Shown piece by piece: positions 1 to 64,000 of a stretch of DNA of 64,000 bases (positions within the stretch are counted from its first letter, which is position 1; every line of letters begins with the position of its first letter). Made by a program: the position numbers and the translations under genes. The stretch is from Halorussus sp. MSC15.2. Its GTDB lineage: Archaea; Halobacteriota; Halobacteria; Halobacteriales; Haladaptataceae. The notes under the pieces are model-generated. The model saw only the letters and a program-made list of their open reading frames with translations, did no database searches and was not told the origin of the DNA. Where the stretch lies: positions 310,001 through 374,000 of the forward strand of contig NZ_VSLZ01000002.1 of assembly GCF_010747475.1 (NCBI RefSeq), read 5' to 3'.

Positions 1-75
1 CACGAGGTCGTGTTCCTCGACGGTGGTTCCGTCCGGAATCGAGAGTTCGTCCAACGGGTCCGAACCAAGCGGCAC
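1..75 (-). CDS. N-terminal fragment of an unidentified protein (runs off window)
   Basis: The minus strand opens with GTG at 75 and reads 25 codons to the window edge (MPLGSDPLDELSIPDGTTVE...), acidic and in typical haloarchaeal codon usage. A TATA-like TTTATTA lies at 99-105 on this strand, about 26 bases upstream, the spacing for a leaderless transcript beginning at the GTG. The fragment is too short to assign a family. The rest of the gene lies left of the window. Confidence 0.5.
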   Translation of the reverse strand, partial: MPLGSDPLDELSIPDGTTVEEHDLV

Positions 76-189
76 ATCGGGGCGTACCGATTCAACCCTA
101 ATAAACGTCCGTCAGACAACTGACCGAAATCCGACAGTATCCGGGGGAGTTCTGATGGGTTTTTAAATGGCGCGGTCAAACGCGGGGGT

Positions 190-387
190 ATGACGACGCT
201 CGCATTCGACGAGGACGGCGTGGACGTGGTGTACGAGGGGACGGAGTTCCGACTCTCGAAGGACCTCATCGAGGGAGCGACCGGCAAGTCCTACTTCGAC
301 GTGACCGACCACGAGGTACTCAAAATCGTCGAGAAGAACCCGGACCTGTCCGGTCAAGCCCGCCGCATCGGCGATATCATCAGGTAG
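190..387 (+). CDS. Small haloarchaeal conserved protein (DUF5800-like)
   Basis: A 65-residue acidic protein without membrane segments. It resembles the short haloarchaeal proteins I know as DUF5800; the name is from memory and the function is unknown. A TTTTAAAT box at about 160-168 sits 22-27 bases before the ATG, so the mRNA is probably leaderless. It stands alone between a minus-strand gene to the left and a small membrane protein to the right. The overlapping minus-strand frames are arginine-rich shadows. Confidence 0.7.
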   Translation: MTTLAFDEDGVDVVYEGTEFRLSKDLIEGATGKSYFDVTDHEVLKIVEKNPDLSGQARRIGDIIR

Positions 388-533
388 CGCGGTCTCCCAC
401 TCGGGAACCCGGTCGGTCCAAGCCCTCGAATCGGGAGTTCCGCCGTCTCGAATCGGAACGGCTCGCCGCCGCAAGCGGGTCGCCTGCGACGCTATCAGGT
501 AGCATTAAGGCGCAGGCGTCCCTCGGACCGACC

Positions 534-671
534 ATGAACCTGCCCGCCGACTTCGACCACCCCTCGTGGCTCACCGCGTTCGGAACGCTCGCCGGATACG
601 GCGCGATTCTGCTGGCGATGTTCGTCGTCCTGTTCCTGCTGCCCTACGCCGTGTTCGTGGCGCTCGGGTGA
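534..671 (+). CDS. 45-residue single-pass membrane protein
   Basis: ATG at 534 opens 45 codons ending in TGA at 669-671. Residues 1-15 are polar (MNLPADFDHPSW...), and residues 17-44 form one long hydrophobic helix with glycines. Codon use is GC-rich and synonymous-biased like its neighbours, and an AT-containing stretch (agcattaagg) about 30 bases upstream could be its promoter. No family is recognised. It could be a small membrane subunit or an orphan microprotein. Confidence 0.5.
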   Translation: MNLPADFDHPSWLTAFGTLAGYGAILLAMFVVLFLLPYAVFVALG

Positions 672-973
672 GGGTCGGCCGCGACCGCCGACGAGCACGG
701 GTCTGAACGAATACGTCGTGCGGACCGTTCTCCGTGCGGGGTGGAACTCGTCGTAACCCTCACGGTAGATGGGGGACGGTTTTTCTCGTGACGGAAAGCG
801 CGTGGCAACGCGATTCCCTCTCTGCTCTCGACGGGGCGGCCACTCTGCACGGAACTGCGACGTGTTGGTCGTATTTGCCGAGGTCTGTTCGACCGACAGA
901 CATAACATCGGAAACTAGAAGGTTCGAGTAGGATGTCACGACGAGACACGACACACTCGGGGAGGGAATCCCC
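672..973. other. Intergenic region holding only a candidate 14-codon leader ORF
   Basis: No convincing protein gene is seen in these roughly 300 bases; the plus-strand frame from 734 has un-haloarchaeal composition. The only item of note is the small ORF at 933-977 that runs into the start of the next gene (listed separately). Confidence 0.5.
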
Positions 974-977
974 GTGA
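933..977 (+). CDS. Candidate leader peptide coupled to the BASS transporter
   Basis: ATG at 933 encodes MSRRDTTHSGRESP and stops at TGA 975-977, which overlaps the GTG start (974) of the transporter as GTGA. A Shine-Dalgarno-like GGAGGG (961-966) lies inside this ORF, 7 bases before the downstream GTG. An AT-containing element (cataacat, about 901-908) is near the right distance for a leaderless start at 933. The layout would allow translational coupling, but the peptide may be chance. Confidence 0.3.
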   Translation: MSRRDTTHSGRESP

Positions 978-1960
978 GCGCTCTCGACACCGTTCGCCGC
1001 GTCAGTGATTTCGCGAATCGGTACTTCGTGGTCTGGGTGTTGGCGGCCTCCGGTGTAGCGCTGGCCGTCCCGTCGGCGTTCACGTGGATAGAACCGTACA
1101 TCACGCCGCTTCTGGGCGTCATCATGCTCGGGATGGGGCTGACGCTCCAACCCGACGACTTCCGGCGGTTGGTCGAACAACCGCGAGACGTCGCTATCGG
1201 GGCGGTCACGCAGTGGGTCGTCATGCCCGTGGCGGCGTACGCACTCACCGTCGCGCTGTCGCTGCCGACCGAACTCGCCATCGGCGTCGTTCTCGTCGGG
1301 GCCGCGCCGGGCGGCACCGCCTCGAACGTGATGACGTATCTCGGCAAGGGCGACGTGGCGCTCTCGGTCGCCATCACCACCGTGACCACGCTCGCCGCGC
1401 CCATCGTCATGCCGGCGTGGGTGGTCTTCCTCGCGGGCGAGCAGTTGAACGTCACCTTCGCACAGATGTTCTCCAGCATCGTGCAGGTGGTGTTCCTGCC
1501 GGTCGTCGCCGGGTTCGCGCTCCGGTACGTCCTCGACCGGGAGGCACCCGATATCGCCGAGGCCGGTCTCGACGTGTTCCCGGCGGTCAGCGTCGTCGCC
1601 ATCGTGGCCATCGTCGCGGCGGTCGTGGGTCTGAGCAAGGCGACCATCCTCACCGCGGGCGCGGCGGTCGCGGTGGCGGTGGTCGCGCACAACGCTATCG
1701 GTCTCGGTACCGGTTACGGCGTGGGACGGCTTACCGGGATGTCGGAGGACCGCACACGGACCTGCGCGTTCGAGGTCGGTCTCCAGAACAGCGGTCTCGC
1801 CGTGGCACTGGCGACTTCGTTCTTCTCGCCCGCCGCGGCGCTCCCGCCAGCGCTGTTCAGCGTCTGGCACAACGTGACCGGTCCGGCGCTGGCCTCGTAC
1901 TTCTCGCGCAACGAACCGGCGTCGAACGAGTCTGTCGCCCGCGTCCCGGGCGACGACTGA
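974..1960 (+). CDS. Bile acid:sodium symporter (BASS) family transporter
   Basis: A 328-residue membrane protein with about nine or ten hydrophobic segments. The two BASS signature regions are present: GAAPGGTASNVMTYL near residues 112-126, and EVGLQNSGLAVALA near residue 270, each with the conserved Asn/Gly/Ser residues of the crossover helices that bind Na+. Family members import bile acids, pantoate or 2-keto acids with sodium; the substrate cannot be read here. GTG at 974 is chosen because GGAGGG lies 7 bases upstream and no earlier in-frame start exists. It has no obvious operon partners. Confidence 0.9.
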   Translation: MSALDTVRRVSDFANRYFVVWVLAASGVALAVPSAFTWIEPYITPLLGVIMLGMGLTLQPDDFRRLVEQPRDVAIGAVTQWVVMPVAAYALTVALSLPTELAIGVVLVGAAPGGTASNVMTYLGKGDVALSVAITTVTTLAAPIVMPAWVVFLAGEQLNVTFAQMFSSIVQVVFLPVVAGFALRYVLDREAPDIAEAGLDVFPAVSVVAIVAIVAAVVGLSKATILTAGAAVAVAVVAHNAIGLGTGYGVGRLTGMSEDRTRTCAFEVGLQNSGLAVALATSFFSPAAALPPALFSVWHNVTGPALASYFSRNEPASNESVARVPGDD

Positions 1961-2071
1961 CCCTCGCGGTCAAGACGCTTCTCGACGGTCGCGGTCACGT
2001 GAAAATCGGTTCCGTCGTCGGTAATCGACCGGAAAACGACGAGGAGAAGCGTCGTCAGTAAGAGCGCCGAA

Positions 2072-3286
2072 TCAGGCGAACGTCTTCGAGATTTCCTCGT
2101 CCTCGTCCTCGGCGTCTATCTTCGCCTTGGCGTTCTCGAAGTCCTCCATCCGGATTTCGGTCCGGTCGTCGCGGATGGCGAACATCCCGGCCTCGGTACA
2201 GATGGCCTTGATGTCCGCGCCCGAAGCGTCCTCGGCGTCCTTGGCCAACTTGTCGAAGTCCACGTCGTCGCTGACGTTCATGTCGCGAGTGTGGATGCGG
2301 AATATCTTCTCGCGGCCTTCGAGGTTGGGCTTGGGCACTTCGATGAGACGGTCGAACCGGCCGGGGCGGAGGATGGCGCGGTCGAGCATGTCGAAGCGGT
2401 TGGTCGCGGCGATGATGCGGATGTCACCGCGCTCCTCGAAGCCGTCCATCTCGCTGAGGAGTTGCATCATCGTACGCTGGACCTCGGCGTCGCCCGAAGT
2501 CTTCGAGTCGGTGCGCTTGGCCGCGATGGCGTCGATTTCGTCGATGAAGAGCACGGCGGGTTCGTGCTGGCGAGCGACCTCGAAGAGGTCACGAACGAGT
2601 TTCGCGCCCTCGCCGATGAACTTGTGGACCAGTTCCGACCCGGCCATCTTGATGAAGGTGGCGTCGGTCTGGTTGGCGACGGCCTTCGCCAGCATCGTCT
2701 TGCCGGTCCCCGGCGGACCGTAGAGCAGGACACCGCTCGGCGGGTCGATACCGACCTCGCCGAACATCTCGGGACTCTCGAGGGGCATCTCGACCGTCTC
2801 GCGAACCTCCTTCATCTGCTCTTCGAGACCACCGATGTCCTCGTAGGTGACCTCGGGACTCTCCTCGACCTGCATGACGCGAGCGCGGACGTCGGTCTCG
2901 TTCTCCAGCGTCTTCACGATGGACAGCGAGTTGTTGACCGCGACCCGGTCGTCGGGTTCGAGGTCCTCGCGCATCTCGTCGGTCACTTCGGTGACCGCCT
3001 CTTGATTGTTGCCGTGCTGTTTGATAATGACGCCGTCGTCGGTGAGTTCCTGCACCGTGGCGACGAACAGCGGCGACTGCTTGAGTTTCTTGTTCTCGTG
3101 CGTCAGCCGTTCGAGCTTCTGCTGGTACTTGTTGTTCTCGGCGTTCGCATCCAGAAGCTTGTCACGCATCTCTTCGTTTTGCGACTCCAGAACCTCCAAC
3201 CGCTCTTGAAGGGCTTCGATTTTGTCCTGCTGGGACGCGCTCTCCTCGTCGTAGGGGAGTTCGACGTCTTCCACAGTGTCGGTCAT
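2072..3286 (-). CDS. pan: Proteasome-activating nucleotidase (PAN, AAA+ ATPase)
   Basis: A 404-residue AAA+ unfoldase that forms the regulatory cap of the archaeal 20S proteasome. Residues 17-70 are a heptad coiled coil for substrate entry, followed by an OB-fold. The AAA+ core has Walker A GPPGTGKT (about 190-197), Walker B FIDEID (about 247-252) and the arginine-finger segment RPGRFDR. The extreme C-terminus is TFA, so the usual penultimate Tyr of the HbYX proteasome-docking motif is Phe. ATG at 3286 is preferred over a GTG one codon earlier; a TATA-like CTTATGA lies about 28 bases upstream. Halophiles usually carry two PAN paralogues, and which one this is cannot be told. Confidence 0.96.
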
Positions 3287-3460
3287 CACGACGCTCTAGG
3301 TCCCACCCTCATAAGAGGCTTCGGGTGATAGTGCCTATTGCCAACTAGTGGCGCGGTTCTTGGGCGGCGTGCTCTCACGTGTCGGTGCCGAATCATGCCT
3401 TCTAGTAATATACTGGAATGGGAAATATTATTACCCTGTATCCAAAAGTGGGGGTATAGC

Positions 3461-3736
3461 ATGAGTGCGTCAGAAACTGCTCGACCCGAGGAAGGTCGCC
3501 TGACGGGGGAGAACGTGACCGAAGAGATACGCGACCTGCCGCCGAGCGCCAAACTCGTCGCCAAGGTCTTGGAGTACAACGACACGATGACCCAGAGCCA
3601 AATCGCCGAGGAGTCGCTGCTGCCCGACCGGACGGTCCGGTACGCGCTGAACCGACTGGACGACGAGGGAATCGTCACCTCCCGGTTCTCCTTCTCTGAC
3701 GCTCGGAAACGCCTCTACACCCTAGACCTCGAATAA
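3461..3736 (+). CDS. Winged-helix HTH (MarR-like) transcriptional regulator
   Basis: A 91-residue basic-acidic protein made almost wholly of a winged helix. The segment around residues 30-75 (PPSAKLVAKVLEYND, SQIAEESLLPDRTVRYAL) is the helix-turn-helix, followed by a wing with SRFSFSDARKRLY. Single-domain regulators of this type are very conserved in Halobacteria. It is divergent from the PAN gene, with about 170 bases between the two starts. An AT-rich stretch at 3423-3432 (aaatattatt) could be its TATA box. Target genes are unknown. Confidence 0.85.
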   Translation: MSASETARPEEGRLTGENVTEEIRDLPPSAKLVAKVLEYNDTMTQSQIAEESLLPDRTVRYALNRLDDEGIVTSRFSFSDARKRLYTLDLE

Positions 3737-3975
3737 ACCGCGTTACGGACCCCGACGGTCGGGAGCTTCGGGGTTATCGTACGTCGGTCTGTCGAGCGAA
3801 TGTCCGATGTTTCGCCGTTCTGTGTTACTCGATTTCGTCTTCGTACCTTCCACAGAGAAGTGTCTCCGTCTGACCACCCATCAGACGTTTCTGTCTACTG
3901 GTTCCGTTCGTCTGCATCGATACTCCGCCGTCCGCCATCCACACGCATTTCACCTCCCCACACCTACGCGACCGT
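3737..3975. other. Intergenic spacer, nothing recognised
   Basis: About 240 bases between the winged-helix gene and BolA. Open frames crossing it have poor codon bias, and I see no RNA gene or repeat. Confidence 0.4.
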
Positions 3976-4248
3976 ATGGACGCCGAAGACGTAGCCCGAC
4001 TCATCGAACGGAACCTCGAAGACGCCGACGCGACGGTCAGTCATCCGCGCGGCCCCGAAGACGAGGACCACCTCGCGGCCACCGTCGTCTCGCCCGCGTT
4101 CGAGGGCGAGCGACTCGTTCAGCAACACGAGATGGTCTACGACGCGCTCGGCGACCACATGACCGAGGACATCCACGCGCTGGAACTGACGACCTCACGC
4201 CCGAGGAGTACGCCGAGCGCGAGGAGTGACCCGCCGGGAACGACGTGA
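3976..4248 (+). pseudogene. bolA: BolA family protein with a single-base C-terminal frameshift
   Basis: The first ~73 residues (MDAEDVARLIERNLEDADATV...HMTEDIHALELTT) match the BolA fold, a small KH-like protein that partners monothiol glutaredoxins in iron-sulfur handling. After ELTT the frame runs into SRPRSTPSARSDPP and stops at 4248. One base further on, another frame encodes LTPEEYAEREE ending at TGA 4227-4229, the usual haloarchaeal BolA tail. A lost base near 4194-4196 (acctcacg where acctNcacg is expected) explains this. It is either a real C-terminal mutation or a sequencing error; the functional core is intact. Confidence 0.8.
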
Positions 4249-4455
4249 CCGCCGCCGTCCGCAACGAGGACCGTTCGCCGACCCGAGAGACCAAGGGTCC
4301 GGGCGGACGTAACGGAAGTATGGCACACCGAACGACCGACTCCCCCCGACGCGGTGGCGAGCGACTGCACAGTGCCGAACCGTTCTGCACTCCCTTCGAC
4401 GCCAGCGCCGCCGGTACAGTGACGCCTCGACTATCTCCGCCTCTCGGGACGACTC

Positions 4456-4998
4456 ATGCCGACGTTCGTTGAGCGGATTCAGACGGTCGAGGACGGTAAC
4501 GTCGCCGAGTTCGGCCGACAGTTGGCCGACCGCATCGAGACGCTCGGCGACGCGCTCGAACTGCTCGAAGAGTGGACCGAAGCGAGTCGTGAGACCCGCG
4601 CCGAACTCTCTTCGAAGTACGACACGGCCAAGACCCTCGCCAGAGACGAGATTCGAGACGCCACCGACGAGGACGCCGACAGCCTCCCGGCCGAGGACCT
4701 GCTCGACCACCCCGCAGTGAACGACCAGACGAAACAGCGACTCCGCGAGTACAGCACGAAGCTCTTCGTCTACGTGAACGAGGAGCAGTCCTACGGCGAA
4801 GCGCGCACGGAAGTCGTCCGGTCGCTCGACGCCGAACTCGACCTCTACAAGCATCTACTGCCGGAACTACAGAGCGGAGCGACTAGCGTGGCGGACGCCC
4901 AGCAGAAGATAGCGCGGTTCGCGCGCGAGGATATCGGCCCGCCGAACCGGACCGCCGCGGACGTACTCCTCGAATCGGCAGTCGAGACCGACGAGTGA
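4456..4998 (+). CDS. Haloarchaeal helical protein of unknown function
   Basis: A 180-residue, strongly acidic, soluble, all-helical protein (MPTFVERIQTVEDGNVAEFG...). The helix at residues 15-65 has heptad character and could be a coiled coil. No catalytic motif, signal peptide or membrane segment is visible, and I do not recognise the family. Codon usage marks it as a real gene, and the opposite-strand frame of similar length is its shadow. It is monocistronic and convergent with the sugar-transport operon. Confidence 0.7.
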   Translation: MPTFVERIQTVEDGNVAEFGRQLADRIETLGDALELLEEWTEASRETRAELSSKYDTAKTLARDEIRDATDEDADSLPAEDLLDHPAVNDQTKQRLREYSTKLFVYVNEEQSYGEARTEVVRSLDAELDLYKHLLPELQSGATSVADAQQKIARFAREDIGPPNRTAADVLLESAVETDE

Positions 4999-5020
4999 AA
5001 AAGAGTCGAGTGAACCGCGG

Positions 5021-6184
5021 TTAGAAGTTCGCCTGTGCGACTTCGGTCCGCTCTAACTCGCGGTTGTGCAACGCCTCACCCGTGTCGCGGTCGAAGACGT
5101 GAATCGCCTCCTCGGGGATTCGCGCGACGACTTCCTGTCCGCTCTCGACGTTCCGCATCCCGGAGACGGTGGCGATGAACGTCTCTACGTCGTCGTCCGG
5201 TGACTCCCCGCCGACTGCGCTGGAGAACGACAGGTAGACGTTGTTCTCGTTGCCCATCGGTTCGACGACGTCCACCTGCGTCCGGAAGTCGTGGGGACCG
5301 TCGCCCTCGCCGACGAGTTCGATGTCCTCGGGTCGGATGCCGAGGACGAGTCGGTCGTGGCCCTCCACGTCGGCGAGAACGTCGTCCGAGAGGGCGTACT
5401 CGAACTCCTCGGCGACGAGGCTGTCGCCCTCCAGGTCCACGTCGAAGAAGTTCATCGACGGTTCGCCGATGAACCCCGCGACGAAGACGTTCTCCGGTTC
5501 GTGGTAACACTCCAGCGGCGTACCGACCTGCTGGAGTTCGCCGTCGTTGAGGATGGCGATGCGGTCGCCCATGGTCATCGCCTCTGTCTGGTCGTGAGTG
5601 ACGTACATCGTCGTCACGTCCAGTTCCTCCTGTAACCGCTGGAGTTCCGTCCGCATCTGTGAGCGGAGTTTCGCGTCCAGATTCGAGAGGGGTTCGTCCA
5701 TCAGGAACACCTCGGGGTCGCGCACGATGGCGCGTCCGAGGGCGACCCGCTGTTGCTGACCGCCCGACAACTCGCCGGGTTTGCGGTCGAGCAACTCGGC
5801 GATGCCCATCATCGCGGCGGTCTGCTCGACCTGCGCGGCGATTTCGTCGTCGGGCATGTCGGTGGACTCCTCCAGCCCGAAGCTCATGTTCTCCCGCACG
5901 GTCATGTGGGGGTAGAGCGCGTACGACTGGAACACCATGGCGATGTCCCTCGCCGTCGGCGGTTCGTTGGTAATCGAGTGACCGCCGAGTCGGATGTCGC
6001 CCTGCGAGACCGTCTCCAGTCCGGCGACCATCCTGAGCGTCGTGGACTTGCCACAGCCCGAGGGACCGACCAGCACGAGGAACTCGCCGTCCTCGATTTC
6101 GACGGTGGCGTCGTTGACCGCGACGATACGGTCGCCGCCGTCGTCGAACCACTTCGTTACCCCGTCTAGGGTCAGTTCCGCCAT
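5021..6184 (-). CDS. CUT1 sugar ABC transporter, ATP-binding protein
   Basis: A 387-residue MalK/UgpC-type ATPase that powers the adjacent permeases. Visible motifs are Walker A GPSGCGKST (40-48), Q-loop VFQSYAL, signature LSGGQQQR (139-146), Walker B MDEPLSNLD (162-170) and switch His in VTHDQTEA (about 197). The remaining ~150 residues form the OB/TOBE domains typical of CUT1 ATPases. ATG at 6184 (MAELTLDGV) is used; upstream in-frame codons are non-coding. It is the last gene of a four-gene minus-strand operon (binding protein, two permeases, ATPase). Confidence 0.93.
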   Translation of the reverse strand: MAELTLDGVTKWFDDGGDRIVAVNDATVEIEDGEFLVLVGPSGCGKSTTLRMVAGLETVSQGDIRLGGHSITNEPPTARDIAMVFQSYALYPHMTVRENMSFGLEESTDMPDDEIAAQVEQTAAMMGIAELLDRKPGELSGGQQQRVALGRAIVRDPEVFLMDEPLSNLDAKLRSQMRTELQRLQEELDVTTMYVTHDQTEAMTMGDRIAILNDGELQQVGTPLECYHEPENVFVAGFIGEPSMNFFDVDLEGDSLVAEEFEYALSDDVLADVEGHDRLVLGIRPEDIELVGEGDGPHDFRTQVDVVEPMGNENNVYLSFSSAVGGESPDDDVETFIATVSGMRNVESGQEVVARIPEEAIHVFDRDTGEALHNRELERTEVAQANF

Positions 6185-6233
6185 CGTTCCGTCCTCCGTT
6201 GTAGAGTAGTGTAAAGCTTTGTTACGTGCATTG

Positions 6234-7175
6234 CTACGTTTCTCCCGCGACTCCTTTCGCGAACTGTTCGCCAAACATGACGTACACCAGCAGCGTCGGC
6301 AGGGCCGCGACGAACGCGCCCGCCATCTGCGTGTTGAACGACTCCACGATACCGCCCGTGAGGCTGTTGAGTGCGATAGTCACCGGGGCGGCCGCGCCGC
6401 CGCCCGACGGCAGGATGACCAGCGCGAACAGCAGGTCGTTCCATATCTGGGTGAACTGGTAGATGAGCGTCACCGCGAACATCGGCTTCGAGAGCGGCAG
6501 GACGATGTTGCGGTAGATGCTGAACACGCTGGCACCGTCGAGTCTCGCCGCCTCTATCATGTCGTCCGAGAGCGACCGGTAGTACCCCCGGAACAGCAGG
6601 AACGTGATGGGAATCCCGTACGCGACGTGTGTCACGATGAGGTTGATGATGCTCGCGTAGTGGTCGTGCATCAGCGGGAGTCCCCAGAGGAACGACAGCA
6701 GTTCCTGCGTGTTCACGATGGCGTAGAGCCTCGACAGCGGCACTAGCACCGCCTGATACGGGATGAAGATGCCCGCGACGAACAGCGCGACCAGCGGCAT
6801 CTGGTACTTCCAGTCGATGGTCGTCAGTCCGTACGCGGCGATGCTCCCGAGACCCGCCGAGAGGACGGTTCCCGGAATCGCCAGCAGGAGGCTGTTTATC
6901 AGCGCGCCGGACATCGCGTCGAACGCTATCTGCCACGGTTCGAACGTGAACCCGCCGAAGATGGGCGGGAGGAACGGGACCGTCCGGTTGAACGCTTCGG
7001 TCGTCTTGAAGGCGGTCATCAGCCCCGCTTCCAGCGGTGCGAGGTAGAACCCGACCAGACCGGCGAGAACGGCGTAGAGCGCCACTCTGTTTCGGTCGGT
7101 CTCTCGCATCGCACGCTCGATTCGCTCCCTGCGCGTGTGGTCCTCCGGATTCGGATTGGCTGGCGGACTGCTCAT
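6234..7175 (-). CDS. CUT1 sugar ABC transporter permease (MalG-like)
   Basis: A 313-residue inner-membrane permease with six transmembrane segments. The EAA loop that docks on the ATPase is EAARLDGASVFSIYRNIVLP, in the last third. The N-terminus (residues 1-35) is cytoplasmic and polar. Its ATG overlaps the stop of the upstream permease by four bases (ATGA at 7172-7175), so the two are translationally coupled. Together with the MalF-like partner it forms the heterodimeric channel. Confidence 0.92.
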   Translation of the reverse strand: MSSPPANPNPEDHTRRERIERAMRETDRNRVALYAVLAGLVGFYLAPLEAGLMTAFKTTEAFNRTVPFLPPIFGGFTFEPWQIAFDAMSGALINSLLLAIPGTVLSAGLGSIAAYGLTTIDWKYQMPLVALFVAGIFIPYQAVLVPLSRLYAIVNTQELLSFLWGLPLMHDHYASIINLIVTHVAYGIPITFLLFRGYYRSLSDDMIEAARLDGASVFSIYRNIVLPLSKPMFAVTLIYQFTQIWNDLLFALVILPSGGGAAAPVTIALNSLTGGIVESFNTQMAGAFVAALPTLLVYVMFGEQFAKGVAGET

Positions 7176-8290
7176 AGCTCACCTCGTCGGTATTCGCTGT
7201 AGAGGTACGGTGTCACCACGGCCAGCGCCATGCCGAACAGCACGATGGCGATGGCGGACCCGTACGCCCAGTTGTTCGACCCGAACGCCTCCCGGAACAT
7301 CAGCGTCGCGAGGATGTCCGCGGCCGGACCGGGGTTGTTGCCGAACATCACGTAGAGGAAGTCGAACGCCTTGAGCGCGAACACCATCAGCACCACCGCG
7401 GCGCTCATGGTGGACGCGCGAAGTTGCGGCAGGATGACTCGCCAGTACATCTTGACGGTACTCGCACCGTCCACCTTCGCGGCCTCGTAGTGAGAGGTCG
7501 GAATCGCGCGGAGTCCCGCGAGGTACACGACCATCGCGTACCCCGAGAACTGCCAGATGAGCGCGAAGATGACTGCCGCCAACTTGGTGTCGGGGTTCGA
7601 AATCCACTGCATCGTCAGGAAGTCGAGACCGAACTGGCGGAGCGTGACGTTTACCAACCCGATTTCCGGGTTGTACATCCACGCCCAGAACTTCGCCGTC
7701 ACGACGAACGACAGGCTCATCGGCAGCAGATAGATTGTTCTGAAGGTGTTCTCGAACCGAATCTCTTGGTCCACGAGGATGGCCAGCAGCAGGCCGACGA
7801 GCAGGCAGACCGCGGTGAACGCCACCAACAGGACCAGCGTGTTCTGGGCCGCGGTCCAGAACGACGGGTCCGAGAACGCCTGACGGTACATCTCGAGGTC
7901 GAACTCCGAAATCGCGTACTCCGGCAGCAGTAGCCCCTCGAAGTCGGTCAGCGAGATGACGAGGTTCCACCCGATAGCTCCGTAGACGAAGAAACCCATC
8001 AACAGGAACGGCGGCAACCAGAACGGTAACGACTGGACGAAGTCGCTCGACAGGAGCGACCGCCCGGTCCGTGACTCGGATTCGGTCGGTTCGCCGCTGA
8101 CGGTCGCTCCGCCGTCGGTGCGAAGCGCCGACGAACCGCCGGAATCCGCGGTCTGCTCGCCGCCTCCGGGATTGCGTTCTGACGAGGGTCGCGGACCGTG
8201 AGTCGGCTCACCGCCGTCCGTCCGAGGCTCCCCGCTCGTATCGTTTTCTCCGGGGGTTGTCCGTCGGAGTACGTCTCTGAGTCGTTGCAT
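7172..8290 (-). CDS. CUT1 sugar ABC transporter permease (MalF-like)
   Basis: A 372-residue permease with an unusually long polar N-terminal extension of about 90 residues (low-complexity, rich in Gly, Ser and Thr) before the first transmembrane helix near SLPFWLPPFLLMGFF. The EAA loop is EAAKVDGASTVKMYWRVILP. The extension is acidic and charged, as common in haloarchaeal permeases, and is probably cytoplasmic. The gene follows the binding-protein gene by 27 bases and overlaps the next permease by four. Confidence 0.92.
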   Translation of the reverse strand: MQRLRDVLRRTTPGENDTSGEPRTDGGEPTHGPRPSSERNPGGGEQTADSGGSSALRTDGGATVSGEPTESESRTGRSLLSSDFVQSLPFWLPPFLLMGFFVYGAIGWNLVISLTDFEGLLLPEYAISEFDLEMYRQAFSDPSFWTAAQNTLVLLVAFTAVCLLVGLLLAILVDQEIRFENTFRTIYLLPMSLSFVVTAKFWAWMYNPEIGLVNVTLRQFGLDFLTMQWISNPDTKLAAVIFALIWQFSGYAMVVYLAGLRAIPTSHYEAAKVDGASTVKMYWRVILPQLRASTMSAAVVLMVFALKAFDFLYVMFGNNPGPAADILATLMFREAFGSNNWAYGSAIAIVLFGMALAVVTPYLYSEYRRGEL

Positions 8291-8317
8291 GTGAAAAAGG
8301 GACAGTTGAGGCTTCCT

Positions 8318-9694
8318 TCAGTTAAACGCCTGCTTCAGCTGCTCGTAGGTCTTGTCTACGTTCCAGTTCGACGTGAACGTGGACATCGCGTCGCCGTAGT
8401 TGCTCTTGATTTCCGGCGGGAGTGCGAGACCGTGTTCGATGGACTTGACCTGCGCCTCGGAGTTGGCGAACTCGTCCATCTGTCGGCTGAGGAACGGCCC
8501 GAACTTGTCCTTGGGGACGTCGGTCCGCGGCGGGATGGACCCCTTCTTGGGGTTGAACCGCTCCTGAGCGTCTACCGAGCCACAGTACTGCAGGAACTTC
8601 TTCGTGGCCTTCGGCGAAGGGTTGTTCTTCGGGAAGGGGAACGAGTCCATGTTGAGCGCGTAGATACCGTCGGTGCCGGGGAACGGTACCTGACCCCACT
8701 CGGACTCGAACTCGAAGCCGTCCTGCGAGCGGTACATGCCCGCGGCCCAGTCGCCCTGGTGGAAGAAGGCGGCTTCGCCGTTGATGATTTTCTTGTTCGC
8801 TTCGGTCCACGAGATGGAACCGGCGTCGTCGTTGAAGTAGTTCTTGTACTTCTTGACGATGCTGAGCGAGTCCTTGATGGCCTCCTTGTTCTCCTCGACC
8901 TTGCCCTCGGTGAAGGCGACGTAGGTGTCCTTCCCGTACTCGCCGAGCAGGACCTGCGCCCAGAGCTGAGAGGTGGACCACGCGGACTTGGTCTGGTGGG
9001 CCATCCCGACCGCGTCGGTGTTGTTCTCGACCTTCTTCATCGCCGCCACGACGTCGCTGGGTTTCGAGATGGACAACGGGTCCACACCCGCTTCTTCGAC
9101 GACGCTCTTGTTGAAGAAGAGGTTGTTGAGGCGGTGGATGTTGAGGGGGACCGTGACGAACTTCCCGCCGGGCTTGGCGGCGTCCTTCGGTCCCTGCTTG
9201 TACGCGCTCTTCATGCCGTTCTTCGACCAGACCGAGTCGCCGATGTCCTTGAGTTTGTCGGCATCGACGAACGGCTGGAGGTGCGCGCCGGGCCACGCCT
9301 GCCACGAACTCGGCGGGTCGTTGTTCAGCACCCGCTTCTTGATGACCGTCTTGAGGTTCTGACCGCCACCGCCGGGGACGGGATTCTGGTTGACCTCGAT
9401 GTCGGGGTGCTTCTCCTTGAAGCCCTCGAACAGCGCGGTCACGGCCTTGTTACCGTCGCCGCCGGTCCACCAGTGCTGAACCTCGAGCTTGTTGTAGTCG
9501 GTCGCCTGCTCGGTCGTCGTTTCCTCGTCGGACCCGTCCGACTCGGTCGTCGATTCGTCCTCCGTCGTCGTCGCTTCGCCGTCGCCGCCGCCACCCATGC
9601 AACCGGCCAGTCCGGTGACACCGATGGTACCAGCACCGGCTACTTTGAGATAGTCGCGTCGAGAAACGTCGGAACCTTCGTTGGCATCTGTCAT
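8318..9694 (-). CDS. Sugar-binding lipoprotein of the ABC transporter
   Basis: A 458-residue extracellular solute-binding protein (family 1, CUT1). The N-terminus carries a Tat signal, SRRDYLKVAGAG, followed by a lipobox ending LAGC, then an acidic Thr/Glu/Ser-rich linker and the binding domain beginning LEVQHWWTGGDGNKAV. That opening is typical of glucose/trehalose/glycerol-phosphate-type binding proteins, but the sugar is not determinable. It is the first gene of the operon, preceded by a TATA-like TTTAAG at about 9733. Export by Tat of a folded lipoprotein is the haloarchaeal norm. Confidence 0.92.
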   Translation of the reverse strand: MTDANEGSDVSRRDYLKVAGAGTIGVTGLAGCMGGGGDGEATTTEDESTTESDGSDEETTTEQATDYNKLEVQHWWTGGDGNKAVTALFEGFKEKHPDIEVNQNPVPGGGGQNLKTVIKKRVLNNDPPSSWQAWPGAHLQPFVDADKLKDIGDSVWSKNGMKSAYKQGPKDAAKPGGKFVTVPLNIHRLNNLFFNKSVVEEAGVDPLSISKPSDVVAAMKKVENNTDAVGMAHQTKSAWSTSQLWAQVLLGEYGKDTYVAFTEGKVEENKEAIKDSLSIVKKYKNYFNDDAGSISWTEANKKIINGEAAFFHQGDWAAGMYRSQDGFEFESEWGQVPFPGTDGIYALNMDSFPFPKNNPSPKATKKFLQYCGSVDAQERFNPKKGSIPPRTDVPKDKFGPFLSRQMDEFANSEAQVKSIEHGLALPPEIKSNYGDAMSTFTSNWNVDKTYEQLKQAFN

Positions 9695-9832
9695 ACTGTA
9701 GGCCTAGATGTGTGCATCAGCCAGAAGCCACTTAAAGGTTGTTAAAATTAATGCAGTATCGAGTAAACATCGGACCAGTAACAGCTAGCACTCTGCTTTC
9801 TGCCGGTTATCGAAAAAAAGGAGACCGTCCGC

Positions 9833-10453
9833 TTAACAGACGTCGTCCGAACAGGCGCAATCGGTGGAGTACACGTAGCAATCCGTGCAGTTTTGGTCGC
9901 AGTTGTACGTGTTCTGCTTCTTGTAGTTCTCCGAACAACACTCCTCGACGCAGCTCGTGTAACTACACCCCTGCGGGGTCACTCCCGAGTCGGTGACGAT
10001 GAACCGCTTGTCGCCGTTCTTCGGTTCGACGAGCGCGTAGGCTTCGTCGCGCTCCGGTTGGACGTACAGGCCGATGTCGTGGGTGTCGCTACTCGTGGAC
10101 GCCATACCCAGCGCGGTCACCGTCCCCTCCTCCACGGTACCGGTAACGCCAGCGAGTCGGTCTTCCGCGGTCGGTTCCAGTCCGGTCACGTCCGGGTCGA
10201 TGCCGAGGCTCACCTCGTCGAAGTCGAATCCTTTGCTGACGAACCCGGCGTCCACCAACTGTTGACGAACTCCTTCGCCGTGTTGTTCGAACGCGACTCG
10301 CAGTCTGCGCTCGTTGCCGTAGTTACGGGCGAGTCGGTCGGATTCGGCGACGACGGTTCCGGTCGTCGTGGTCAGTCCGGTCCCGACGACGGCAGTCGCA
10401 CCGATAGTCTTGAGGACGCTTCGCCGGTCGAGCCGCTTGTTATCACCCTGCAT
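9833..10453 (-). CDS. Tat-exported protein with a ten-cysteine C-terminal tail
   Basis: A 206-residue protein. Residues 1-37 hold a Tat signal (RLDRRSVLKTIGATAVVGTG, cleavage likely after VVAES). A mid-domain of about 120 residues (acidic, containing FDFDEVSLGIDPDV and LYVQPERDEAYALV) contains no cysteine. The last 44 residues contain ten cysteines, including CC, CxxC and CxC pairs, and end in Cys. The layout of secretion signal, Cys-free domain and Cys-rich tail is that of halocin C8 precursors, but the cysteine spacing is different. ATG at 10453 is chosen over GTG 10459 because TTAAAT at 10480-10486 lies about 30 bases upstream. Function is unknown. Confidence 0.75.
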   Translation of the reverse strand: MQGDNKRLDRRSVLKTIGATAVVGTGLTTTTGTVVAESDRLARNYGNERRLRVAFEQHGEGVRQQLVDAGFVSKGFDFDEVSLGIDPDVTGLEPTAEDRLAGVTGTVEEGTVTALGMASTSSDTHDIGLYVQPERDEAYALVEPKNGDKRFIVTDSGVTPQGCSYTSCVEECCSENYKKQNTYNCDQNCTDCYVYSTDCACSDDVC

Positions 10454-10735
10454 GCACACGTGGTTATGCTCCCCGAGAGTTTAAATCTATGCTAGGATAC
10501 TAGAAATAAAAATTGGCGAGTCTTTACAGACACTCTATCACGAGATAGCCAGTTTACCGTCGTCTATATCAGTACGCGGAGTCCAACCGTCACGGTCCCA
10601 GTCAGTACGGTACCGGCGTCGCCAACAGTCGTCGAACGAAGATACGCTTCCTCTCGGAGGGCCTCCGGACTGCCGTCGCGCTCCCGAGCGCGTTCCGGAG
10701 GGTTTTACGCCCGGAGGGGACCAACTTCGACGCGT
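10454..10735. other. Intergenic spacer with a possible gene remnant
   Basis: On the minus strand, 10538 to about 10630 encodes DCWRRRYRTDWDRDGW...GKLAIS followed by a stop, which reads like the C-terminus of a protein, but no intact upstream part exists because fumarase begins at 10736. It may be a remnant of a lost gene. The rest holds the promoters of the two flanking genes. Confidence 0.3.
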
Positions 10736-12151
10736 ATGACTAACGACGAGGACTACCGGATAGAGGAGGACAGTCTCGGAGAGATGCAGGTCCCGACGGA
10801 CGCCTACTGGGGCGCACAGACCCAGCGCGCGCTCCAGAACTTCCCCATCTCGGGAATCACGTTCGGTCGCCGGTTCGTCCGCGCGCTCGGAGTCGTCAAG
10901 AAGGCCGCCGCGCAGGCCAACCGGGACCTCGAACTGATTCCCGAGGACAAGGCCGACGCCATCGTGGAGGCCGCCGACGAGGTCATCGAGGGCCGCCACG
11001 ACGACCAGTTCCCGGTGGACGTGTTCCAGACCGGGTCGGGCACCTCCACGAACATGAACGCCAACGAGGTCATCGCCAACCGCGCCACCGAAATCTACGG
11101 CGGTGAGGTCGGGACCCGCGAGATTCACCCCAACGACCACGTCAACTTCGGCCAGTCCAGCAACGACGTGATTCCCACCGCGATGCACGTCGCGTCGCTG
11201 GAAGCCGTCGAGAAGGACCTGCTCCCGGCGCTCGACGCGCTCCGCGAGGCGCTCGAAGCCAAGGAAGAGGAGTTCGACGGCGTGGTCAAGACCGGTCGCA
11301 CTCACCTGCAGGACGCCACGCCGGTCCGCCTCGGACAGGAGTTCGGCGGCTACCGGACGCAGGTCGAGAAGGGTCTCTCCCGAATCGATTACGTGCGCGA
11401 CCACCTCTCGGAACTCGCGCTCGGGGGCACCGCGGTCGGGACGGGTCTCAACACCCATCCGGACTTCCCGGAGAAGGCGGCCGAGTACATCTCCGAGGAG
11501 ACCGGCGTCGAGTTCCGCGAGGCCGACAACCACTTCGAGGCGCAGGCCGCCCACGACGCGATGTCCGAGGCCCACGGCGCGCTCCGGACCATCGCGGGGT
11601 CGCTCAACAAGATAGCCAACGACCTCCGCCTGCTGGCCTCCGGCCCGCGGAACGGTCTCGGCGAACTCGAACAACCCGAGAACCAGCCCGGGAGTTCCAT
11701 CATGCCCGGCAAAATCAACCCCGTGGTCGCCGAGGCGGTCAATCAGGTCCACAAGCAGGTCGTGGGCAACGACGCCGCCGTGAGCGCCGGGGCCGCCGAG
11801 GGCCAGATAGACCTCAACCTCTACAAACCGGTCCTCGCCCACAACTTCCTCCAGTCCGCGGAGATGCTCGCCAACGCCTCGGAGGTGTTCGGCGAGAAGT
11901 TCGTCCGGAAACTGGAGGCCAACGAGGAACACTGCGAGGAGCAGGTCGAACAGAGCATGGCACTGGCCACCGCGCTCAACCCCCACATCGGCTACGACAA
12001 GGCCAGCGACGCCGCCAAGACCGCCCTGAAGGAGGGCAAGACGGTCAAGCAAGTCGTCGTCGAGAAGGGCTACCTCAGCGAGGAGGAAGCCGAGGAGGTC
12101 ATCGACCCCGAGGCGATGACCCATCGCGGCATCCTCGGTCGCGACGACTGA
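10736..12151 (+). CDS. fumC: Fumarate hydratase class II
   Basis: A 471-residue enzyme of the fumarase/aspartase superfamily that interconverts fumarate and L-malate in the TCA cycle. The superfamily signature GSSIMPGKINPV is near residue 321, and the active-site segments TGSGTSTNMNANEV, HPNDHVNFGQSSND and GRTHLQDATPV are all present and distinguish FumC from argininosuccinate lyase. The length is the usual one. A T-rich stretch follows the stop, and a TTTTAC element lies about 33 bases before the ATG. It appears monocistronic. Confidence 0.96.
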   Translation: MTNDEDYRIEEDSLGEMQVPTDAYWGAQTQRALQNFPISGITFGRRFVRALGVVKKAAAQANRDLELIPEDKADAIVEAADEVIEGRHDDQFPVDVFQTGSGTSTNMNANEVIANRATEIYGGEVGTREIHPNDHVNFGQSSNDVIPTAMHVASLEAVEKDLLPALDALREALEAKEEEFDGVVKTGRTHLQDATPVRLGQEFGGYRTQVEKGLSRIDYVRDHLSELALGGTAVGTGLNTHPDFPEKAAEYISEETGVEFREADNHFEAQAAHDAMSEAHGALRTIAGSLNKIANDLRLLASGPRNGLGELEQPENQPGSSIMPGKINPVVAEAVNQVHKQVVGNDAAVSAGAAEGQIDLNLYKPVLAHNFLQSAEMLANASEVFGEKFVRKLEANEEHCEEQVEQSMALATALNPHIGYDKASDAAKTALKEGKTVKQVVVEKGYLSEEEAEEVIDPEAMTHRGILGRDD

Positions 12152-12174
12152 GGACCCCCGCCACCAGTTACCCC

Positions 12175-12186
12175 GTTTTTCTTTCT
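12175..12186 (+). terminator. T-rich terminator candidate after fumC
   Basis: A run of T with single C interruptions (tttttctttct) lies 23 bases after the fumC stop. Haloarchaeal 3' ends typically map to such U-tracts, and no hairpin is needed. Confidence 0.4.
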
Positions 12187-12321
12187 GAAACCGAACTCGA
12201 AGACGACACGGGGACCAGTTCGACGGCGACACCTCCGATTCCGAATCGGCGGACGACGACAGGGACTCGCGGCTTCGAAACGCCCGCCACTCGTATCAGT
12301 CAGGCGACCGTGTCATCACGC

Positions 12322-12717
12322 ATGAGCGACCGGGATACCGCTTCCTTCAAAATGACGCGGAACGAGGCACGAGTGGTCATCGCCGCGCTGTCCGACGAGG
12401 AGATGACCGCATCCGGCGACCGCGGCATGCGAATCCAGAACGTGCAGGACCACCTCGCGGCCGAGTTCGACTTCGACGAACACCGCGGCGTCGAGAAGGG
12501 CGAGATGGCGGCGGGCGACGACACCGGATGGCTCGACAACGACGCTATCTTCGGTAGTAACGACCCCGACGACACCGAGCGACTCGAACTCTCCCGCGCG
12601 GAGGCCACCGCGGTGACCGACGCGCTCGCCGCCTTCGAGTTAGACGAAGACCACGAGAACGCCGGGACCGCCGAGAACGTGCGCGAGCGAATCGAGAACG
12701 CGTTCGAGGGGCGGTAG
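12322..12717 (+). CDS. Haloarchaeal acidic protein of unknown function
   Basis: A 131-residue soluble protein with two related halves: KMTRNEARVVIAALSDEE (residues 10-27) and ELSRAEATAVTDALAAFE (about 94-111) look like an internal duplication of a short helical motif. ATG at 12322 is used; a GTG at 12310 is a weaker alternative. No family or catalytic residues are recognised. It is convergent with the GDT1-type transporter gene, whose stop lies two bases away. Confidence 0.65.
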   Translation: MSDRDTASFKMTRNEARVVIAALSDEEMTASGDRGMRIQNVQDHLAAEFDFDEHRGVEKGEMAAGDDTGWLDNDAIFGSNDPDDTERLELSRAEATAVTDALAAFELDEDHENAGTAENVRERIENAFEGR

Positions 12718-12718
12718 C

Positions 12719-13420
12719 TCAGACCGGGAGCGCGGCCGTAATCGCGCCGGCGACCGTCCCGACCGCGGTCTCCCAGACCGAGAACCCGGTGAGGATGGAC
12801 AACACGGTGTCGAGACCGAAGAACAGGAACAGCAACGCGCCGCCGTAGTGGGCCTTCCGCACGTCGAACTTGCCCGAGAACTTGTGGAAGAAGAACGCGT
12901 TGGCGATGCTGACCGGGATGATGGCCAACATCTCGCCCGCCCAAATCGCGGGTTCGGCCCCGAACCGGACCGCCAGTCCGATGGTGACGAGTTGGGTCTT
13001 GTCGCCGAACTCCCCCGCCGCCATCATGGCGAAGATGGGGAGGTAGCCGCCGACGACGTTCGGAACCTCGCGGCCCATCACCGACACGTCGAGTTCGTTC
13101 GCGGCCGCGACGCCCCCGTCGGTCTCCGCGACGGACTCGCCCGGTTCCGGGGCGGACCGAACGAGGAGGACGGCGAACGTGAGGAACAGGACGGCGGTGA
13201 ACACGTCGAGGTAGACGGTGGGGAGCGCACCCTTCAGCGCGCTACCCAGCCAGATTTCCAGCGCGGTCCACCCGGCGAACGCGCTCCCGGCCGCGGCGAC
13301 GACGCCCCACGGGTTGTAGCGCGTGGAGAGTCCCGCGATGATGAACTGGACCTTCTCGCCGGGGAGGACGGCCAACTGCGCGGTGAACGCCACCACGAGG
13401 ATTTCGAGCCATCCGGTCAT
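12719..13420 (-). CDS. GDT1/TMEM165 (UPF0016) family Mn2+/Ca2+ transporter
   Basis: A 233-residue membrane protein with six to seven helices in two homologous halves. The second half has the signature GEFGDKTQLVTIGLAVRF (ExGDKT), whose acidic residues bind the cation. The first half reads LPGEKVQFIIAGLSTRY at the equivalent place, so its Glu-x-Gly-Asp is altered to Pro-Gly-Glu-Lys. The family exports or sequesters manganese (MneA/GDT1) or calcium. Upstream, a perfect palindrome at 13501-13514 beside a TATA-like TTTTAC suggests metal-responsive control. Confidence 0.85.
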   Translation of the reverse strand: MTGWLEILVVAFTAQLAVLPGEKVQFIIAGLSTRYNPWGVVAAAGSAFAGWTALEIWLGSALKGALPTVYLDVFTAVLFLTFAVLLVRSAPEPGESVAETDGGVAAANELDVSVMGREVPNVVGGYLPIFAMMAAGEFGDKTQLVTIGLAVRFGAEPAIWAGEMLAIIPVSIANAFFFHKFSGKFDVRKAHYGGALLFLFFGLDTVLSILTGFSVWETAVGTVAGAITAALPV

Positions 13421-13500
13421 CGAGTTGGCACCTCCGCAGGAGGGTCGGGCGGTCGGTAGCGAGAGGGAACCGCAGTTCCAGAGACCATCGTTGGGAGGAA

Positions 13501-13514
13501 TTAGACGAGTCTAA
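13501..13514. promoter_or_regulatory. Palindromic operator candidate upstream of the GDT1-type transporter
   Basis: TTAGAC-GA-GTCTAA is a perfect 6-2-6 inverted repeat. On the minus strand it lies between a TATA-like CTTTTAC (about 13516-13522) and the expected start point near 13490, where a repressor would block initiation. The TTAG...CTAA ends resemble DtxR/MntR/SirR-family sites. That the site responds to metal is inferred from the gene it precedes. Confidence 0.5.
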
Positions 13515-13609
13515 AGTAAAAGTCCTTCCCTTCTAAATAGTATTTTGGCCGCGAAACGGTGGGCGAAGTCGGGCGAACAAGACTGGGGCGAAACTGCACG
13601 GGGACCGAA

Positions 13610-14449
13610 CTACCAGTTCCGACTGCTTTCGAGGTAGAGGTGGCCGAATGCGAGACCGAACAGCGGAATCGCGCCCGCGGCGAGTCCGGCGGAGACGACC
13701 CCGCTCGCCAGCGTTCCCCGGCCGAACAGGCCGGACAGCACGTTCGACGCGCCGACGAGCGCGAGGTAGGTGAACGCGACCGCGAACAGTTTCCCCACGT
13801 TCCCGCGACTCGCGCGCCAACTCGCTCTGAGGCTGGCGAGCGGTCCCTTCCCGTCGATGACGCAGGCCGGGTACGCCAACACGAGTCGGTGAAAGAGATA
13901 GACGCCGGGCAGGACGAGAAGCAGGAACCCGACCGCCGTGACCAGCCACATCAGGACCGCCGTGACGATTAACGCCGGGAGGCGGGTCGCGGTGCTGGTG
14001 ATGCTATCGACCAGCGACGTCGGACGCTCCTCGACGGCGGCGTCGGCGTTCGCGTAGGTGACGCCCCAGACGAGCGCGACAGCGAGAGCGAGCGCGACGT
14101 ACACCGGCCACGCCCAGTCGGCGACCTGAGGGGGTTCGCCGACTGCGGTCCGCGAGACGCCGTCCGGCGTGACGACAGTGAGGACCGAGACGACGAACAC
14201 GAGACCGACGAGTTCGGGCCTGTCGGTCAACGCGTGCCACGACCACCGGAGGGTATCGACCGCGTCGAGTTTCCGGACGTGAACCCGGCGTGACGAGGCG
14301 GACCGCTCGGTGGAAGAACCCCGGTCCGGCGAGGTATCTCGGCCAGCCGAGGTGTCGCGGTCCTTCGAAGTATCTCCCTCGGTCGGAGTATCCCGGTCCG
14401 GCGAGACACTCCGGTCGGTCGAGAGACTATCCTCGCGCTCGCTTCCCAT
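13610..14449 (-). CDS. Multi-pass membrane protein with N-terminal hexapeptide repeats
   Basis: A 279-residue protein. Residues 7-45 are six degenerate copies of a charged six-residue unit (DRDTSP-like), encoded by an 18-bp minisatellite. Then comes a polytopic domain with about six helices, including LVGLVFVVSVLTVV and FLLLVLPGVYLFHRLVLAYPACVIDG, which resembles the YciC/GlpQ-membrane-type families with an LPG-Y turn and a SWRASRGN helix. ATG at 14449 is chosen because GATTTATG (14474-14482) lies 29 bases upstream; an earlier ATG at 14476 falls inside that box. Function is unknown. Confidence 0.75.
   Translation of the reverse strand: MGSEREDSLSTDRSVSPDRDTPTEGDTSKDRDTSAGRDTSPDRGSSTERSASSRRVHVRKLDAVDTLRWSWHALTDRPELVGLVFVVSVLTVVTPDGVSRTAVGEPPQVADWAWPVYVALALAVALVWGVTYANADAAVEERPTSLVDSITSTATRLPALIVTAVLMWLVTAVGFLLLVLPGVYLFHRLVLAYPACVIDGKGPLASLRASWRASRGNVGKLFAVAFTYLALVGASNVLSGLFGRGTLASGVVSAGLAAGAIPLFGLAFGHLYLESSRNW
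14322..14429. repeat. 18-bp coding minisatellite, six copies
   Basis: Six imperfect 18-base units starting at 14322, 14340, 14358, 14376, 14394 and 14412 (first unit cggtccggcgaggtatct). They encode the acidic/basic hexapeptide repeat at the N-terminus of the membrane protein on the minus strand. Confidence 0.75.
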
Positions 14450-14490
14450 ACGTTGAGCTTCACGAACGGCCGACATAAATCTCCGGGAGG

Positions 14491-14798
14491 TCAGTCGGTC
14501 GGCTCCCCGCTTCCGATTCCCTCCCGCGCGACGCGGACGCTGGCCCGCTCGACGAACTCGTCGGGCAGTCGGTCTATCTCACCTGCCTGCACCCGCCGGA
14601 GGTTGGCGTAGAGACAGTCCGCCGCGAGCACTTCCTCGTGCGTTCCCTGCTGGACGATGCGCCCGTCTTCGACGACGAGAATCGCGTCGGCGTCACGCAC
14701 CGTCGAGAGGCGGTGGGCGACGACGAACATCGTGCGGTCGGCCGCGATTTCGTCGATGGACCGCTGGATGAGCATCTCGGTCTCGGTGTCCACCGCGG
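14491..14798 (-). pseudogene. 3' remnant of an ABC exporter (ATP-binding domain)
   Basis: From about 14798 down to the stop at 14491 the minus strand encodes VDTETEMLIQRSIDEIAADRTMFVVAHRLSTVRDADAILVVEDG...: the D-loop, H-loop (VVAHRLSTV) and C-terminal helices of an MsbA/MdlB-type exporter ATPase. The Walker A, signature and Walker B regions and the whole membrane domain are missing; upstream, the frame has no coding character. This is a truncated gene, so non-functional. The breakpoint at about 14798 marks a deletion or insertion edge next to the following membrane ORF. Confidence 0.8.
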
Positions 14799-14884
14799 GC
14801 CTTGGCGAATCAGCAGCAGTGTCCGGGAGTGTTCTGCGACACCGCCAGTTGCTTTCTTCCGACTGGCCGTCGTCCTGACAGGCG

Positions 14885-15130
14885 ATGTTGTTCGGTGGAC
14901 TGCTCGGCCTCCTCAAATTCGCCCTGCTCCTGATAGCCGCGGTCCTCGTCGTCGTCGCAGTCACGCTCGTCGGACTACTGTTGGGCGTCCGCCGAGCGGC
15001 GACGGCGGGCCACCTCCGGGCCGTCGCCGAGTAGACGGTCTTCCTGTTGTTCGTCGCCGGAATCGAACTGGTGGTCGCGTTCGTCGTTCCCGCGCTCCTC
15101 TTCTCCGTCGTGGACTCGCTTCTCTGGTGA
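14885..15130 (+). pseudogene. Small hydrophobic membrane ORF interrupted by an in-frame TAG
   Basis: ATG at 14885 encodes 49 residues (MLFGGLLGLLKFALLLIAAV..., one strong helix plus GVRRAATAGHLRAVAE) and stops at TAG 15032-15034. The same frame continues without interruption into TVFLLFVAGIELVVAFVVPALLF..., a second helix pair, to TGA 15128-15130. The simplest reading is an 81-residue two- or three-helix membrane protein with a nonsense mutation (for example GAG or CAG to TAG). Alternatively only the 49-residue part is made. Confidence 0.5.
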
Positions 15131-15235
15131 AGTCGGGTCGTGACCTGAACCGGGGACGAGACTGCTCGGAGCGTACCCGCCGCCGTTGCGAGCGCAGACG
15201 GGGAACTTATCGGACGCGAGGGAGTTTCCCCATGC

Positions 15236-15700
15236 ATGGAAGTGTTGAATCCGCGCGTCCGCCTCGCCTGGGGCGTCGGCGCAGTAGTGACCGCAGTCGT
15301 CGTGGGTGTCGTCGCGACAGTGATAGACCGATTCGCACTCGGCGTCGGCGTCTGGGTCGGACTGGCCGTCGCGGCCGTGGCGCTCGCGCTGGGGGTGTTC
15401 TTCGCGGTCCTCAGGTATCGCGTCTGGCGATTCGAGGTGCGCGAGGACGACCTCTACCTCGAACGCGGCGTCCTAACGCGGGTGAACACGGTCGTCCCCT
15501 TCGTCCGCGTCCAGCACGTCGATACCCAGCGCGGTCCGGTCGAGCGCACGCTCGGACTGGCGAGCGTCGTGGTCTACACCGCCGGGTCCCGCGGCGCGGA
15601 CGTGACGATTCCGGGGCTGACGCCCGAACGCGCCGACGACCTGCAGGAGCAACTCCGTCGCCTCGCCATCGAGAGCGAGCGCGAGTCCGACGCGGTATGA
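15236..15700 (+). CDS. PH-domain membrane protein (YdbS-like)
   Basis: A 154-residue protein: two transmembrane helices (residues 11-30 and 37-60), then a bacterial PH domain (bPH2) with the signature LRYRVWRFEVREDDLYLERGVLTRVNTVVPFVRVQHVDTQ. YdbS proteins act with YdbT as a membrane pair; in Bacillus they protect against amylocyclicin-type bacteriocins. The stop overlaps the ATG of the larger partner (ATGA, 15697-15700), so the two are co-translated. The role in this organism is inferred only from the family. Confidence 0.85.
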   Translation: MEVLNPRVRLAWGVGAVVTAVVVGVVATVIDRFALGVGVWVGLAVAAVALALGVFFAVLRYRVWRFEVREDDLYLERGVLTRVNTVVPFVRVQHVDTQRGPVERTLGLASVVVYTAGSRGADVTIPGLTPERADDLQEQLRRLAIESERESDAV

Positions 15701-17193
15701 AGCTTCACCCGATATCCATTCCCTACCGGGCGCTCTCGCGGGGCATCAGCGTCGGCATCATGCTGTTCTTCGTCGGCCAATCGCTGACGGGGACCGACGT
15801 CCTCCCCTTCCCGCTGGCGGGACCGGCGCTGGTCGGTCTCGCGGCCCTCGGCGTCGTCGCCGCCGCGCTCTGGCAGGTCGCCTACTACCGCCGGTTCGAG
15901 TACGAACTCACCGACGAGGGTCTCGAAATCGCCTCGGGAGTCGTCTCGCGGCGCAACCGCGAGATTCCGCTCGGTCGCATCCAGAACGTGGACATCTCGC
16001 GTAACGTGGTCCAGCGCGCGCTCGGCGTCTCGGTCCTCGACCTCGAGACAGCGGGCGGCGGCGGGACCGAGGCCAGCCTCCGGTACGTCGGCTACGACGA
16101 GGCCAAGCGCCTCCAGCGCGAGATTCAGCGCCGCAAGCGGGGCGAGGAATCAGAAGACGGACCCGACGCCGCGACTGCCGACGAGCGCGACGAGACCGAG
16201 GAACTCTTCGAACTCCGGACCGAGGAACTGGCCCTGTTGAGCGCGCTCTCGTTCGACTTCCGGTACGTCTCGCTGCTCGCGTTCGGCCCGGCCGCGCTCC
16301 CGTTCGTGCCCGGCGTGGCGGAACTCGCGGTGTTCGGCGGTCTCGTGCTGGCGGCGTTCCTCACGGTCGCGCTCTGGGCGGTCAGCGCCGCGGTCACGTT
16401 CGCCCGATACTACGGCTTCCGACTCACGCGCGTCGGCGACGAACTCCGGTACGAGCGCGGCCTGCTCCAGCGATACGACGGGTCGATTCCGCTGGCCAAA
16501 GTCCAGACGCTCACGCTCGACGCCAACCTCCTGATGCGGCGGTTCGGCTACGCCACGCTCGCCGTCGAGACGGCGGGCTACGGGCCGGGACAGTCGCCCT
16601 CGCAGGGGTCCGAGGCCGCGATTCCGCTGGCGACCCGCGAGCGAGTGCTTCGACTCGCCCGCGAGGTGGAGACGTTCGACCTGCCGGCGTTCGAGCGCCC
16701 GCCCGAGCGAGCGCGGACCCGGTACGCGATTCGGTTCGCGCTGGGCGTCGCTGCACTGGTCGGCGTGCTGGCGGTCCTCTGGCTAATCACCGGGCAATCG
16801 GTCGCGTGGTACGTCCCGTTCACCCCGCTCGCACTCGTCCTCCTCGCCCCCGTGGCGGCCCACCTCAAGTGGCGCAACCGCGGCTACGCGACGGGCGAAG
16901 ACCACGTCTTCACGCGAAACGGGTTCTGGACGCGGACGACGAAGGTGGTGCCCTACTACCGGGTCCAAACCGTCATCCAGACCCAGACGCTCTTCCAGCG
17001 ACGGAAACGGTGGCAGTTGGCCGACGTCGTAATCGACACCGCGAGTTCTGCGGGCGGCGCGGCCGCGGCGGTGGACCTGAACGCCGCGGACGCGACGGCG
17101 TTGCGGGAGTTCGTCGGCGAGAAGCTACAGGACCGTCTGGCGGAACGGCGGACCGAAGACGCCGGGTTGGGCGGTCGCTCCGACCCGGAGTGA
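15697..17193 (+). CDS. PH-domain membrane protein (YdbT-like, three bPH2 domains)
   Basis: A 498-residue membrane protein with three copies of the bPH2 unit, each after a pair of helices: YRRFEYELTDEGLEIASGVVSRRNREIPLGRIQNVDI (about 65-100), YYGFRLTRVGDELRYERGLLQRYDGSIPLAKVQTLTL (about 240-275) and an equivalent near TGEDHVFTRNGFWTRTTKVVPYYRVQTV (about 400-428). The architecture is that of YdbT. An internal acidic linker (residues 150-180) separates domains. It overlaps the YdbS-like gene by four bases and is the second gene of that operon. Confidence 0.87.
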   Translation: MKLHPISIPYRALSRGISVGIMLFFVGQSLTGTDVLPFPLAGPALVGLAALGVVAAALWQVAYYRRFEYELTDEGLEIASGVVSRRNREIPLGRIQNVDISRNVVQRALGVSVLDLETAGGGGTEASLRYVGYDEAKRLQREIQRRKRGEESEDGPDAATADERDETEELFELRTEELALLSALSFDFRYVSLLAFGPAALPFVPGVAELAVFGGLVLAAFLTVALWAVSAAVTFARYYGFRLTRVGDELRYERGLLQRYDGSIPLAKVQTLTLDANLLMRRFGYATLAVETAGYGPGQSPSQGSEAAIPLATRERVLRLAREVETFDLPAFERPPERARTRYAIRFALGVAALVGVLAVLWLITGQSVAWYVPFTPLALVLLAPVAAHLKWRNRGYATGEDHVFTRNGFWTRTTKVVPYYRVQTVIQTQTLFQRRKRWQLADVVIDTASSAGGAAAAVDLNAADATALREFVGEKLQDRLAERRTEDAGLGGRSDPE

Positions 17194-17262
17194 CCGTCGG
17201 GCACACGCGGCGACCGAGTCACCTCCGAAACACACTTGTCATACCGATACCACTTCTCCGCC

Positions 17263-18057
17263 GTGAGTCGGTCAAGACGTGACTTGCTCGCGACGCTAAC
17301 CACCGCGGTCGGCGTCGGTCTCGGCGGATGCGCGTCCCCCGAGCAGTCTGAACCCGAGGTGACGACTGGTTTCGACTCGACGGAGACAGTTCCGACAGCA
17401 ACGTCCCCGGCAGAGACATCTGAGACGCAAGGACTCCGAACCGAGACGCGGACCGCGTCCGAATCGACGGAAGCACGCTCCGAGACGGCGGAGCGACGGT
17501 CAGAATCCTCGAAGAGCGCGACGACCGCGCCCACGTCGGCGAAACTTCGGCGCGTCTCGGTCGCTGACGTCGCGGCCGCACCGGACGGAACGGACCTGTC
17601 GTTCGCGGTCGAGGTGGTCGAGCAGACCGTCACCACCGAATCGACCGCGGTCGTCCGCGTGTCCGTGACGAACGAGGCGGCGGACGCGCGACAGGTCGGG
17701 TCGGGCCACCGGCCCGCGTTTTCGGCCGTCTACAGCGAGAATCAGGACCCCGGTCTCGCCCTGCTCGCTCCGGGGTCGTTCTACGAGCGTCCCCGGGACT
17801 ACGAGCGCGTCGCGTCCGACTGCTGGCGGCCGGACGTCACCGTCTCGATTGCTGCGGTGATGGAACACGTGACGCTCGACCCCGGAGAGACCGCGTCGGT
17901 CGAGGTCCGCGTCTGGGGGAGTCCGCTGAACGAGGGCGACTGTCTCCCGAGGGGGACGTATCGTTTCGCGGAGAGCTACGAAATAGAGAATCGAACCGAA
18001 CCGCCGGTAACCACCTTCGAGTGGGACGGGTTCACGCTTCGCGTCGAGTCGCCGTAG
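17263..18057 (+). CDS. Tat lipoprotein of unknown function
   Basis: A 264-residue secreted lipoprotein. GTG at 17263 starts SRSRRDLLATLTTAVGVGLGGC: a twin-arginine motif, a short hydrophobic stretch and a lipobox ending GGC. An acidic Ser/Thr/Glu linker (residues 25-85) precedes a beta-rich domain with FAVEVVEQTV, VVRVSVTNEAADARQVGSGH and PGETASVEVRVWG, reminiscent of immunoglobulin-like fold surface proteins. The function is unknown. Confidence 0.75.
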   Translation: MSRSRRDLLATLTTAVGVGLGGCASPEQSEPEVTTGFDSTETVPTATSPAETSETQGLRTETRTASESTEARSETAERRSESSKSATTAPTSAKLRRVSVADVAAAPDGTDLSFAVEVVEQTVTTESTAVVRVSVTNEAADARQVGSGHRPAFSAVYSENQDPGLALLAPGSFYERPRDYERVASDCWRPDVTVSIAAVMEHVTLDPGETASVEVRVWGSPLNEGDCLPRGTYRFAESYEIENRTEPPVTTFEWDGFTLRVESP

Positions 18058-18124
18058 CGGTCGTCGGTTCGACGCTCGCCGAGACTGAACGGTTTTTTAC
18101 CCTTCGCGGTCCCAGTGGCGAGTA

Positions 18125-19996
18125 ATGACCGAACACGACTACGAGGAACTCGGCCTCGTCGCGGGACTGGAGATTCACCAGCAACTCGACACCGAGACCA
18201 AACTGTTCTGCAACTGTCCGACCGAACTCCGGGAAACCGAGGAGGCCGACCACCGGTTCACGCGCTTCCTCCACCCGACCAAGAGCGAACTGGGCGAGAT
18301 AGACGAGGCGGCGCTCGAAGAGAGCCGCGTGGACCGCGAGTTCGAGTACCTCTCGTACGACACCACCTGCCTGGTCGAGGAGGACGACGAACCGCCACAC
18401 CGACTGGACGACGAGGCCCAAGAGGTCGTGCTCGAAATCGCGCAACTGCTGGACATGGACGTGGTGGACCAAGCCCACGTCATGCGCAAAATCGTCGTGG
18501 ACGGGTCGAACACGTCGGGGTTCCAGCGCTCGACGCTGATGGCCTCCGACGGCGAGATTTCGACCAGCGACGGCGCGGTCGGCATCGAGGACCTGATGCT
18601 CGAAGAGGAGAGCGCCCAGCGCGTCGAGGAGCGCGAGGACGGCGTCCTATACAGCCTCGACCGCCTCGGTATCCCGCTGGTCGAAATCGGCACCAAGCCC
18701 GACATCCGGTCGCCCGCGCAGGCCCGCGAGGCCGCCGAGACCATCGGGATGCTCCTGCGCTCGACCGGCAAGGTCAAGCGCGGTCTGGGCACCATCCGGC
18801 AGGACGTGAACATCTCCATCGAGGAGGGCGCTCGCGTGGAGGTCAAAGGCGTCCAGAGCCTCGACGACATCGACGACCTCGTCGAGAACGAGGTCCACCG
18901 GCAGGTCCGCCTGCTCGAACTCCGCGACGAACTCCGCGAGCGCGACGCCAGCGTGGGCGACGTGCAGGACGTGACCGACGCCTTCGCAGACACCGACTCG
19001 GGCGTCATCCGCGGCGCGCTGGACTCTGGCGGGAAGGTCACGGCGGTCCCCCTCTACGGCTTCGACGGACTGGTCGGCGCGGAGATTCAACCGGACCGCC
19101 GCCTCGGCACGGAACTCTCCGACCACGCTAAGCGCCACGGCGCTGGCGGCATCTTCCACACCGACGAACTCCCGGCCTACGGCGTGACCGAGGAGGAGGT
19201 CGCGGCCCTCCGCGAGGCGGTCGGCGCGGGCGAACAGGACGCGGTGGCCATCGTCGCCGCCGACCCCGAGACCGCCGACCTCGCCATCGACGCCGCCGCG
19301 GAGCGGGCCGAGACCGCCCTCGACGGTGTTCCCGAGGAGACCCGCGGCGCGAACGAGGACGGCACCACGCGCTACCTCCGCCCGCTTCCCGGTGCGGCCC
19401 GGATGTACCCCGAGACCGACGTGCCGCCGGTCGAACCCGACCCGAGCGAGGTCGAGACGCCCGAACTCCTGACCGAGAAGGTCGAGCGCTATCAGGACGA
19501 GTACGGTCTCGACGCCGGACTCGCCGAGCAGGTCGCGTACGGCCAGCGCATGCCCCTCTTCGAACGCGCCGTCGCGGAATTGGGCGCGGACGCCACGCTC
19601 GCCGCCCAGACCGTCGAGAGCACGGTCACGGAACTCCGGCGCGACGACGTGCCCGTCGAGAACCTGTCCGAGGACCACTTCCTCGGGACGCTCGAACTGG
19701 TCGCCGCGGGCGAGACGGCGAAGGGGAACGTCGGCGAGGTGCTGACCGCGCTCGCCGAGAACCCGGACCTGACCGCCGCGGAAGCCGTCGAGCAGGAGGG
19801 CCTCGGCAGCGCGGCCGAGGACGAGGTCCGCGAGTCCGTGGTCGAGGTCGTGGAGCGCAACGAGGGACAGGTCGAAGAGCAGGGCATGCAGGCGTTCTCG
19901 GGACTGATGGGCGAGGCGATGGGCGCGCTCGGCGGCAAGGCCGACGGCGACCTCGTGAGCGAGATTCTCCGCGAGGAGATTCAGAAGCGCGCCTGA
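18125..19996 (+). CDS. gatE: Glutamyl-tRNA(Gln) amidotransferase subunit E
   Basis: A 623-residue archaeal-specific GatE. With GatD it converts Glu-tRNA(Gln) to Gln-tRNA(Gln), replacing a glutaminyl-tRNA synthetase. Family features visible: GLEIHQQLDTETKLFCNC at residues 15-32, MRKIVVDGSNTSGFQRSTLMASDG, LGTIRQDVNISI and LPGAARMYPETDVPP. The C-terminal 130 residues are the YqeY/GatB tail domain (VAYGQRM..., MGEAMGALGG). The start is leaderless: a TTTTTTAC box at 18092-18099 lies about 28 bases before the ATG. GatD is not in the window. Confidence 0.96.
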   Translation: MTEHDYEELGLVAGLEIHQQLDTETKLFCNCPTELRETEEADHRFTRFLHPTKSELGEIDEAALEESRVDREFEYLSYDTTCLVEEDDEPPHRLDDEAQEVVLEIAQLLDMDVVDQAHVMRKIVVDGSNTSGFQRSTLMASDGEISTSDGAVGIEDLMLEEESAQRVEEREDGVLYSLDRLGIPLVEIGTKPDIRSPAQAREAAETIGMLLRSTGKVKRGLGTIRQDVNISIEEGARVEVKGVQSLDDIDDLVENEVHRQVRLLELRDELRERDASVGDVQDVTDAFADTDSGVIRGALDSGGKVTAVPLYGFDGLVGAEIQPDRRLGTELSDHAKRHGAGGIFHTDELPAYGVTEEEVAALREAVGAGEQDAVAIVAADPETADLAIDAAAERAETALDGVPEETRGANEDGTTRYLRPLPGAARMYPETDVPPVEPDPSEVETPELLTEKVERYQDEYGLDAGLAEQVAYGQRMPLFERAVAELGADATLAAQTVESTVTELRRDDVPVENLSEDHFLGTLELVAAGETAKGNVGEVLTALAENPDLTAAEAVEQEGLGSAAEDEVRESVVEVVERNEGQVEEQGMQAFSGLMGEAMGALGGKADGDLVSEILREEIQKRA

Positions 19997-20190
19997 GACC
20001 TATCCACGGCTTTGACTCCGGTCGTCCCGTGAGAGAGTACCCTAACTCCGCACCCTCTGTTGACTACTCTACTCTCCCAACGACGAACTGACGACGAGTC
20101 GAGGAGCCTCACCGACGATTTCGATTGCTAACTGAGTACCACCAGTTCCACAGATTCGATTCGGGATACCGGATGGAGTCCGTGATATCA

Positions 20191-20388
20191 TCATCTGCGT
20201 TCGGCGTTCGTAACGTACGACTGCAACGGTTCCCACCACCGCCACCGCACGACGAACAGGACTCCACCGAATACCGAACCGTAGAAAACGTAGGCCACTT
20301 GGTCCGTCGTCAACCCGTAAACCGGCAGGACGAATCCGACGAAGACCAACAGTAGGAGACGAACGGGAACGAACTCACCACGGGACAT
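20191..20388 (-). CDS. Small two-helix membrane protein
   Basis: A 65-residue protein beginning MSRGEFVPVRLLLLVFVGFVLPVY, with two hydrophobic segments separated by a short Thr-Asp-Gln loop and ending in a basic WRWWEPLQSYVTNAERR. ATG at 20388 is chosen over a TTG at 20415; an AT-rich box (ATAATATTC, about 20420-20428) lies about 35 bases upstream. No family recognised. The plus-strand frame over the same DNA is proline- and arginine-rich and is judged a shadow. Confidence 0.55.
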   Translation of the reverse strand: MSRGEFVPVRLLLLVFVGFVLPVYGLTTDQVAYVFYGSVFGGVLFVVRWRWWEPLQSYVTNAERR

Positions 20389-20509
20389 AGTCCATATTTC
20401 GACGTGGTCGGTCAAGAATATTATGACGGGGTAAACACGGACGACAGGTCCGGTCAGAGATGCGGCCGAGTCTCGAACGGGGACGACGTCGGACGCGTGG
20501 TGTTCGGAG

Positions 20510-21331
20510 TTACAGCGGGGCGTACCGCCGAACGCCCGAGACGAACTCGCGGGAGACGACCGACCATCGGGGGTCGCTGACCCGGCGCGAGAGCTTGTAG
20601 GCCACCCAGACCAGCAGGACCGCGAAGGCGGCGTCGGTCACCCAGTGGACGCCGAGGTAGAGCGTCGAGAACACGATGGCGACCGCGAGCACCGTCGCGG
20701 TGTAAGCGTACCGGGTGTCGGCTTTCTGGGCGTAGAGCGCGGCCAGCACCGACAGGCCGGTGTGGAGGCTCGGGAACGCCTTCACGAGCGTGTCCGTCGA
20801 GAAGATGCCGTACTGGATGGCGGGGCTGAGTTCGTACATCAGGGGTTCGACCGTCGAGAGGTACAGCGACGACACCTTCACCGGGAACAGGAGGAAGAAC
20901 GGCACCGCCGTCACGACGACGATGATGTACGCCAGCGCGTAGCGGTGGGCCTCCTCCTCGTCGTGAGCCTTCAGCTTGAAGTACGTGAACAGCACGATGA
21001 ACGGGAATCCGACGAGGTACACGCCGGTCGCCAGCACCGTGAGCGGGACGACCGCGAAGGCTTGGAACGCCGCGACGGTCGCGCCCTCGACGGCGTAGAT
21101 GGCCCCGGTGAACGTCCGGGCGACGTGGAAGTGGAGCGCGAGCGTGTTCACGATTTCCGTGACGACCCACGCCACGCCGAGATACTTCCAGTCGGTCTTC
21201 AGGAAGTCCACGAGGAGCGTGCGGAAGCGCTCGTCCGGGAGGAAGAGTCGCTTGCCCACGAGCATGGCCGCGATGCTCGGGACCGCGACGAGGAGGGTGA
21301 ACTGCGTACCGAGAGGCAGGGAGGCAAACAT
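20510..21331 (-). CDS. PAP2-superfamily (AUR1/PA-phosphatase type) membrane protein
   Basis: A 273-residue integral membrane protein with six helices. The PAP2 phosphatase motifs are PSLHTG (near residue 195) and LYLGVHWVTD (near residue 223), each with the catalytic His and partner residues of the C2 and C3 motifs. The family hydrolyses or transfers phosphate on lipids, such as phosphatidate phosphatase or inositol-phosphorylceramide synthase-type transferases. The substrate in this organism is unknown. It is a single gene with no operon partner. Confidence 0.85.
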   Translation of the reverse strand: MFASLPLGTQFTLLVAVPSIAAMLVGKRLFLPDERFRTLLVDFLKTDWKYLGVAWVVTEIVNTLALHFHVARTFTGAIYAVEGATVAAFQAFAVVPLTVLATGVYLVGFPFIVLFTYFKLKAHDEEEAHRYALAYIIVVVTAVPFFLLFPVKVSSLYLSTVEPLMYELSPAIQYGIFSTDTLVKAFPSLHTGLSVLAALYAQKADTRYAYTATVLAVAIVFSTLYLGVHWVTDAAFAVLLVWVAYKLSRRVSDPRWSVVSREFVSGVRRYAPL

Positions 21332-21494
21332 AGTCGTGGATAGGTTACGAACCGATAGGATAAAAGATTTGACTTTCTGCCCGGGAACGCGACGTAGACC
21401 GTGTTATGTGATAGTTTAGCACTACTCGAACCCCCCGCTGTTCTCACTGCAGAAAGTATCGTGAGCGAGGGTGAAAACCGTTCGGGCGAAACGC

Positions 21495-22256
21495 CTACTC
21501 GTGGTCCGGAGTCGCAGGATTCTCGTCTGATTTCTTACCGTCGGCGGCGTGGTAGATGGCTCGCCGGAGGACGCCCCGAAGCGTCCGGACCTCCCGGCCC
21601 GTCGGGTGGGCGCGACCGAAGAGTCGTCGGACGAGTCGGAGCGTCTTCGCACGCTTCTCCTCGGGGTGGTCGATTGCGTTCAGGAACTCGCCGAAGTGGT
21701 CGTAGAACCCCTCGATTTCGGTCTCGTCGGCGCGCTCGCGCACCACGTCGGGGAGTTGCGTCTCCTCGACGGTGAGGTCCCGGAGTTCGTAGAGGGTGAC
21801 GGTCGCTGCCTGTCCCAGATTCAGCGACGAATAGTCGGAACTGGCGGGTATCGAACACACCTCGTCCACGCGAGCCATCTCGTCGTTGGTCAGGCCGTTG
21901 TCCTCGCGGCCGAAGACGAGGACGGTCGGGGCCTCGACGTCCCGGAGGCTGTCGGCCAACTCGTCGGGGGTCTTGAAGGGGAAGCGCCGGTGCTTGCGAG
22001 CGTCCTCGTTGGTCGTCGCGGTCAGACCGACCGTGTGGTAGTTCTCCACGAGGTGGTCGAACGTCACGTCGTCGTAGTTCGGGAGGATGTCCTCGCGGGC
22101 CTGCCCGGCGAAGCCGTACGCCTCGCTGTCGCGGCCGAACTCCGGCGGGTTCACCAGTTTGAGGTCGTGCATGCCGAAGTTCTTCATGGCCCGCGCGATG
22201 GTCCCGATGTTACCGGGCGTCTTCGGTTCCACGACGGCGACTGCGGGCGGCTTCAT
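21495..22256 (-). CDS. trmJ: TrmJ-type SpoU tRNA 2'-O-methyltransferase
   Basis: A 253-residue SPOUT methyltransferase. The knotted SAM site is visible: N-terminal [21 protein letters not shown], then [15 protein letters not shown] (motif 2) and [23 protein letters not shown] (motif 3). TrmJ methylates the ribose of residue 32 in tRNA (archaeal TrmJ acts on Cm32). A helical C-terminal extension of about 80 residues follows. It overlaps the preceding gene by four bases (22253-22256), so the two form a coupled pair. Confidence 0.88.
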
Positions 22257-22855
22257 GAAGGGTAGTCCCGGCCCAAGTCGAGGTCGTCGAGGTCCTCGTC
22301 GCCTCCTTCGGCGCTTTCGTCGGCGGTTTCGCTTCCGTCCCCGCTCTCGCCCTCGTCCATGTTCCGGAGGTCGATACGCTTCTGCTCGTCCTCAGGGACG
22401 TCGACGTTCAGTTCCTCCTGGTCGGGTTCGGGCGGTTCCGGAACGTCCTCGGGGTCGGTCTCGACGTGCTCGACGCCGCCGTACCCATCCGGCGCGCGTC
22501 CCCCGTCGAGGAACCACTCGTGGAACTCGTCCTGTAGCTCCTGTTCGCCCTTGAACTGACTGCCGCCCGCCTCGCTGAACCAGTAGAGGAAGTCGGGTTC
22601 GTGGTCCGCGCAGAGGACCACCTCGCCGAGCGCCTCGCCGTAGACGACCTCCGCGACGTTGCACTCGTGAACGTTCTCGTCGCCGTGGATGAGCCAACAG
22701 GCGTCGCACGGCGCGTTGACCAGCGCCTGCAACCGAATCAGTCGCTTGCGGGGACCCTTCGGAATCTCGTCCATCGGCCGGAACTCGCCGTCCTCGGTGA
22801 ACACCTCGTCCTCGTCGAACCGCCAGCCGCGAAGCCCGATGCTGACTTTGCCCAT
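22253..22855 (-). CDS. Haloarchaeal Cys/His (zinc-binding) protein of unknown function
   Basis: A 200-residue acidic protein. Residues 49-83 hold [17 protein letters not shown] and LCADH, a Cys/His set arranged like a zinc knuckle. The C-terminal 70 residues are a very acidic Glu/Asp linker. Upstream of and overlapping TrmJ, it probably belongs to the same RNA-related operon. I do not recognise the family. Confidence 0.7.
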
Positions 22856-23184
22856 TTGCTCGGTAGGTTGGGGTTCGGAGGTGAAAAAGAGCGCGTTCTA
22901 CGCGCGTCTCGTCAGTCTCGGAGTGCGGTCGTCACGTGCCCGAGCAGTAGCTAGCTACTCCTTGAGCCGAGGAGTTACCGCACAGCGCCGCGACCGCACC
23001 GCGACAGCCTCGCACCTCCCTAACCGCTTGCGCTTCTCAGTCGCTACGCTCCTCGCGATGCTCACCCTCGCGCGGTAGACGCGATGGGGGCGCGCCAGCG
23101 CACGCCGACGTAGAGGTCTGTCAGTCTCTAAGCAACCCACCCATACGAAAGGTATCCAACAGGTTTCGTGGAGAACGGAATACC
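22856..23184. other. Intergenic region with foldable inverted repeats
   Basis: No protein gene is seen. A 7-bp outer repeat (gtgcggt at 22923-22929, accgcac at 22977-22983) encloses a perfect 14-base palindrome agtagctagctact (22946-22959) and a second short hairpin, actcct/aggagt (22957-22975). The two inner elements share three bases, so they could be alternative folds. Right of it (about 23010-23080) is a GC-rich, ct/gc-biased stretch that I would not call coding. Confidence 0.35.
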
Positions 23185-25329
23185 TCAATCGGCGAACTGG
23201 TCGATGGTCGTCGCTTGCGAGCCGTCGTCCATCTCGCGTTCGAGGTCGTCGGGGTGAGGGGCGGGGAACGTGAGGGCCGGGTCGAACCACGAGACCTGTC
23301 TGGTGATGTCCTCGATTTCGTGGAAGACGGGTTCGTCGTCGCCCGTCCCGGTGACGGTACACCACGCCTCGGTCCGGGTGATAGCGACGAACGCCTCGTT
23401 GCGCCGCTGGACGAGGTCCGCGCGCCGCGAGTCGTCTTCGACGTGTTCGACGCCGAGGACGTACACCATCGCGGCCTGATTCCCCTTCGCGCGGTTGACC
23501 CGCGAGACGGTGACCGCGCCCTCCTCGGCGAACACGTCCTTGCTCCCCTCCCAGACGAGGTTCGCGGTCACGCCGCGGGCGTCGAGCGCGTCGGCCAGAC
23601 GCTCGCCGGTCTGCTTGGAGGTCCAGTACTCGCCGAGGGGGACCGCCATGATTCGCTCGGGGGCGAGAGCGTGGTCGGCCACGTCCTCGGCGATGCGGTC
23701 GGCCACCCACTCGATTTCGTCGTCGCGGTCGGCGAACGACTGGAACGTGGCGAACGGACTGGCCGCCGTCTCGTCAGCGAGGGGATGGGGCGAGTGTTCC
23801 GACGGCCGGACCAGTTCGACCGGTTCGCCGTACTTCCGGAAGTCACCGGATTCGACCTCGTAGCCGACGTTCTCCCAGCCCTCCTTGGTCGTGATGGCCT
23901 GCACCGCGCCGCCGTCGCGGAGGAGACCCATCCCGAGCGCGTGGGCCAGCATCAGGACCGACCGCGGGGTCCGGTAGGCCTTCCGCATAATCTGGCTCTT
24001 CTGGACGCCGCCCTCGTAGGACCCCCGCAGGTCCACGACCGGGTCGCCCGCCTCGTCGGTGCCGAAGACGTTCGTCGGACTCGGCGCGGAGAGCGTCTGG
24101 AGGTTCTGGGCCTCGTCGTACGCCCAGACGAGTCGCTTGGGCAGGCGGAGCGCGGCCCGACAGAGCTTGTAGAAACCGGGGTCGAAGTCCTGTGCCTCGT
24201 CGATGAGGATGGCGTCGTAGGACTCCTGCACGACGCCCTCCTCCAGCACTTCGAGACAGCACGAGTGGAGCAGGTTGCCGTCCTCGTCGTCGAACTCGTC
24301 CTGCGCGTCGCCGTAGGTCCGGGGCGTGACGCCCGCCTCCTGCGCGATGCGGTAGTAGAGACCGTGGCGCTTCCGGCCGCCCCACCCGTGGAAGACGTGG
24401 AACTTCTCCCAGTTCGGGTCGGCGTCGTCGGACGTGAAGAACGCGTAGTAGCGCTCTACCTTCTCGGTGATGGTCTCGTAGAGGCTCCGGGTCTGGAACG
24501 TGAGCGCGATGTCCCACTCGGGGTGGGCGGCGTGCATCCGGGCGGCCTTCTTCGCCATCAGCACCGTCTTGCCCGACCCCGCGATGCCACGAATCTGTTG
24601 GGGACCGTCGGGAATCTGGAGGCCGACCTCCTCTTGCTTCTCGTCCAACCTGTTCAGTCCCTTCTTGACGCGCTCGTACAGGCCGCCCTTGGTCGCCTCG
24701 TCCTTGAGGTTCGGACTTCGCTCGCCGCTGATTGGCTGGCCGCCGCTCAGGACGGCGCGGGCCGCCTCGTACTCGTCGTCGGTGAGACCGTCGCCCGGGA
24801 GCGACCGGATTCGCTCGCGGAGCGCGGTCGGCGTGAGGTCGTCGGCGGTCAGGACCGGCGGCGCGCTCGGTCCCTCGTGGAATCCGCGGGCCTCCCACTC
24901 CTCCCGAGTGATGTTCGGGAGCGCGACGAGGGGGTTCATCGACACCTTGTGGTTGTGTCGTTCGTCCATCAGGTCAGGTTCCTTGGTGAAGTGCGAGAGC
25001 AGTTTGAACCCTTGGTCGCGGGCCTGCGAGTACGGCGCGGCGCTCGACTGGGCGGTCCCGCGGAGAATCCACTTCTCGCCCTCGATAGCCCGAACGTGGT
25101 CCATCTGGTAGCCCTTGCACTCGATTACCACCGCGCCAGCGTCCCGCAGAAAGAGGAGGAAGTCCATCTCGCGGTCGTACTCCCCGGCGGTCCGGTCCAC
25201 GATGGGGTACCGATGGTAGGCGATGCCCGCGTCGCCCGGACCGAACGCCGACTTGAGCCGATTCCAGACCTCGCGCTCGGCGTCGGCCCCCGAGTGGTCG
25301 GCCCGATAGCCCGACGAGACGAAGTTCAT
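23185..25329 (-). CDS. NERD-domain superfamily 1 helicase
   Basis: A 714-residue protein with an N-terminal nuclease-related NERD domain: D56 in EMDFLLF and E70-C-K72 in VIECKG form a PD-(D/E)XK-like active site. A UvrD/Rep-type helicase follows: Walker A GIAGSGKT (248-255), Walker B LIDEAQDF (375-382), and a C-terminal motif VI-like VAITRTEAWCTVTG near residue 665. Linkage of a nuclease-like domain to a 3'-5' helicase is seen in DNA repair and anti-invader systems. No neighbouring partner suggests which. Codon use matches the host. Confidence 0.88.
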   Translation of the reverse strand: MNFVSSGYRADHSGADAEREVWNRLKSAFGPGDAGIAYHRYPIVDRTAGEYDREMDFLLFLRDAGAVVIECKGYQMDHVRAIEGEKWILRGTAQSSAAPYSQARDQGFKLLSHFTKEPDLMDERHNHKVSMNPLVALPNITREEWEARGFHEGPSAPPVLTADDLTPTALRERIRSLPGDGLTDDEYEAARAVLSGGQPISGERSPNLKDEATKGGLYERVKKGLNRLDEKQEEVGLQIPDGPQQIRGIAGSGKTVLMAKKAARMHAAHPEWDIALTFQTRSLYETITEKVERYYAFFTSDDADPNWEKFHVFHGWGGRKRHGLYYRIAQEAGVTPRTYGDAQDEFDDEDGNLLHSCCLEVLEEGVVQESYDAILIDEAQDFDPGFYKLCRAALRLPKRLVWAYDEAQNLQTLSAPSPTNVFGTDEAGDPVVDLRGSYEGGVQKSQIMRKAYRTPRSVLMLAHALGMGLLRDGGAVQAITTKEGWENVGYEVESGDFRKYGEPVELVRPSEHSPHPLADETAASPFATFQSFADRDDEIEWVADRIAEDVADHALAPERIMAVPLGEYWTSKQTGERLADALDARGVTANLVWEGSKDVFAEEGAVTVSRVNRAKGNQAAMVYVLGVEHVEDDSRRADLVQRRNEAFVAITRTEAWCTVTGTGDDEPVFHEIEDITRQVSWFDPALTFPAPHPDDLEREMDDGSQATTIDQFAD

Positions 25330-25522
25330 GTTCTATTCCGCTGTGTAACGATAAGTTAAACGTTGAGGTTTCCGCCGGAGGGCGATTTCGCCGCAGTGCG
25401 TCGGCGATACCACCTCAGTCTTCCGGCCCGGTCTGTCCGCCGCCCCTCCGTCTTCGGTCCCGATTGTCGGTCGCGTCGAGCACGTCCGAACGCTTAGGCG
25501 GACTTGGGCCGTAGCGACCCGC

Positions 25523-26020
25523 ATGACCGACTGTCGGCGCGGTAAACCGGGGCGAGCCGCCTCCGTTTCGGTCGAAGGTGAGGTCGAACCGCCCGCTGGT
25601 ACCGAGTACCTGCCGGACGACCACGCCATTCGGTACGTGGCGTATCTGTCGCCCGACGACGCGGACCCGCCCGAGCGCGACTCGGCCTACAGGACGATGC
25701 CGTTCGAGAGATGGGCGAAGACCGAGTGCGCGAACCTCGGACAGCAACGAGTCGCCGAGGCGGTCGAGTCCCGACTCGACGAGGACCAGAGCGCCGGATA
25801 CGCGGTGGGCCAACACCCCGACGACGGTCTCGCGGTGAAAGTTAGAATTTCCACCATGCGCAACAGGGACGGAACCGTCGTCTCGGAGCCGACCGTCGAG
25901 TACGACGACCTGCGCGACGTGACTCCCGAATCCGTGACGGCGACGATTCAGTACGCCGGACAGGAGTGCACCGAAACGTTCCCAGTCGTGGTCAGCGAGT
26001 TGGAGGGGCAGTACCTGTAA
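25523..26020 (+). CDS. Haloarchaeal protein of unknown function
   Basis: A 165-residue acidic soluble protein (MTDCRRGKPGRAASVSVEG...). A central part (FERWAKTECANLGQQRVAEAVESRLDEDQ) is helical; the last third (KVRISTMRNRDGTVVSEPTVEYDDL...) is beta-rich. It is transcribed in the same direction as folP, 50 bases upstream of it, and might share its transcript, though folP has its own promoter. No family recognised. Codon bias supports a real gene. Confidence 0.55.
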   Translation: MTDCRRGKPGRAASVSVEGEVEPPAGTEYLPDDHAIRYVAYLSPDDADPPERDSAYRTMPFERWAKTECANLGQQRVAEAVESRLDEDQSAGYAVGQHPDDGLAVKVRISTMRNRDGTVVSEPTVEYDDLRDVTPESVTATIQYAGQECTETFPVVVSELEGQYL

Positions 26021-26070
26021 TCGTCGCCGAAACGCCCGGCTTTTTAGGCTGCGTCCCCCGCGTTCCGGAC

Positions 26071-27222
26071 ATGCAGAACGTCACCGCCGCGGGGCTGGGC
26101 ATCGGCGACGACTACCCGCCGCGGATAATGGGCGTGCTGAACGTCAGCGAGGAGTCACCCTACGACCCGAGCGTCTACGACGACCCGGGCGAGGCCGCCG
26201 AGTACGTCGATTCGGAACTCATCGCGGAGGGCGCGGACATCGTGGACGTCGGCCTCGAATCGGCCAACAAACGCTTCGAGGTCCTCTCGGCCGAACAGGA
26301 ACTCGACCGCCTCGACACCGCGGTCGAGACCATCGAGAGCGTCTCGGGCGACGCCGTCTTCTCCATCGAGACTCGGTACGCCGAAGTCGCCGACGAGGCG
26401 CTCTCGCGGGGGTTCGACATGGTCAACGACATCTGCGGCTTCGCCGACCCCCGGATGCCCGACGTGTGCCGGGACCACGACGCCGCGGTCGCCAAGATGG
26501 CGAGTCCGCCGGACCTCGAACGCCCCGGTGCGATAGAGAAACCGGACGACATCTACGAGGCGCTGAAACGCGAGGGGCTGACCGACAAGACCATCGTGGA
26601 CCCCGCGTTCGGCGGGTGGTCCGAGGCCAAGACGCTGGACGACGACCGCGAGACCTTCCGTCGCCTCCGGGAGTTCCGCGGTCTCGGCCAGCCGATTCTG
26701 GTCTCCATCAACCGGAAGAACTTCCTCCGGGACCTCGCGGGCCGGTCCACCGAGGAGGCCCTGCCGGTCTCGCTGGCCGCGACCTCGATGGCGGTCGAGC
26801 GCGGCGCGCACGTCGTCCGGACCCACGACGTGGCCGAGACCAGAGACGCCGCCCGAATCGGCGCGGCGTTCGCCCGCGACCGTCTGGCCGACGGGACCGA
26901 CGGCGTCGGCGTGGAGGAACTGGACGTGTCCACCGCCCGCGAAGCGTCGCGCCACCTCGAACGCATCGGGGCGGACGCCGAGTTCGCCGACGAGACGACG
27001 ACCCGGCTCTTCGAACTCTCGGGACTCTCCGACGCCGAACGAGAGACTCTCGCGGCGGTCGCGGCCGACACCGGAGTCGTCTTCGCGTCCGGTGCCGCGG
27101 GCAGTCTGCTCGCGGGGACGCCCGCCGCGCTCGCTCGCCTCCGGTCGTACGCGGGCGAGACCGGCGAGGTCACCGACCGCCTCGCGGCGGTCCTCGATGC
27201 CGTCAGTGAGCCGGAACGTTAA
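26071..27222 (+). CDS. folP: Dihydropteroate synthase (archaeal type)
   Basis: A 383-residue TIM-barrel enzyme. DHPS landmarks appear in order: IMGVLNVSEESPYDPSVYDD (loop 1), GADIVDVGLESANKRF (loop 2), SIETRYAEVADEALSRGFDMVNDICGF, DPAFGGWSEAKTLDDD, LVSINRKNFL and VVRTHDVAET. It joins a pterin diphosphate and p-aminobenzoate. The last ~100 residues form an extra C-terminal domain not present in bacterial FolP. A TTTTTAGG box about 28 bases before ATG 26071 suggests a leaderless start. MptE follows, making a pterin pair. Confidence 0.88.
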   Translation: MQNVTAAGLGIGDDYPPRIMGVLNVSEESPYDPSVYDDPGEAAEYVDSELIAEGADIVDVGLESANKRFEVLSAEQELDRLDTAVETIESVSGDAVFSIETRYAEVADEALSRGFDMVNDICGFADPRMPDVCRDHDAAVAKMASPPDLERPGAIEKPDDIYEALKREGLTDKTIVDPAFGGWSEAKTLDDDRETFRRLREFRGLGQPILVSINRKNFLRDLAGRSTEEALPVSLAATSMAVERGAHVVRTHDVAETRDAARIGAAFARDRLADGTDGVGVEELDVSTAREASRHLERIGADAEFADETTTRLFELSGLSDAERETLAAVAADTGVVFASGAAGSLLAGTPAALARLRSYAGETGEVTDRLAAVLDAVSEPER

Positions 27223-27263
27223 GAGAAAACTTATGCCGGGGGAGGGAGAATCCGCGACTGGGA

Positions 27264-27313
27264 AGCCGGAAGGGCGCTCGCGGGTAGGGGTACTTGCCAG
27301 CGAACTTCCGGCT
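27264..27313 (+). promoter_or_regulatory. Candidate structured 5' leader of mptE
   Basis: Left arm agccggaag (27264-27272) pairs with cttccggct (27305-27313): 9 perfect base pairs. Inside, cgct (27275-27278) pairs with agcg (27299-27302) and ggta (27283-27286) with tgcc (27295-27298), leaving a gg/aa internal loop and a small apical loop. It lies between a TATA-like AAAACTTAT (27226-27234) and the mptE ATG, 12-15 bases upstream of it. A leader of this size is rare in leaderless-dominated haloarchaea. There is no T-run after it, so a terminator is unlikely. Confidence 0.45.
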
Positions 27314-27327
27314 CAGACGGTTCTATG

Positions 27328-28038
27328 ATGAACTACGAAACGTGGAGACCCGTCTACGAGTCGATACTGGACGACTTCGGATTCGACCGCGAGGCCGACG
27401 AACGCGCCCGCGACGCGCTGGCCGACCTGACCCGCGAGTTCGACCGCTCGCGTCTCGACGTGTCGGGCGAGACGGTCGCCGTCGCGGGGGCCGGTCCCTC
27501 GCTGACCGACCCGGACGACCCCCGTCGCCCGGACGAACTCGACCGCGCCCGCGAGGCGGACGCCGTGTTCGCGGCCTCGACCGCCGCCGACGACCTCCGT
27601 GAGGCGGACGTCCGAGTGGACTGCATGGTCACGGACCTCGACAAGAACCCCGAGACCGCCCGCGAGTTGACCGAGGCGGGCACGCCCGTCGCGGCCCACG
27701 CCCACGGCGACAACGTCCCCGCGGTCCGCGAGTGGGTTCCGGAGTTCGACGCCGAGAGCGTCCTGCCGACCACGCAGGCCCGACCGGTCGCCCACGTCCG
27801 GAACTTCGGCGGGTTCACCGACGGCGACCGGGCCGCGTTCCTCGCGGACGCGCTCGGTGCGGACCGACTCGTCTTCGTCGGGTGGGACTTCGAGGACCCG
27901 GACGTGGACGAGATGAAGGCGAAGAAGTTGGAGTGGGCCGAGCGCCTGCTCCGCTGGCTCGAACGCAGGCGCGACGAGCGGTTCGAGGTGCTGGACGGTC
28001 GCCGCGAGGGAATCGACGTCAGCGAGTTCCCGGGGTGA
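27328..28038 (+). CDS. mptE: 6-hydroxymethyl-7,8-dihydropterin pyrophosphokinase MptE
   Basis: A 236-residue enzyme of the DUF115/MptE family, the archaeal replacement for FolK. It activates the pterin with ATP to give the substrate of FolP. The MptE core is visible: VAVAGAGPSLTDPDDP (nucleotide loop), ADVRVDCMVTDLDKNPE and AHAHGDNVPAVREW, and FVGWDFEDPD. ATG at 27325 could be an alternative start one codon earlier. Located directly after folP, it supplies the precursor that FolP uses. Confidence 0.88.
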   Translation: MNYETWRPVYESILDDFGFDREADERARDALADLTREFDRSRLDVSGETVAVAGAGPSLTDPDDPRRPDELDRAREADAVFAASTAADDLREADVRVDCMVTDLDKNPETARELTEAGTPVAAHAHGDNVPAVREWVPEFDAESVLPTTQARPVAHVRNFGGFTDGDRAAFLADALGADRLVFVGWDFEDPDVDEMKAKKLEWAERLLRWLERRRDERFEVLDGRREGIDVSEFPG

Positions 28039-28184
28039 AGGGATAGCGCAGGTTACCGACGCGAGAAGACGTGCGGGACTCCGACTTGGGAGGAACAGGT
28101 TCCGATACGGCCCGTTCCCCGACGCCGAATCGGCGCGGACAGTTTTGTCGCTGCGTCCCGTTCCCCGAGTAGAGCTGACCCGAA

Positions 28185-28835
28185 ATGAGCGTCTTGGCGG
28201 AGCTAACCGTTCCAGCGAGCGAGTTCGTACTGGCCGATACCCTCACGAACGTGCCGGGTATGCGAATCGAAATCAAGCGAGTCGTCGCGGGGACCGAGCG
28301 CATCACCCCGTACTTCTGGGCCACCGGCGGGGAGTTCGATGCGTTCGAGCGGGGTCTCCGCGAGGACCCGACGATTCAGGACATCCTGACGCTCGAAGAG
28401 CAAGACGGCGACGAGCGGTTCTACCGCGTCACGTGGCAGTCGGGCAGAGCGAACCTCCTGACTGCCGCCTCCGACGCGAAGGCGACGATTCTGGAGGCGG
28501 TGAGCGACGAGGAGTCGTGGCAGCTCAAAGTCCTGTTTCCGAGCCGAGACGCGCTCTCGGAGTTCCACGACTTCTGCGTCTCGAACGACTTCTCGTTCCG
28601 ACTCGAACGCGTGTACCACGCGGAGAACCCGCAGGAGAGGGCCGAATACGACGTTACGGACGAACAGCAGGAGGCGCTCACTGCGGCGTACGACGCGGGT
28701 TACTTCGAGGTGCCGCGACGGACGACGCTGACCGAACTGGCAGACGGACTCGACATCTCGCGCAACGCCCTGTCCGCCCGCCTCCGCCGCGGCCACCGGA
28801 ATCTGCTCGCCAACACGCTCGTCCACGACGAGTGA
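28185..28835 (+). CDS. Bacterio-opsin activator (Bat)-type HTH regulator
   Basis: A 216-residue protein. Residues 1-155 form an N-terminal beta-rich domain typical of Bat regulators (opening MSVLAELTVPASEFVL). Residues 160-215 are the HTH_10 domain: TDEQQEALTAAYDAGYFEVPRRTTLTELADGLDIS, ending SARLRRGHRNLLAN. No GAF or PAS sensor is fused, so the ligand or partner is unknown. Such proteins are abundant single-gene regulators in Halobacteria. It is transcribed as one gene, 94 bases before the next plus-strand gene. Confidence 0.85.
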   Translation: MSVLAELTVPASEFVLADTLTNVPGMRIEIKRVVAGTERITPYFWATGGEFDAFERGLREDPTIQDILTLEEQDGDERFYRVTWQSGRANLLTAASDAKATILEAVSDEESWQLKVLFPSRDALSEFHDFCVSNDFSFRLERVYHAENPQERAEYDVTDEQQEALTAAYDAGYFEVPRRTTLTELADGLDISRNALSARLRRGHRNLLANTLVHDE

Positions 28836-28928
28836 CCCCCTCGGTGACCCCATAAAACGGTGGTAGTGCTACCACCCCGGACCTTTCGGTGAGACGGAAC
28901 AAGTACCGAAGGCGGTTTCAGTGGTACG

Positions 28929-29243
28929 ATGAATCTCAACGACGAACGAACGACTAGCGACGCCGCAGAGTCAGCCAACGACCCCGCGGGCGTTTACCAG
29001 CAGCGCGAGGGCGAGACGACGACCGAAGCCGTCGTTCGGGCGATGAGTTCGGTCGTGGGGCGTCGGGAGACCGAACTGAAACCGATTTACGCGGCGGTAG
29101 ACCCCGACGCGCTGGACGCGCTCTTCGACGGGAGGTGGTGCGGGACGTCGGACGACGGTGGAGGGTACATCGTCTTCGACTACGAAGGCCATCGCGTCTG
29201 TGTCGAGAAGGACGGAACAGTGGCCGTTTACGAACCGGAGTGA
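28929..29243 (+). CDS. HalOD1 output-domain protein
   Basis: A 104-residue protein. The C-terminal 70 residues match the halobacterial output domain 1: AVVRAMSSVVGRRETELKPIYAAVDPDALDALFD ... VFDYEGHRVCVEKDGTVAVYEP. HalOD1 is found alone or as the output of sensor kinases in haloarchaea, and its biochemical role is unknown. The first 30 residues are a charged, disordered-looking leader. It lies downstream of the Bat-type regulator, so the two may be functionally linked. Confidence 0.85.
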   Translation: MNLNDERTTSDAAESANDPAGVYQQREGETTTEAVVRAMSSVVGRRETELKPIYAAVDPDALDALFDGRWCGTSDDGGGYIVFDYEGHRVCVEKDGTVAVYEPE

Positions 29244-29369
29244 TGCCGAACTGACGACTTCCGATGTGGCCTGCACACGTGGCGACGCGATGGTCGTCCC
29301 TCTCTCGAGATAATACGAAAGAACGGAGGAGGGCGCACCGCTGAGAAGGTCGTGTAGCCGCGTCCGGAC

Positions 29370-30341
29370 TCAGGGTTCCAAGACGACCTTGCCGACCGTC
29401 TGGCGGTTCTCGATGGCGGTGTGGGCCTCGGCGGCGTCTTCGAGCGGGAACGTCTCGCCGACCACGACCTCCAACTCGCCCGCGGCGAGCATCTGCTGGA
29501 GTTCGGGCACCGACTGCAGGATGCGCTGGGGGTCGCGCTGGGTCGCGTTACCGAGGTGGAAGCCGACGACGGACTTGTTCTCGAAGAGGAGTCGAGTCGT
29601 ATTGACCTCACCGGGTTCGCCGCTGGCCGCGCCGTAGGCCACGACTCGCCCGAAGTGCGAGAGCGCGTCGATGCTCCGCGCGAACGTCTCGCCGCCCACG
29701 CCGTCGAGGACGAGGTCCACGCCCTCGCCGTCGGTCTCTGCCTCGACGACCTCCCGGAAGTCCTCCTCTTCGTAGTTGATGGGGTGGTCGCAGCCGAGTC
29801 GCTCGGCGAGTTCGAGTTTCTCGTCGGTGCTGGCGGTGCCGAACACCTCCGCGCCCGCCGCGCTGGCGAGTTGGACCGCCGCGGTGCCGACCCCGCCCGC
29901 CGCGGCGTGGACGAGGACGCGTTCGCCCTCCTCCAGTTCGCCCCACTCGTGGAGGACCGCGTGGGCGGTCAGGAACTGGACCGGGAACCCGGCGGCCTCG
30001 GCGAACGACATCGCCTCGGGCACCTCGAACAGCGAGTCGGCGTCGGCGAGCGCGTAGTCCGCGTAGGCTCCTCGGCCGGTCATGGCGACGACTCGGTCGC
30101 CCTCCTCGTGCTGGACCCCTTCGCCCACCGCGTCGATAGTCCCCGCGGCCTCCATGCCCGGGACGTAGGTCGGTTCCGGGCCGCCGACGTAGTGGCCTCG
30201 ACGCTGCATGATGTCGGCGAAGTTGACGCCCGCGGCCTCGACTTCGAGGCGGACCTCGCCCTCGGCCGGTTCCGGTTTCTCCGCGTCCGTGAGTTCCAGT
30301 ACGTCGCTGTCGCCGAACTCGGTCACTTCGACTGTACGCAT
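29370..30341 (-). CDS. Quinone oxidoreductase (zinc-independent MDR family)
   Basis: A 323-residue medium-chain dehydrogenase/reductase. The GroES-like N-terminal domain includes VNFADIMQRRGHY, and the Rossmann domain has the dinucleotide motif AAAGGVGTAAVQLA (about 146-159). There is no zinc-ligand Cys cluster, which indicates the NADPH-quinone reductase (QOR/zeta-crystallin) branch. The C-terminus (GETFPLEDAAEAHTAIENRQTVGKVVLEP) is typical. Substrate uncertain. No operon partner. Confidence 0.92.
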   Translation of the reverse strand: MRTVEVTEFGDSDVLELTDAEKPEPAEGEVRLEVEAAGVNFADIMQRRGHYVGGPEPTYVPGMEAAGTIDAVGEGVQHEEGDRVVAMTGRGAYADYALADADSLFEVPEAMSFAEAAGFPVQFLTAHAVLHEWGELEEGERVLVHAAAGGVGTAAVQLASAAGAEVFGTASTDEKLELAERLGCDHPINYEEEDFREVVEAETDGEGVDLVLDGVGGETFARSIDALSHFGRVVAYGAASGEPGEVNTTRLLFENKSVVGFHLGNATQRDPQRILQSVPELQQMLAAGELEVVVGETFPLEDAAEAHTAIENRQTVGKVVLEP

Positions 30342-30443
30342 GGGTTCGGCTTCGAGCGCGAGCCGGATAAACTCTCACATCGTGGTCTGTTTTTTCCGGT
30401 TCGTCTTCGGTCCCGACGAAGTTCCCGACGCCACCAAAACGGC

Positions 30444-31025
30444 CTATCGAGGTCGATTCGAGTCGTGCGAGCGCCCCTCGCGGACCGCCAGCACCCGGTC
30501 GTGGACCCGGGGAACGAACGCGAGAAAGAGGAGAACCTGCACGGCGATTCCCGCGGCCAACAGTCCCCAGTTCCACGCCGGGTCGCCGGGGTGCATCACG
30601 CCGAGCGCGACCGTCTGCTGGGAGAACGGCCAGAGAGGTTCCACCGGGTTGTCGGCGATGGGTATCATCAACAGGTCCGCGAACAGGTGGCTGGCGAGAC
30701 CGGCGAGCGCCCCCGCGAACCCGAGGGCGAACGCGGCCCGCGGTCTGAACGCGGGCACGCTCTCGATACGCCGGGCGGCCCACGAGACGTTCGCCGAGAC
30801 GAACGCGAGTGCGAGTCCGACCGCGAGACTCCCAACGAGTGCGAACAGCACGGTGTGCGGGCCGCCGTGGTGGTGCGAGAACGGAATCTTGCCGTCCACG
30901 TCGGGCAGGAGCGCGGTGGCGAGCGCCAGCGCCGCGACCGGCGGGTACCGACGCCTGCGGTCGAGCGCGAGGGCGACCGGCGCGACGAACAGCAGTGCCA
31001 TGCCGACGTGCCCCAGCGGATACAT
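30444..31025 (-). CDS. DUF457-type membrane-bound metal-dependent hydrolase
   Basis: A 193-residue membrane protein with five helices and conserved His/Asp residues: GHVGMALLFVAP near the start, TALLPDVDGK and FSHHHGGPHTVLFAL in the middle, ASHLFADLL at the third helix. These are the YdjM/DUF457 (inner-membrane, predicted metal-dependent hydrolase) signature. Function unestablished. The gene stands alone after a divergent small membrane protein gene. Confidence 0.82.
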   Translation of the reverse strand: MYPLGHVGMALLFVAPVALALDRRRRYPPVAALALATALLPDVDGKIPFSHHHGGPHTVLFALVGSLAVGLALAFVSANVSWAARRIESVPAFRPRAAFALGFAGALAGLASHLFADLLMIPIADNPVEPLWPFSQQTVALGVMHPGDPAWNWGLLAAGIAVQVLLFLAFVPRVHDRVLAVREGRSHDSNRPR

Positions 31026-31135
31026 ACGGTTCGTAGTTCGGGGACGCCATTAAGCCCGACGGCGGGCATCCGAACGTAGCGTTCTCGCTCGCCACGCAGC
31101 GAAAGTGTTACCGGACTGGTCTGTGAGGGTCGCGT

Positions 31136-31456
31136 ATGCGTGGCCTCAAGACGATGCTGTTCGGCATCGCGGTCATCTGCGCCAGCGGTTTCTTCGTCGT
31201 GGCGGAAGCCGTCCGTGGCGTCTCGGATAATCCGTTTACTTTAGGACTCTTCGTGGGTCTGCTTCTCAGTTTCCTCGGACTGCTGATGAGCGACGGGAGC
31301 GGCGCCAGTACCGGAGACGGGACGGACGAGGCGCGCGGCGACGGGAACGGCGTAGACGGTGCAGACGGCGACGAGAAGGGAACAACCGATGCGGACGACC
31401 CCGACACCACCAGCGACCCGGACCGCTACTCTCCCAATCGCTTCCCGCCGATGTAG
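31136..31456 (+). CDS. Small membrane protein with acidic tail
   Basis: A 106-residue protein: two transmembrane helices (residues 5-25 and 34-52) followed by an acidic, low-complexity C-terminal tail (Gly/Asp/Thr repeats) ending YSPNRFPPM. No family recognised. Its 3' end overlaps the convergent VOC gene by 31 bases, unusual spacing that could allow transcriptional interference. Confidence 0.65.
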   Translation: MRGLKTMLFGIAVICASGFFVVAEAVRGVSDNPFTLGLFVGLLLSFLGLLMSDGSGASTGDGTDEARGDGNGVDGADGDEKGTTDADDPDTTSDPDRYSPNRFPPM

Positions 31457-31974
31457 AGTCGCTCGGGGTCGGGCCGACCCTCGGTGAAGGGACCGCGGTA
31501 CTCCATCAACTGGAGGAGGACCCCGGTCGGATTCCGCGGCGAGACGAACGCCTCGGCCCACCCCTCGTAGTCGGTCCGGTCCACGACGCGGACCTCTTCG
31601 GCTTCGAGCGCGGCTATCGCGGCGTTCAGGTCGGCGACTTCGAGCGTGACGTGGTGCATCCCCGGCCCGTTCTCGGCGAGGAAGTCGGTGAGGAACGACG
31701 CCTCCCCCTCGACCGGTTCGACGAGTTCGATTCGGGAGGCGTCGCCCAGCAGGTAGTAGGCCCACCGGAACGCGCCGGTCGGGTCCGTCTCGTGGACGAG
31801 TTTCTCGGCCCCGAGCAGTTCCAGCAGGGGTTCGGCGTCGGCCACGGAGCGGACCGCGATGCCGACGTGGTCCACGCGTACGTCGGGCATCTCGGTCTCG
31901 ACCGAGTCGGTCTCGTTCGGGTCAGTTTCGGTGGAGTCCGTTTCGATAGGGTCGGTCTCGACGGAATCGGTCAC
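31426..31974 (-). CDS. VOC-superfamily protein (methylmalonyl-CoA epimerase-like)
   Basis: A 182-residue glyoxalase-fold protein. From residue 29 on, DVRVDHVGIAVRSVADAEPLLELLGAEKL ... HHVTLEVADLNAAIAALEAEEVRVVD ... FVSPRNPTGVLLQLMEY match methylmalonyl-CoA epimerase, with metal ligands H35 (VDHVGIAV), H105 (MHHVTLEV) and a Glu near the end. The first 28 residues are five copies of a five-residue acidic unit encoded by a 15-bp minisatellite. GTG at 31974 starts them; a TATA-like element (32005-32013) supports that. ATG at 31890 would skip the repeat. Confidence 0.8.
   Translation of the reverse strand: MTDSVETDPIETDSTETDPNETDSVETEMPDVRVDHVGIAVRSVADAEPLLELLGAEKLVHETDPTGAFRWAYYLLGDASRIELVEPVEGEASFLTDFLAENGPGMHHVTLEVADLNAAIAALEAEEVRVVDRTDYEGWAEAFVSPRNPTGVLLQLMEYRGPFTEGRPDPERLYIGGKRLGE
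31894..31968. repeat. 15-bp coding minisatellite, five copies
   Basis: Five imperfect 15-base units (31894, 31909, 31924, 31939, 31954; first ggtctcgaccgagtc) encode the N-terminal ETDxx repeats of the VOC protein on the minus strand. Confidence 0.8.
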
Positions 31975-32097
31975 GGTTCCCGTCTGCGACCTCGACCCGG
32001 ATAGGCTTTACGCGGCTTCTCCGGTTCTCTCGGCAGCGAAAATCGCAGAATAGTAACGACGGTCGGTCAGGGTGTGCCGCGTGGACTGAGTCCGGAA

Positions 32098-33138
32098 CTA
32101 CTCCTCTGGGGCGAGCGCGTCGATGGTGGCTTCCAATTCGTCCTGCTCCGCGCCGCGGGGGAACGACACCGCGACCCGGTCCAGACCGTCGATGTTCTCG
32201 AACTTCCGGAGTTGCGCGCGGGCCTCCTCGGGGGTCCCCACCGCGCCGAGGTCAGAGAGCAGGTCGTCGTCGATGGCCGCGCTGGCGGCCTCCGGGTCGC
32301 CGTTACCCCACGCCGTGGCGACCGCTTCGGCGGTCTCCTCGTAGCCCTGCCGCGCGAGGGCTTCCCGGTAGAAGGTGCCCATTGCGCCGACGTAGAACGC
32401 GAGGTGCTGGCGCGCGAGTTCTCGGGCGCGCTCGCCGTCCTCGGAGACCGCGCAGGTCATCGAGAGCGTGGCGCGGACGTCGTCGGGGTCCCTGTCGCCG
32501 AGTTCGGCCCCCCGTCGGAGGTCTTCGAGGCGGTCCCGAATCCCGTCGGGCGTGAGCATCAGGGCGTGCCACCCGTCCGCGAAGCGCCCGGCGAGTTCGA
32601 CCGACTTGGGACCCATCCCGGCCGCGTCGATGGCGACGGGCGTCTCCGGCGGGTCGCTCCGAAGACGGAACCCGCCGAGCGTGAACTCCTCGCCAGCGTA
32701 ATCGACGGTCTCGCCCGAGAGGACCTTCCGGACGATGTCGATGTACTCGCGGGTCCGACGGAGGGGTCGCTCGAAGCTCTGGCCGTGCCACCCCTCGATG
32801 ACGGCGGGACCGGAGGGACCGATGCCGAGGCGCATCCGACCGTCGGAGAGTTCCTGCAGGGTGGCGGCGGTCTGGCCCACGAGCGCCGGGGACCGCGAGT
32901 AGACGTTCAGAATCGACGGCCCGATACCGATGTCCTCGGTGCGCTCGGCCATGGCCGAGAGGACTGTCGCGGCGTCCCGGCCCCACGTCTCGGGGAGCCA
33001 CGCCCGTCGGTAGCCGCGGTCTTCGGCCCGCTGGGTCAGCGAGACGATGTCGTCGATACTCGGTTGCGCGGCGACGGGCAGGTGGACGGTTCGGTCGGTC
33101 ATGGGCGAGACCACGGAACCGGACCCCATAGTTCCCAT
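32098..33138 (-). CDS. LLM-class F420-dependent oxidoreductase (luciferase-like)
   Basis: A 346-residue TIM-barrel flavin/F420 oxidoreductase of the luciferase-like superfamily. The core reads VHLPVAAQPSIDDIVSLTQRAED, WLPETWGRDAATVLSAMAERT, IGIGPSILNVYSRSPALVGQTAATLQELS and GRMRLGIGPSGPAVIEGWHG. Members include methylene-tetrahydromethanopterin reductase and F420-dependent dehydrogenases; the precise substrate is unclear. ATG at 33138 is supported by GATAAACC about 28 bases upstream; ATG at 33102 (MTDRTVHLP) is the alternative. Confidence 0.88.
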   Translation of the reverse strand: MGTMGSGSVVSPMTDRTVHLPVAAQPSIDDIVSLTQRAEDRGYRRAWLPETWGRDAATVLSAMAERTEDIGIGPSILNVYSRSPALVGQTAATLQELSDGRMRLGIGPSGPAVIEGWHGQSFERPLRRTREYIDIVRKVLSGETVDYAGEEFTLGGFRLRSDPPETPVAIDAAGMGPKSVELAGRFADGWHALMLTPDGIRDRLEDLRRGAELGDRDPDDVRATLSMTCAVSEDGERARELARQHLAFYVGAMGTFYREALARQGYEETAEAVATAWGNGDPEAASAAIDDDLLSDLGAVGTPEEARAQLRKFENIDGLDRVAVSFPRGAEQDELEATIDALAPEE

Positions 33139-33273
33139 GCCAACTGTCGGGACCGGGAACGAGGTTTATCGAGCGACCGGTTTGGCTCCTCGAGTCGAGA
33201 CCGCCGCGAATCCCGCCACCCTGCACACTCTAGACAGAAGGTTGATACGACTGCCGGCGATAGCTCAGAGTCG

Positions 33274-33905
33274 ATGAGCGACGACACCTCGCCCGATAGC
33301 CTGCGCGACTGGCTGACGTGCTCCGGGAGACGGACCACGTCGTCGAACTCCTCCGTGAAGCCGGGAGCAGCGCCGCTATCGTCCTCGTAATCGGTCTCGT
33401 CCTGTTCGGTGCGAGCGGCGTCTGGCCGCCGATGGTCGCCGTCGAGAGCGGAAGCATGGAACTGCACATGCAGCGCGGTGACCTCGTATTTCTGATGGAC
33501 GAACAGCGATTCGCGCCCGACGTCGCTACCCGAAGGACCGGCGTCGTCACCTATCGAACCGGCTAGACCGAGGGCTACCGGAAGTCGGGCGACTCCGGCG
33601 ACGTCGTGGTGTTCCAGCGAAACGGCAGAGAGCGGACGACACCCATCATCCACCGGGCGCGGTTCTGGGTGAACGAGTCGGAGAACTGGTACGACGAGGC
33701 GAATCCGAACCACGTGCCTGGTGACAGTTGCGCCGACGTTACCAACTGTCCGGCACCGAACGCCGGGTTCGTCACGCTGGGCGACGCCAACCGGTACTAC
33801 GACCAAGCGGTCGGACGGAGTCGCCCGGTCCGACCGTCGTGGATTCGCGGGACCGCGGAGGTCCGGGTTCCGTACCTCGGCCACATCCGTCTCGCGCTCC
33901 AGTAA
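33274..33905 (+). pseudogene. Signal peptidase I (SPase I) with a frameshift and an in-frame TAG
   Basis: ATG at 33274 encodes MSDDTSPDSLRDWLT, then a lost base after about 33320 shifts the reading to LRETDHVVELLREAGSSAAIVLVIGLVLFG. A TAG at 33564-33566 interrupts that frame between VVTYRTG and TEGYRKSGDSG; the rest runs to 33905. The archaeal SPase residues are still present: catalytic Ser in ESGSM, His in TPIIHRARFWV, Asp in LGDANRYYDQ. The usual MEPHM has become MELHM. With two disabling lesions the gene is likely dead, so the essential enzyme must be encoded elsewhere. Confidence 0.85.
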
Positions 33906-33989
33906 CTGGAACCGGTTACAAAACTCGCGTTCGAACCGATATTCGGTTTCTCAGTAAACCTAAGTCAGTTACGGCGCTGTGTGTCACCC

Positions 33990-35120
33990 ATGGAGCGTCC
34001 GGTCGCCGAGATACGGGGGAGAGCGGTCGAACTCTCGACCGGCGAGGTGACCGGCGCGGTCGGCGACTCCGTGACGGTCCTGCCGGTCGTGGTCGCGGTG
34101 TCGTCGCTGACCGACCTCCGACTTCCCGTCCTCCTGCTGTGGTTCGGCGCGTTTCAGGTCGTCTGGGGCGTCCGGTACGGTGCGCCCGTCTCGGTCGAAC
34201 CGATGAAGGCGCTCGCGGCGCTGGTCATCGCCGGGTCGCTGACGGTGCCCGAACTCGCGGCGGCCGGGACGCTCGCCGGCGGGGTTCTGCTCGCGCTCGG
34301 AACGGCGGGCGCACTCGGTGCACTCGCCGAGCGCATCGACCCGTCCGTCATCCGCGGCGTCCAGTTGGCCGTCGCGCTGGTCCTCCTCCGGACCGGCTTC
34401 GAACTCGGTGCCGGGGCACCGAAGACCGCGCTCGCGGCCGGAGCCGTCGGGGTCGCGGTCGTCGCACTGGGCCGTCCGCGGGCCAGCGCGCTGGTCGTCC
34501 TCGCGTTCGGGGTCGCGCTCGCCGCCGCCGAGACGGGCGCGCCGAGTTTCGCGGTGCCGGAGTTCGGCGGGAGCGCCGGTGCGCTCGCACTGGGACTGGC
34601 CGAGTTCGACCCGACGACGAACGCGCTCACCGCGACCGGCGCGCAACTGGCGATGACGATAGGCAACGCCGCGGTGGCTACCTCGCTCCTGCTGGGCGAC
34701 CTCTACGACGCCGACGTGTCGCCCGACGAACTGGCGACGAGCATGGGTGCGATGAACTTGGTCGCGGTTCCGCTGGGCGCGCTCCCGATGTGCCACGGGA
34801 GCGGCGGCGTGGCGGGCAAGCACGCCTTCGGTGCCAGAACCGCGGGCGCGAATCTGGTCCTCGGCGGACTCTACGCGGCGGCCGCGCTGGTCGCAGTCGA
34901 TTTGGTCGCGGCGTTCCCGATGGCCGCGCTCGGGGTCGTTCTCGCGCTGGTCGCGGTGGAGTTGGGCAAAGCGAGTCTGACCACCGACACGCTCGCGCTT
35001 ACCGTCGGCGTCGGCGTCCTCGGCGCGGCGACGAACGTCGGATTGGCGTTCGTGGTGGGCATCGCGGTGTCCGTGGTGGTGAGACGGACTCGATTCCGGC
35101 GTTTCCTCGATAAGTTATAA
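33990..35120 (+). CDS. MOT1-type sulfate/molybdate transporter
   Basis: A 376-residue membrane protein with about ten helices. The family hallmarks of the SLC26-related MOT1 type are seen: PMCHGSGGVAGKHAFGARTAGANLVLGGLY near residue 265 and an earlier VGDSVTVLPVVVAVSSLT. MOT1 proteins import molybdate or sulfate. ATG at 33990 is chosen because a TATA-like CCTAAG (about 33958-33963) lies about 28 bases upstream. Independent of the downstream oxidase gene, which has its own promoter. Confidence 0.85.
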   Translation: MERPVAEIRGRAVELSTGEVTGAVGDSVTVLPVVVAVSSLTDLRLPVLLLWFGAFQVVWGVRYGAPVSVEPMKALAALVIAGSLTVPELAAAGTLAGGVLLALGTAGALGALAERIDPSVIRGVQLAVALVLLRTGFELGAGAPKTALAAGAVGVAVVALGRPRASALVVLAFGVALAAAETGAPSFAVPEFGGSAGALALGLAEFDPTTNALTATGAQLAMTIGNAAVATSLLLGDLYDADVSPDELATSMGAMNLVAVPLGALPMCHGSGGVAGKHAFGARTAGANLVLGGLYAAAALVAVDLVAAFPMAALGVVLALVAVELGKASLTTDTLALTVGVGVLGAATNVGLAFVVGIAVSVVVRRTRFRRFLDKL

Positions 35121-35144
35121 CAACCCACACTCCGACCTCCCACC

Positions 35145-36380
35145 ATGGACGACCCCTCAGAGGCCTACGGTCCGAATCGCCAGCGCGAGGTGTACGCCGG
35201 CGGGATGCTCGCAGACCGGCGGCCCGAACTCCCGACCGACCCGGAGGAACTCCGCGCGGAGGCCATGGACGCGCTCTCGGAGGAGGCCTCCGCCTACGTC
35301 GTCGGGAGCGCGGGCGGCGAGGACACCGCCGACCAGAACCGCGAGGCGTTCCGACGGTGGCGCATCGTGCCCCGAATGCTGCGGGACGTGGCCGAACGCG
35401 ACCTCTCGGTCGAAGTTCTGGACCAACGACTCCCCGTGCCGGTCCTGCTCGCGCCGGTCGGCGTCCAGTCCATCATCCACGAGGGCGGCGAACTCGCCAG
35501 CGCCCGGGCCGCCAGCGACGTCGGCGTCCCGTTCGTCTCCAGTTCCGCGGCGTCGGCCACGATGGAGGACGTGGCCGAGGAGTTGGACGACGCGACCGGG
35601 TGGTTCCAACTCTACCCGAGCGCCGACTCCGAGGTGACCGAGAGCTTCGTGAATCGCGCGGAAGACGCGGGCTACGAGGCCATCGTAATCACCCTCGACA
35701 CGCCGACGATGGGGTGGCGCGAGCGCGACGTTGCCAACGCCTACCTGCCGTTCCTCGACGGCGAGGGCGTGGCGAACTACCTCTCGGACCCGGCGTTCCG
35801 CGATTCGCTCGATGCCCCGCCGGAGGAGGACGAACAGGGCGCGCTCTGGCAGTTCATCGAGCAGTTCGGTGACCTCTCGATGGACTGGGAGACCGTGGAG
35901 CGCGTCCGGGAAGCGACCGACCTCCCGGTGATTCTGAAGGGCATCCTCCATCCAGAGGACGCCCGCGAAGCGGTCCGCCGGGGCGTGGACGGCGTGGTCG
36001 TCTCGAATCACGGCGGCCGACAGGTGGACGGCGCACTCTCGGCCATCGAGGCGTTGCCTCGGGTCGTGTCCGCAGTCGAAGACGCGCGGGCCGCGAGCGA
36101 CGCCGCCGGGGACGAACGGCCGGACGGCGACGAGTTCGCAGTCCTGTTCGACAGCGGAATCCGGCGCGGTGCGGACGCCATCAAGGCCATCGCGCTGGGC
36201 GCGGACGCGGTCCTGCTCGGGCGGCCGTACGTCTACGGACTGGCAATCGACGGCGAGGACGGGGTTCGGGAGGTTGTCCGGAACTTCCTCGCGGACTTCG
36301 ACCTTACGCTGGCGCTGAGTGGTCGAGATAGCGTATCTGAACTCAGCAAATCCGTGGTCTCGAGATGGATAGCTGACTGA
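35145..36380 (+). CDS. FMN-dependent alpha-hydroxy acid oxidase (lactate oxidase-like), 3' end probably replaced
   Basis: A 411-residue TIM-barrel FMN enzyme: GSAGGEDTADQNREAF, LPVPVLLAPVGVQSIIHEGGE, WFQLYPSAD, VILKGILHPEDAREAVRRGVDGVVVSNHGGRQVDGA (active-site His in SNHGG) and LFDSGIRRGADAIKAIALGADAVLLGRP. It oxidises L-lactate or a similar hydroxy acid. The last ~18 codons (LSGRDSVSELSKSVVSRW) have AT-richer codon use, and a related GC-rich tail (IGQDSVAELDESVLVERD) lies at 39620-39673. An inserted islet probably replaced the native 3' end. Confidence 0.88.
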   Translation: MDDPSEAYGPNRQREVYAGGMLADRRPELPTDPEELRAEAMDALSEEASAYVVGSAGGEDTADQNREAFRRWRIVPRMLRDVAERDLSVEVLDQRLPVPVLLAPVGVQSIIHEGGELASARAASDVGVPFVSSSAASATMEDVAEELDDATGWFQLYPSADSEVTESFVNRAEDAGYEAIVITLDTPTMGWRERDVANAYLPFLDGEGVANYLSDPAFRDSLDAPPEEDEQGALWQFIEQFGDLSMDWETVERVREATDLPVILKGILHPEDAREAVRRGVDGVVVSNHGGRQVDGALSAIEALPRVVSAVEDARAASDAAGDERPDGDEFAVLFDSGIRRGADAIKAIALGADAVLLGRPYVYGLAIDGEDGVREVVRNFLADFDLTLALSGRDSVSELSKSVVSRWIAD

Positions 36381-36385
36381 TTTCA

Positions 36386-37171
36386 TCACTTTGAAACCGA
36401 CTGTAACTTCCTTGATCGCCGCTGGTAGCGTTTGTACGTTCGCTTGCCCCAATCGAGGGCGAGTCGGTGATGAGAAGTCAGCAACGTGCTAACACCATCG
36501 TAACTTTGTAGCAGAACGGCTACTCGCGATCGATTGTTCTTTTGTAATAGAAACAGAGCAAATGGTATTTCCGAGGGGGCCTCACAGACAGTTACGAATC
36601 GTTTGTTTATTATTTCAGAAAATTTAGCACGATCGGTAGACAACAAACGCTTTATACACGGTGATGTGAGGGTGAACTCCGCAGAAAGATCGTCTTCAGT
36701 TATTGCCTCGTAATAGAACTGAATGGATTGGTCGAGAATCAATGGCGACATTACTTCGATGGTGTCTGCACCACAAATATAGTTACGTAGATGACGAAGT
36801 GGTGCGTCCGGCTCGCTCTTCTTCGGTCGGACGACAGTTACATTTTGAAAGAATGCAGTCGAAAGCTCATCTGTATTTCTTCCTGTTTGAAGTGAATCAC
36901 CGCATTCAATGATGCCCTCGATTTGCTGTCGCGTCTGGACGAGTTCTCGGTAAGCGAGTCGTCCGAGTGCCGTGGCCCCATATCCCTCACTGGTCCGTTT
37001 AGCTGCACGTACCGTTTCTAACTCTCGTACTGCTCTGTCTACCGTTGAACGTGGTGACCCTGTTCTTTCAATTAGTTCCGCCTTTGACTTCCGCTCACCG
37101 AGAAGTGAGTTTAGATACCGTTGTCGCTTGATTAGGGTAAGAAGGACGTCATCTGTATTTGTCGGGACCAT
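36386..37171 (-). CDS. HTH transcriptional regulator of the islet
   Basis: A 261-residue protein. Residues 8-75 are a winged helix (LLTLIKRQRYLNSLLGERKSKAELIERTGSPRSTVDRAVRELE), and the remainder (DAPLRHLRNYICGADTIEVMSPLILDQSIQFYYEAI...) is a ligand-like domain found in haloarchaeal FilR1/DUF1724-type regulators. ATG at 37171 is used; a TTTAAG element lies about 40 bases upstream. The gene is AT-rich relative to the chromosome. It is divergent from the Tat-exported protein gene and may control it. Confidence 0.8.
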   Translation of the reverse strand: MVPTNTDDVLLTLIKRQRYLNSLLGERKSKAELIERTGSPRSTVDRAVRELETVRAAKRTSEGYGATALGRLAYRELVQTRQQIEGIIECGDSLQTGRNTDELSTAFFQNVTVVRPKKSEPDAPLRHLRNYICGADTIEVMSPLILDQSIQFYYEAITEDDLSAEFTLTSPCIKRLLSTDRAKFSEIINKRFVTVCEAPSEIPFALFLLQKNNRSRVAVLLQSYDGVSTLLTSHHRLALDWGKRTYKRYQRRSRKLQSVSK

Positions 37172-37297
37172 AGGAAAGGATAATACATTGACATCACTTA
37201 ATTCCACTGACTTAAATAGTGCAAGGTTTTAAGTAATATGACTTGCCCCCAGATAATTTGGCCACTAGTTTAGCAAAAATATATCGGGAGGTAAGGT

Positions 37298-37321
37298 ATG
37301 GCTGGGTATCTAAACCCATGA
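37298..37321 (+). CDS. Seven-codon leader ORF before the SH3-like protein
   Basis: ATG 37298 encodes MAGYLNP and ends at TGA 37319-37321, overlapping the ATG of the next gene (ATGA). GGAGGT at 37287-37292 gives it a strong Shine-Dalgarno with 5-base spacing. It could couple translation of the downstream gene. The peptide itself is probably not functional. Confidence 0.35.
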   Translation: MAGYLNP

Positions 37322-37698
37322 ACAACGAGAATAATAGCAGTCGACGGGAAGTTCTGCGAACCGTTGGTGTCGCTACGGTTGGGCTCGCTGCCACCGTTCC
37401 TGCAAGTGCTCGGAAGGTTACCGAATCGGACTCACCGCCCTTGTCGCCCAACTACTACGATGGCCAACGCGTCACAGACGGAAACGACGACGGGTACGTC
37501 TCCATCTACAACCAACCCGACACGGACACCTTCGACCAGACTCACGACGGAGACGCGTACAACGACCCATTCGGAACTGCACAGGGAAGTGCAGTTACTG
37601 ACTCCGAATCCGGCGTTGAGTTCGTAGAAGTTGACTGGGATGCCGGTCTAAGCGGGTGGACACCGAAAAACGGACTGTCTCCAGTTAACACCTACTAG
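37318..37698 (+). CDS. Tat-exported SH3-like domain protein
   Basis: A 126-residue secreted protein. Residues 1-32 are a Tat signal (SSRREVLRTVGVATVGLAATVPASA). The mature part, DGYVSIYNQPDTDTFDQ ... VEFVEVDWDAGLSGWTPKNGLSPV, has the strand spacing of a bacterial SH3-like domain, usually a wall- or surface-binding module. ATG at 37318 overlaps the small leader ORF. AT-rich codon use marks it as acquired. Surface attachment is inferred. Confidence 0.7.
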   Translation: MNNENNSSRREVLRTVGVATVGLAATVPASARKVTESDSPPLSPNYYDGQRVTDGNDDGYVSIYNQPDTDTFDQTHDGDAYNDPFGTAQGSAVTDSESGVEFVEVDWDAGLSGWTPKNGLSPVNTY

Positions 37699-37847
37699 AT
37701 AGTAGGCCTAACACTTCATTATATTTTGGTAAGGACTGCATAGGCGCCGCTATGTTTGTGTAAAATTGCCATATTTTTAGGCCATATTTCCTCCCTGTAT
37801 GCTAAGTTTAGCAACTGTTTTATGGTAGGAATTGAAACCTATGTCGT

Positions 37848-38741
37848 ATGCAGAAGCGCACTACGACGCTGTATGTGGCATTCTTTTTGCTTGTAGCTAC
37901 TGCAGCGTTCACCGTTCTTTCGGTTACAGCTCAACCGACTGCATCGATTGAGAATCCCGACTATACAGTGACAGAAGGGGACCAATTCTCGGTTGATGGT
38001 CAGACATACAATGTGACCGATGTCTCGGCACGGATCTCCAAAGGTGAACTCGTCCGTTCAGCAACGGCAAAGTGGGTGAACGCATCCGCACGATACACCG
38101 AGACGTGGGCAAACAATTCCACAATTTCGTACCAAAACAACTCGTACCGTGTGTTGATTCCCAACCAGTCGAAACCGTCTGCGGTGACGCTCCGCGAGAT
38201 TCAGCAACTCGGTAACGATACGACGACGGTGGAGCAGGAGGGGCAAACGTTCGTCATTACCAATGGTAGCGATGGTAATAGAACGCTAGTTCCCATAAAG
38301 GAGTACAAGCGCCAGCAGTTCGGTGAACCCGAAACAAAGCGACTGACCACCGGCGGTACGATACAGTATAAAGACAACAGCACCTCTGTCACGAACATCA
38401 CCCGCGATAGCGTCAAAATCGTGTGGACTGCACCACGAACGAATACTGTGAAGTTCGGTGAGACAACGGCGGTGAAGACGACACTTATCCGCGGTGGCGT
38501 GCCCACAGAGATGCAGTTCCCTGCAGGAGGGAATAACGTAACCCTAAACGGAAAGACGTACACATCCCACTACCCGAACAACAGCACGCTCGTACTCTCC
38601 GACCAACCGTCAAAGTACCAATCGGCACTCAACGCTGTTAATCACAGGAACGAACGTATTGCCGGTATCTGGGGCGTACTTATCCTCAGTATGCTTGCCA
38701 CGATACTTCTCACGGGTCTTGCGTTCCTTCCAAACAAATAA
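37848..38741 (+). CDS. Double-anchored surface protein with N-glycosylation sites
   Basis: A 297-residue protein: an N-terminal signal/anchor (residues 6-28, LYVAFFLLVATAAFTVLSVTA), a beta-rich extracellular domain with many N-x-S/T sequons (NVT, NAS, NNST, NNS), and a C-terminal transmembrane helix (IWGVLILSMLATILLTGLAFL). The domain reads like a repeated short module (YTVTEGDQFSVDGQTYNVTDV; VTLNGKTYTSHYPN). No family recognised. It lies beside the rhomboid gene, which could release its extracellular part; that is inference. Confidence 0.7.
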   Translation: MQKRTTTLYVAFFLLVATAAFTVLSVTAQPTASIENPDYTVTEGDQFSVDGQTYNVTDVSARISKGELVRSATAKWVNASARYTETWANNSTISYQNNSYRVLIPNQSKPSAVTLREIQQLGNDTTTVEQEGQTFVITNGSDGNRTLVPIKEYKRQQFGEPETKRLTTGGTIQYKDNSTSVTNITRDSVKIVWTAPRTNTVKFGETTAVKTTLIRGGVPTEMQFPAGGNNVTLNGKTYTSHYPNNSTLVLSDQPSKYQSALNAVNHRNERIAGIWGVLILSMLATILLTGLAFLPNK

Positions 38742-38742
38742 C

Positions 38743-39519
38743 TCACACTTCTGCGGTCCTTCGTCGCACGGCTTCTGCGAGAATCAGACCACCCACGACC
38801 CCACCCGCATGAGCAAAGATGTTCGTGTTAGTGGTGACCGGACTCGGCGGAAAGAGGAGGTTCGCGAACCCGATACAAAATGCACCGATAAGAACGATGA
38901 GAACTACGTCCGGAGATGTATTTGGCCACGTCTGCGAAGCAAGGCCGACCAAGGAAAAGCAAAGTCCGAAGACAGGCACTCCGAGCAACATCAAGTCCGA
39001 GCGACGACCGTATCGGACAGCGAGAAGCATTACAATGCTGGACACTATGAGTGTAATGATATAAGCAGCCGCCTCGTCGCTAAAACGATTGCTCACCATT
39101 TCCGACAGAATAGCGAGGAGAAAGCCGAGGAACCCTGCGACGATACTTGAGAAGCCGTACGTAACGACGTGACGGCCCGGAAGAAATAGGTAAAACGTAG
39201 CGATGTTCACGCTGGACGTGAATAGCGGAAGCACGAAGAGAAGAAGAACGTAAGTCCTCCGAAACCACGTCAGGTTGTCGGAACGGCGACAAAGCAAATA
39301 GGTCACCAGCGCTCCGAAGGAGTACCCGAGGAGATTAGCAAAGAGGTGTTCATTGGAGAGGTGGACGAAAGACGAGGTGAAAATGGGTATTGGTCGCGGA
39401 TGCTGAACAAAGAGGACGAGCGAGTACCGGAGTTGCTTGGTAAACAAATGGTGAACGACGAGGAGTGCTGCCGGGACAGCTAGTAGCATCGTGACATTTA
39501 CTACCTTGCTCAGCCGCAT
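38743..39519 (-). CDS. Rhomboid-family intramembrane serine protease
   Basis: A 258-residue protein with six to seven helices. The rhomboid residues are present: HxxxN in SNEHLFANLLGYSF (about 55-68), the catalytic Ser within GFSSIVAGFLGFLL (about 142) and the His in FAHAGGVVGGL (near residue 238). The usual GASG is GFSS here, so activity should be tested. It is convergent with and ends one base after the surface protein gene, making that protein a plausible substrate. Confidence 0.8.
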   Translation of the reverse strand: MRLSKVVNVTMLLAVPAALLVVHHLFTKQLRYSLVLFVQHPRPIPIFTSSFVHLSNEHLFANLLGYSFGALVTYLLCRRSDNLTWFRRTYVLLLFVLPLFTSSVNIATFYLFLPGRHVVTYGFSSIVAGFLGFLLAILSEMVSNRFSDEAAAYIITLIVSSIVMLLAVRYGRRSDLMLLGVPVFGLCFSLVGLASQTWPNTSPDVVLIVLIGAFCIGFANLLFPPSPVTTNTNIFAHAGGVVGGLILAEAVRRRTAEV

Positions 39520-39599
39520 TTCTACATTATACTAACAGCTCTACAATAAACATATTTTCCTGTTTCTGTTACGGCTATATCTGGTAACCGAGAGTCACC

Positions 39600-39673
39600 C
39601 TTTGGAACGAGAAGAGATCGGACAGGATTCGGTCGCGGAATTGGACGAATCGGTGCTGGTCGAGCGCGATTGA
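39600..39673 (+). pseudogene. Displaced 3' fragment of the lactate oxidase gene
   Basis: In frame to TGA 39671-39673 the DNA encodes PLEREEIGQDSVAELDESVL, then VERD, GC-rich and host-like, with no start codon of its own. IGQDSVAELDESVLVERD aligns with the present C-terminus SGRDSVSELSKSVVSRW of the oxidase at 35145-36380. It looks like the original tail left behind when the islet entered. DNA-level identity is low, so the islet must have supplied a diverged replacement end. Confidence 0.5.
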
Positions 39674-39747
39674 CCGACTGTGAACTACGTCCCGAATACC
39701 GACCGACGACCCATTGTTTGACGGTCCGCCGGTCCTTCGTCCCGAAC

Positions 39748-41187
39748 ATGAACCTTCACTGGCACCGACGGGACCTCCGGGTCGCGGACAACCGCGCGCT
39801 GGCCGAGGCAGTCGCCGGTGGCGAGTCCGTACTGCCGGTGTTCGTCTTCGACCCCCAGATTCTCGCCCACGCGAGTCCGCCGCGCGTGGCCGTCCTGCTC
39901 GACGCGCTCGAATCGCTCCGGGCCGACTACCGCGAGTTGGGCGGCGACCTGCTCGTGACTCGCGGTGACCCACGCGAGGAACTCCCCCGACTCGCCGACG
40001 AGTACGACGCCGACGCCGTCTTCTGGAACCGCGACTACTCCGGGTTGGCGGCCGAACGCGACAGCGAGGTCCGTCTCGCGCTCGACGACGCCGGGGTCTC
40101 GCGGGCGGCCTACCACGACGAACTCCTCCACGAACCCGGCACGATTCGGACGAACGAGGGCGAACATTACTCGGTGTTCACGTACTTCTGGAAGAAGTGG
40201 CGCGACCGGGAGAAAGACGCGCCGTTCGCCCCGCCCGAGGCGGGGCAAGTCGTCGGTTCTGAGCGAATCGACGCAGCGGAGCGAGTGACCGACCTCCCGT
40301 CGCTGGCCGACCTCGGCTTCGAGGAACCGGAGGCCGGGGTTCCTTCCGCCGGGACCGAGGCCGCTCGCGACCGACTCCGGGAGTTCTGCGAGGAGACCAT
40401 CTTCGGGTACGCCGAGGACCGCGACTACCCCGCGAAGGACGCGACTTCGCGGCTCTCGGTCCACCTCAAGTGGGGGACTATCGGCGTCCGGGAGGTCTGG
40501 GAAGCGACCGAGGAGGCCGCCCAGCGCGCGGACGGCGACCCCGACGAGGAGGGGAGCGAGGCCGCGTCGGTCGAGGAGTTCCAGCGCCAACTCGCGTGGC
40601 GGGAGTTCTACGCGCACGTCCTCTCGGCCCGCCCGGACGTGGTGACTCGAAACTACAGGGAGTACGAGAACGACATCGACTGGCGGGACGACGACGAGGC
40701 CCTGCGAGCGTGGAAGGAGGGCCGGACGGGCTACCCCATCGTGGACGCCGCGATGCGCCAACTCCGGGAGGAAGCGTGGATGCACAACCGCCTCCGGATG
40801 GTCGTCGCCTCGTTCCTCACGAAGGACCTGTTGCTCGACTGGCGCGAAGGGTACGACTGGTTCCGCGAGAGACTCGCGGACCACGACACCGCCAACGACA
40901 CCGGCGGGTGGCAGTGGGCCGCCTCGACCGGAACCGACGCCCAACCGTACTTCCGCGTGTTCAACCCCATGACACAGGGTGAACGGTACGACCCCGACGC
41001 GGAGTTCATCGAGCGCTACGTCCCCGAACTCGCCGACGCGAGCGCCGAGGAGGTTCACGGCTGGCACGAACTCGACCCGGACGAGCGCGAACGAGTCGCG
41101 TCCGAGTACCCCGCGCCGGTCGTGGACCACGCCGAGCGACGGGAGGCGGCGATTGCGATGTTCGAGGACGCGCGCGGCGACGAGTGA
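39748..41187 (+). CDS. phr: Deoxyribodipyrimidine photolyase
   Basis: A 479-residue DNA photolyase that uses blue light to repair cyclobutane pyrimidine dimers, central for a sun-exposed halophile. The N-terminal antenna domain begins LHWHRRDLRVADNRALAEA; the C-terminal FAD domain has RLSVHLKWGTIGVREVW, FQRQLAWREFYAHVL, YPIVDAAMRQLREEAWMHNRLRMVVASFLTKDLLLDWREG and GGWQWAASTGTDAQPYFRVFNP, the conserved CPD-photolyase core. ATG at 39748 precedes MNLHWH. Nothing links it to the islet on its left. Confidence 0.95.
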   Translation: MNLHWHRRDLRVADNRALAEAVAGGESVLPVFVFDPQILAHASPPRVAVLLDALESLRADYRELGGDLLVTRGDPREELPRLADEYDADAVFWNRDYSGLAAERDSEVRLALDDAGVSRAAYHDELLHEPGTIRTNEGEHYSVFTYFWKKWRDREKDAPFAPPEAGQVVGSERIDAAERVTDLPSLADLGFEEPEAGVPSAGTEAARDRLREFCEETIFGYAEDRDYPAKDATSRLSVHLKWGTIGVREVWEATEEAAQRADGDPDEEGSEAASVEEFQRQLAWREFYAHVLSARPDVVTRNYREYENDIDWRDDDEALRAWKEGRTGYPIVDAAMRQLREEAWMHNRLRMVVASFLTKDLLLDWREGYDWFRERLADHDTANDTGGWQWAASTGTDAQPYFRVFNPMTQGERYDPDAEFIERYVPELADASAEEVHGWHELDPDERERVASEYPAPVVDHAERREAAIAMFEDARGDE

Positions 41188-41229
41188 GCGTCGCTGCTCG
41201 CCGGAGGGTCCGTGTTCGCCGGAGGAACC

Positions 41230-41712
41230 TCACTCGCCGAAGGGGTCCTCGAAGTCGTTCCGGACGAAGTACCGGACCCAGTTGCCGTAGGTGCGGTCGC
41301 TCACGTCGCCCGCCACCTGCTCGTACCGGACCTGCCCGTCGGTGTCCACGACGTAGGTACCGGCGACGCCGGTCAGACCGTGACTGGTCTGCTCGGTCCC
41401 GCTGTACTGCTCGGCGACGTCGCCGTCCGGGTCGGCGAGCAACTGGAAGTTGTAGTCGAACCGGTCGCGCATCTCGACCAGTTTCGGTAGCTCGCTCGTC
41501 ACAACGGGGAGGACGTCCACGCCCTCGTTGAACCGGAGGTCCTCGTACACCCTGCTGAAGGTCGCCAACTGCTCGGCGCAGAAACTACACCAGTAGCCGC
41601 GGTTTATCAGGACTATCGTCGGGCCGGTTTCGAGCGTCTCTTCGAGCGATACCTCGCCGCCGGACGTGCTTTCGAGTGTGAACTCGGGCGCCTCGGAGCC
41701 TTCGAGTGGCAT
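41230..41712 (-). CDS. Peroxiredoxin/thioredoxin-like thiol protein
   Basis: A 160-residue AhpC/TSA-type protein: APEFTLESTSGGEVSLEE ... IVLINRGYWCSFCAEQLATF, with the reactive pair CSFC (residues 42-45) and the downstream DPDGDVAEQYSG and VDTDGQVRYEQVAGDV. It reduces peroxides or disulfides. The CxxC and WCSFC rather than a single peroxidatic Cys suggest a Bcp-like or thioredoxin-like role. It ends 40 bases after the stop of the convergent photolyase gene. Confidence 0.85.
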   Translation of the reverse strand: MPLEGSEAPEFTLESTSGGEVSLEETLETGPTIVLINRGYWCSFCAEQLATFSRVYEDLRFNEGVDVLPVVTSELPKLVEMRDRFDYNFQLLADPDGDVAEQYSGTEQTSHGLTGVAGTYVVDTDGQVRYEQVAGDVSDRTYGNWVRYFVRNDFEDPFGE

Positions 41713-41826
41713 GGGTGCAGGTAGGACACTCGATTCAAAGCGACTTGCGGCCGCGGTCGGACTGACCGGCAGCGGACTGTCGCCGTCGGAAGTACGGACC
41801 GGCGGCGACGAATCGCCTCGATGCGC

Positions 41827-42057
41827 TCAGTCGCCGAGCGAAAGGACGAACCGGAGTCCGATAGAGGCGACGACCGCGGCGGCCTTGAACAAAAGGAGGG
41901 CGGTCAGTACCGCCGCGACGGGGAGCAGGAGGGTCTCGATTCGCTGCCAGTCGCGACCGAGCGCCATGGACGCGAACGCGAGACCGAGGAGACAGACCAC
42001 GAGTATCGCCAACGCGAGACGGACGAAGCCGGGGTTGTTGCGGAGATATCGTCTCAT
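41827..42057 (-). CDS. Small two-helix membrane protein
   Basis: A 76-residue protein, MRRYLRNNPGFVRLALAILVVCLLGLAF..., with two hydrophobic helices. ATG at 42057 is chosen because ATATTTTTATG (42079-42092) lies about 29 bases upstream. No family recognised. Confidence 0.6.
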   Translation of the reverse strand: MRRYLRNNPGFVRLALAILVVCLLGLAFASMALGRDWQRIETLLLPVAAVLTALLLFKAAAVVASIGLRFVLSLGD

Positions 42058-42252
42058 ACTCGTCCGCTCTCTGCGGGAGCATAAAAATATTGTCTCCTTT
42101 ACCATTCTGGCCGACGGACCGGCATCGAGTGCCGGGAATAGGGGTCCCACTAGCGTCCGGAATGTCTGTCTGCGAACCCGCATATCGCCGATTCGACCAC
42201 TCGCTTAAAGCTTAACCCCGTGGCCGTTGCCGCGAGAGACGGGGGAAAGCAG

Positions 42253-42885
42253 ATGGCTACTTACGAACTACCGGAACTGCCGTACGACTACGACGCGCTC
42301 GAACCGGCGATAGACCAGCGCATCATGGAACTCCACCACGACAAGCACCATCAGGGGTACGTGGACGGTGCGAACGCCGCCCTCGACCAACTCGAAGAGA
42401 TGCGTAACAGCGGCGACTTCGGCGACGTGCGCGCGGTCAAGCGGAGCCTCGCGTTCAATCTCTCGGGGCACGTCAACCACACCGTCTTCTGGCAGAACAT
42501 GCATCCGGACGGCGGCGGCGAACCTGGCGGGGAGTTGGCCGACGCCTTCGACGAACACTTCGGCGGCTACGACCAGTTCAAGCAGGATTTCTCGCAGGCC
42601 GCGAAGGGCGTCGAAGGCTCCGGGTGGGGCATGCTGGTCTACGACCACATCGCCGACAAGCCCATCGTCGCGGCGGCCGAGAATCACCAGAACCAGCATC
42701 CGCAGGGCGCGACGCCGCTCCTCGTCTGCGACGTGTGGGAACACGCCTACTACCTCCAGTACGAGAACAACCGCGGGGAGTACGTGGACAACTTCTGGGA
42801 CGTGGTGAACTGGGACGACGTGGAACAGCGCTACCAGCAGGCCCAGCAGGCCGACACGATTCCCAAGCAGACCGGGAGTCAGTAG
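42253..42885 (+). CDS. sod: Superoxide dismutase (Fe/Mn), paralogue 1
   Basis: A 210-residue Fe/Mn superoxide dismutase: ELHHDKHHQGYVDGANAALD (first metal His), SGHVNHTVFWQNM (second His), and LLVCDVWEHAYYLQYENNRGEYVDNFWDVVNWDD with the Asp and His ligands. The NHQNQHPQG segment differs from the next gene. It is followed 193 bases downstream by a second, divergent SOD. TTAAAGCTTAA (about 42205-42215) lies about 40 bases before the ATG. Confidence 0.93.
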   Translation: MATYELPELPYDYDALEPAIDQRIMELHHDKHHQGYVDGANAALDQLEEMRNSGDFGDVRAVKRSLAFNLSGHVNHTVFWQNMHPDGGGEPGGELADAFDEHFGGYDQFKQDFSQAAKGVEGSGWGMLVYDHIADKPIVAAAENHQNQHPQGATPLLVCDVWEHAYYLQYENNRGEYVDNFWDVVNWDDVEQRYQQAQQADTIPKQTGSQ

Positions 42886-43078
42886 CCGCCGGTCGCCGCG
42901 GCCCGGAACTGGCCGAGAAGTGACAGTGTATATACTGTAATAATTTTCATCGACCGCCCCCGAAATCCGGTCGAGAAGGCTCGATAGCGACGTTCGAGTC
43001 GTCGCTAGAGTATTGTTACCAATCGACTTCTCAAGGTTTAAGACCAAAAAGAGACATATACCTGTACGAGGTTCAATT

Positions 43079-43690
43079 ATGTCTGAGCGATCCAACCCCG
43101 AACTACCACCGCTTCCGTACGACTACGACGCACTCGAACCGCACATCAGCGAACAGGTCCTCACGTGGCATCACGACACCCACCATCAGGGCTACGTCAA
43201 CGGACTCGACAGCGCCGAGGAGACGCTGGCGGAGAACCGCGAGAGCGGTGACTTCGGCGGCACCGCGGGCGCGCTCGGCGACGTGACCCACAACGGTTCG
43301 GGTCACTACCTGCACACGCTGTTCTGGGAGAACATGTCCCCGAACGGCGGCGGCGAACCCGAGGGCGACCTACTCGACCGCATCGAGGAGGACTTCGGCT
43401 CCTACGAGGGCTGGAAGGGCGAGTTCGAGACCGCAGCGAGCGCCGCCGGTGGCTGGGCGCTCCTCGTCTACGACCCGGTCGCCAAGCAACTCCGCAACGT
43501 CGCCGTAGACAAGCACGACCAAGGCGCGCTCTGGGGTGCACACCCCATCCTCGCGCTCGACGTGTGGGAGCACTCCTACTACTACGACTACGGTCCGGAC
43601 CGCGGCGACTTCGTGGAGAACTTCTTCGAGGTCGTCGACTGGGACCACGTCGCCGAGCAGTACGAGAAGACCGTCGGCAACCACGAGTAA
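43079..43690 (+). CDS. sod: Superoxide dismutase (Fe/Mn), paralogue 2
   Basis: A 203-residue dismutase with all metal ligands: TWHHDTHHQGYVNGLDSAEET, GSGHYLHTLFWENMSPNGGG, LALDVWEHSYYYDYGPDRGDFVENFFEVVDWD. It is the more typical haloarchaeal type. About half of its residues match the upstream paralogue by eye, so this is an old pair rather than a recent duplication. Its own AT-rich promoter (about 43035-43061) argues for separate regulation of the two. Confidence 0.94.
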   Translation: MSERSNPELPPLPYDYDALEPHISEQVLTWHHDTHHQGYVNGLDSAEETLAENRESGDFGGTAGALGDVTHNGSGHYLHTLFWENMSPNGGGEPEGDLLDRIEEDFGSYEGWKGEFETAASAAGGWALLVYDPVAKQLRNVAVDKHDQGALWGAHPILALDVWEHSYYYDYGPDRGDFVENFFEVVDWDHVAEQYEKTVGNHE

Positions 43691-43970
43691 GCTCCCGAGC
43701 TATCGCTTTTCTTTCGGTCGATTCGCCCAGTAGCCGCGGCTATCGCGTGCGTCACGGGCGGTCTACCGCCAGCGTGCGTCTCGCAAGGAGGAGTTCGACA
43801 GCAGCGTGTGTCCGACGACGGTGTATGCATCCACGATTACGGCCGTGAACTGTTCCCAAACCCGACGGTATCATTGAGAAACGGGGTCAATGGAGAGCAA
43901 TATATAGTTATCGATAAAATATATATTTTGTTCGGAGGGTTTATGTGGTAGACGAGAGTTTCACCACGTG
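43691..43970. other. Intergenic region upstream of pstS
   Basis: No gene in about 280 bases; the AT-rich palindromic operator of pstS occupies the right end. Confidence 0.4.
43908..43929. promoter_or_regulatory. AT-rich palindrome pair upstream of pstS
   Basis: TTATCGATAA (43908-43917) and AAAATATATATTTT (43916-43929) are overlapping perfect palindromes. They lie just upstream of the TATA-like TTTATGTGG (43940-43948), the position for an activator or repressor of the phosphate-binding-protein gene. A phosphate-responsive role is inferred. Confidence 0.4.
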
Positions 43971-45074
43971 ATGACAGAGAAACCGACTCGTCGGACGTTC
44001 CTGACCGCGGCCGGAGCAAGCGCGACCCTCGGACTCGCCGGATGCATCGGCGGGACCGGTGGCAGCGGGACGAACGGAGGCGGCGCGCAGGGTGGTTCCG
44101 GTTCGCAGTCGAAGGATTCCGGGCAGTCCACCGGAAAACTGAAGGCCGGCGGTTCCTCGACGGTGTACCCCATCACGAGTACGGCGGGGTCGGTCTGGTC
44201 CTCGAACCCGAAGGCCAGCGATAAAGAGTACTGGGGTCCGAACCAGTACGGAATCGACACCGAGAAACGCCTCGCGGACTACTGGGCGGGCCTGTACGGG
44301 TTCGAGGCCACCGGGAGCGCCGCGCCGCCGTTCGACGTGTCGGTCGGCCTGAGCCACTCGGGAACCGGCTTGGAGAAACTCAAGGAGGGTCTCGTGGACA
44401 TCGGCGACGCCAGTGCACCCGTGAAGGCCGAACTCCCCGACGCCAGCGAGTCGGAACTGGAGAAGTACACCGACCACGTCGTCGGTGTGGACGCCCAACC
44501 CCTCGTGGTCAGCAAGGAGATTCGGGAGGCGGGCGTGGACAAACTGACCGCCGAGCAGGTGCGGAAAATCTACAGGGGCGAGATAGAGAACTGGTCGGGG
44601 ATAGACGCCTACAGCGGTGAGGACCGCGAGATTCAGGTGGTCGGTCGTTCAGAAGGGTCGGGGACCGACACCGCGTTCCGGGTGAACATGCTCGGCGGCC
44701 CCGACGCGAAGATGTCGGGCGTGGACGTGCGGAAAGGCCAGAATCAACAGGTCAAGACCCTCGTCTCGAAGTCCGACAACGCCATCGCGTACATGGCGCT
44801 GGCGTTCGTCACCAGCGAGGTTCCCGCCATCAAACTGGAGTTCGACGGCAAGGTGTACGAACCGGGCAAGAACCTCGCCGACGAGAACTATCCCCTCTCG
44901 CGGGACCTCCACTGCTACACCTACGAGGGCACCTCGAAGAAGGAGGCCGCGTACCTCCGGATGATAATCAGCGACTTCGGTCAGGAGAACTACGTGAAGA
45001 CGCAGGGCTACGCGACGCTGACCGACGAGCGCCAGAAGAACCAACTCGGCAACCTTCCCGAACCGGAACAGTAA
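43971..45074 (+). CDS. pstS: Phosphate ABC transporter substrate-binding lipoprotein
   Basis: A 367-residue PstS-type protein. Residues 1-28 are a Tat signal and lipobox (TRRTFLTAAGASATLGLAGC). A Gly/Ser linker follows, then LKAGGSSTVYPITSTAG, ISLSHSGTGLEKLK-like VGLSHSGTGLEKLKEG, VVGRSEGSGTDTAFRVNM (phosphate-binding SGTDxxF) and TLVSKSDNAIAYMALAF. Neither PstC, PstA, PstB nor PhoU is near, so it is an orphan binding protein. ATG at 43971 is chosen: TTTATGTGG lies about 28 bases upstream and the transcript is probably leaderless. Confidence 0.9.
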   Translation: MTEKPTRRTFLTAAGASATLGLAGCIGGTGGSGTNGGGAQGGSGSQSKDSGQSTGKLKAGGSSTVYPITSTAGSVWSSNPKASDKEYWGPNQYGIDTEKRLADYWAGLYGFEATGSAAPPFDVSVGLSHSGTGLEKLKEGLVDIGDASAPVKAELPDASESELEKYTDHVVGVDAQPLVVSKEIREAGVDKLTAEQVRKIYRGEIENWSGIDAYSGEDREIQVVGRSEGSGTDTAFRVNMLGGPDAKMSGVDVRKGQNQQVKTLVSKSDNAIAYMALAFVTSEVPAIKLEFDGKVYEPGKNLADENYPLSRDLHCYTYEGTSKKEAAYLRMIISDFGQENYVKTQGYATLTDERQKNQLGNLPEPEQ

Positions 45075-45231
45075 CTCGGTCGGGCGACCTGCCCGAAGAC
45101 TCGTCGGCCAATCGCACGTCACCGCTCCCGTATTTCGGCACCTTCCGCGTTTCTCGGCCCTCGCTGTCGGCCGTGACCCTCGGTCCTCGCCGTCGCCCGC
45201 AGTTCTATTTCTCGACCCCCGACCGCGCCAC

Positions 45232-45663
45232 TCACTCCGGCGAGAACGACTCTATGGGGCGGTCGGCGACGACTGCCGCAATCTCGTCGTGCAGCGCGCC
45301 GAAGTCGTAGCCACCCTTGCGGCGGTCGAAACTGGCGAACACGCCCACTCGCTCGTCGCCGTCGCCGAGGAAGGTCCTGAACTGCTCGAACTCGTCGAAC
45401 CCCCGGACCGTGTACGCGTAGGAGGCGTAGTAGAGGTCACCGTAGGTGTCGCGGGTGACGTAGCCGTACCGCTCGTTGTCCACGAACCGCGGAACGTCGA
45501 GGTCGGTTATCTTTCGCTCCACGTCCTCGCGGACGTACAGTCCCTCGTGGGCGTTCTGGTCGAACAGCCACACGTCGCGGAGACCGTCGCTCCCGAACGT
45601 CGAGAACGCCTCGACGAGCGCTGACGTGGCGTCTCGACCCTGCCCATCGTTCTCATCTCCCAT
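45232..45663 (-). CDS. Haloarchaeal protein of unknown function
   Basis: A 143-residue soluble acidic protein. Central motif DVWLFDQNAHEGLYVREDVERKITDLDVPRFVDNERYGYVTRDTYGDLYYASYAYTVRGFDEFEQFRTFLGD is tyrosine-rich and ends with FASFDRRKGGYDFGALHDE. The family (a DUF7522-like group from memory) is uncharacterised. ATG at 45663 fits the TATA-like ATTTTTATG (about 45694-45703); an ATG at 45693 lies inside that box. Function unknown. Confidence 0.65.
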   Translation of the reverse strand: MGDENDGQGRDATSALVEAFSTFGSDGLRDVWLFDQNAHEGLYVREDVERKITDLDVPRFVDNERYGYVTRDTYGDLYYASYAYTVRGFDEFEQFRTFLGDGDERVGVFASFDRRKGGYDFGALHDEIAAVVADRPIESFSPE

Positions 45664-45850
45664 CGTCGGTGAATCTGCGTCGCCGGGCGACATAAAAATT
45701 AGGACGGCCGCGGCGTTGGTACTCCGGGTCGGCGGCTACCGCGCGGTCGAGAACGAAGGACTGTCTGTCCAAGCGCGGCACCCGCGGTCGCCGACGCAAC
45801 CGCGGCCGGAAGACGAACGATTTACCCCGTTCTCGGCCGTACGGCCGGTC

Positions 45851-46129
45851 ATGCCCCGACCAAAGTCGGACTTCGAACAGCTACACCCCTGTGACTTCTA
45901 CACTGCCGAGGAACTGCTCGACGCGGACCGGATGTACACCGTCTACGAGATAGCCCGTCTCCTGCAGGAACTGGACCCCGACGCCGAACTGGAGGCCGGA
46001 ACCGAGGACATCCTGCTCGACTGGGCCATCCCGTGGGTGATGAACAACGCCGACGACCTCGTCGTCGCCGAACCGACCGCCGAGGACGAACCGGGCTACT
46101 ACGGCCTGAAGACAGACGACGAGCGATGA
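45851..46129 (+). CDS. Haloarchaeal DUF5827-like protein
   Basis: A 92-residue acidic protein: MPRPKSDFEQLHPCDFYTAEELLDADRMYTVYEIARLLQELDPDAEL ... LDWAIPWVMNNADDLVVAEP, a short family I know as DUF5827 (name from memory, function unknown). ATG at 45851; TTTACC (45820-45826) about 28 bases upstream. Its TGA overlaps the ATG of the next gene by four bases, so the two are translationally coupled and may act together. Confidence 0.7.
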   Translation: MPRPKSDFEQLHPCDFYTAEELLDADRMYTVYEIARLLQELDPDAELEAGTEDILLDWAIPWVMNNADDLVVAEPTAEDEPGYYGLKTDDER

Positions 46130-46941
46130 GGCTCCTCGTCGCGGGCGGCGACCGCGTGGACGCCGGGAAGACGACGTTCACCACCGGCCTGCTCTCGCGC
46201 CTCGGCGGAGTCGGGTTCAAGCCCCGCGCCGGTAACGACTACTGGTTCGACCACGACGACTATCGCCGCGCGGTAGACGAGGGGCGACTCTACGGTAAGG
46301 ACGCCAAGCGACTCGCCGACGCCAGTTCCGGCGACTTCGCGCCCGAGGACCTGAACCCGGTCCACCGACTCTGGCGCCCCTCGCCCGGCCCGGACACCGG
46401 CCTCGTCGGGCAGGCCCACCGGGAGTTCGTCCTCGACAGAGTCGGCGAGTCGTTCGTTGTGAACGACCGCGCCGACGTCCCGGAGTCGGCCCGCCGGAAC
46501 CTCCCGCTGGCCGACTCGCCGAGGGTCGGGACCGTCGAGCGACTCGACGAGATTACCCGACAGTTACACCTGCCGATGTTCGAGGGGTTCGCCGACCGCA
46601 TCCGGAGCGTTCAGACCGAGACCGACGGTCCGGCGGTCGTGGAGTCGTACGGCGACGTGGCGGTCCCGATTCACGGCCTCTCGTTCGACGCGGTGGCCGT
46701 GGTCGAACCCGGCCGGATGCGGGCCTACGACGGCGACCGCTTCCTGAAGGCGTGCGAGGTGGCGGGCGGGAGTCCACGTGAGGGCCGACTGGAGGTCCAC
46801 ACGCCCGACGTGACCGAACTCGCCGACCCGAAGGCGACCGCCGCGCTACCGGCGCTCCCCGACGCCGACCGGCGCGACCCCGGCGCGGTCGCGCGGGCAT
46901 ACGACGGGGCGTACGAGGAACTGCTCGCCGTCGCCGAGTAG
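46126..46941 (+). CDS. P-loop ATPase of unknown role
   Basis: A 271-residue protein with Walker A GGDRVDAGKTTF (about 7-18), the opening of a deviant P-loop NTPase. The middle is GDFAPEDLNPVHRLWRPSPGP, VVNDRADVPESARRNL and AVVESYGDVAVPIHGL. The family is haloarchaeal and of unassigned function, perhaps a cofactor or nucleotide-dependent chaperone. It is co-translated with the DUF5827-like gene (ATGA overlap). Confidence 0.75.
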   Translation: MRLLVAGGDRVDAGKTTFTTGLLSRLGGVGFKPRAGNDYWFDHDDYRRAVDEGRLYGKDAKRLADASSGDFAPEDLNPVHRLWRPSPGPDTGLVGQAHREFVLDRVGESFVVNDRADVPESARRNLPLADSPRVGTVERLDEITRQLHLPMFEGFADRIRSVQTETDGPAVVESYGDVAVPIHGLSFDAVAVVEPGRMRAYDGDRFLKACEVAGGSPREGRLEVHTPDVTELADPKATAALPALPDADRRDPGAVARAYDGAYEELLAVAE

Positions 46942-46968
46942 CGCCAGTCCGAAAAACGGTGGGGTCGG

Positions 46969-47115
46969 TCAGACGCCGCGGTCCTCCAACGGTGCGACGT
47001 GGTCCTCGGCCTCGTCCTCGCCCATCCCGTGTTCGCTGACGACGTGTTCGCGAACGTCTTCGTGTTCGCCGCGATACTCACCGCAGACGTCGCACTGGTG
47101 TGTTTCCACTGGCAT
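46969..47115 (-). CDS. 48-residue zinc-finger microprotein
   Basis: ATG at 47115, stop at 46969-46971: MPVETHQCDVCGEYRGEHEDVREHVVSEHGMGEDEAEDH ... GV. CDVCGEYRG with the later HEDVREHVVSEHG gives C-x2-C and a two-His pair, a C2H2-like zinc finger. Below 50 residues, it is easily missed. The acidic tail and codon use support a real gene. DNA or RNA binding is inferred. Confidence 0.6.
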   Translation of the reverse strand: MPVETHQCDVCGEYRGEHEDVREHVVSEHGMGEDEAEDHVAPLEDRGV

Positions 47116-47228
47116 CGTATCAGAGCCTTCCGGCCCGCCGGAGGTTCGGCCCTCGACGGCTTGAACGCCGTGGCCGGAGGCCTCGCGTTCCGGCGTCGGG
47201 CCACCCGGGCCCCTCGCCGACCGCGGCG

Positions 47229-47735
47229 TCAGAACCCGATGTGCGAGGTCGAACTCGGCATGTCGTCGCCGCTCCCGTCATCGTCGTCCGTATCGCTGCT
47301 CCCGTCACCGTCTTCTCCGCCTCGCTCGTCGCCGTCCTCGATGGCCCCCTCGTGGGAGAAGTCGTAATCGTCGTCGGTGAGGTAGACCGCCCCGTCCTCG
47401 ACGGCGACTTCGACCGAGACGAGGGTCGTGTCCGCGGCCTCGCCGTTGTCGCAGTACCCCGAGCAGGTGTCGAACATCGACCCGTGCTTGGGACAGATTA
47501 TCTGGCCGTCGCGCATCGCCGCTCCGAACCCCCGGTCGAGTCGCTGGGCCTCGTGGGTACAGCGGTTGACCCACGCCTCGACGCTCGGGGTGGTCTCGTC
47601 GGCGTCGGTCCGACCGTCCTCGCAGGGGACGAGGACGACTTCGTCGGGTTCGTCGTACTGGTCTCGTACCGTGAACAGCCACGACCGCTGGTCGCAGACC
47701 GTCTCGACGGTCGTCAGTCGCGTGCGCTCGGTCAC
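47229..47735 (-). CDS. Rieske [2Fe-2S] protein with acidic tail
   Basis: A 168-residue soluble protein. The Rieske ligands are CTHEAQRLD (C-x-H, near residue 60) and CPKHGSMFD (C-x2-H, near residue 81), arranged as in ferredoxin-type Rieske proteins. No membrane helix is present. The C-terminal 40 residues are a very acidic Gly/Asp/Ser run. Without a partner oxygenase nearby, its electron partner is unknown. Confidence 0.85.
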   Translation of the reverse strand: MTERTRLTTVETVCDQRSWLFTVRDQYDEPDEVVLVPCEDGRTDADETTPSVEAWVNRCTHEAQRLDRGFGAAMRDGQIICPKHGSMFDTCSGYCDNGEAADTTLVSVEVAVEDGAVYLTDDDYDFSHEGAIEDGDERGGEDGDGSSDTDDDDGSGDDMPSSTSHIGF

Positions 47736-47778
47736 GGCGCGAGGAACGAACCGGCGGCGGATAAAACTGGCTGCCGGG

Positions 47779-48357
47779 TCATCCCATGCGGGCCGCGCGC
47801 CCCGCCAGTTCCACGTCCTGATACGGGTCCGTGGTGACGCTCGGGCCGTGGCCGACGTGCATCTCCGCGAGGTGTTCGTCCACGGTGTCGCGCACCCGGT
47901 CGATGCTCTCGACGAGTCGCCGACGGTCGCCCTCTTCGAGGTCGGTCCGGCCGAAGCTTCCGTTTTGGAAGATGAGGTCGCCAGCGAACAGGACGCTCGC
48001 GGCCGACGAGTAGAAGCAGAGGTGGTCGTTCTTGTGGCCGGGCGTGTGGAGCGCCGTGTACGCGTGGTCGCCGAGTCGGACCGTCTCCTCGTCGGCGATG
48101 GCGTTGTCCACCCCGGGTTGGTCGGTGTCGAAACCCCACGTCTCGACCCCGAAGGCGTCTTCGACCGACTGGAGGTTACCGACGTGGTCGTGGTGGGTGT
48201 GCGTGAGGACGACGGCGTCGAGGTCGGCGTCGCGCTCGCGGATTCGACCCACCGCGTCGAAGTTCGACCCGGTGTCTACCAGTACGGTCCGCTCGCCCTC
48301 TACGAGGAAGGCGTTGCTGGTGAACGCCTGCACGCCCTGCGCGAGGTTCGTAATCAT
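47779..48357 (-). CDS. MBL-fold metallo-hydrolase (glyoxalase II-like)
   Basis: A 192-residue metallo-beta-lactamase-fold protein: TGSNFDAVGRIRER, THTHHDHVGNLQ (HxHxDH, zinc site, near residue 53), VRLGDHAYTALHTPGHKNDHLCFYSSAASVLFAGDLIFQN (second zinc His/Asp) and MHVGHGPS. This is the YcbL/GloB-type hydrolase. Substrate uncertain. It is divergent from thyX, with about 100 bases between. Confidence 0.9.
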   Translation of the reverse strand: MITNLAQGVQAFTSNAFLVEGERTVLVDTGSNFDAVGRIRERDADLDAVVLTHTHHDHVGNLQSVEDAFGVETWGFDTDQPGVDNAIADEETVRLGDHAYTALHTPGHKNDHLCFYSSAASVLFAGDLIFQNGSFGRTDLEEGDRRRLVESIDRVRDTVDEHLAEMHVGHGPSVTTDPYQDVELAGRAARMG

Positions 48358-48459
48358 GGTGAGCAGTTAGAGCGGTGGGGGTTTGTGAGTATCGTTGTCA
48401 GTTGGGGGACCGAACCGAAGGGGTCGTCTTTTTGTAGCCCCGCGATACTCGTCACACGC

Positions 48460-49203
48460 ATGGAGGTCAAACTGCTGGAGGCCACGGACGACCCGGAGGA
48501 GGTCATCTGTTCGGCGGCGCGAAACGACTACATGGCGGAGTTCGTCGGCGAGCAGTCGTTCGAGGACATCATGGAGTCCATCGAGGGCGACGGTATCGAG
48601 GAGAAGAAGGAGACTCTTATCGGCCAACTTCTCAACCACGGTCACTTCGGTCCCTTCGAACACGCACAGGCCACCTTCGCGGTGAAGGGTATCAGTCGGT
48701 CCTGTATGGCACAGATAACTCGCCACAGACACGTCAGTTTCGACGTCCAGAGCATGCGCTACGTCGCGTTCGACGACGTGGACCCCGAGAACGTCGCCGA
48801 GGGCGAGATGGTCGTCACCCCGCCCTCCGCGAACGACCCAGATTGGATAGGTCGGAACCAGAAAGGCGGCGCGGTGGACGACGAGACGGTCGAGAAGCGA
48901 GAGGAAATCTTCCGGGAGTCCGTCAAGCGGTCGGTCGAGGACTATCAGGAACTGCTCGACCTCGGAATGCCGCCGGAAGACGCCCGGTTCGTCCTCCCCA
49001 TCGGGACCGAGGTCAACATGGTGATGTCGATGAACGCCCGGATGCTCATGCACGTCGCCGACATGCGCGCCGCGGCCGACGCCCAGTGGGAGATAAGAGA
49101 GATGACCGAACAGGTCCTCGACTTGGCGAAGGAGTGGTGTCCCCTCACGTTCGAGTACTACGAGGAGAACATGAAGAACCGGAAGAACCGGCTCGCCCCC
49201 TGA
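48460..49203 (+). CDS. thyX: Flavin-dependent thymidylate synthase ThyX
   Basis: A 247-residue ThyX that makes dTMP from dUMP with FADH2 and methylene-tetrahydrofolate. The signature RHRHVSFDVQSMRY (88-101) keeps RHR and both Ser; the usual Asn between them is Asp here. LLNHGHFGPFEHAQATFAVKGISRS and VLPIGTEVNMVMSMNARMLMHV are conserved. A TTTTTGTAG element (48429-48437) lies about 28 bases before the ATG. A functional link to FolP/MptE (pterin supply) is metabolic, not positional. Confidence 0.95.
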   Translation: MEVKLLEATDDPEEVICSAARNDYMAEFVGEQSFEDIMESIEGDGIEEKKETLIGQLLNHGHFGPFEHAQATFAVKGISRSCMAQITRHRHVSFDVQSMRYVAFDDVDPENVAEGEMVVTPPSANDPDWIGRNQKGGAVDDETVEKREEIFRESVKRSVEDYQELLDLGMPPEDARFVLPIGTEVNMVMSMNARMLMHVADMRAAADAQWEIREMTEQVLDLAKEWCPLTFEYYEENMKNRKNRLAP

Positions 49204-49249
49204 CCCGTCGCTTCGTCACTCGTCTCTCTTCGTCGCCGTCTCCGCGCTC

Positions 49250-49735
49250 CTACTCGTCGGCTAGTTGTTCGACCAGCGTCTCTAGACTGTAACTCTCCAG
49301 CGGATTGTCCGTGTCGCGGAGCGACGAGATGACGAACGTGGAGTTCGTGCGCTCGACGCCCTCGACGGCCTCGAAGTCGCTGATGAGACGCTCGACCGCG
49401 TCGCTGTCGGGGAGGCGCGCGACCACGATGAAGTCGGTCTCGCCCATGGCGAAGTACGCCTGCGTGACCCCCTCGACCTCTAACAGTTTCTCGCCGAACT
49501 CCTCGTAGGAGTCGGTGTAATCGGCCAGCACCTCCACGACGACGGTCACGCCGAGACCCGCCTCCTCCAGATTGATGTCGTAGAGGTCGTTCTCGATGAT
49601 GCCCTCCTCGCGCAGGTTGTTGAGGCGGTAGTGGATGGTCGAGACCGGGATGTCGGTCTCCTCACTCAGTTTCTCGGGGCTTCCGGTTCCGAGGTCGGCG
49701 ATGGCCTTCAGGATGGTCACGTCGCGCTCGTCCAT
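49250..49735 (-). CDS. Lrp/AsnC-family transcriptional regulator
   Basis: A 161-residue feast/famine regulator. The N-terminal HTH (MDERDVTILKAIADLGTGSPEKLSEETDIPVSTIHYRLNNLREEGII) is followed by an RAM/SAM ligand-binding half (VTVVVEVLADYTDSYEEFGEKLLEVEGVTQAYFAMGETDFIVVARLPDSDAVERLISDFEAVEGV). Its own promoter GGTTAAGTAG (about 49764) lies 29 bases upstream. It is divergent from an EamA exporter gene, a layout that usually means it controls that gene. Confidence 0.92.
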   Translation of the reverse strand: MDERDVTILKAIADLGTGSPEKLSEETDIPVSTIHYRLNNLREEGIIENDLYDINLEEAGLGVTVVVEVLADYTDSYEEFGEKLLEVEGVTQAYFAMGETDFIVVARLPDSDAVERLISDFEAVEGVERTNSTFVISSLRDTDNPLESYSLETLVEQLADE

Positions 49736-49921
49736 TGTCGATGACGTTGCGTCCCCGTCTACTTAACCTCGGTTCTGTCGGTAAAACGGCGTCAGATACG
49801 TGTCGAGAATCCACCACCACAGGTCGGCGAGAGGAAGAATCATTAACGATTCAGCCGAATCGTGGAAGTATATTCGACTTTGTTTCGAGTATCCGGCGAG
49901 TCTTTGTAGAAGGACTTAAGA

Positions 49922-49936
49922 GTCGGAGACTCCGAC
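49922..49936. promoter_or_regulatory. 15-bp palindromic operator candidate of the EamA exporter
   Basis: GTCGGAG-A-CTCCGAC is a perfect 7-1-7 palindrome. It starts two bases after the TATA-like ACTTAAG (49914-49920), about 16 bases before ATG 49952, over the expected transcription start. Lrp-type regulators bind 15-bp palindromes, and one is encoded divergently next door. A second inverted repeat, cgattc-agcc-gaatcg, lies at 49847-49862 between the two genes. Confidence 0.55.
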
Positions 49937-49951
49937 GATTGAAACAGAATC

Positions 49952-50989
49952 ATGATTTCGCGTTATCTTGGAAGCAGAATCTCACTGCCGTTCGTGATGT
50001 TCGTACTACTTGCAACGCTTTGGGGCGGGTCGTTCGTCGCTATCGAAGTCGGTCTTCACTACTTTCCGCCGCTGGTGTTCGCCGGTATCCGGTACGCCGT
50101 CGCCGGCGCGGTCATCCTCGGCTACGCCGTCGTGGCGACCGACCGCTGGCGGCCTCGCGCACGCGGCGAGTACCTCGCAGTGACCATCGTCGGCGCGTTC
50201 GTCATCGCGGGATACCACGGTCTCCTCTACCTCGGCGAGCGTCACGTCTCGGGCGCGATAGCGGCGGTCGTCGTCAGTCTCTCGCCAGTTCTGACGGCCG
50301 TATTCGCCGCCATCGTACTGGACGAGCGCCTCTCTCTCACCAAAGGATTCGGCTTCGCGCTCGGCATCGGTGGCGTGGCCGTCGTCGCTGGCCTGAACCC
50401 CGCGAACGCGCTCTCGGCGGACGTGTTCGGCATCGGTCTCGTGTTCCTCGGCACGGCCTGTTTCGCGGTCAGCGCGGTCCTGACCCGACCGCTCCGGAAC
50501 GAACTGCCCGCTGCCTCGTTACAGGCGTGGGCGATGCTCGGCGGGTCGGGTCTGCTCCTCGCTGCGGGCGCGGCGCGAGGCGAGTCGCTGTCGGCGATTC
50601 ATCTCACGCCCACCGCGCTCGCGTCGTTCGCCTACCTGACGCTCCTGTCGGGCGTCGTGGCGTTCCTGCTGTACTTCCGACTCCTCGAGCGAATCGGTCC
50701 GACGAAACTCCACCTCGTCGGCTACCTCGAACCCGTCGTGGCGACGCTCGCGAGTTGGGCCGTGCTGGGCGAACTGGTGTCGTCCACGACGCTGGTCGGT
50801 TTCGCCGCCATCTTCGCCGGATTCGCGGTCCTCCACCGCAACGCGTTCCGGTCGCTCGCGGTGTCGATTGGGGACTCGGTCGTTGCGGCGTCGATTCGGT
50901 CGTCGCTGGGCCACGGCCCTGATTCGACGGACGACGCCGACGTGAACGAGGACGCGTGGTCGGGGACGGCGGGTCCTGCGGACGACTGA
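49952..50989 (+). CDS. EamA/DMT-family exporter
   Basis: A 345-residue membrane protein with ten helices in two EamA repeats: LLATLWGGSFVAIEVGLHYFPPLVFAGIRYAVAG (first), GFALGIGGVAVVAG and LVFLGTACFAVSAVLTRPLRNE (second). Family members export amino acids or metabolites. The last ~50 residues form a polar cytoplasmic tail rich in Ser and Asp. Transcription is divergent from the Lrp/AsnC regulator, with a palindrome at its start. Confidence 0.88.
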   Translation: MISRYLGSRISLPFVMFVLLATLWGGSFVAIEVGLHYFPPLVFAGIRYAVAGAVILGYAVVATDRWRPRARGEYLAVTIVGAFVIAGYHGLLYLGERHVSGAIAAVVVSLSPVLTAVFAAIVLDERLSLTKGFGFALGIGGVAVVAGLNPANALSADVFGIGLVFLGTACFAVSAVLTRPLRNELPAASLQAWAMLGGSGLLLAAGAARGESLSAIHLTPTALASFAYLTLLSGVVAFLLYFRLLERIGPTKLHLVGYLEPVVATLASWAVLGELVSSTTLVGFAAIFAGFAVLHRNAFRSLAVSIGDSVVAASIRSSLGHGPDSTDDADVNEDAWSGTAGPADD

Positions 50990-51092
50990 TTTCGCGGCGA
51001 GACCGGTGTACCGGGAAGTCGAATCGTTGTCACGTCCCCGAATTACCCGAACGAGCGTACCACTTTTCGGCCCCCCGTACGTATGCCGCGGT

Positions 51093-54000
51093 ATGGCTAC
51101 ACACGACGCGGGAGACCCGGCGCGCGACGCCCGCGCTGACTACGACTACCAGTCCGACGAGGTGTCGCGAACGGGGTTGGTTTCGGACCTCCAGCAGGTC
51201 GTCGACGGCGACGTGCGCTTCGACAGCTACTCTCGACAGCTCTACGCGACCGACGCCAGCGCCTACGAGGTGACGCCCATCGGCGTCGTCTTCCCGACCG
51301 ACACCGACGACGTGGCGGCGGTGATGTCCTACTGCGCCGACCGCGAGATTCCGGTCCTCCCCCGCGGCGGCGGGACGAGTCTGGCGGGACAGGCCGTCAA
51401 CGAGGCGGTCGTGTTGGACTTCACCCGGTACATGGACGAGGTGCTGTCGGTGGCCCCCGACGCGGAGGACCCGACCGCGCGCGCCCAACCCGGCGCGGTG
51501 CTGGGCGAACTCAACGCGGAACTCGCGCCCCACGGCCTGAAGTTCGCGCCCGACCCTGCATGGGGTGACAAGTCCGCGCTGGGCGGCGCTATCGGCAACA
51601 ACTCCACCGGCTCGCACTCGCTGAAGTACGGCAAGACCGACGCCTACGTCGAGGAGTGTGAGGTCGTCCTCGCCGACGGCACCGTGACGACCTTCGGCGA
51701 GACGACCGTCGCCGAACTCCGCGAGGCGGCCGACCCGGACGGCGACCTCGAAGCCAGAATCTACGCGGAAGTCGCCCGGATTATCGACGAGGAGCGCGAC
51801 GCCATCGACGAGGCGTACCCGCAACTCAAGCGCAACGTCTCGGGATACAACCTCGATAGATTGGTGGACGAGGCCGAGGAGGGGACCGTCAACCTCGCCC
51901 GACTGCTCGCGGGGAGCGAGGGCACCCTCGCCATCGTGACCGAAGCGGAGGTCGGACTAGAACCCGTCCCGGAGACCAAGTCGATGGCGCTGTTCGCCTA
52001 CGAGGACCTGCTCGACGCGATGGAGGACGTGGCCCCCATCCTCGAACACGACCCGTCCGCGGTCGAGGTGCTGGACGACGTTCTCATCGACCTCGCGCGC
52101 GACACCGAGGAGTTCGCCGACGTGGTGGGGATGCTCCCCGAAGGCACTAACTCGGTCCTGCTCGTGGAGTTCTACGCCGAGGACGACGAGGACGGCCGAA
52201 AGAAGGTCGAGGCGCTGCGCGAGGACCGCGAGGGCGAAATCTCGTTCGGCGCGATGGAGGCCCACGACGAGGCCGAGCGCGCCAGATTCTGGAAGCTCCG
52301 GAAGTCCGGGCTTCCCATCCTGCTGTCCAGAACGTCGGACGCCAAGCACATCTCGTTCATCGAGGACGCCGCGGTCCCGCCGGAGAACCTCGCCGACTAC
52401 GTGGCCGACTTCCAGCAGGTCCTCGAGGACAACGACACCTTCGCCAGTTTCTACGCCCACGCCGGACCCGGGTGCCTCCACATCCGACCGCTGGTGGACA
52501 CCAAGAGTCCCGCCGGAGTCAACCAGATGGAGCAGATAGCGGACGAGGCCACCGACCTCGTCGTGAAGTACGGCGGGTCGGTGTCGGGCGAACACGGCGA
52601 CGGCCGCGCGCGGACCCAGTGGAACCGGAAGCTCTACGGCGAGGACGTCTGGCAGGTGTTCCGGGACCTCAAGACCGCGTTCGACCCCGACTGGCTCCTG
52701 AACCCGGGCAACGTCTGCGGCGACCACGACATGACCGAGAACCTGCGATTCGACCCGGACTACGAGTTCTCGGCGGGGTTCGCGCCCGAACTGAACTGGG
52801 AGAACGAGAACGGCTTTCAGGGGATGGTCGAACTCTGTCACGGCTGCGGCGGCTGTCGCGGCGGACAGGACACCACCGGCGGCGTGATGTGTCCGACCTA
52901 CCGCGCCGCCGACGAGGAGGTCACGGCCACCCGCGGCCGGGCGAACATGCTCCGGCAGGCGATGAGCGGCGAGTTGCCGGAGGGAGAGCAGACGGACACC
53001 GAGTTCATGGCCGAGGTGATGGACCTCTGCATCGGGTGTAAGGGCTGTGCCCGCGACTGCCCGAGCGAGGTGGACATGGCCAAACTGAAGGCCGAAGTCG
53101 AACACGCCCACCACGAGGAACACGGCGCGAGCCTCCGCGAGCGTCTCTTCGCCAATATCGGGACGCTCTCGAAGGTCGGGAGCGCGCTCGCGCCCCTCTC
53201 GAACGTGGCGAGCGAGGTGCCGGGCGCACGCATCCTGATGGAGAAGACCCTCGGCATCGCCAGCGAGCGAAGCCTCCCGACGTTCCACAGCGAGAGCCTC
53301 GAAGAGTGGTTCGAGAACCGGGGCGGCCCGCGCGTCCCCGAGTCGGACGCTACGCGGAAGGTCGCGCTCTTCCCCGACGCGTACACCAACTACAACCACC
53401 CGGAGGCGGGCAAGGCCGCGGTCCGCGTCCTCGAAGCCGCGGGCGTCCACGTCCGAGTCGTAGACGACGTGACCGACAGCGGGCGGCCCGCCCACTCGAA
53501 GGGCTTCTTGGACGTCTCTCGGGAGCGCGCACGGACGAACGTGGAGGCGCTCGCGCCCCGCGTGCGAGACGGGTGGGACGTGGTGGTCGTGGAACCGAGC
53601 GACGCCGTGATGATTCAGTCGGACTACCTCGACCTGCTCGGCGGAGCGAAGGGTCCCGAGGCCAGTCGGTCGGGCGAGCAGTACACCGAACCGCGGACCG
53701 CCGACCCGGAGGCGGGCCTGCGGGCGGACGGCTCCGACTCGCTGGCCACCGCCGTCGAGCGCGTGGCCGCCAACACCTACGCCATCTGCGAGTATCTGGA
53801 CACCTTCGACTTCGACCTGTCGTACGACGCCCCCGACGAGACGCTGACCTACCACGGTCACTGCCACCAGAAAGCCACCAAGAAGGAGAGCCACGCCGCC
53901 AGCGTCCTCCGCGACGCGGGCTACGAGGTGGACGCGCTCGATTCGGGGTGTTGCGGCATGGCCGGGAGCTTCGGGTACGAGGCCGAACACTACTCGATGA

Positions 54001-54161
54001 GCCGGAAAATCGGCGAAATTCTCTTCGAGCAGGTCGCCGACAGCGACGGCGAGACGGTGGTCGCGCCCGGCGCGTCCTGTCGGGCGCAACTCGGCGACTG
54101 GGAGGGGCTTCGGAGCGAACCGCCCCATCCCATCGAGAAGGTAGCCGAGTCACTCGACTGA
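51093..54161 (+). CDS. D-lactate dehydrogenase-type FAD/Fe-S fusion
   Basis: A 1022-residue fusion. Residues 1-570 form an FAD-linked oxidase (GlcD/Dld): VLPRGGGTSLAGQAVNEAVVLDFTRYM (PCMH binding), ALGGAIGNNSTGSHSLKYGKT and SGEHGDGRARTQW. Residues ~600-690 hold CHGCGGCRGG and CIGCKGCARDCP, two [4Fe-4S] clusters; then a GlpC-like CCG domain ends with SGCCGMAGSFGY. This arrangement is found in quinone-linked D-lactate (or glycolate) dehydrogenases. ATG at 51093. Confidence 0.93.
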   Translation: MATHDAGDPARDARADYDYQSDEVSRTGLVSDLQQVVDGDVRFDSYSRQLYATDASAYEVTPIGVVFPTDTDDVAAVMSYCADREIPVLPRGGGTSLAGQAVNEAVVLDFTRYMDEVLSVAPDAEDPTARAQPGAVLGELNAELAPHGLKFAPDPAWGDKSALGGAIGNNSTGSHSLKYGKTDAYVEECEVVLADGTVTTFGETTVAELREAADPDGDLEARIYAEVARIIDEERDAIDEAYPQLKRNVSGYNLDRLVDEAEEGTVNLARLLAGSEGTLAIVTEAEVGLEPVPETKSMALFAYEDLLDAMEDVAPILEHDPSAVEVLDDVLIDLARDTEEFADVVGMLPEGTNSVLLVEFYAEDDEDGRKKVEALREDREGEISFGAMEAHDEAERARFWKLRKSGLPILLSRTSDAKHISFIEDAAVPPENLADYVADFQQVLEDNDTFASFYAHAGPGCLHIRPLVDTKSPAGVNQMEQIADEATDLVVKYGGSVSGEHGDGRARTQWNRKLYGEDVWQVFRDLKTAFDPDWLLNPGNVCGDHDMTENLRFDPDYEFSAGFAPELNWENENGFQGMVELCHGCGGCRGGQDTTGGVMCPTYRAADEEVTATRGRANMLRQAMSGELPEGEQTDTEFMAEVMDLCIGCKGCARDCPSEVDMAKLKAEVEHAHHEEHGASLRERLFANIGTLSKVGSALAPLSNVASEVPGARILMEKTLGIASERSLPTFHSESLEEWFENRGGPRVPESDATRKVALFPDAYTNYNHPEAGKAAVRVLEAAGVHVRVVDDVTDSGRPAHSKGFLDVSRERARTNVEALAPRVRDGWDVVVVEPSDAVMIQSDYLDLLGGAKGPEASRSGEQYTEPRTADPEAGLRADGSDSLATAVERVAANTYAICEYLDTFDFDLSYDAPDETLTYHGHCHQKATKKESHAASVLRDAGYEVDALDSGCCGMAGSFGYEAEHYSMSRKIGEILFEQVADSDGETVVAPGASCRAQLGDWEGLRSEPPHPIEKVAESLD

Positions 54162-54200
54162 CTCCCCCGACTGCGACTGTCGGCCCTCCGCGGGCGACAG

Positions 54201-54941
54201 TCAGAACCCGCTGAACTTGTCGCGCCGGTAGATGTCGAGTTCGCTGACGGTGGACTTCTCCTGTTTCGCGGCGAACGCGATGGCCTCGGCGACCTCCTCG
54301 GGTTCGGTCACTTCGCCCTCGTCGAATCGCTCGGCGAAGGACTCGCCGTAGGCCGCGCCGAAATCGGTCCGGACCTCGGAGGGGTTGACCACCGTAACGG
54401 CCACGCCGTCCGCGCCGACGTTGCCCTCGACGCTGTGGGCGAACCCGCGGACCCACCACTTGCTCGCGGCGTAGATGGGGTTGAACGGTCGGGGGTACTG
54501 CCCGGCGAAACTCCCGACGAACACGAGGTTGCCTCCGGTCTCGCGGAGGTGGGGAATCGCCGCGCGCGTCGCGTAGAACACGCCGTCCACGTTGGTCTCC
54601 ATCATCGTCTCGTACTGTTCGGTCCGCATGTCCTCGACCGACTCGCCCCGGGCGAGACCCGCGTTGTTCACCAGCACGTCCAACTGTCCGAACTCCGAGA
54701 CCACCGTCTCGACCGTCCCCTCCACCGAGTCCTCGTCGCGAACGTTGGTCGGGACGACCAGCGTCTCGGCGTCCCACTCGCGCTCTAGGTCGTTCGCCAC
54801 CTCGTTCAGGACCTTCTCGCGGCGGGCGGCCAGTGCGACCCGCGCACCGTCGCGCGCCAGCGCGTGGGCCGTCGCCTCGCCGATGCCGGAACTCGCGCCC
54901 GTTACCAGTGCCGTCTTCCCGTCGAGTGGGTCGTCTGCCAT
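54201..54941 (-). CDS. Short-chain dehydrogenase/reductase
   Basis: A 246-residue SDR: ALVTGASSGIGEATAHALARDGARVALAAR (Rossmann, NAD(P)-binding), LDVLVNNAGLARG, and the catalytic Ser-Tyr-Lys with NPIYAASKWWVRGFAHSV. ATG at 54941; the codons above it are in a non-coding context. It is convergent with the D-LDH gene. Substrate unknown. Confidence 0.92.
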   Translation of the reverse strand: MADDPLDGKTALVTGASSGIGEATAHALARDGARVALAARREKVLNEVANDLEREWDAETLVVPTNVRDEDSVEGTVETVVSEFGQLDVLVNNAGLARGESVEDMRTEQYETMMETNVDGVFYATRAAIPHLRETGGNLVFVGSFAGQYPRPFNPIYAASKWWVRGFAHSVEGNVGADGVAVTVVNPSEVRTDFGAAYGESFAERFDEGEVTEPEEVAEAIAFAAKQEKSTVSELDIYRRDKFSGF

Positions 54942-55046
54942 GGCGAGACCTGTAACCGCGACCGAGTTGGGTCTTTCGCCGGGGGCACCCATTCGGGGTC
55001 CGGAACCGTTCCTCCGCCTCGAAAGCCGATTTTCCGCTGTCTCTCC

Positions 55047-55898
55047 TCAGGCAGACTCTCCGTCGAGCAGGAACGACCGGAGTTCCTCGACGTAGCGTTC
55101 GGGCCGGTCTTGGAGTACCCAGTGGTTGGCGTCGTCCAGTCCGACGACTTGGGCCGACTCGATATCGCCTTCGAGTCGCTCTGCGGATTCGATGGGTTGG
55201 AACTCGTCGTCGGCGCCCCACAGTAGCAGCGTGTCGGCCGTGATTTCGCTCGGGTCGATTTCGGTCGTGTGATTGGTGTTCGTCGCGGCCGCGTCCCGGA
55301 CGAGCGAGACCATCCCCCGCTCGGAGTTCCACGGGGCCTTCATCCCCTCGACGAACTCGTCGCTCGGGTCGTCGGACGCGAGGCTCTGGCGGAACATCCC
55401 GTCGAGGGTCTCCTGAATCTCTTCGACGCTCTTCTCCTTCGCGGTGGACGGCAGGCCGATGTTCACGATAGGTTCGACGGGCCACGCGTCGTAGGCGATA
55501 GCGTTCGACAGCACGAGTTTGTCCACGGCGTCCGGGCGGTGGACCGCGTACCGGAGTCCGACACCGCCGCCCAAGTCGTGACCGACGAACGAGACGGTGT
55601 CGAGACCGAGACCGTCGAGCAGGTCGGCGACCGCGAGTTCTTGGGCGCGTATCGAGCGGTCGAATTCGTCGTGCATCGCCGAGTTGCCGTACCCCACCAT
55701 GTCGGGGACGACGACGCGCCGGTCGTCGGTCAGCGCCTCGGCGACGTCGCGCCAGAGGTACGACCACGTCGGGATGCCGTGGAGGAGGACCACGGGGTCG
55801 CCCTCGCCCTCGTCGTAGTAGGCCATATCGAGGTCCTTCCCGTCTACCGTGACGTCTCGATGCTGTTGGGCGTTCGTCCACTCCTCGTGACTCGCCAT
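55047..55898 (-). CDS. Alpha/beta hydrolase (haloalkane dehalogenase-like)
   Basis: A 283-residue alpha/beta-hydrolase: PVVLLHGIPTWSYLWRDVAEAL (oxyanion motif), SFVGHDLGGGVGLRYAVHRP (nucleophile elbow with Asp, not Ser) and DDANHWVLQDRPERY (catalytic His). The Asp nucleophile points to haloalkane dehalogenase or epoxide-hydrolase activity. It is minus-strand, upstream of the SDR gene by about 105 bases. Confidence 0.9.
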   Translation of the reverse strand: MASHEEWTNAQQHRDVTVDGKDLDMAYYDEGEGDPVVLLHGIPTWSYLWRDVAEALTDDRRVVVPDMVGYGNSAMHDEFDRSIRAQELAVADLLDGLGLDTVSFVGHDLGGGVGLRYAVHRPDAVDKLVLSNAIAYDAWPVEPIVNIGLPSTAKEKSVEEIQETLDGMFRQSLASDDPSDEFVEGMKAPWNSERGMVSLVRDAAATNTNHTTEIDPSEITADTLLLWGADDEFQPIESAERLEGDIESAQVVGLDDANHWVLQDRPERYVEELRSFLLDGESA

Positions 55899-56032
55899 AG
55901 ACCAGACAGAGTTTGCACGTCAATAGGTCCTATCGCCCGTACCTGACAGGAGTTCTCACCGGCACTCGGACCGATTACCAACTGGTTCGCCGCGACCCCG
56001 AGATTTACGGCGTCGGGGCCGAAGAGCCAGAT

Positions 56033-57190
56033 ATGTTCGTATTTCGAGGCGGAACCGTCGTGGACGCGTCGGGCGTCCGGGACGCCGACGTCGCGGTCGA
56101 AGGCGGCGAAATCGTCGCCGTCGGCGAGGTACCCGACGACCCCGACGAGGAAATCGACGTGAGCGGACAGTTCGTCGCACCGGGACTCGTGGACGCGCAC
56201 GTCCACCTCATGATGGACGGTCGGCCCGACCCGGGCGAGGTCAGTGGCGACAGTGAGACCACGCTGGCCTACCGCGCGACGGCCACCCTCCGGGACGCGC
56301 TCTCGGCGGGCGTGACGACCGTCCGGGACCTCGGTGCGCCGGGCACGCTGGCGCTCGACGCGAGGGATGCAGTCGAAGAGGGCGTGCTGGAAGGACCCCG
56401 GGTCCTCGCCTGCGGCCAGAACGTCGTGATGACCGGCGGTCACGGCCACTGGTTCGGCCGGGAGGCCGACGGCGTGGCGGAGGTCAAGAAGGCGGTCCGC
56501 GAACAACTCAAGCGCGGTGCCGATGTGGTCAAGTGCATGGCGACCGGCGGCGTCCTCACAGAGGGCGCGCTGACCGGCGCGCCCGAGTTGGACGAGGACG
56601 AACTCGAAGCGCTCGTGGCCACCGCCGACGCCAAGCGGGTACCGACGGCGGCCCACGCCCACGGCACTACGGGCATCAAGAACGCCGTCAGAGCCGGCGT
56701 TTCGAGCGTCGAACACGGTACGTTCATGGACCGCGAGGCGGCCGAACTCATGGCCGAACGGGGCACGTACTGGGTGCCGACCGCGAAGGCGCTCTACGGC
56801 ATCGTGGACGCCGGGACCGAGGCAGGGATTCCGGAGTTCGCCGTCGAGAAGGCCGAAGAAGCCGTGGACGCGTGGGCCGAAGCATTCGAGCACGCGCTCG
56901 ACGCCGGCGTCCCGATTGCGATGGGTACGGACGCCGGAACGCCGTTCAACTACCACGCCGACATCCCCGAGGAGTTGGAACTGATGGTCGAACACGGTCT
57001 CTCCGAGGAGGTGGCGCTGGAAGCCGCGACGGTCAACGCCGCCGACCTGCTCGGACTCGACGGGACGGTCGGACGGGTCGCAGAGGGCATGTACGCCGAC
57101 CTCGTGGTCCTCGACGACGACCCGCTGGATGACGTAACCTCGTGGCAATCGCCAACACACGTCGTGAGTCGTGGAACCGTGGTTCGGTGA
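56033..57190 (+). CDS. Amidohydrolase-family metal-dependent hydrolase
   Basis: A 385-residue amidohydrolase (prolidase/imidazolonepropionase-like): APGLVDAHVHLMMDG (HxH, near residue 56), DVVKCMATGG, AAHAHGTTGIKNAVRAGVSSVEHGTFM (two metal-site His) and GTDAGTPFNYHADIPEELELM (catalytic Asp). The substrate is unknown, plausibly a lactone, imide or dipeptide. ATG at 56033; GATTTACG about 28 bases upstream. Confidence 0.9.
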   Translation: MFVFRGGTVVDASGVRDADVAVEGGEIVAVGEVPDDPDEEIDVSGQFVAPGLVDAHVHLMMDGRPDPGEVSGDSETTLAYRATATLRDALSAGVTTVRDLGAPGTLALDARDAVEEGVLEGPRVLACGQNVVMTGGHGHWFGREADGVAEVKKAVREQLKRGADVVKCMATGGVLTEGALTGAPELDEDELEALVATADAKRVPTAAHAHGTTGIKNAVRAGVSSVEHGTFMDREAAELMAERGTYWVPTAKALYGIVDAGTEAGIPEFAVEKAEEAVDAWAEAFEHALDAGVPIAMGTDAGTPFNYHADIPEELELMVEHGLSEEVALEAATVNAADLLGLDGTVGRVAEGMYADLVVLDDDPLDDVTSWQSPTHVVSRGTVVR

Positions 57191-57241
57191 CAGCCCCACG
57201 TCAAAAGGTCTTTTATACCGGGCAATGGAGGATTAAGGTAC

Positions 57242-58468
57242 ATGAGACGGCTGCTGGCTGTCGCCCTTGTAGTCCTGTTACTCGTCGGGACGGCCCCCGT
57301 AGCGACGGTGTCGGGCACTCACTCCGTCCGCGAGATGCCCAACCGAACGCAGACGCTGGCCGCGACCGACAACTTCGACAGTGTCGAGTTCCACATCACG
57401 GTCTACGAGAACGGGACGGCGGAGTGGACGTTCACGTACCAGCGAACGCTCAACAACGACACCGAACGCCAGCAGTTCGAGCGGTTCGCCGACGAGTTCA
57501 ACAACAACTCGACGGCGCTGTACACCAACTTCAAGCAACAGGCCCGGCAGTTGACCAGCGCCGGCCACAACGCGACCGACCGCGTCATGAAGGCCGAAAG
57601 TTTCTCGAAGAAGGCCTACGTCGGCGGACTCGTCAACAACAATCGGGGTATCGTCAAGATGTCCTTCCAGTGGACCGGATTCGGTTACTCCGGGGACGAC
57701 AGCGGAAACATCATCATCGGCGACGTGTTCGAGGGAGGTCTCTACATCGGGCCGAATCAGTCGCTAGTCGTCCACTCCGGGCCGGGACTCGCGTTCGAGT
57801 CGGTCCAACCGAACGACTCCGCCCAACCGTCGGGCGAGACGCTCGCTTCGAGCGAGTCGGTGACGTGGCAGGGCGAACAGGACTTCATCGACCAGCGACC
57901 CCGGGTGAAGTTCAACCCGGTCAAGGGGACGACCACGACGACCACGACAACGACGACGAACGGGTCCGGCGACGGCGGCCCGACGACCGGGACGCCCGTC
58001 AACGGGACCGAACCTCCGGGCGGCGGTGGTGACGACTGGTCGCCCCTGATGATGTTCATCCTCGCGGTGGTCGTCCTACTCGGTCTCTCCGCTGCGTTCG
58101 CGTGGCGGCAGGGCGACTTCGGGTCGTTCACTAGCGGCACCGACGACCACGGCGGCGACGGCGGCGACGGCGGTAACGCACCGGCGGCGAACGGAAACGG
58201 ACCGACGACGACCGAACCGTCCGTTAGTGACGAGGAACTGCTCACCGACGAGGCGAGAGTGAAGAAACTGCTGGACGAGAACGGCGGTCGGATGAAACAG
58301 GTCAACATCGTAGAGGAGACTGGGTGGTCGAAGTCGAAGGTGAGTATGCTACTCTCGGAGATGGAGGAGGACGGCGACATCAGTAAACTCCGGGTCGGCA
58401 GAGAGAACATCATCAGCCTCGAAGGCCACGAACCCGACGCCGCAGGGTCACCGCTAGAAGGTGAGTAA
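57242..58468 (+). CDS. Membrane-anchored HTH sensor (DUF7345/DUF7343-like)
   Basis: A 408-residue one-component regulator. Residues 1-25 are a Sec signal; the extracellular domain (DNFDSVEFHITVYENGTAEWTF...) is beta-rich with several N-x-S/T sequons; a Thr/Gly linker precedes a transmembrane helix (MMFILAVVVLLGLSAAFAW). The cytoplasmic end is a winged helix: EARVKKLLDENGGRMKQVNIVEETGWSKSKVSMLLSEMEEDGDISKLR. It senses an external signal and presumably acts on DNA directly. TTTTATACC about 32 bases upstream. Confidence 0.85.
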   Translation: MRRLLAVALVVLLLVGTAPVATVSGTHSVREMPNRTQTLAATDNFDSVEFHITVYENGTAEWTFTYQRTLNNDTERQQFERFADEFNNNSTALYTNFKQQARQLTSAGHNATDRVMKAESFSKKAYVGGLVNNNRGIVKMSFQWTGFGYSGDDSGNIIIGDVFEGGLYIGPNQSLVVHSGPGLAFESVQPNDSAQPSGETLASSESVTWQGEQDFIDQRPRVKFNPVKGTTTTTTTTTTNGSGDGGPTTGTPVNGTEPPGGGGDDWSPLMMFILAVVVLLGLSAAFAWRQGDFGSFTSGTDDHGGDGGDGGNAPAANGNGPTTTEPSVSDEELLTDEARVKKLLDENGGRMKQVNIVEETGWSKSKVSMLLSEMEEDGDISKLRVGRENIISLEGHEPDAAGSPLEGE

Positions 58469-58757
58469 CGCCCGTCGGTCAGTTTCCGCAGTTCGGTAGC
58501 CGACCACGACACGCGACGTTTTCTACGCCGTTGGTTCCTGCCTGATTTCTCTTCGGCGAGCGGCGGCGACGGTGTATCGTTCACCTTCGTTCACGTGGAC
58601 TGGTAATTCGGAGTGTTCGAAGTCCGACGAGTGTAAAGCCGTGATTTCGCTGGATTGAACAGTTCGCGGCCGGGACCTCGGTTTGTGGAACCGGAACACG
58701 GCGGTGCGAAAGCGCAACTGTTAAACAGTCCGTCCGACTACGATTGAGTGCAGACGC
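58469..58757. other. Intergenic region with the tRNA-Glu promoter
   Basis: About 290 bases between the HTH sensor gene and tRNA-Glu, including CTGTTAAACAG near 58730 as the tRNA TATA region. The minus-strand frame at 58523-58717 is acidic at its 3' end but I do not accept it as a gene. Confidence 0.4.
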
Positions 58758-58832
58758 GCTCCGTTGGTGTAGTCCGGCCAATCATCTTGCCCTCTCACGG
58801 CAAGGACCAGGGTTCAAATCCCTGACGGAGCA
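58758..58832 (+). tRNA. tRNA-Glu (anticodon CTC)
   Basis: A 75-base cloverleaf: acceptor GCTCCGT (58758-58764) pairs with ACGGAGC (58825-58831), discriminator A at 58832, anticodon stem TTGCC/GGCAA around loop CTCTCAC (anticodon CTC, reads GAG), T-loop ggttcaaatcc. The gene does not encode CCA. Its 3' half is the left boundary of a duplicated att-like sequence. Confidence 0.96.
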
Positions 58833-58871
58833 CTCCCTTCTTTCCGTCGTCACCCGATTTTGAGCTGTGGC
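58791..58871 (+). repeat. Direct repeat (attL-like) spanning the 3' half of tRNA-Glu
   Basis: The sequence from cctctcacggcaagg through the tRNA end and on to ttttgagctgtggc recurs at 63209-63283. Differences are two substitutions in the tRNA part, one in the flank, and a 6-base indel (ctcccttcttt versus tcctt). This is the boundary sequence expected of an integrated tRNA-targeting element. Confidence 0.75.
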
Positions 58872-59580
58872 AATGGAGAATAACCATGCCGCCACAGGGC
58901 AATTACGAAACTCAGAACACTCGATTAGCCCGCAGTCTGGCGATTTTCGCTTGTTGTCCGGCACGTCAACTCGCCGGATTCAGCACACCCTCACGTCCCG
59001 TTCAGCAATGGGGTAGAAGAGGGCAGTGGATACATGCTCCTGAAGATTCGGAAGGGGTCGCTCAAACCGGGAATCTAGATAGGACATCCAGTAACGGTTT
59101 GCAACGTAGGACGTCGAGAGTTGAGTTGCTGTACCAGGTCGGTTGTTTGGTGGAAGATTGTTGGTTGTTGGGTGCTTGGTCTCGCCGGAGAGCAGACAAG
59201 TGCTTCTCAACCGTACTCGTGGGCGTCTCCGAGAACCCGTACCGTTCAACCCGTTAAGGAGGAGTGCATCCTTTCCCCGTCTTTCCCGCGGTCACTCTGT
59301 AGGTCGACGCCTTGACACCGGTTAGTCCGAGTGAACAGGTTGATGGCAAAATCTTCTAAAGGCCCATCGTCGATTTCCGTGAGTGTCATAATTTTTGGAA
59401 CGTCGCGGTTATCCACTCATCAAGACGTACTCTTCCCGATTTGGCCCTCGTGTAGCAACTCGCACCAAAGAGCATAATAAAATAATTTATTCCCAATTTT
59501 TATAAATCTATCTTATTCTTTTACTATATTTCTGTATCTCATTCATAAGATTAATATGAAGAGTATTATTTCTATCATTT
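58872..59580. other. Islet non-coding or degraded segment
   Basis: Only short frames, none convincing, except a 47-codon minus-strand frame at 59246-59389 (listed separately). Composition is mixed; from about 59465 on it is very AT-rich and serves as promoter of the next gene. A decayed remnant of a former integrase is possible but not recognised. Confidence 0.4.
59246..59389 (-). pseudogene. 47-codon fragment resembling a PD-(D/E)XK-type protein start
   Basis: The frame ATG 59389 to TGA 59246 encodes MTLTEIDDGPLEDFAINLFT, then RTNRCQGVDLQSDRGKDGER and a short end. The central segment (acidic helix, GVDL followed by a charged loop) looks like the opening of a restriction-endonuclease-fold protein, but the core K is absent and the frame breaks. 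This is weak evidence; it may be a broken gene or chance. Confidence 0.25.
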
Positions 59581-61650
59581 GTGGTTGAAAAGTCAAATCC
59601 CGATAGTTCAGTTAGAAGACGAGACGTTCTAAAAACGGCGGCTACGACAGGCGCAGCGGCGTTTGGTTTCTCAGGTCAAGCCATCGCGTCTGACACTAAC
59701 CCCGAAGACGTGACCGCCTACCGGATGCAGGACCCGGCTACCGAGACCGGCAACCGAACGGTCCGGATTCAAACGAAGCAAAGTGCCGACTATCGCTTCG
59801 GTGTGACCGGCCTGCTTTCGGCCACTGACGCACCGACCGACGCCGTTGACGCCGGAAAGGCGTCGGCGACCCTTGAGCGTGGTGTTCACGAATTCCAGTT
59901 CTCCGGAGAGTTTACCGAGTTTGAACTCAACGGAGAAGCGAAGGTTACCGTCAACGGCGAGCCGTTCGACGTCGCGGCGTTCCCCCACAATACCCTAAAG
60001 ATTATTCCGAGTGGAAAGGTCGAGTTCGACGTGTCCGCCAGCGGTGGGCTGGAGGTTACCGGCGGTTCTGTAGAGCGTCCCTCAACGCGACGCGCTACGG
60101 GATACGCCAGTGGAAAAGTCACCGTCGCCTACGAAGGTGAACTAACGTATTTCGATATCGACGGCGACGCGGAGCTGACCAAGAACGGCACTTCCGTCAC
60201 GAGCGAGACAGTGCTACCGTCGACTCAACCTCACGTCGCTCACATCGAGACGACTCGTGGCAGCCACGAGTTCGACCTCGTCGTCGGCGACGACGCGTCT
60301 GTCACCGATTCGGTCACGGGTACTACCGCCGAAGGTGGTACCGTCAGCGGGCGCGCAGTGAACAAGCCCACACAAGTTAGCTACTCCGGTCAGACCACAC
60401 AGTTCCAACGTGACGACGGGGCAAAAATGGTATTCGATGACCCCTCGAATAAGGTCAAACTCCACGCCCCGACTGACGACAGTGCGGAGTTCACGCCACG
60501 AGCGACGGAAGGTATCGCCTATGAAAGCGAAGTCAGGGAAGCCCCGACGGTCACAGTGCCTGCCGGAGAGATGCGCCAGCTAAAGTACTTCGGAGACATT
60601 TTGGGTGGTGACATCGGGTCGCTCCGACTGTCACTGTCCCACGACGAATACCCGGCCGCGGCAGACTCCGCGCTTCTGCAACTCTCTGCGGAAGTACAGC
60701 GTCACAGCGCCTTCTCGGAGCTGACCACAAATGCCGCACAAGACGGCCGCGTCCGGTACGACGTCGGCGGTATTTCCGGGGGACGGATTCGCCCCTCCGA
60801 TTCCGGGAAAGACCTGACCTTCGCGTCACACGCATTGACCGACCTCGAACGAGGAACCAAGGGTAACCTAGTCCTCTCCGTGACGAATGACGGGAGTGTT
60901 GAGCAGGCAGAGAACACCCTTAAATGGGAAAATGATCGTGGAACGATACAAAAGATGGAGGTCAGGGAACTCCAGCGTGGCGCAAGCACGTCTGCGACCG
61001 GAAGTTCCTTCGAGACTGACGAACACAACTTCAATATCCCGAAGCAACCACGGCGAGCCGAAACCCAAGGGTGGGTTCCCGACCCGAGCGATTGGCTCGA
61101 CCCTCTATGGGACGGGCTGGACGCTCTGGCAGATAGTTTCGGTGTTGCGGCTGATTTGCTCAAGAGCGGAATTCAGAACGCTATCGACAACGTCCAGTCA
61201 CTAACGAAGGAGGATATTATCCTCAAATCCGGCGAGATAGTTATTGATAACCTCCGAGGAGCTGCCCAAATGGCATGGAGTCTGATTGATGAACTCTCGA
61301 ATTCGGTGACGGAGAGGAGACTTGGTAAGGTCCTGATGGGACTCAACATCGTCGGGTCCTTCGGTGTCGCGGCGTTCGTCGGCACAGACGTGTTCGGGGC
61401 ACTGGACAGAGGTGACCACGACTGTGCTGCATGTATCGCAGCAGTTAAAATAGCGTTTGAAGTGATGTGTGGCCTCGTCGGGAAAGGAGTGTGTGCCGCT
61501 GTCGGTGCGTTCACTGCACTCGTCGGTGGAGCGGCCTGTCAAATTGTTGTTGAGGCCGCTTGTGCGTACGCCACATTGGCGCTCCCGGACGCACAGAAGA
61601 TCTGTAGTGGAGATGCCGTCGTGCTAGACGACCCGGTTTGTACTCCATAA
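59581..61650 (+). CDS. Tat-exported protein with C-terminal halocin C8-like domain
   Basis: A 689-residue protein. GTG at 59581 starts MVEKSNPDSSVRRRDVLKTAATTGA, a Tat signal (RRR, cleavage near residue 37). Residues ~100-290 hold three degenerate beta-rich repeats (EFTEFELNGEAKVTVNGE, ELTYFDIDGDAELTKNGT, QTTQFQRDDGAKMVFDD). Residues ~500-600 are helical (WLDPLWDGLDALADSFGVAADLLKSGIQNAI). The last ~75 residues have eight cysteines, C615, C618, C630, C638, C653, C661, C675 and C687; C-x7-C in CQIVVEAAC and the ICSGDAV segment match the spacing and residues of halocin C8. Halocin C8 precursors are usually near 283 residues, so this is more than twice as long. An AT-rich TATA region ends ~28 bases upstream. 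Confidence 0.85.
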   Translation: MVEKSNPDSSVRRRDVLKTAATTGAAAFGFSGQAIASDTNPEDVTAYRMQDPATETGNRTVRIQTKQSADYRFGVTGLLSATDAPTDAVDAGKASATLERGVHEFQFSGEFTEFELNGEAKVTVNGEPFDVAAFPHNTLKIIPSGKVEFDVSASGGLEVTGGSVERPSTRRATGYASGKVTVAYEGELTYFDIDGDAELTKNGTSVTSETVLPSTQPHVAHIETTRGSHEFDLVVGDDASVTDSVTGTTAEGGTVSGRAVNKPTQVSYSGQTTQFQRDDGAKMVFDDPSNKVKLHAPTDDSAEFTPRATEGIAYESEVREAPTVTVPAGEMRQLKYFGDILGGDIGSLRLSLSHDEYPAAADSALLQLSAEVQRHSAFSELTTNAAQDGRVRYDVGGISGGRIRPSDSGKDLTFASHALTDLERGTKGNLVLSVTNDGSVEQAENTLKWENDRGTIQKMEVRELQRGASTSATGSSFETDEHNFNIPKQPRRAETQGWVPDPSDWLDPLWDGLDALADSFGVAADLLKSGIQNAIDNVQSLTKEDIILKSGEIVIDNLRGAAQMAWSLIDELSNSVTERRLGKVLMGLNIVGSFGVAAFVGTDVFGALDRGDHDCAACIAAVKIAFEVMCGLVGKGVCAAVGAFTALVGGAACQIVVEAACAYATLALPDAQKICSGDAVVLDDPVCTP

Positions 61651-61687
61651 GAGGATTAACCAACCACCGGGAAATCTTCACGATACG

Positions 61688-62917
61688 ATGGAGAACAGAC
61701 TACAGACATGGCGGCGCACGTTGGCTGGAGTAGCCTTAGCTAACGCACTCCCGCTTATCGGAATCGTTCTATTTGACTGGGGTCTCGAACACCTCTTGGT
61801 AGTCTACTGGATCGAGATCACAACCAGTGGTCTCCGACGGACGCTGGAGGCAACGTTCGCGGGGAAGCGCGGCGCTGTAGAGGACTGGGCAGCCGCTGAT
61901 TCACGATGGGGATGGCGCTCACCGTTCCGCTCGCTCCGGGAGAAGCGTGGCGGATTCCAACTCCACGGGGCACTGCCGCCGACGTACCCACGGTCGTTCC
62001 CACGCGTGTTCGACCTTGGACGAGTAATCCTCGGTCTCTCACTCTTCAGCGGTGCTGGACTCTGGCTTGCAACCGCCGGGAGCGGCGTGTTCGTCGAGAG
62101 TCTCCTCGTCGCGGGCGCGACGACGCTCGCCCGCGAAGGGACAACACTCGCGGACCACATCCGCTCGCGTGACTACCACGAACTCGTCCCACAATCGATC
62201 CTTACTCCGCGATTAATCCTCGGGGTCGTTGCGCTCGCAGTAATCGTCGTCTGGGGCGTCGCGCTCGGACCATCACCGACCGAAAGCACAGGGGTCCTCT
62301 TCACGCTCGTCTACCTCGCTCGCGTCGGGTTCGACGTGTACAGCGTGGTCGGGCAGAGCGAACGGTTCAATCCTCTCAACCCGAGCGAGGCCAACTTCGA
62401 GGCCGCAGATAACGATCAGTGGGAACCGGTCGTCGCCCCCGAAGGGGACCCGACGGACGTATTCCACACGAACCGCCGAGCGGTGTGGATTAGCGCGGTC
62501 GTCGACGGACTCCTCGGAATGCTGAACCCCCGACGCTTCGCCGCGGCGGCCGTCACCGCCTTCCTCGGGTACGTTGTCGCCGGGACGACGGAGGCAGTCG
62601 TCGGTGCGAGCGCGGTCGTGATAGTGATCGTCGTGTACACGCTCGTGGAGAGAGACCTCCAATGGGGCCATGTGGAGTATCGGGTGTACGAGGACGTCGT
62701 CGTCTGTTACGACTGTCTGCTGGACGAACCGCAGTGGCGCGTCGAACGCGGATGGATCACGGATGTGACGGACCGGTCCGGACTGCTCGGACGACTTTTG
62801 GATGTCTCTTCGGTCTCGCTGGAACAGCGTAGCGACGGTAGTACTCGTACACTCCGGTACGTTAGCACTGCCGACTCACCGGTCTCGGAACTCGGTCGAC
62901 GATCCTCCAAGGTCTAA
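61688..62917 (+). CDS. Multi-pass membrane protein (DUF6498-like), candidate immunity partner
   Basis: A 409-residue protein. Residues 15-40 (ANALPLIGIVLFDWGLEHLLVVYWIEITTSGL) are typical of the DUF6498 fold; four or more further helices follow (FDLGRVILGLSLFSGAGLWLATAGSG, LILGVVALAVIVVWGVALG, FLGYVVAGTTEAVVGASAVVIVIVVYTL). The C-terminal 80 residues (YRVYEDVVVCYDCLLDEPQWRVERGWITDV) resemble a PH-type domain. It begins 37 bases after the halocin-like gene in the same direction. Immunity or export is inferred from position only. Confidence 0.7.
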   Translation: MENRLQTWRRTLAGVALANALPLIGIVLFDWGLEHLLVVYWIEITTSGLRRTLEATFAGKRGAVEDWAAADSRWGWRSPFRSLREKRGGFQLHGALPPTYPRSFPRVFDLGRVILGLSLFSGAGLWLATAGSGVFVESLLVAGATTLAREGTTLADHIRSRDYHELVPQSILTPRLILGVVALAVIVVWGVALGPSPTESTGVLFTLVYLARVGFDVYSVVGQSERFNPLNPSEANFEAADNDQWEPVVAPEGDPTDVFHTNRRAVWISAVVDGLLGMLNPRRFAAAAVTAFLGYVVAGTTEAVVGASAVVIVIVVYTLVERDLQWGHVEYRVYEDVVVCYDCLLDEPQWRVERGWITDVTDRSGLLGRLLDVSSVSLEQRSDGSTRTLRYVSTADSPVSELGRRSSKV

Positions 62918-63208
62918 AATCATGAATATTTTGACTAGGGTGTGGGTATCGACTGAAACAGCGTAACGGTGTTTCAGATTGAGTATCGCATTGATTCCGA
63001 TGAATTGTCTCGTGGACGGTTTACTCTAAAGAAAATCAACTCACTATCGTCTCTCTGCAGAGAGATTCAGCGAGTCCAAATTGCCTAGATGGCAATGAAC
63101 AGGTGTTTTATAAGCATCCACAACGAATTCCAGTTCGTCACCAGTTCATACTGAGGGATTCGGGAGAGTTGCGTAGAAGCGTCGGTTGAGTGTGGCGAGT
63201 CGGATTGG
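62918..63208. other. Islet right-end non-coding region
   Basis: No gene is seen. Short imperfect repeats and AT-rich patches are present; it leads to the truncated tRNA-Glu copy. Confidence 0.4.
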
Positions 63209-63283
63209 CCTCTCACGGCAAGGAGCAGGGTTCGAATCCCTGACGGAGCATCCTTCCGTCGTCACCCAATTTTGAGCTGTGGC
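63209..63283 (+). repeat. Direct repeat (attR-like): truncated tRNA-Glu 3' end
   Basis: Bases 63209-63250 are the last ~42 bases of tRNA-Glu (anticodon loop through acggagca) without the acceptor 5' half, D arm or promoter, so this is not a functional tRNA. The same flank (tccgtcgtcacccaattttgagctgtggc) follows, as after the intact gene. Confidence 0.8.
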
Positions 63284-63623
63284 GTTCGGTCCCCGGTCTT
63301 TCTTTCGATGTCGAGCGTTCATCATCTCGCTCTCACCGGACTCGATAACCTTCTGAGAATCCTCGGTTGTCCTTTCAGTGTTCGATACCGTAACTGGCTG
63401 CAACTTCGGCTCCGACGGTCTCCTCTCGTTATCTGATTTCCGCCAAGCGTTCTAGTCGGCTACTGCTCTCCAATGTGGCTCCATTTCGGTTGTCATTACG
63501 CAGACACCACCTATCTAATCGAGGAGTCCCCTCCCTCCAGTGGCGTCTCGGAAGTCGACCCCCACTGAGCAGAGCGGCACCGACTGACGACAGTCTTTTT
63601 TAGCCGAGCAGAAACCAACAAAT
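63284..63623. other. Intergenic region after the islet
   Basis: About 340 bases with no accepted coding frame; ctttttt-type stretches near 63596-63602 may be the promoter of the last gene. Minus-strand frames across it are shadows. Confidence 0.35.
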
Positions 63624-64000
63624 ATGGGCGCTGATACGTTTCGTCGCGCTGGCGTGTTATCGGTCGATATCGTCGCGCTCGTCGCGGTTCTGTTTCATCC
63701 GTTTTCGTTGTACCTCGTGTCGTTGCTCTACTGGGGGGACCTAATCGGAGGGACTGGGCGACAGTTCTGCCAGACGGTGGTTGCAGCCCCACGCGAGCGA
63801 TACTCCCCGACGGAACCACCGGCAATGCGGCGAAACGGCGACCCGAACCCGTTCAGGTTTCTGACCCCGAAGCTCGGGACCGTCCAGCCGGTCGATTGGC
63901 TACCGCCGGTCGCAGTTCACAACCTCAAGCCAGCGGTGATGGGACTCTTCGTTGCAGTACCGCTGACCGCCTTCGCCGTCGGTCTGACGACGACGTTTCT
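63624..64000 (+). CDS. Membrane protein resembling the islet's DUF6498-like protein (runs off window)
   Basis: ATG at 63624 opens at least 125 codons: MGADTFRRAGVLSVDIVALVAVLFHPFSLYLVSLLYWGDLIGGTGRQFCQTVVAA. The pattern hydrophobic helix, LLYW, then a charged arm is like HLLVVYWIEI...LRRTLEATF in the 61688 protein, so the two may be paralogues. The end is cut by the window. It starts only 340 bases right of the attR-like repeat. Confidence 0.55.
   Translation, partial: MGADTFRRAGVLSVDIVALVAVLFHPFSLYLVSLLYWGDLIGGTGRQFCQTVVAAPRERYSPTEPPAMRRNGDPNPFRFLTPKLGTVQPVDWLPPVAVHNLKPAVMGLFVAVPLTAFAVGLTTTF

Follow-up and report, generated by a model that had tools for sequence, protein, structure and literature searches.

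The sequences of very few archaeal antimicrobial peptides are known, and many inhibitory strains act by unknown agents. Halocin C8 is described as a 76-residue peptide cut from a 283-residue precursor, which is exported by the Tat route and whose N-terminal part is the immunity protein (PMC11509114). According to a review, all known halocins are hydrophobic. To be active, another secreted haloarchaeal precursor, HFX_0892/HmHapP of Haloferax mediterranei, must be cleaved by an extracellular serine protease. Compared by description, it shares with the precursors reported here that it is secreted by haloarchaea, but its active part is the N-terminal, helical stretch of 45 residues, and the main text of its report never mentions cysteine (PMC12893001). 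The 64-kb stretch of DNA analysed here (the window) encodes a member of a haloarchaeal family in which, most likely, one carrier domain common to the members serves to export a wide variety of unrelated, disulfide-rich mini-peptides that act as weapons or signals between neighbouring cells.

The layout claimed by the sequence-only reading, namely a Tat signal, a Cys-free domain and a 44-residue tail with ten cysteines, was confirmed on a 206-residue open reading frame on the minus strand (Table 1). The twin-arginine motif reads RRSVLK, residues 1-162 are devoid of cysteine and residues 163-206 contain all ten, the tail sequence being CSYTSCVEECCSENYKKQNTYNCDQNCTDCYVYSTDCACSDDVC. Among all 45-residue stretches in the six reading frames of the 64 kb, the tail is the richest in cysteine (ten, as compared to seven in the runner-up), and the chance of finding at least ten cysteines in 44 residues is about 1e-12 at the Cys frequency of the neighbouring proteins (0.75%). 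The tail is acidic and hydrophilic, with a net charge of -6 and Cys as its last residue, and with five disulfides the peptide has a predicted monoisotopic mass of 5048.70 Da. The putative TATA box is located about 29 bases from the ATG, a spacing typical for leaderless haloarchaeal transcripts. Tat models scored weakly, under the cut-off, for the window protein and better for some relatives; apart from such weak Tat matches, searches of the window protein against Pfam, NCBIfam, PADLOC and PHROGs returned noise, and a PDB sequence search returned nothing. The orthologue of Halorussus aquaticus has kept the reading frame at 89% identity, with dN 0.06 / dS 0.41 for the core and dN 0.04 / dS 0.34 for the tail. 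The most closely related orthologue pairs have a dN far lower than dS in both parts, so that the tail shows no decay. Tat start, Cys-free core and Cys-rich tail together support the view that this is the precursor layout of a secreted peptide.

Table 1. Positions of the precursor gene, its parts and its neighbours in the window, and of prenyl-synthase-like genes beside family members at other loci.
Feature	Position	Strand	Basis or remark
Sugar-ABC type substrate-binding lipoprotein gene, outside the system	8318..9694	-	conserved neighbour
Precursor gene, 206 aa + stop	9833..10453	-	ATG at 10453; orthologue of Halorussus aquaticus at 89% identity
Proposed released peptide, residues 162-206, 45 aa, 10 Cys	9836..9970	-	Cys parity in family
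Proposed release site, residues 158-161 (pre-tail motif VTPQ)	9971..9982	-	motif counts
Core / carrier domain, residues 38-161, motif LYVQPERDEAYALVEP	9971..10342	-	profile A2
Tat signal, residues 1-37, R10-R11	10343..10453	-	sequence
Likely TATA box TTTAAA, leaderless transcript	10480..10485	-	sequence; haloarchaeal spacing rule
Fumarase gene fumC, outside the system	10736..12151	+	in 18/18 Halorussus genomes
Prenyl-synthase-like protein gene	L103:3615-4466
Prenyl-synthase-like protein gene	L106:1767-2561
Prenyl-synthase-like protein gene	L116:3547-4395
Prenyl-synthase-like protein gene	L124:1675-2562
Prenyl-synthase-like protein gene	L125:1858-2703
Prenyl-synthase-like protein gene	L192:4021-4878
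Prenyl-synthase-like protein gene	L202:5772-6788

Structural modeling of the core predicted a helix hairpin followed by beta strands. The AlphaFold model, based on five sequences, has a mean pLDDT of 51, with about 62-80 in the ordered parts of the core and up to 80 in the helix hairpin (residues 31-68), and gave no fold match. A title of 2008 by Mei reportedly names a helix-loop-helix as essential for the HalI immunity protein, of which the modeled hairpin is reminiscent. Comparison of the family core with the N-domain of halocin C8 (HalI) by hhalign yielded a probability of 2% over 12 columns, i.e. no detectable homology, and the halocin C8 domain model (TIGR04449, halocin_C8_dom) did not match the window protein or 26 relatives above the cut-off. 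The sequence-only reading had called the protein unrelated to halocin C8 in spacing; neither the cores nor the tails are homologous.

The family is patchy, unnamed and new to Pfam and NCBIfam; for the 27 members searched, neither database holds a model of core or tail. A profile of the core alone (A2, 27 sequences, tail left out) found the family in 60 of the 392 genomes searched within the order, frequently in several copies, with six in the window's own genome and at least eleven in G035. The novel haloarchaeal family which had been suspected is far larger than the one gene, multi-copy and polymorphic. The outcome by which the sequence-only reading would have been refuted did not arise, since the tail is neither universal in haloarchaea nor fused to an enzyme domain and the gene comes and goes at its native site even among Halorussus genomes. 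A whole-protein search of 99 relatives gave matches in 22, and in a phylum-wide sample two of 196 genomes matched, the window genome (G000) and one of the same order. Named relatives occur in H. aquaticus XZYJ18 (89% identity), the metagenome-assembled genome SW_6_65_15, Natrinema gari and Halovivax asiaticus. From the loci 128 distinct open reading frames were recovered, some places with weak profile matches being left out. In protein searches of plasmids and phages the window protein and its paralogue L064 found no match, the paralogue L065 matched plasmids of two Halorussus species, annotated as hypothetical protein, and no family relative was found on viral contigs. No title or abstract opening in the literature searched describes the family; the survey of antimicrobial peptides in archaea by Makarova et al. 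(2019), where an overlap is most likely, may contain it.

At its native site the gene is flanked by the binding-protein gene and fumC, the ordinary neighbourhood which had been noted before, with no dedicated exporter, protease or immunity gene among its neighbours. These two flanking genes adjoin each other in 15 of 18 Halorussus genomes examined. The precursor stands between them in three of the 15 (the window genome, H. aquaticus and G006) and is absent from the other 12 (G002, G003, G007-G011, G013-G017), in which the binding-protein gene is directly joined to fumC, the binding protein of G003 and G011 being only 38-40% identical. G005 carries a family relative about 4 kb from the site, and in G001 and G012 fumC is adjoined by other genes. 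This is the strain-specific distribution which the sequence-only reading proposed to look for, at the level of species.

The tails have an even number of cysteines in 113 of the 115 members in which a Tat start was recognised and the tail holds four or more cysteines (13 of the 128 frames were omitted, ten with no recognised Tat start and three with too few cysteines), and both odd tails have one extra cysteine upstream of the tail. In a wider set, from which four truncated duplicates or frame-broken pieces and six frames with fewer than four cysteines were omitted, 115 of 118 tails have an even count, as do all members of 74 of the 77 tail types. Counts range from 4 to 22. On the simplest reading of this parity the tail cysteines would pair as disulfides rather than form a zinc site.

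While the core can be aligned throughout the family, the tails fall into about 77 unalignable types of 20-86 residues. Leaving out Cys, the null for tail identity has a mean of 0.23 and a 99th percentile of 0.45. The tail is retained in pairs with a core identity of at least 0.70; of 21 such pairs (core identity 0.70-0.999), 12 have a higher non-Cys identity in the tail than in the core. Between 0.45 and 0.70 the 33 pairs diverge in behaviour, 12 having a tail identity of at least 0.5 and 13 of less than 0.3: L007 and L009 share 0.54 of the core and 0.75 of the non-Cys tail, the tandem pair at L089 0.60 of the core and 0.11 of the tail, and the tandem copies at L138 0.63 and 0.21. The tail is thus constrained within an orthologous line and wholly replaced from one paralogue to another, the tails of many paralogues being no more alike than by chance; such a pattern would be expected if the tail is the working part. 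Common delivery parts with exchangeable C-terminal ends are also the rule in polymorphic toxin systems, with which the family shares the conserved N-terminal part and the unrelated ends; in contrast to these systems, the ends are disulfide-rich peptides of 20-86 residues and not toxin enzymes, and no cognate immunity gene recurs beside the members at the mapped loci.

A search with TIGR04449 identified halocin C8-like genes in 53 of the 392 genomes, one of which (L144) ends in halocin C8 itself. These precursors share with the family the Tat signal, the N-terminal domain, the C-terminal Cys-rich peptide, the patchy occurrence and the even Cys number, which was found in 24 of 24 parsed relatives (30 loci, two unparsable and four with no recognised RR). 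In addition, some members of each share a motif preceding the tail. [VI][ST][TPIV]Q stands before the first tail cysteine in 17 of 115 family members (500 shuffles: mean 0.6, maximum 4) and in seven of 26 distinct halocin C8-like precursors (1000 shuffles: mean 0.27, maximum 3), as compared to one of 630 core windows and a background of 184 in 70088 windows taken from neighbouring proteins. The strict motif is absent from halocin C8 itself; the halocin C8-like precursor L155 has VTTQ/IDVTGC at the position of the halocin C8 cut, PTPA/DIDITGC. Since the motif precedes the tail in both families, we take V-S/T-T/P/I-Q as a putative common release site. The family differs from the halocin C8 precursors in the absence of TIGR04449, in N-domains that cannot be aligned with theirs, and in its hydrophilic, acidic, shorter and hypervariable tails.

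It might therefore be proposed that the precursor is exported by the Tat route and cut at the VTPQ linker, that the core, a helix hairpin and beta sheet, serves the tail as a carrier or chaperone or protects the producing cell, and that the freed 45-residue peptide, held by five disulfides, targets neighbouring haloarchaea, which it most likely antagonises, while gene duplication and tail replacement would give rise to new specificities. We are fairly confident of the more general part, a secreted precursor with the tail as its product. Whether release occurs precisely at VTPQ appears evenly balanced, and, given release, an antagonist is somewhat favoured over a signal, an adhesin or an inhibitor. 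As a whole, a halocin-type precursor releasing a 45-residue antagonist is an explanation that we favour by a slight lean only. It is backed by the Cys parity, the constraint and polymorphism of the tails, the patchy native site, the motif shared with halocin C8-like precursors, and sub-groups in which DrrA-type ABC exporters or HExxH lipoproteins adjoin the precursor. Against it count the acidic, hydrophilic tail, as opposed to the hydrophobic known halocins, the ordinary neighbours of the window gene, the restriction of the strict linker motif to 17 of 115 members, a core with neither halocin C8 N-domain homology nor a fold match, and the wide occurrence of HExxH lipoproteins.

The neighbour maps cover 119 loci, some genes being mapped twice via overlapping loci. 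In these, no gene family recurs beside most members, no obligate adjacent immunity gene was found, and none of the recurrent neighbour families was recognised as LanM or LanB/LanC, as judged from the maps. DrrA-type ABC ATPases with ABC-2 permeases occur at L063, L064, L084, L098, L101 and L139, and further off at L111, so that a link of ABC exporters to the precursors is suggestive at six to seven loci. HExxH lipoprotein genes were found at nine loci, at most 15 bases downstream of the precursor in L066, L121, L136 and L206. As a processing protease this lipoprotein is only suggestive, since its superfamily is present in 382 of 392 genomes and also at similar sites with no precursor (L214, L215, L217, L218). 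A two-membrane-segment protein, present at five loci, was dropped as a candidate partner as relatives occur in 60 of 60 genomes searched. As both families are widespread, these two links are weak to moderate.

A more restricted partner is a prenyl-synthase-like protein of 265-339 residues, whose gene adjoins family genes at seven loci (Table 1). The protein occurs at 13 places in 12 of 392 genomes; 11 places are strong, and seven of these adjoin a family gene, six of the seven having built the search profile. It matches prenyl diphosphate synthases (nonaprenyl synthase, E 5.8e-7), and in ten sequences the first Asp-rich motif is invariant and the second contains an invariant Q and D. Q and D at this position are described in a review as the hallmark of tryptophan prenyltransferases, ComQ and PalQ among them (PMC13290415). 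Trp is located within the last two residues in nine of nine linked tails as compared to six of 109 others (Fisher 5.6e-10, uncorrected because the link was spotted post hoc in the same data). The nine Trp tails are spread over as many as five regions of the core tree, firm branches forcing fewer, and a tree-based test had too few independent pairs (two on firm branches, five on all). As a rare prenyl-synthase-like enzyme adjoins precursors whose nine tails all end in Trp, tryptophan prenylation of the tails of this sub-group is suggested, and a ComQ/PalQ-like pair, the first in archaea, is possible. With ComQ/ComX and PalQ the sub-group shares the prenyl-synthase-like gene beside Trp-ending precursors and the Q and D; its precursors differ in being Tat-exported, disulfide-rich and archaeal, and the likeness lies in motif and Trp. 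This reading does not apply to the window gene, because no match to the enzyme was found in its genome and its tail ends in Cys.

By analogy to ComX of Bacillus, the tails might also be pheromones, released self-specific signals whose diversity reflects strain-specific communication. The prenyl-synthase-like partner with its Trp-prenyltransferase hallmark and the several different peptides within one genome would fit this role. However, no receptor or response-regulator gene recurs near the precursors at the 119 loci, the enzyme link covers nine tails only, and the window genome has no such enzyme, and we consider signalling unlikely. Slightly less probable still is surface recognition or adhesion, in which the tail would remain on the protein and mediate contact between self and non-self: a polymorphic C-terminus upon a common secreted core would suit such a function, yet there is no lipobox Cys after the signal and, by eye, no membrane segment or C-terminal sorting motif. 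Small disulfide-rich domains commonly serve as inhibitors, and the tail might be a secreted knottin-like inhibitor of the cell's own or rivals' halolysins. Haloarchaea do secrete precursor-processing serine proteases (PMC12893001), but about 77 tail types are hard to explain by few conserved targets, which makes this improbable. Least credible is a Cys-rich metal-binding or redox domain, for, despite the abundance of Cys (on average 22% of the residues in a tail), even counts including 6, 10, 14 and 18 as well as 4, 8 and 12 fit pairs and not four-thiolate sites, Cys spacing varies between tails with no conserved Cys/His sets of four, and the protein is extracellular and patchy.

Extending the halocin-type explanation to the whole family, one might envisage a polymorphic peptide arsenal, with one carrier, dozens of tails, a halocin C8-type release site and a sub-group Trp-prenylated by a ComQ/PalQ-like enzyme; we put this forward tentatively, as a rather doubtful proposal in its entirety. 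If true, it would represent a venom-like diversification system in prokaryotes and include the first prenylated ribosomal peptides of archaea, none of which were, to our knowledge, known earlier. The family provides more than 100 candidate peptides with predictable masses and a proposed release site as well as a candidate carrier for self-protection, and the enzyme/precursor pair of the sub-group predicts tryptophan prenylation in archaea.

Several further observations concern individual loci. Four of the strong enzyme places, L210 to L213, have no family gene. At L213, which lies at a contig end, no Trp-ending frame is visible either. Beside the prenyl-synthase-like gene of L210, L210:3051-3791 (-) encodes a Tat precursor whose hydrophobic tail has four cysteines and ends in NNSWI, a different candidate peptide class. 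Two 34-residue frames ending in Trp, L211:4995-5108 (-) and L212:3620-3817 (+), are alike in two genomes and convergent with the prenyl-synthase-like gene; they may represent a short substrate or chance. In the window genome a halocin C8-like gene lies on another contig (C4:191504), outside the window and 14 kb from a family member (C4:177620); in G059 the two kinds of gene are 6 kb apart. Clustering of this kind (6-50 kb, few genomes) was weak against a rough hand-worked expectation. At L106 / L209 (G208:C1:3414364-3416267) the prenyl-synthase-like gene and that of the two-membrane-segment protein enclose three family genes in tandem, whose tails differ. At L061 and L082, a family member whose short tail is rich in CC has beside it a small Sec-type protein of 70 residues, in which VTTQ and four cysteines follow the signal.

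Follow-up and report, generated by a model that had tools for sequence, protein, structure and literature searches.

The window is a stretch of 64,000 nucleotides from Halorussus sp. MSC15.2, and the parts placed in it below, from the tRNA-Glu to the right end of the insert, lie on its + strand. It contains an intact open reading frame at 59581..61650 (GTG start, stop included), which encodes a protein of 689 amino acids. We assign it to a long halocin C8-type precursor with full-length homologues in at least seven haloarchaeal genera. Its parts follow the order Tat signal, beta modules, HalI-like domain, a helical segment of ~115 amino acids and C8 domain, whereas the typical form has ~280 amino acids and HalI directly before the C8 peptide. 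The gene next to it encodes a DUF6498 membrane protein, and both genes lie in an insert at a tRNA-Glu.

Parts of the long precursor

The export signal was judged by the RR motif. The twin-arginine signal region covers residues ~1-38 (59581..59694) and includes VRRRDVLK, with the RR present in 8/8 aligned members. The beta modules follow at residues ~59-353 (59755..60639). The structure model of this part is all-beta, mostly with fair-to-good confidence (block pLDDT mostly 60-90). Homologous repeats occur in other proteins that haloarchaea secrete (L136-L143, E down to 1e-25). These include a protein of 1300 amino acids, several beta-helix-like proteins and one Kelch-like protein, the non-repeat parts being named by eye. 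The 1300-amino-acid protein (L136:2220-6119) seems by eye to carry, within a single chain, a subtilase-like part ahead of the beta repeats and a GH26-like part behind them. Repeats common to other exoproteins suggest binding to a surface or to polysaccharide.

Residues ~357-458 (60649..60954) form a HalI/Hac8_like_N-like domain, that is, an immunity-type domain. Ordinary precursors carry Hac8_like_N (PF22862), which scored 164 bits in L031 (283 amino acids), whose end matches the HalC8 peptide. A profile of the HalI region from 18 ordinary precursors matched the long family at this place (hhalign P = 4.1e-6, and P = 1.6e-5 with the window protein left out). Controls with the reversed profile and with column shuffles gave no match to the long family. 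The best credible score in 60 shuffles was 19.0, compared with 47.8 observed. One of these shuffles scored 132.5 over 17 columns, an absurd value that we judged a program artefact. Against the window protein alone, the HalI profile reached 6.9 bits. In single long members, its best match fell mostly in the same region and was weak in each. The Natrinema gari homologue scored 29.3 bits against PF22862 (cut-off 27) in the genome search and 25.4 bits in a direct scan. The region is strongly diverged, with an aligned identity of ~6%. A second group of ordinary-length precursors, which has a different N-terminal half, showed no match to the long family.

In the model, this domain opens with a helix-loop-helix (358-385). 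In HalI, an N-terminal helix-loop-helix is reported as essential for immunity in the title of Mei et al. 2008, as cited in PMC11509114. The sequence-only reading had proposed that other domains replaced the immunity part. This proposal fails, and with the HalI-like domain kept at mid-protein, the different mode of action deduced from it does not follow. The novelty of the long precursor is its architecture and not the loss of the immunity-type part. Elsewhere, Hac8_like_N matches were seen in two short frames, G011:C2:186731-187006 (154 amino acids) and G001:C3:229648-229911 (188 amino acids). The latter adjoins a C8 precursor gene. Both are possibly stand-alone immunity proteins.

Between the HalI-like domain and the helical segment lies a conserved TQG (residues 495-497, 61063..61071), a candidate boundary between the pro-part and the C-terminal part. 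It is present in 6/7 long homologues, and the seventh has STQQ. Among ordinary precursors, ~9/23 have [ST]xQ at a distance of 5-13 residues upstream of their first C8 cysteine. This motif pattern suggests that the pro-part ends there, and the released part would perhaps have ~190 amino acids. The earlier statement that processing sites cannot be read is strictly true; yet the TQG offers a candidate. The protease that frees HalC8 has not been identified to date (PMC12893001).

The helical segment itself (residues ~498-614, 61072..61422) had no Pfam or NCBIfam match. Its helices come from a low-confidence part of the model, with pLDDT <50 in the last 200 residues of the precursor. A PDB sequence search with the long family returned nothing meaningful.

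The C-terminal halocin C8-like domain occupies residues 615-689 (61423..61647). The window protein alone scored 12.8 bits in TIGR04449 (cut-off 24) and had zero matches in Pfam, so standard annotation probably calls it hypothetical. Two full-length homologues from Halorussus (L003 and L004) reached 29.7 and 27.6 bits in TIGR04449. A profile from 23 ordinary-length C8 proteins, with the window protein left out, matched residues 614-676 at 25 bits. With hhalign, the ordinary C8 profile gave P = 1.1e-8 for the C-terminus of the long family and P = 5.2e-6 for the window protein taken singly. The observed score was 59, compared with at most 18 in 60 column shuffles. By profile comparison, then, the last ~75 residues are a member of the halocin C8 domain family.

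These results bear out the sequence-only reading in its main point, an oversized Tat-type precursor with a C-terminal domain of eight cysteines. The beta-repeat part and the helical segment that it described upstream of this domain were also recovered. It had named as the opposing outcome a tail without family match, whose cysteines belong to a larger enzymatic fold. We found the family match, and a PDB fold search with the precursor model, which is weak at the C-terminus, returned nothing at E <= 0.001.

Cysteine pairs of the C8 domain

The eight cysteines stand at residues 615, 618, 630, 638, 653, 661, 675 and 687. Their spacing is 2-11-7-14-7-13-11, compared with 2-7-3-7-13-7-8-8-5 for the ten cysteines of HalC8. 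In the alignment, they correspond to the HalC8 set minus C3 and C8. These two are missing in every long homologue aligned. The same pair is also missing in four ordinary-length proteins (L054, L055, L090 and L135), so having eight cysteines falls within the variation of the family and does not argue against membership. The Cys-Gly-Asp-Ala-Val-like segment that the sequence-only reading included is misleading, since it is not homologous to CGDAV. We rejected C675-SGDAV as this motif because the alignment sets C675 equal to C9, and the CGDAV cysteine (C8) is absent.

We analysed the joint loss of cysteines in 42 C8 domains with pairwise identities below 60%, taken from an alignment of the C8 domains of 64 proteins. 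C4 and C7 were lost together 13 times, C3 and C8 11 times, and C1 and C10 twice, with zero lone losses and phi = 1.00 for each pair. The Fisher P values were 4e-11 (C4/C7), 2e-10 (C3/C8) and 0.001 (C1/C10), and they are overstated because relatedness is ignored. The loss of C3-C8 in the four ordinary-length proteins besides the long forms suggests several separate events.

Such paired losses in the alignment indicate bridges under selection. Their simplest reading suggests a nested disulfide ladder for the halocin C8 family (1-10, 3-8 and 4-7, with 2-9 and 5-6 by elimination) in a helical hairpin. The model has helices at 613-644 and 648-675, with low confidence. We found no paper on the HalC8 disulfide pattern in the open-licence literature.

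The DUF6498 partner, the insert and the long family

The partner gene (61688..62917) starts 37 bases downstream of the precursor. It encodes a multi-spanning membrane protein of 409 amino acids with a DUF6498 match (PF20108, 35.9 bits, cut-off 23.7), perhaps a PH-like C-terminal part, and a putative role in immunity or export. A DUF6498 homologue lies directly downstream in 10/12 long loci. These are the window, H. amylolyticus, Hfx. larsenii, H. katesii and G120 (two Halomicrobium-type genomes), N. gari, N. salsiterrestre, Actinarchaeum, G129 and G279. It was not found at the other two, G008 and H. ruber (G015). Beside ~40 ordinary-length C8 genes, no DUF6498 partner was found, most of these loci being covered with 1.5-kb flanks. 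DUF6498 genes occur in 91/195 genomes, usually one to a few each, which makes it very unlikely that the pairing with the long precursor is due to chance.

The partner model has a mean pLDDT of 51.5, and its tail consists of beta strands and a final helix. Weak matches to bPH_2 (PF03703) were obtained in 2/9 partners (best E 0.001), and the sole full-length match was below the cut-off. A PDB sequence search with the partner tail gave nothing meaningful. The tail may be PH-like, as these weak matches hint. In leaderless bacteriocin clusters, membrane proteins with PH domains take part in immunity and transport (PMC7332713, PMC11580447). By analogy with them, we propose that the partner acts in immunity or, alternatively, in export or release. 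We found no paper on DUF6498.

The tRNA-Glu (CTC) at 58758..58833, detected with ARAGORN, is the integration target and the left end of the insert. The right end (63180..63283) is a duplicate of the 3' part of this tRNA plus flank. The direct repeats are 82% identical over 71 nucleotides and 94% over 33 nucleotides, with a spacing of ~4.4 kb. The close relative G004 (92% identity in the left flank) has an empty site. There, the sequence that the window has after its second repeat adjoins the tRNA directly, and the ~4.4 kb are absent. The G+C content is 56.5% in the insert, compared with 64.2% in the window. The precursor and its partner are the only convincing genes of the insert, and no integrase was seen among its open reading frames. 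Together, the two genes have the appearance of a small unit acquired by horizontal transfer.

A second DUF6498-related gene lies immediately beyond the insert's right end, from 63624 to the end of the window (whole gene, L023:11624-12931). Its last ~60 residues are unlike those of other partners and suggest a frameshift. Downstream of it, outside the window, lies an open reading frame of 173 amino acids (L023:13486-14007) with a few cysteines, among them a CxxC near its end.

A search of 99 related genomes gave three full-length homologues with 31-34% identity. In TIGR04449 searches, further C8-domain proteins of ~670-720 amino acids appeared among the usual ones of 250-390. A profile-guided scan found long genes in Natrinema gari, Halomicrobium katesii, Halorussus amylolyticus, Haloferax larsenii, Halorussus ruber, Actinarchaeum halophilum and Natrinema salsiterrestre. 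With those of G008, G120, G129, G279 and the window, the long genes number 12 and represent at least seven genera. The related-locus search found nothing with the window protein alone, whereas the alignment query did recover relatives. No relative was found in the viral contigs searched, and three plasmid records matched in the N-terminal beta modules only. Besides the long precursor, the genome of the window encodes a C8-domain protein of ordinary length above the TIGR04449 cut-off (L027, G000:C4:191504-191707, minus strand). Its reading frame has 217 amino acids and lacks a twin-arginine signal; the gene may be broken or its start wrongly placed.

Interpretation and comparison with known systems

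The architecture, the family membership, the conserved pairing and the insert with its empty site are shown by this analysis. The reading that we favour, and consider rather probable, is a modular halocin C8-type proprotein, Tat-exported and self-immune, whose C-terminal toxin domain is freed by proteolysis and which works with a membrane partner. The precursor would leave the cell by the Tat route, carrying its own HalI-like immunity domain at mid-protein. The toxin domain would be disulfide-rich and helical, retain four of the five bridges inferred for HalC8 and presumably be inactive while in the precursor. Extracellular proteolysis, probably near the TQG, may then free the toxin part. The product would be either the helix-plus-C8 fragment of ~190 amino acids or the ~75-amino-acid C8 domain alone. 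The beta modules might anchor the precursor to a surface or polysaccharide, or aim it there. The adjacent DUF6498 protein would give the producer extra immunity or aid release. A two-gene insert with an empty site is as expected of a self-sufficient cassette for production plus immunity, which supports the halocin reading. Further support comes from the C8 and HalI-like domain matches, the architecture shared by the 12 long genes, the paired cysteine losses and the partner beside 10/12 of these genes, with precedents in ProC8, in haloarchaeal precursors cleaved by serine proteases and in the PH-domain proteins of bacteriocin clusters. Against it stand the low scores of the window protein alone for both domains, the pLDDT <50 of the last 200 residues, the two long loci that lack a DUF6498 partner and the weakness of the PH-like assignment. 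For the long precursor we infer processing, antagonistic activity, targeting and the partner's role.

A bolder version of this proposal is tentative, and we would not expect it to hold in full. It sees in archaea a division of labour like that of colicins. Beta modules would bind the surface, immunity would be built in, and a two-part toxin of ~190 amino acids would be freed at the TQG. All of this would be mobile as a minimal two-gene cassette, which would include a new class of immunity membrane proteins (DUF6498/PH-like).

The protein could also be a halocin in which the HalI-like region is a non-functional spacer and immunity comes wholly from the DUF6498 partner. As a special case of the halocin reading, it shares part of our confidence with the favoured reading, and we regard it as somewhat unlikely. 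The strong divergence of the region speaks for it, as does a partner linked to the long form only. Nevertheless, the model still shows the initial helix-loop-helix, the region is alignable in all members, and two long members are without the partner.

Less probable is a surface protein or adhesin. Its working part would be the beta modules, which occur in other exoproteins without a halocin part, and a large protein with a Tat-type signal would suit it. The C8-like domain would be stabilised by disulfides and serve to anchor the protein in the membrane or as an assembly tail. However, such a protein has no reason to keep the HalI-like domain. Moreover, the cysteine pairs of the C8 domain follow the same evolutionary pattern as those of ordinary halocins, and an insert of two genes, one of them for a membrane partner, is what toxin-immunity cargo typically looks like.

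We think it improbable that the protein is an immunity decoy, whose secreted HalI-like part binds and neutralises the halocins of competitors or the cell's own ordinary halocin. The ordinary-length C8 protein of the same genome would fit, but a decoy could do without a complete C8 domain in which the bridges are intact, and likewise without a separate membrane partner. Finally, the resemblance could be due to chance, the tail being cysteine-rich and helical but of no kinship to halocin C8. This reading could appeal to the sub-threshold TIGR04449 score of the window protein alone, but it is scarcely credible and is contradicted by the profile P of 1e-8, the homologues above the curated cut-off and the matching logic of the cysteine pairs.

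Under the favoured proprotein reading, the long family is a modular form of halocin C8 in at least seven genera with a candidate dedicated partner gene. The natural two-gene insert could be moved as a unit. The pairing is a first functional lead for DUF6498, and the co-loss pattern provides a testable disulfide map for the whole halocin C8 family.

Several known systems share parts of this arrangement. The exoproteins L136-L143 have the same homologous beta repeat. In contrast to the long precursor, they join it to protease-, GH26-, beta-helix- or Kelch-like parts (by eye) and have no halocin. ORF E and ORF F of the enterocin DD14 leaderless bacteriocin cluster (PMC7332713) resemble the partner as multi-spanning membrane proteins with a PH or PH-like part beside a toxin gene. 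However, they are bacterial, and their homology to the DUF6498 partner is suggested by the weak bPH_2 matches alone. For other haloarchaeal precursors, the activating enzymes are extracellular serine proteases (PMC12893001). HalH4 with HapP (HFX_0892) of Haloferax mediterranei is likewise a secreted haloarchaeal precursor, and extracellular proteolytic activation is presumed for the long precursor. Compared by description only, HalH4/HapP differs in being described without a C8 domain (PMC12893001).

The closest comparison is with halocin C8, probably the best characterised halocin (PMC11509114). Its precursor ProC8 (283 amino acids) is exported by the Tat route and yields HalI and the 76-amino-acid HalC8 peptide (PMC11509114). 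The long precursor likewise has a Tat-type signal, and in it a Hac8_like_N/HalI-type domain precedes the disulfide-rich C8 domain at the C-terminus. Unlike ProC8, it is 2.4 times longer, with beta modules before the HalI-like domain and a helical segment of ~115 amino acids between the HalI-like and C8 domains. It also differs in having eight cysteines without the C3-C8 pair, and a separate DUF6498 membrane partner.
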